Origin: Porticoccaceae bacterium UBA1117 | Lineage (GTDB): Bacteria > Pseudomonadota > Gammaproteobacteria > Pseudomonadales > Porticoccaceae | Assembly (NCBI GenBank): GCA_002313335.1 | Contig: DCBC01000153.1 | Location: 1,778 to 12,851 of the forward strand | Reading direction: 5' to 3' | Length of the DNA stretch: 11,074 nt | Shown here: in pieces, positions 1 to 11,074 of the stretch | Layout: each line of letters starts with the position of its first letter | How positions within the stretch are numbered: position 1 is the first letter of the stretch | Translations under genes and position numbers: made by a program | The notes under the pieces: generated by a model | Seen by the model: only the letters and a program-made list of their open reading frames with translations | What the model was told of the DNA's origin: nothing | The model's database searches: none

Positions 1-1
1 C

Positions 2-274
2 GCTGATATTGGCATGAACACGTCTTCGATAACTAATTTATCAGCTAATGTTGATGTTTTGAGATCTGGCGTAGCTGCCAGCTTAGCGCACGCTGGGATG
101 CCAGTAGCTCCGGGCGCTGGTTGGGGTTTTGCTGTTGGTACAGGTCATTTTGATGGCGAGTCAGCTGTTGCTGCTGGTTTAACTTTCCGATCAGAATCTT
201 CAAGCTATAAATTGTCCATCGGAAACAGCGGTGGAGAGACTACTGCATCTGCGGGTGCTGCTTGGAATTTCTAA
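2..274 (+). CDS. C-terminal end of a YadA-like trimeric autotransporter adhesin (partial, 5' end outside window)
   Basis: The reading frame is open from the first bases, so an ATG at 14 is probably internal and the gene begins left of the window. The 91 visible residues match the YadA membrane-anchor pattern: a short coiled-coil-like stretch, then a GVAASLAHAGMP segment, a glycine-rich strand (GWGFAVGTGHFDGESAVAAGL), and alternating strands ending in the aromatic residue F (AAWNF), as expected for BAM-dependent outer-membrane proteins. In this family three chains each give four strands to a 12-stranded outer-membrane barrel that displays a long passenger outside the cell. The passenger is not visible, so ligand and length are unknown. 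A strong terminator follows 24 bases after the stop, so this is the last gene of its transcript. Confidence 0.85.
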   Translation, partial: ADIGMNTSSITNLSANVDVLRSGVAASLAHAGMPVAPGAGWGFAVGTGHFDGESAVAAGLTFRSESSSYKLSIGNSGGETTASAGAAWNF

Positions 275-298
275 GCTAGTTTGATAATCTGTGTGATC

Positions 299-337
299 AA
301 AAAGCCCTGGACAGTATCTTGTTCAGGGCTTTTTTTT
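299..337 (+). terminator. Rho-independent terminator after the adhesin gene
   Basis: AAAAAGCCCTG (299-309) pairs with CAGGGCTTTTT (324-334). The stem extends inward through G310-T323, A311-T322, C312-G321 and A313-T320, leaving a 6-base loop, and a run of eight T follows on the 3' side (330-337). The matching A-run on the 5' side means it could also work for transcripts from the right. Confidence 0.92.
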
Positions 338-416
338 GTCAGTGTAACTGAAGTTTTACAAACGTTAGACAAGCATGTGCGTAGGTTTATTACGATCTAG
401 TAGCCTGGAGGTACGC

Positions 417-446
417 TTGTGGCCAAAGTGAGCTGCAATATATACT
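417..446 (+). promoter_or_regulatory. Candidate sigma70 promoter for the EEP-family hydrolase gene
   Basis: TTGTGG (417-422) and TATACT (441-446) are separated by 18 bases and lie about 55 bases upstream of the start at 502. TATACT differs from TATAAT at one base; the -35 match is moderate. It sits between the adhesin terminator and the next gene, where a new promoter is needed. Confidence 0.35.
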
Positions 447-501
447 GCGCTCTTATGTTATCTTCCACTCACGCCATATTAATTAAACAAATAAATTTTA
501 A

Positions 502-1362
502 ATGATGAAACTTAAAGCTCTATTTCTTAGCATTTTGATTCTTTCTATGATTCTTTCTACGAATCTTTTTTCATCGGAAAAACAAAGTGACACATTAAGA
601 ATACTTGTTTACAACACTCATGGGCTTCCTGAAATCTTTATCAGTGATAATCCAAAGAAGCGCTTTCCTGTTATAGGTAAAAAGACTCAAGACTTTAGCA
701 TCTCCTTACTACAAGAAGACTATTCACATCATGAAGAATTGTCATCTGGCTTGGCTAAAGAAAGCCTCGCTATTCGTGGTGGATTGGGTGGCCGTTTAAT
801 ATGCCCCTTCTGCACCGGCTCAGGGTTAACGTCTGTATTTAACCTACCTAAAAATTGGTCCGTAGAGGTCGAAAATGAAAGTTACGACACTTGTTCGGGC
901 TGGTTAAGAGGAGCCAATGATTGCTTTGCGTATAAAGGCTTTCAAATAATAAAAATAACCCTGCCAAACAGTAAAAGATTTTTTATAGTGAATACTCACA
1001 TGGACGCAGGTAGAAGAGATTCTGATAGGGCAGCAAGAAAGAGGCAATTAGAGCAAATTATTTCAACTATAAAGCAAAGAACAACTACTGAAGCTTTGAT
1101 TGTTGCTGGAGATCTTAATCTGAATTCTAAAAACCCTAAAGACGTGAAACTCCTAGAAAACTTCAAGGAAAAGCTCAGGCTAACAGATTCTTTTACAGGA
1201 CATAAAATAAGTAAAAAATGGACTATATTGGATTACATTTTATACAAGCAAGGTGAAGAGTTAGAGTTTAAGATTATTTCTGTAGGAGAAGACCAATCAT
1301 TTGTTACAGAAGAAGGTCCTTTAAGTGACCATCCTGCTCTGGTACTAGAGTTGGCAATTTAA
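502..1362 (+). CDS. Secreted endonuclease/exonuclease/phosphatase (EEP) superfamily hydrolase
   Basis: This is a 286-residue protein with an N-terminal hydrophobic segment (about residues 3-24) that looks like a Sec signal peptide, so it is probably periplasmic or secreted. EEP-fold metal-site motifs appear in order: N38 in VYNTH, E72 in LLQED, N164/H166 in NTHMD, D204/N206 in GDLN, D244 in ILDYI, and D276/H277 in LSDHP. Family members are Mg-dependent phosphodiesterases, including DNase I-like nucleases and neutral sphingomyelinases; the substrate cannot be told here. The stretch with C101, C104, C131 and C141, followed by the NTHMDAG motif, resembles secreted sphingomyelinase-like members, which is an inference. 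The start is bounded: TAA at 499-501 is in frame just upstream. No clear Shine-Dalgarno site is visible, and ATG 505 is an alternative. The gene is AT-rich like the M28 gene that follows 89 bases later. Confidence 0.82.
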   Translation: MMKLKALFLSILILSMILSTNLFSSEKQSDTLRILVYNTHGLPEIFISDNPKKRFPVIGKKTQDFSISLLQEDYSHHEELSSGLAKESLAIRGGLGGRLICPFCTGSGLTSVFNLPKNWSVEVENESYDTCSGWLRGANDCFAYKGFQIIKITLPNSKRFFIVNTHMDAGRRDSDRAARKRQLEQIISTIKQRTTTEALIVAGDLNLNSKNPKDVKLLENFKEKLRLTDSFTGHKISKKWTILDYILYKQGEELEFKIISVGEDQSFVTEEGPLSDHPALVLELAI

Positions 1363-1365
1363 TTA

Positions 1366-1403
1366 GTGGAGATTTTGGTTAAGGATTAAAACTACCTGCA
1401 ACC
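1366..1403 (+). repeat. 38-base downstream repeat, copy A (after the EEP hydrolase gene)
   Basis: The sequence begins three bases after the stop codon with GTGGAG, then TGGTTAAG, ATT, AAACT and a final AACC. It aligns with 3716-3753, which sits two bases after the next gene's stop, at about 30 of 40 alignment columns. GGTT near the middle and AACC at the end could pair weakly. Function is unknown. Confidence 0.55.
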
Positions 1404-1451
1404 TAAGTCTATCTTCGTAAATAAGTATGTAGGAAAAGGAAAAACTACGTC

Positions 1452-3713
1452 ATGCCAAGAAATAAGTTGATGCCCATTTATGTAATTTTTTTTAGTGTTG
1501 TACTGTTCTTTTTACAACATGCAAGTACTCTATCTCCGCAAGTTAAAGGTATTGAATCAGATCCTGATCAGTTTTCAGCTGAACGAGCTTACGAAACCTT
1601 AAAAGTTTTATTAAAGGAGAATCAACCTCATCCTGTTGGTTCAGAATTGAATAAAATTATTAAAGAGAGACTCATCAGTCAATTGAATCAGTTGGGCATA
1701 GAGTATCAAGTACAAAAAACATGGGCCTGCTCTTCTAGATTTGCTGCTTGTGCTGAAGTTGAAAACTTAATCGGGATCATTCCGGGAAAAACTGATCTCC
1801 CTTACCTAGCACTTATGGCTCACTATGACTCTGTGCCTACGGCATCAGGCGCTGGAGATGACGGAGCTGGAGTGGTTGCAATACTTGAAGCAGCTAGAGT
1901 TTTGAAGCTAGAAGCACCCTACGACCATCCTATAATGCTTCTTTTAACTGATGCAGAAGAAGCTGGTTTGTTGGGAGCGGAAGCGTTCTTTAATCAACAT
2001 CCCTTGGCTAAAAAAGTGGGTGTCGTGCTAAACATAGAAGGAAGCGGAACATCTGGAGGGAGTATGGTTATCAGAACTTCAGATAAAAATGAACTGCTTA
2101 TTAAAAGCTTATCCCATGAGTATGATCATGCATATGGCTTTTCCGTAGCCAATGAAATCTTTAAAAGAATGCCGAATGACACAGATTTCAGTGTAGCCAA
2201 AAGGGCAAATATTCCGGGGATGGACTTTGCTTTTGCGGGTGAAAGAAATCACTACCATACCCCTAATGATAATGTTGAGAATCTAGATGTACGAACTATT
2301 CAACATCATGGTGAAAATATTTTAAGTGCCTCAAGAGATTTACTTTCTGCTGACTGGAATAGTATGGGTGGTAAATATGTCTACTTAGGTTCGACGTACG
2401 GGTTTTGGACGGAATGGAAATCAAGTAATAGCTTAATTGCTTTAATACTCTCAGTCTTAGTTTTAATTGTAGCCATGATCCGTTCCAAGGTTGGCTTTAA
2501 AGCAACGGCTCTGGGGTTCGTATTTACTCCAATTACTCTTTTTACAACTGTTTTTTCAGGCGTTTTAGGCTTCTATCTTCTGTCTTTATTTTCTGGAAAT
2601 ATTATAAGTTGGCCTGGTATAGATTGGCCGTATCGCCTTCTATTAATTGGGTCAACATTTATGGGCCTATTAATAGGAAGTTCTTTAAGTAGAAAATTTG
2701 TTCAAGAATATGAAATGATTTATGGAGCATGGTTCTTTTGGTCAATTCTAACGCTACTTGTAACCCTATTTTTACCCGATGCAGCCAATATTTTTATTCT
2801 ACCTCTTGTGTTTGGAAGTGCTGTTATTCTCATTTCTACGTTCATAAAAGAACAATATAAATTATCCTTCTTAATGCTTACTTTGGTCGTGGCCTTACCA
2901 AGTACCTTAGGATTAATATTTGCCTTAGAACAAAGCCAGGGTTACAAGCTGGTGTGGGCAGTACTCCCATTTGCTGGGCTTTATGCGATGATAATTTCAC
3001 CATTCTTATTTTCTTTAAGAATGAAATCTGCTATTTCCTATATAGGTTTAGTAAATTTAATTGCTCTTACTGCGGGAAGTACACTTAACCTTTACACTGA
3101 AATGAGACCACAACTTGTCAATATTCATTTTTATGAAAACCTAGATGCTGGGGATTCTTTTGTTCATCTTTCAGGAAATGTTACCACTTCTGATCCTGTG
3201 CCTTTAATTGAACCTCTGTCTTCTTATGTTGATGAGTCAAGCACAAAAGCATTGGCTTCTTTTGCCCCTGAAAGTAAATTCAGATACTGGGCAGATAGTG
3301 TATCAAGTGAATGGAAAGGGCCGTCTATTGGACTTAAAGAAAAAGTAAAGGATGGAAACTCTATAAAAATAAATCTAAAGAGTCATCGGTCTGCAAGTCG
3401 AGTCGTTCTTTTATTGCCTGAAGATTCAAACCTTAAATCTTTTAATATTGGTACTCAGGAAATAAAGACTTCAGCAGCAACAAGAGGCCCCTTTAAGGGA
3501 TATTACGGTATTTATTTAACTGGAATGTACGATAAAGAGATAGACTTAGTATTAAATTTTGATGCGTATCAAAAAGATATTAATGGGTACCTTTTAGATA
3601 TTAGTACACAGCTTCCCAAGCATCTTAATAATTTATATGAAGCGCGTTCAGGTATCTTTTCTCCAGTTCATCAAGGGGATCAAGCCATACTCATAAAAAA
3701 TATTCAAATTTGA
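1452..3713 (+). CDS. Membrane-anchored M28 family zinc peptidase with polytopic C-terminal region
   Basis: This is a 753-residue protein. An N-terminal membrane segment (about 8-25) is followed by an M28 aminopeptidase-like domain (about 40-300). Its two-zinc site is visible: H124 in AHYDS, D136 in GDDGAG, the catalytic/ligand pair E169-E170 in DAEEAG, E196 in NIEGSG, and H269 in YHTPND. About eight hydrophobic segments follow between 325 and 545, then a soluble tail (about 550-753). This order (one helix, peptidase, many helices, outer domain) resembles eukaryotic ERMP1/FXNA and the yeast vacuolar membrane protease Pff1, which are also M28. The peptidase domain probably faces the periplasm; the substrate is unknown, although M28 enzymes mostly remove N-terminal residues. 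AGGAAAAGGA (1431-1440) is a plausible ribosome site 11 bases before the ATG. The gene is AT-rich and may be co-transcribed with the hydrolase gene upstream. Confidence 0.88.
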   Translation: MPRNKLMPIYVIFFSVVLFFLQHASTLSPQVKGIESDPDQFSAERAYETLKVLLKENQPHPVGSELNKIIKERLISQLNQLGIEYQVQKTWACSSRFAACAEVENLIGIIPGKTDLPYLALMAHYDSVPTASGAGDDGAGVVAILEAARVLKLEAPYDHPIMLLLTDAEEAGLLGAEAFFNQHPLAKKVGVVLNIEGSGTSGGSMVIRTSDKNELLIKSLSHEYDHAYGFSVANEIFKRMPNDTDFSVAKRANIPGMDFAFAGERNHYHTPNDNVENLDVRTIQHHGENILSASRDLLSADWNSMGGKYVYLGSTYGFWTEWKSSNSLIALILSVLVLIVAMIRSKVGFKATALGFVFTPITLFTTVFSGVLGFYLLSLFSGNIISWPGIDWPYRLLLIGSTFMGLLIGSSLSRKFVQEYEMIYGAWFFWSILTLLVTLFLPDAANIFILPLVFGSAVILISTFIKEQYKLSFLMLTLVVALPSTLGLIFALEQSQGYKLVWAVLPFAGLYAMIISPFLFSLRMKSAISYIGLVNLIALTAGSTLNLYTEMRPQLVNIHFYENLDAGDSFVHLSGNVTTSDPVPLIEPLSSYVDESSTKALASFAPESKFRYWADSVSSEWKGPSIGLKEKVKDGNSIKINLKSHRSASRVVLLLPEDSNLKSFNIGTQEIKTSAATRGPFKGYYGIYLTGMYDKEIDLVLNFDAYQKDINGYLLDISTQLPKHLNNLYEARSGIFSPVHQGDQAILIKNIQI

Positions 3714-3715
3714 GG

Positions 3716-3753
3716 GTGGAGCTTCTGGTTAAGAATTGTAAACTCTATGAACC
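3716..3753 (+). repeat. 38-base downstream repeat, copy B (after the M28 peptidase gene)
   Basis: This is the partner of 1366-1403. It starts two bases after the peptidase stop and has the same length, the same opening GTGGAG, the same core TGGTTAAG, and AAACT and AACC at matching places. Small compensating gaps occur inside. There is no T-tract, so it does not look like an intrinsic terminator. Confidence 0.55.
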
Positions 3754-3875
3754 GTAGGATTACTGAGATTTAAATTTAACCTTCTCTTATTCTTGTCACA
3801 ACATAGATGTCATGCGCTGAATAATTGCACCAGAGCAAAGACCCAAAATATCAAAAATTAACTATAAACCGAAGT

Positions 3876-3879
3876 AGGA
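3876..3879 (+). promoter_or_regulatory. Ribosome binding site of the SDR gene
   Basis: AGGA lies 7 bases before the ATG at 3887 in an A-rich context. This supports the start used, which gives a normal short leader ahead of the Rossmann fold. Confidence 0.6.
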
Positions 3880-3886
3880 AAGAAAA

Positions 3887-4669
3887 ATGATCGAATCGCT
3901 GTTCTCTATGCAAGATAAAATTTGTGTTGTCACCGGCGGTAGCCGTGGGCTGGGCTCATTCATGGCGCAAGGTTTTCTTGAAGCCGGGGCCAAACGCGTC
4001 TATATCACTGCTCGCAAAGCCGAAGCCTGTCTCAGTGCCGCAAAAGAACTAAGTCAGTACGGTGAATGTATTGCCATTCCGGGCGATATCGCCACCTCTG
4101 ATGGTCTGCACAATCTTGTCACCGAATTAATGTCCAGAGAGCAGCATATTGATGTATTAGTCAATAATGCCGGTGCAGGTTGGGGCGCACCTTTCGGTGA
4201 GTTCCCAGAGAAAGGGTGGGACAAGACCATGAATATCAATGTCAAAAGTCCCTTCTTCCTAATCCAAGCTCTGACCCCATTACTAAAAAAGAACGCCACT
4301 GCAGACAACACCGCCAGTATTATCAATATTGGTTCCATTGCCGGAATAGTAGGCAACGCTCTGGATAACTTTAGTTATGCAGTATCCAAAACGGCTATCC
4401 ACCAGGTCACCCGTATACTCTCAACTGAATTGGCCAAAGATAATATTCGTGTCAATGCCATTGCCCCTGGACGTTTTTATTCAAAAATGACCGAGTTTTT
4501 GAGTAATGATCAGGAAGCCTTTCAAGAAGAACTAAAAACAATCCCTATGCGCCGCTGGGGAGAAGCGACGGATATTGCTGGCGTTGCTATCATGCTAGCA
4601 TCAAAGGCTGGTGGCTTTATGACAGGCCAGATTATTCCAATCGATGGAGGGACTTCAGTCGTCAATTAA
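3887..4669 (+). CDS. Short-chain dehydrogenase/reductase, RhlG-like
   Basis: This is a 260-residue classical SDR. The cofactor motif TGGSRGLG is at 16-23, with R43 after the second strand (TARK) favouring NADP(H). NNAG is at 93-96, N117 is in NINV, and the catalytic S150, Y164 and K168 are present. The tail IPIDGG is typical of FabG-like SDRs. Several stretches (AEACLSAAKELSQYGECIAI, IAPGRF, IPMRRWG) resemble Pseudomonas RhlG, recalled from memory rather than searched, so a ketoacyl-type reductase is likely; RhlG's own physiological role is debated. It is cytoplasmic, with no signal peptide. The methyltransferase start follows within 18 bases of the stop, so the two are almost certainly one transcript. 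Base use shifts toward higher GC than the M28 gene upstream. Confidence 0.88.
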   Translation: MIESLFSMQDKICVVTGGSRGLGSFMAQGFLEAGAKRVYITARKAEACLSAAKELSQYGECIAIPGDIATSDGLHNLVTELMSREQHIDVLVNNAGAGWGAPFGEFPEKGWDKTMNINVKSPFFLIQALTPLLKKNATADNTASIINIGSIAGIVGNALDNFSYAVSKTAIHQVTRILSTELAKDNIRVNAIAPGRFYSKMTEFLSNDQEAFQEELKTIPMRRWGEATDIAGVAIMLASKAGGFMTGQIIPIDGGTSVVN

Positions 4670-4687
4670 ATAGTGATGGGGGTAACT

Positions 4688-5596
4688 ATGAGCAACTCAA
4701 TTTTTACAAAAGACGGTACAGCCCAGGGAGTCGCCAAACAGCGTTTGATAGAAACTCTAGCCAAATCTAGCGCACGTATCATTAACGATCCCTACGCAGA
4801 TAGGTTTGTGACAGGCGCGAGCTTTATCAAACTAATGGGCCATAAGCTGAACGTCTGGTTAACTCAAAAGGTTGCACCTGGTTTTCACGAACATCTCATT
4901 TCGCGCACGCGCTTCATTGATGATCTAATTCAAAAAATGGCTGCCAGTGGGGTAGAGCAATATGTCATTTTGGGCGCAGGATATGACATGCGAGCTCATC
5001 GGCTTAAACTTCCCTCTTCACTTAAAGTTTTTGAAGTGGATCAGCCTGAGGTTCAGATTAGAAAGCGCTCTAAACTGCCTAAAGAATTACCCAATTCAGA
5101 AAATGTTACCTATGTGGCCGTTGATTTTGCTCATCAGTCACTGAGTAAGGAACTTATGGCTTCAGGTTTCGATCAAAACAAACCTACTATTTTTACGCTC
5201 GAGGGTGTCTCACAGTACATCACTAAAGAGGCTGTTAGTTCATCGATCAAAGAAATGGCTATGCTTACTCAAAAAGCGGGTTCAGTTTTTTTTATATCGT
5301 ATGTCAACGAACTTCTCAATGAAAACCCTGAGGTTTGCTTTGGTAAGGGTTATCCGAAAGCTGCAGCACGCGTTAAATTAATAAAAACATTAGCCGCGAA
5401 AGCCGGCGAGCCTTGGATATCGTTTTATCGTAATGATGAAATAGAAACCGTACTTTTGCAAAATGGTTATGCAATAAAGGAAAACCTGACTTTGGAGGAT
5501 CTTAACTCTCAGTACTTTACCCCTGTTGGACGAACCCTTCCTGAAAATTATTTATTTAACCTTGAACATTTTGTGATCGCGAAATCTCTGAGCTAA
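4688..5596 (+). CDS. Class I SAM-dependent methyltransferase (LCM/TIGR00027 family)
   Basis: Counting from ATG 4688, this is a 302-residue protein. The SAM-binding motif I is at about 93-106 (VILGAGYDMRAHRL), with FEVDQP at 115-120 where the ribose-binding acidic residue sits. VAVDF is at 143-147 and TLEGVSQYIT at 170-179. These and the N-terminal SSAR/DPYADRF pattern match the leucine-carboxyl-methyltransferase-like family (PF04072/TIGR00027) common in actinobacteria and some proteobacteria; substrates are mostly unknown. I chose ATG 4688 because GGGGG (4678-4682) precedes it. GTG 4673 and ATG 4676 are in-frame alternatives that start 3-6 bases after the SDR stop. Close spacing suggests translational coupling and a shared pathway with the SDR. 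The last 70 codons have a second, decayed copy at 9572-9791. Confidence 0.85.
   Translation: MSNSIFTKDGTAQGVAKQRLIETLAKSSARIINDPYADRFVTGASFIKLMGHKLNVWLTQKVAPGFHEHLISRTRFIDDLIQKMAASGVEQYVILGAGYDMRAHRLKLPSSLKVFEVDQPEVQIRKRSKLPKELPNSENVTYVAVDFAHQSLSKELMASGFDQNKPTIFTLEGVSQYITKEAVSSSIKEMAMLTQKAGSVFFISYVNELLNENPEVCFGKGYPKAAARVKLIKTLAAKAGEPWISFYRNDEIETVLLQNGYAIKENLTLEDLNSQYFTPVGRTLPENYLFNLEHFVIAKSLS
5377..5587 (+). repeat. 211-base direct repeat, left copy (inside the intact methyltransferase gene)
   Basis: This segment aligns without gaps to 9572-9782 with 10 mismatches counted by hand (about 95% identity). It covers codons from the ATTAATAAA stretch to four codons from the gene end. The spacing is 4195 bases, and both copies are on the same strand. 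Confidence 0.95.
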
Positions 5597-5630
5597 TTTT
5601 ACTCGTGTTCAATAGTTGCACGATTTGAAA

Positions 5631-5647
5631 CCCCTTAAAATAAGGGG
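5631..5647. repeat. GC-rich-armed hairpin between the methyltransferase and LysR genes
   Basis: CCCCTTA (5631-5637) and TAAGGGG (5641-5647) are perfect 7-base arms around AAA. No T-run follows on the plus strand, so it is at best a weak terminator for the methyltransferase transcript; it could also be a protein site. Confidence 0.5.
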
Positions 5648-5676
5648 ATACAGCGGTGCAAATGGAAAAATATTTT

Positions 5677-5717
5677 CTCAATATGTCGGTGGCGCCATTT
5701 GACCCTCCAATATTGAG
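5677..5717. promoter_or_regulatory. Inverted repeat CTCAATAT...ATATTGAG upstream of the LysR gene, candidate autoregulatory site
   Basis: The perfect 8-base arms lie at 5677-5684 and 5710-5717, and an 8-base palindrome TGGCGCCA (5690-5697) lies between them. The right arm is part of the 13-mer shared with the transporter promoter and overlaps the predicted -35 box. LysR-type regulators commonly bind dyads next to their own promoter. Confidence 0.45.
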
Positions 5718-5741
5718 CGGATATCAGAGGTAAATTAGACT
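5713..5741 (+). promoter_or_regulatory. Candidate promoter of the LysR gene
   Basis: TTGAGC (5713-5718) and TAGACT (5736-5741) are 17 bases apart, about 53 bases before the start codon. Each box matches consensus at four of six positions. The -35 lies within the CCAATATTGAGCG motif (5707-5719). Confidence 0.4.
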
Positions 5742-5794
5742 ATTCTGATGTCGCTTTAATAACAATCGACTAAGTACAAAAGGAATACCTCATC

Positions 5795-6703
5795 ATGGAT
5801 CAGCTAAAAGCACTTAGATATTTCAGTAAAGTGGTCGAAACTGGAAGTTTCACTCGAGCAGCTGAAGCGTTTTCTGTGCCACCCTCCTCCCTATCTAGGC
5901 GCATCGCGGATCTAGAAAAAAACTTAGGGGCAACCCTATTAAAGCGTAGCACCCGAGTGGTTAAGGTAACCGAAATTGGGCAGGTGTACTTCAAGCAGAT
6001 CCAAGATATTTTGACTCAGCTCGAGCTCAGTGACGAAACGGTACGTAGCCATCAGGCTACTCCCACAGGCTTTCTGCGCATTAGCAGTATGGTCAGTTTT
6101 GGCGAGCGACTGTTACTACCTCTGCTAACTGAGTTTAAAGCGCTGTATCCAGCAATTATTTTGGACATAAGCCTCAGTGATGAGTTATCGACGCTGTCCC
6201 GTGACGAAGTGGATATTGCTATACGCGGCGGCTATGCCCCCAATGAGCGGGTGCAGGCCGTGCGCCTAATGAACAATGAGTTTATTCCGGTAGCGGCATC
6301 AAGTTATTTGGCGGCAGCGGGGACACCTAAATACGCCACAGACCTTAAACAACATCAAGGCCTTTTTTTTCGCACACCAACGGGCCCACACACCTGGTTA
6401 TGTCAGTCAAACGGACAATGGTTAGATGTATCCGCACTACCCCTAGCTATCTCTAACAATGGTAAATGGTTAGGCGAGCAGGCAATTGCAGGACAGGGAA
6501 TTATGATGGCACCAAGATGGTTGGTGCAAGAGTATATCGATAGCAACGAATTACAGGAATTGCATATTGAGCCAACACTGCACATTAGCCAAAATCCGGG
6601 ACTGGCTATTTATCTTCTCTATCAAAAGCAGCAGTATCTGGTACCGAAAGTTAAGGTCGCGGTGGATTTTCTGATGGCACGGTTTTCTGCGGACTCAATC
6701 TGA
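5795..6703 (+). CDS. LysR-type transcriptional regulator
   Basis: This is a 302-residue protein of normal family length. Residues 1-60 form the winged helix-turn-helix (LRYFSKVVETGSFTRAAEAF, then SSLSRRIADLEKNLG), with RSTR.V..TE.G after it as usual. Residues about 90-297 form the periplasmic-binding-like effector domain, starting at GFLRIS and including DVDIAIR-type text (EVDIAIRGG). The effector is not predictable. It most resembles the CrgA/AaeR-like group common beside oxidoreductase genes, a family impression only. AGGA (5781-5784) lies 10 bases before the ATG. The gene converges with the minus-strand reductase, ending 75 bases from it. It shares a 13-base promoter motif with the transporter-reductase operon, which suggests that it controls both itself and that operon. 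Confidence 0.92.
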   Translation: MDQLKALRYFSKVVETGSFTRAAEAFSVPPSSLSRRIADLEKNLGATLLKRSTRVVKVTEIGQVYFKQIQDILTQLELSDETVRSHQATPTGFLRISSMVSFGERLLLPLLTEFKALYPAIILDISLSDELSTLSRDEVDIAIRGGYAPNERVQAVRLMNNEFIPVAASSYLAAAGTPKYATDLKQHQGLFFRTPTGPHTWLCQSNGQWLDVSALPLAISNNGKWLGEQAIAGQGIMMAPRWLVQEYIDSNELQELHIEPTLHISQNPGLAIYLLYQKQQYLVPKVKVAVDFLMARFSADSI

Positions 6704-6740
6704 ACGAGGGGGATACCCAGCCAGATTGCTGAATATCTCC

Positions 6741-6781
6741 GATGAAGCTCTTAGTCTTAATATTCTTGATGAAAGCTCTTA
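6741..6781. repeat. Short direct repeat between the convergent LysR and reductase genes
   Basis: GATGAAGCTCTTA (6741-6753) recurs as GATGAAAGCTCTTA (6768-6781) with one inserted A. The second copy overlaps the reductase stop codon. I see no convincing terminator hairpin in the 75-base gap between the two converging genes. Confidence 0.5.
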
Positions 6782-7888
6782 CTTGCCCGCACTTGGCACA
6801 ATAAGTACTTTGCCATTTCTACCACGTTCCGCAGCACGAGTAACAGCTTGCTTGATTTCGTCAACCGAGTAGCGAGAGTCAACATTGGCTTTTAGAGTGC
6901 CATTTACAATCAACGGAATAACCTGCCCAAAAGTAGCCTGCTTTGTTGCCATGTCAGCTGATTGGTACCACTTATAAAGCCAAAAACCACGCAGACGAGT
7001 GTCGTTAACAATAATATTACCAGTGTTCAAGATTGCGGGCTGGCCCGACAGTACACCATAAGTAACCAGAGTGCCGCTATAGCCAAGACTATCAGCCAAT
7101 CGAGAATAAGTTTCACCACCAACAGGATCAAGAGCAAGTACAACCGGTGCATTGCCCGTTGCTTTGGCGATTTGAGCAGCAAGATCTGGTCCGTCGATCA
7201 AAACTACATCCGCACCCTTTGACTTCAATTCTTCTGCAAGACCTTCACGACGAACAATATTGACAGTCTTGATGCCACGCTGCTTTGCCAGCTGGATAAC
7301 ATAGCCGCCCACCGCCGAATTCGCAGCGCTTTGTGCAATCCACTGGCCTTTTTTAACATCCACAAAAGAGGTCAGCATAAGTAACGCCGTTAAAGGGTTA
7401 ACCGCGGACATAGCAAGCTGTTCAATCACCTCATCACTAAGAGGGCCCATGTTAGGTAAGGGAAGAAACCCAGCTGCCGGAGCCACTATTTCGTCCCTCC
7501 AGGTTCCTCCGCTGGCAAGCAATACCAGCTGGCCAACCGTTAAATTTTTTACGTCTGCCGATGTTTCCACCACTCGGCCAACGCCTTCGCTACCCGGGTT
7601 AGACGGCAATACTGGATCCACACCGTAGTTACCCGAAATCTGTAATAAGTCTGATGGGTTGATGGGTGCTGCCAAAACTTTCACTCTGACTTGGCCACTC
7701 TTTAAAGGTCGAGGGCTGTATTCTTTAATCTTGATTACATCTGCCGGGTTGCCCATCTCACTAAACTCAAGATATTTTAGCTTTGCTTCCGTTTCTTGAT
7801 GCTCACCTCCAGAATGATGATCTGCGATAGCAAAAGATGGAGAGCCTAAAAAAAGCGCTAAAATGGTAATGATAGAAATATTTTTCAT
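6779..7888 (-). CDS. MECR/Etr1-like enoyl-thioester reductase (MDR family) with an N-terminal signal peptide
   Basis: This is a 369-residue protein. From about residue 36 it is a zinc-independent medium-chain dehydrogenase/reductase. INPSD (76-80) and NYG with Y88 match the catalytic region of human MECR and yeast Etr1. GTW with W130, NPLTA (164-168), the Rossmann turn AANSAVGGYVIQLA (188-201) and the NADP-binding VRR (212-214) follow. Such enzymes use NADPH to reduce 2-enoyl-ACP or enoyl-CoA, or act as quinone reductases. Oddly, residues 1-22 form a clear Sec signal (MKN, hydrophobic core, AIA-D) followed by a His-rich linker (DHHSGGEH). GGGAG lies 7 bases before this ATG, so the signal-bearing start looks real. 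NADPH is not expected in the periplasm. The gene is the second in an operon, 40 bases after the transporter. Confidence 0.87.
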   Translation of the reverse strand: MKNISIITILALFLGSPSFAIADHHSGGEHQETEAKLKYLEFSEMGNPADVIKIKEYSPRPLKSGQVRVKVLAAPINPSDLLQISGNYGVDPVLPSNPGSEGVGRVVETSADVKNLTVGQLVLLASGGTWRDEIVAPAAGFLPLPNMGPLSDEVIEQLAMSAVNPLTALLMLTSFVDVKKGQWIAQSAANSAVGGYVIQLAKQRGIKTVNIVRREGLAEELKSKGADVVLIDGPDLAAQIAKATGNAPVVLALDPVGGETYSRLADSLGYSGTLVTYGVLSGQPAILNTGNIIVNDTRLRGFWLYKWYQSADMATKQATFGQVIPLIVNGTLKANVDSRYSVDEIKQAVTRAAERGRNGKVLIVPSAGK

Positions 7889-7895
7889 GGTGTTG

Positions 7896-7900
7896 CTCCC
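7896..7900 (-). promoter_or_regulatory. Ribosome binding site that fixes the reductase start
   Basis: On the minus strand GGGAG precedes the ATG at 7888 by 7 bases. The position supports translation from the start that includes the signal peptide rather than from the internal Met45. Confidence 0.65.
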
Positions 7901-7928
7901 TTACTTATTTTGTTGTTGTTTGTGATTG

Positions 7929-9275
7929 TTATACGGTACTGCTGTTCTCCGCAATATTGACTATAGCTTTTGGTGTTGCCTCGCCCGATGGCTCAGTGTC
8001 ATCTTGCTCAAACCAGCGTCCGAGATAGATACCCACTATTGACCAAAGTGCTGCTATACCAGCCCCAACCATAGCAACAGCAGCCAAACCTAGGCCCAAG
8101 CCCTGTGTTAATCCAGTAAACAACCATGCCATCAGCATGTCTCCGCCACGATAGGCAACAATGTCGATGACCGGCTTTGCTTTAAAGCGCGTTTCCCGGT
8201 CAACCCGAGTGAATAGCATTTCCCGAGCAGGCCTAGTGACGGCGTAGTTGCCAGCCCTACGTATAATCTGCAAGCCAATCACCGCGCCTAAAAAGGGTGA
8301 AATTGCTAGCACCAGCAAACCAACGCAGATCAAAATGGGAACCAGCGCAATAGTCACCGGCATACCAAATTTTCCCACAATACGACTAGTGGCAAATAGT
8401 CCTGTGGCAATAGATAAAGTATTGACGGCCAGATCCATCTGCGCCCAAATCGCTGTGCGCTCTGCTCTGCTTAATTCGCTGAGTAGATTCTTTAGCTCGA
8501 AGTAAACAAACGAGCTAATGCCTGTATACAAGAATATAAATAGGCCTATGGCCAGTAAATAGGGATTGGAGAAAAACATTTTAAAACCCGCAAAGGGGTT
8601 GCCGCCAATTGGCTCGCTGGGAGGAGTCAACTCCAAATCTTCATTGTGTAGCTCTGTGGATTTTAGTGACTGCAAATAGAAGATGATTGGTATTGGAATC
8701 AGTAGCATCACACTGGCCAATAACATTAAATTATCTGTGCCCATGGACGCCGAGAAAAACGAGGGTATAGAAGGGCCAATCAGACCGCCGACACTTGCAC
8801 CGGCCGCAATAATACTAAATAGCCTACCCGCCTGTTCTTTATTGAACAGGTCAGACATGAAACTCCAAAAGACTGAAATATGGAACAAGCTAAATACACT
8901 CACCCAGACGTAAAACGACTTATCAATGATTGTTCGATCAGCAGAGGTGTATGCCAGCACGTAAAAAATAACAAAGGTTAGGGCAAAGATACCATACATA
9001 GCCGGAACCAAATAACGAAAGCGGAACCTTGAGACTGCCATGCCATAAACCGCCACAACGGCAGTACTGATAAAAAAGTTGAGAGTCCATAACCAGCTGA
9101 CTTCGGCATCTGTCCAGTCACTGGCCATGGCGTCACGTACCGGTCGAAGTATGTAGTAGGCAGACATCAATACAACCACCAACAGAAATGAGCTTGCGAC
9201 AGCTTTCACTTCCTGGGCCTCTATCTTAGCGACCAACTTTAAAAATCTAGCCATCGGATTGTTGCCTGTAAGCAT
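7929..9275 (-). CDS. MFS / NTP-NDP-exchange-transporter-like membrane protein
   Basis: This is a 448-residue integral membrane protein with about eleven or twelve hydrophobic segments, a charged central loop (about 205-228) splitting two halves, and a short acidic cytoplasmic tail. YYILRPVRDAM (40-50) and the conserved stretch around 348-379 (RPAREMLFTRV, then KAKPVIDIVAYRGGD) are the signature of bacterial proteins annotated as MFS transporters or as relatives of the TlcC/Npt nucleotide carriers. Members in free-living bacteria have no agreed substrate, so ATP/ADP exchange should not be assumed. AGGAG ends 5 bases before the ATG. It is the first gene of a minus-strand operon with the reductase 40 bases downstream. 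A perfect palindrome overlaps its ribosome site, and the promoter region shares a 13-mer with the LysR promoter. Confidence 0.85.
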   Translation of the reverse strand: MLTGNNPMARFLKLVAKIEAQEVKAVASSFLLVVVLMSAYYILRPVRDAMASDWTDAEVSWLWTLNFFISTAVVAVYGMAVSRFRFRYLVPAMYGIFALTFVIFYVLAYTSADRTIIDKSFYVWVSVFSLFHISVFWSFMSDLFNKEQAGRLFSIIAAGASVGGLIGPSIPSFFSASMGTDNLMLLASVMLLIPIPIIFYLQSLKSTELHNEDLELTPPSEPIGGNPFAGFKMFFSNPYLLAIGLFIFLYTGISSFVYFELKNLLSELSRAERTAIWAQMDLAVNTLSIATGLFATSRIVGKFGMPVTIALVPILICVGLLVLAISPFLGAVIGLQIIRRAGNYAVTRPAREMLFTRVDRETRFKAKPVIDIVAYRGGDMLMAWLFTGLTQGLGLGLAAVAMVGAGIAALWSIVGIYLGRWFEQDDTEPSGEATPKAIVNIAENSSTV

Positions 9276-9280
9276 ACTTT

Positions 9281-9298
9281 CTCCTAGGCTAAGCCTAG
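9281..9298 (-). promoter_or_regulatory. Perfect palindrome overlapping the transporter ribosome binding site
   Basis: CTAGGCT-A-AGCCTAG spans 9284-9298, with perfect 7-base arms and a 1-base centre. The Shine-Dalgarno AGGAG (complement of CTCCT, 9281-9285) overlaps its gene-proximal edge. It could be an operator; as RNA the 1-base loop makes a full hairpin unlikely without opening the inner pairs. Confidence 0.5.
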
Positions 9299-9326
9299 CT
9301 AATTATCTTGATTAATCTAAATTTGG

Positions 9327-9356
9327 ATACTACTTTTGAGCGCTAATGTCGCTCAA
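9327..9356 (-). promoter_or_regulatory. Candidate promoter of the transporter-reductase operon with overlapping dyad
   Basis: Read on the minus strand, TTGAGC (9356-9351) and TAGTAT (9332-9327) are 18 bases apart, 51 bases before the start codon. A perfect inverted repeat, TTGAGCG (9336-9342) and CGCTCAA (9350-9356) with a 7-base spacer, covers the -35 box and most of the spacer, a typical place for a regulator site. Confidence 0.5.
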
Positions 9357-9362
9357 TATTGG
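9350..9362 (-). promoter_or_regulatory. 13-base motif CCAATATTGAGCG shared with the LysR promoter
   Basis: The complement of 9350-9362 is identical to 5707-5719. On its own strand it lies 74 bases before the transporter start codon; the LysR copy lies 75 bases before the LysR start. It includes the predicted -35 box at both places. Confidence 0.6.
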
Positions 9363-9402
9363 CCATGGCTAGCCTACGCATAGATCTGCTCTAAAGGAGG
9401 AT

Positions 9403-9419
9403 TATATTAGCCTAATATA
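9403..9419. repeat. Perfect AT-rich palindrome TATATTAG-C-CTAATATA
   Basis: The 8-base arms are perfect around a single C, about 130 bases upstream of the transporter start. The core TTAGCCTAA shares the word AGCCTA with 9292-9297 (in the palindrome at the ribosome site) and with 9371-9376. Confidence 0.5.
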
Positions 9420-9420
9420 G

Positions 9421-9571
9421 GCAAGGATAAATAGGATAATGTGGGTATGTTTATTGTCATAAAGGCAATAATATTGGCTAAATGTCTAATGCCAGTTTAA
9501 TACCCCTCATCATCCACTGTACCAAAGGCTTTGACAAAACATGACAAGCCAAGGTGAGTTGCGCTTGCTGC
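9421..9571. other. Non-coding spacer between the operon control region and the methyltransferase remnant
   Basis: I see no gene here. A minus-strand frame running 9669-9478 overlaps the remnant antisense and has no recognisable family or ribosome site. AATATTGGC (9470-9478) repeats nine bases of the motif region at 9355-9363. Confidence 0.4.
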
Positions 9572-9791
9572 ATTAATAAAGCCATTAGCCGCGAAAGCCG
9601 GCGAGCCTTGAATATCGTTTTATCGTAATGATGAAATAGAAACTGTACTTTCGCAAAATGGTTGTGCAATGAAGGAAAACCTGACTTTGGAGGAACTTAA
9701 CTGTCAGTACTTTACCCCTGTTGGACGAACCCTTCCTGAAAATTATTTATTTAACCTTGAACATTTTGTGATCGCCAAATCTCATTATTGA
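9572..9791 (+). pseudogene. 5'-truncated, decayed copy of the methyltransferase gene 3' end
   Basis: Positions 9572-9782 match 5377-5587 with 10 mismatches and no gaps, and homology starts abruptly at 9572. In the parental frame the Trp codon TGG (5414-5416) has become TGA (9609-9611), so the frame is broken. Downstream the frame still reads ISFYRNDEIETVL and on to a shifted end KSHY followed by TGA at 9789-9791. Six of the ten changes are at third positions, three at second and one at first; eight change the encoded residue, are nonsense, or fall next to such a change. No start codon, ribosome site or SAM-binding domain is present, so it cannot be a working enzyme. It is a useful marker of a past rearrangement. 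Confidence 0.92.
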
Positions 9792-9855
9792 TTTTATTCC
9801 CAATCAAGAGTCACATCTGAAATCCTGTTAATATCAGCATATTATAATTTCTTCA

Positions 9856-9872
9856 GTTGTATAGATTACAAC
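9856..9872. repeat. Small hairpin over the dipeptidase stop codon
   Basis: GTTGTA (9856-9861) and TACAAC (9867-9872) are perfect 6-base arms with a 5-base loop, overlapping the TAA of the minus-strand dipeptidase. No U-tract follows on the minus strand, so terminator activity is doubtful. Confidence 0.35.
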
Positions 9873-11074
9873 TCTAATACCCTGCTGTAGCTGCGTGTTT
9901 CCATACTTTTTATGGCGTTAGCATTCTTTTTATAATTTAGGGCATTAGGAAGATTCTGTTGTAAGAAAGCGAGCATATTCCCACCCATCACCTTTCTAAT
10001 CTGCATGTCACTTAAGCCTAACTCAAGTAATTCATGAGTTATAGCTACAAGCTCTGAGCTATCAAAACCTGCGGTAATAGCTCCATCAAAATCTGACCCT
10101 AGAGCTACATGATCAACGCCAATAAGCTCAACCCCATACGCGATAGCCTCAGCAACCGACTTGGGAGTATTGTCACAGACTGCTCCGTCCCAAAAACCAA
10201 CGCCAATTAATCCACCCTTTTCAGCAATTAATTGCATTAAACCATCACTAATATTCCGAGGAGATTCGCAATATCCGTTAAACCCTGTATGGCTAACAAC
10301 AATCGGTTTGTTGGTTATATCCAGAACATCTTTGACAACATTTTCAGAAGAATGAGAAACATCAATAATGATATTTAAGCGGAGCATTTCAAGTAGGGAT
10401 TCCTTTCCAAATTTGGTTAGACCTTGTCCGGTTATGCCATGCAATGATCCCCCAAGTTTGTTATCAAAGAAATGATGCAGACTCATCATCCGAAAGCCTT
10501 TATTATAGAGCCGTTCTATATTTTTTAAGTCCCCATCTAAAGCGTGAGATCCTTCAGTACCAATAAGTCCACCGATGAGTGTTGGATTTAATTCTCTTTT
10601 GATCATAAATTGCTTCAGATCAGATTGAGACTCTATCAACATGAAATTTTTAGAATCGCGAAGTGATAAATCACGAATTTTTTCAGCCTGAAAAATTGCT
10701 CTTTCTGTAAGACTTGACCACGTTTTAATTGGCCAACCTTGGGCGATAGCTAAAGTGGTAATATTATCTCTAGCGGTCGTCTCATTGCTGTTATAGTTTT
10801 GACCAGCAGGTGATTTAGTGACCGTTGTAAACATCTGCAACGCTATATTTCCTGTTTGCATCCTTGGTATATCCTCATGACCATAATCATAAGTCTTACT
10901 TAAATCTCGGTTCCATAAAGTGCTGTCTGAGTGCCAATCGCCTACTATTAACGTTTTGTGCAACTCTCTAGCTTTATCTGAGACTATAAAAGGTAAGTGA
11001 TCTAAGACTGGGTTACTTTCTTTATCAAGCATAGCTGGAAGAAAAATTCGTCCAGCTAAAGCTATAACAAAAAA
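9866..11074 (-). CDS. M19 family (renal-dipeptidase-like) metallopeptidase, 5' end outside window
   Basis: Counting from an internal ATG at 11032, 388 residues show the M19 TIM-barrel metal site: H34 and D36 (DWHSD), bridging E160 (GTEGSH), H227 (SHSS), H248 (SHTG), R259 (SPRN) and D314 (GSDFDG). Members cleave dipeptides, often with a D-residue at the C-terminal position, and some act on other amide substrates. The frame stays open from 11032 to the window edge and reads FFVIALAGRIFLPA, a hydrophobic stretch. The true start is therefore probably outside, and the protein likely carries an N-terminal membrane anchor or signal, placing it in the periplasm or on the membrane. Codon and base use are AT-rich like the M28 and EEP genes. 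It ends 75 bases from the methyltransferase remnant. Confidence 0.9.
   Translation of the reverse strand, partial: FFVIALAGRIFLPAMLDKESNPVLDHLPFIVSDKARELHKTLIVGDWHSDSTLWNRDLSKTYDYGHEDIPRMQTGNIALQMFTTVTKSPAGQNYNSNETTARDNITTLAIAQGWPIKTWSSLTERAIFQAEKIRDLSLRDSKNFMLIESQSDLKQFMIKRELNPTLIGGLIGTEGSHALDGDLKNIERLYNKGFRMMSLHHFFDNKLGGSLHGITGQGLTKFGKESLLEMLRLNIIIDVSHSSENVVKDVLDITNKPIVVSHTGFNGYCESPRNISDGLMQLIAEKGGLIGVGFWDGAVCDNTPKSVAEAIAYGVELIGVDHVALGSDFDGAITAGFDSSELVAITHELLELGLSDMQIRKVMGGNMLAFLQQNLPNALNYKKNANAIKSMETRSYSRVLEL

Follow-up and report, generated by a model that had tools for sequence, protein, structure and literature searches.

Integrons are characterized by arrays of cassettes and by their attC and attI sites. 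In tandem accretion and CIMEs, elements accumulate at a single att site, with older copies of that site decaying in the spaces between successive elements. Where an ICE or island replaces the 3′ end of its target gene, one end carries the intact gene and the other only a 3′ fragment. For integrons and arrays like them it is, to our knowledge, not yet established how a gene first gains its cassette recombination site. The integrase of GIsul2 is reported to use the sequence GAGTGGGA at guaA and also to move a CR2-sul2 unit, which is excised and integrated between an internal attLR and attR, with hybrid sites forming at every joint (PMC9376610).

We have analyzed a stretch of 11,074 nucleotides (the window) from the metagenome-assembled genome of Porticoccaceae bacterium UBA1117 (G000). 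An intact gene for a SAM-dependent methyltransferase of the LCM family (MT) lies at 4673–5596 on the forward strand (307 amino acids; PF04072, 8.9e-47; TIGR00027, 6.4e-56). Its 3′ end (5377–5587) recurs at 9572–9782, also on the forward strand, giving a two-copy direct repeat of 211 bp with 10 mismatches and a spacing of 4195 bp. The right copy is truncated on its 5′ side, the match to MT ending at 9572 with the codons before this position unlike MT, and it contains an in-frame TGA at 9609. The initial annotation had described the repeat and its truncated copy in these terms, and its coordinates, length and mismatch count are all correct. Read in the MT frame, the differences comprise three silent and six missense changes and the nonsense change TGG to TGA at 9609. 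Judged by eye from the alignment with the MT of relatives, about eight of the ten are changes in the right copy, one is ambiguous and one is in the left copy, with TTG in place of the TCG or TCA of most relatives. The right copy is 95.3% identical to the left, compared with 69.7–78.7% to the MT of four relatives, and a search of the genome, which is 74% complete, yielded no third copy; the earlier concern that the remnant might be closer to another methyltransferase is thus not borne out. The right copy is the decaying end of an MT gene. Recombination between the 211-bp repeats could still delete the DNA between them.

Between the repeats lies a passenger block (5667–9570), delimited by its homology to the relatives G032 and G066 (86% at the DNA level). 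It encodes a LysR-type regulator on the forward strand (5795–6703; PF03466/PF00126) and, on the reverse strand, a protein of the quinone oxidoreductase/zinc-type alcohol dehydrogenase family (6779–7888; PF00107/PF08240; best NCBIfam match TIGR02824, below its cut-off) and an MFS-type membrane transporter (7929–9275; PF07690, 1.6e-15). We considered whether 9523–9571 could be the remnant of an MT 5′ end, as would be left if a complete second MT had lost its middle. Shuffled sequences reached the best alignment with MT in 290 of 1000 cases when the entire gene was used and in 15 of 1000 when the comparison was limited to its first 100 nt, and the idea was rejected because the homology of the block to G032 covers this segment, reaching 9570. 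Beyond the right repeat is a membrane dipeptidase (M19) gene on the reverse strand (9866–11032; PF01244). It lacks the stop present in the seven relatives compared, where the protein ends FLQ..NL.., and is about 25 amino acids longer, extending into the side of the second attachment site described below (9866–9941). A Pfam scan revealed no transposase among the nine window proteins, and no recombinase or integrase either, hence none inside the block unit. No inverted-repeat pairs of at least 20 nt were reported for the window, and both results speak against a transposon or insertion sequence. There were no tRNA genes in the four loci scanned.

Each MT 3′ end is followed by a degenerate form of the site at the 3′ end of guaA (GMP synthase), which comprises the core GAGTGGGA and an inverted repeat. 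Site 1 (5588–5660, forward strand) has an eroded core at 5602–5615, where GAACACGA is changed at four of eight positions, and a well-kept inverted-repeat arm (5631–5647). Site 2 (9783–9870, forward strand) has its core at 9797–9810; read as the reverse complement, GATTGGGA, it is changed at one of the eight. The two sites have one orientation and lie at equal distance from MT, with their cores 4195 bp apart. The left edge of the block falls just beyond site 1, and its right edge is joined to the MT stub that provides site 2. A profile trained on 25 guaA-type sites, none taken from G000, gives site 1 a score of 15.4–15.6 bits (E 0.003–0.007, at 5609–5649). Site 2 scores 8.7–9.6 bits (E 0.34–0.55, at 9793–9839), which is not significant by E-value alone, and its identification rests on pairwise tests, position and a control scan. 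The two MT tails are the only places in the window above 9 bits, and none of the 502,676 bases in 46 control loci attains 9.6 bits. In pairwise tests site 1 matches one site on another contig of G000, C2, with z = 11.5, while site 2 gives z values of 7.6, 7.1, 6.8 and 6.6 (0 of 300 shuffles for each). Over the 25 sites the best and median z are 9.0 and 2.1 for site 1, 8.8 and 4.8 for site 2, and 15.3 and 3.6 for the MT tail of G025; 12 random stretches of the window give 1.4–3.9 and −0.4 to 0.3. Because each MT 3′ end has a guaA-type site behind it, the period of 4195 bp constitutes a site-to-site unit. In its present eroded state, site 1 hardly looks like a good substrate.

The EEP and M28 borders showed no recognizable attachment site, and at the border between SDR and MT the best z was 4.9, against a weak site, with a median of 0.2. 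The 3′ tail of EEP recurs after M28 as a short repeat equalled by 1 of 2000 shuffles. This is possibly a second case of the process, kept separate here because no attachment site is recognizable there. The contig that contains the window stops short of guaA.

The bases past the repeat had been described as weakly related, and this is real: the alignment of the left and right tails exceeds all 2000 dinucleotide shuffles (z = 5.1). The tails are only about 60% alike, and sites 1 and 2 resemble different sets of known sites, in keeping with the earlier suspicion that the tails have a history differing from that of the coding part. Within the 14 bp between repeat and core, six differ between the copies, and these are unexplained by exchange at the core alone. 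The initial annotation had offered two origins, entry of a circle carrying the 3′ part of MT and tandem duplication followed by deletion; both are possible, but the attachment sites after MT had been overlooked. In the first, a single homologous crossover would have brought circular or linear DNA, carrying an MT 3′ end along with the block, into a resident MT, the sites being passive. The geometry of an intact and a truncated copy and their 95% identity agree with this, but crossover of near-identical MT ends does not by itself yield tails that are about 60% alike and resemble different known sites; that outcome would take differing alleles together with homogenization of the coding part. The edges of the block, just beyond a site and at the stub, also speak against it, and we regard this origin as unlikely.

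To place the arrangement within the genus we searched 50 genomes, G000 included, scoring up to six candidates per genome. MT DNA was detected in six (G000, G025, G032, G020, G013 and, as a fragment, G011), and in G000 alone is MT joined to the block with two MT 3′ ends flanking. The same arrangement in all relatives, which would have argued against insertion, is thus not what was found. The closest relatives by TrpE (G025, G027 and G068, all 96%; 88, 76 and 90% complete, respectively) show no block DNA, and in G025 a single MT is followed by a module other than the block. This supports the insertion of the block that had been proposed, and would fit a homologous crossover too. At the block loci of 16 other genomes examined we found no MT DNA, which weighs against a tandem duplication of MT and block with later deletion inside the second copy, the sites having no role. 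For such a duplication one may cite EEP, which follows the block in G032 and likewise, across a contig gap, in G066, and a short match of the block right end to EEP 5′ flanks. This link is weak, however, as the shared sequence, TTGCGCTTRCTGC, is equalled by 4–6% of shuffles and was left unused, and duplication predicts tails as alike as the coding part. We consider it less probable still than the crossover. Near the other block loci in the genus the best attachment-site score was only 7.3 bits in 174,842 bases; some of these loci end at contig ends, so that sites there might escape detection.

A misjoin is possible in a short-read assembly of 173 contigs and 74% completeness, repeats being common places for one, and two strains or loci might have been joined at the repeated MT end. 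Yet the joint at 9570/9572 is at the repeat edge, outside its interior; the stub has ten differences and a tail of its own, and no third MT copy is present to account for it. We think an artefact of this kind very improbable.

In relatives and in SAR86 genomes there are tandem arrays whose modules, mostly of one gene each, are set apart by guaA-type sites, and modules shared between arrays switch neighbors at or near these sites. In G028, guaA is followed by sites at 3.9, 5.0 and 5.8 kb of L161, and in L029 seven sites lie ahead of a guaA end. Further arrays occur in L017, L023, L016, G003 and G007; those of G028, G003, L023 and L029 are located at guaA. Contig C2 of G000 carries two intact sites by the profile. 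In an example of exchange at the core, one hydrolase module lies behind guaA in G028 and behind the arm of a non-guaA site on C2, the 91% match beginning 2 bp before the core. An amine-oxidase module common to SAR86 L022 and L029 (87%) spans one of the intervals between sites in L029, give or take about 20 bp. MT itself adjoins guaA-type sites in L017, L020, L023 and L029, and is one recurring cassette module of these arrays. No profile match (E up to 5) lies within 1.5 kb of 12 of the 23 MT copies or fragments, although for one of these 12, in G025, the pairwise test does identify a site. On C2 a truncated tyrosine recombinase of 224 amino acids is encoded about 0.5 kb away from an intact site; no full-length recombinase was detected. 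The truncated protein has no relative found in viral contigs and only remote ones in phage records (27.6–30.2% identity, two records) and plasmid records (24.6–29.7%, 10 of 12 records, among the matches listed). A viral origin of the sites was also considered and rejected: viral contigs gave no exact match to one strict site pattern, though degenerate sites could escape such a search.

The sites after both MT ends, the site-punctuated arrays, the recurrence of MT as a module, and block edges that fall at site 1 and the stub while the other block loci show no site lead us to read the block as a single unit, running from site to site, of a tandem cassette array on guaA-type sites that has since decayed, the block being a passenger by its fusion to the MT stub. 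We put the probability of this at about 60%. Weighing against it are the E-value of site 2, the eroded core of site 1, the differences between repeat and core, the borders with no recognizable site, the MT copies with no profile match, the end of the contig before guaA and the failure to find a full-length recombinase. The array would formerly have held two MT cassettes. The second would have lost its 5′ part when the right end of the LysR–reductase–transporter DNA was joined to it illegitimately, turning the MT stub and its site into the tail of the block, and the stub would then have drifted as a pseudogene. The modules would have been moved by a tyrosine recombinase directed at guaA and acting in trans. 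We infer this order of events.

These arrays have the guaA 3′ end as target and the core in common with GIsul2. GIsul2, however, is an island of several genes that encodes its own integrase, whereas the many units here are small, mostly of one gene, and stand in tandem; they lack an intact integrase, and an inverted-repeat arm adjoins each core. GIsul2-like elements have the core GAGTGGGA on both sides and an integrase inside; the block has degenerate cores only, with arms significant in pairwise tests, and none of the nine window proteins is an integrase. Chromosomal integron arrays share the tandem, mostly single-gene modules, the inverted-repeat sites and a pool common to distant bacteria, but use attC and attI where the site here is the guaA 3′ end. 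No integron integrase (TIGR02249) was found in G000, at 74% completeness, and identity as an integron was rejected for this reason; one of 34 same-genus genomes has one above cut-off. Decayed sites between stacked units recall tandem accretion and CIMEs, whose units are usually much larger with att at both flanks, whereas the right flank here is the stub of another cassette's gene. ICEs that replace a 3′ end leave a similar pairing of an intact gene with a 3′ fragment. The target here, however, is not MT: the site behind that gene is of guaA type, matching the guaA end, and the unit lacks an integrase, which speaks against replacement of this type at MT.

More broadly, and tentatively, this genus, SAR86 and other marine Gammaproteobacteria might possess an integron-like system that lands and exchanges at the guaA 3′ end and draws on a shared pool of mostly single-gene cassettes, with the MT stub as a scar of cassette birth. 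We judge this possible but short of probable. In such a birth a non-mobile operon would be fused to the 3′ end and site of a duplicated cassette. No sites are evident around the operon at its other loci in the genus, and here it lies between two sites with the stub of a cassette gene as its tail. The stub-tailed operon offers a concrete and testable route to cassette formation, and suggests how ordinary genes may become movable cassettes. A cassette system of the guaA type would be recognizable by its short core and arm. If the wider array is real, it would give ocean bacteria that are abundant but for the most part uncultured a second cassette system besides integrons.

A repeat search and alignment confirmed the direct repeat of 211 bp described in the initial annotation, with 10 mismatches between 5377-5587 and 9572-9782. 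It is the 3' end of MT, a SAM-dependent methyltransferase gene of the LCM family. The left gene (4673-5596, forward strand) is intact, and the right copy is, as had been claimed, 5'-truncated, starting at 9572 with a TGA at 9609. By eye, in an alignment with the MT genes of relatives, about eight of the 10 changes lie in the right copy. No third MT copy was found in the genome, a 1.92-Mb assembly in 173 contigs that is 74% complete; the window lies on contig C53, of 12.9 kb. The relative G011 has an isolated MT 3' fragment (121 bp, 79%; L172 1149-1269, contig C10) with no recognizable attachment site adjoining. Elsewhere, 3.2 kb around MT is common to two species, G032 (L170 1-3213) and G020 (L171 2638-5850), and the 97.9% DNA identity over this region suggests a recent exchange between them.

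Between the repeats lie a LysR gene on the forward strand and genes for a quinone-oxidoreductase-like enzyme and an MFS transporter on the reverse strand. The same three genes occur in one conserved stretch in G032 and G066 (7.9 kb common, 93%), followed in G032 by the EEP gene and not by MT; G066 has the same order, divided between two contigs. In both genomes homology to the window starts at 5667/5668, just past the first attachment site, and stops at 9570, so that 9570/9572 is a joint of this block with the MT stub. The reductase and transporter are kept in other members of the genus, often with LysR (69-81% DNA identity). Strains lacking the block had been put forward as a sign of insertion. 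Among genomes searched at one per species, no block DNA was seen in the nearest relatives by TrpE identity (G025, G027 and G068, 96%), with at most six candidates scored per genome, a search that short pieces may escape. In G025, MT is followed by EEP.

The weak relatedness noted earlier in the tails past the repeat also held, their mutual alignment beating 2000 of 2000 shuffles, at an identity of only ~60% compared with 95% in the coding part. Part of the left tail is found again elsewhere in this genome, on contig C2. Each tail holds a degenerate guaA-type attachment site, site 1 (core 5602-5615) and site 2 (core 9797-9810). In the reverse direction these sites read as the GuaA end ...ATIEWE-stop, TTAYTCCCACTCAATAG being complementary to the 3' end of guaA, with GAGTGGGA as the core. 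The loci examined contain 37 distinct sites (no more than two mismatches to the 14-base core, with sufficient flank). A profile was trained on 25 of these, which still contain some near-identical pairs (G003/G007), leaving out six guaA gene ends, four weak or duplicate sites and two from this genome. Within the window and 20 contigs of the genome it picked out the stretches 5609-5649 and 9793-9839 and, on C2, two intact sites; after these the top scores were 6.4-7.7 bits. Site 2 is not significant by itself (E 0.34-0.55); none of 502,676 control bases (46 loci) reached its 9.6 bits. Compared pairwise with the 25 sites, it gave a best z of 8.8 and a median of 4.8, and for 12 random window stretches the best z was at most 3.9, with medians of -0.4 to 0.3. 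The same test identifies the MT tail of G025 as a guaA-type site (z 15.3), though it is absent from the profile matches. Around the other block loci (17 loci in 16 genomes, including G032 and G066, some cut by contig ends) the profile found nothing convincing, the best score being 7.3 bits in 174,842 bases.

Both window cores begin 15 positions past the last base of the repeat, in the same orientation, and the 4195-bp period therefore runs from site to site. The two resemble different known sites, as would follow from a meeting of different cassettes: site 1 those of C2, G028 and G007, and site 2 a further G028 site, those of L017 and L020 and the one that follows EEP in G003. At six of the 14 bp ahead of the core the copies disagree, which the mechanism proposed below does not explain. 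Because four of eight positions of the site 1 core are changed, excision by a recombinase today seems unlikely; the 211-bp repeat could still serve as a substrate for homologous deletion. In the M19 dipeptidase gene the stop codon common to the seven relatives in the comparison is missing, and the frame runs on into the site 2 side (9866-9941).

Comparable sites occur in arrays. In G028 (L161) three sites lie beyond guaA, at about 3939, 5005 and 5807, with single genes separating them; in L029 seven precede the guaA end, one or two genes apart (guaA itself is in fragments in this record); and two to four are present in each of L023 (from the marine group SAR86), L017, L016, G003 and G007. Shared modules extend between sites. 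An amine-oxidase module of SAR86 L022 and L029 (87%) occupies one L029 interval to within about 20 bp, and a thioesterase module of L017 and L029 (86%) takes in a site at one end and breaks off 36 bp before the next L029 site at the other. A hydrolase module lies after guaA in G028 and after a non-guaA site arm on C2, and the match (91%) begins 2 bp ahead of the core. Among the comparative signs of site-specific exchange, this switch at the core is the most direct. MT too is an array module, with the nature of a cassette. Its 3' end faces the site in L020, L023 and both window copies; in L017 the site is at its 5' end. Among 23 MT copies or fragments, a profile match with E <1 lies within 1.5 kb in 10, a weaker one in 1 and none in 12, so MT occurs outside recognizable arrays too.

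Among the matches listed, one of 45 array ORFs scanned is a tyrosine recombinase, of 224 aa, on C2 ~0.5 kb from an intact site; one scan listed 25 of 58 families, and a weak match may have escaped there. It looks truncated, because it covers only positions 233-446 of the 611-position PHROG integrase profile (2.5e-27) and scores slightly under the Pfam cut-off. The region L194 5312-8518 of C2 groups the two intact sites, a PF00144 serine-hydrolase module, this recombinase (7152-7826) and an unknown 173-aa ORF.

We propose that the array formerly held two MT cassettes, and that an illegitimate join put the block (5667-9570) in place of the 5' part of the second. The MT stub would have retained the second site and would now terminate the unit of the block. 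The basis is the assembly of one MAG, in which C53 does not extend to guaA.

Behind the M28 peptidase gene the 3' tail of EEP recurs as a short copy (1365-1400 and 3714-3741; 1 of 2000 shuffles as good), which resembles the EEP tails of G025 and G007 about as much as the window's own. No clear M28 orthologue was found in the other 49 genus genomes. It may be another instance of cargo lying behind the end of a cassette. A decayed second EEP copy lies on contig C7 (1803-2290), in two pieces of 70-75% protein identity, one with four stops. The SDR gene (3887-4669) has 88% protein and 80% DNA identity in G046, from another family of the order, which hints at transfer. Window 14-274 encodes a YadA-like anchor, the C-terminal part of a surface protein; its reading frame extends upstream on the contig.

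Terms of comparison are 'tandem accretion', 'CIME' and ICE 3'-end replacement. In form the closest are integron cassettes, though their site and enzyme are different. No description of tandem cassette arrays at guaA was found in the literature searched, which takes in a minority of subscription journals and no preprints. Among tested systems, the closest precedent for a passenger unit is GIsul2 with CR2-sul2: the 3' end of guaA, at GAGTGGGA, is the reported target of this integrative element, whose integrase in addition mobilizes CR2-sul2 via an extra site (PMC9376610). One clear case, the block behind the MT end, and one faint parallel, M28 with the EEP tail, suggest that cassettes may be born by fusion.
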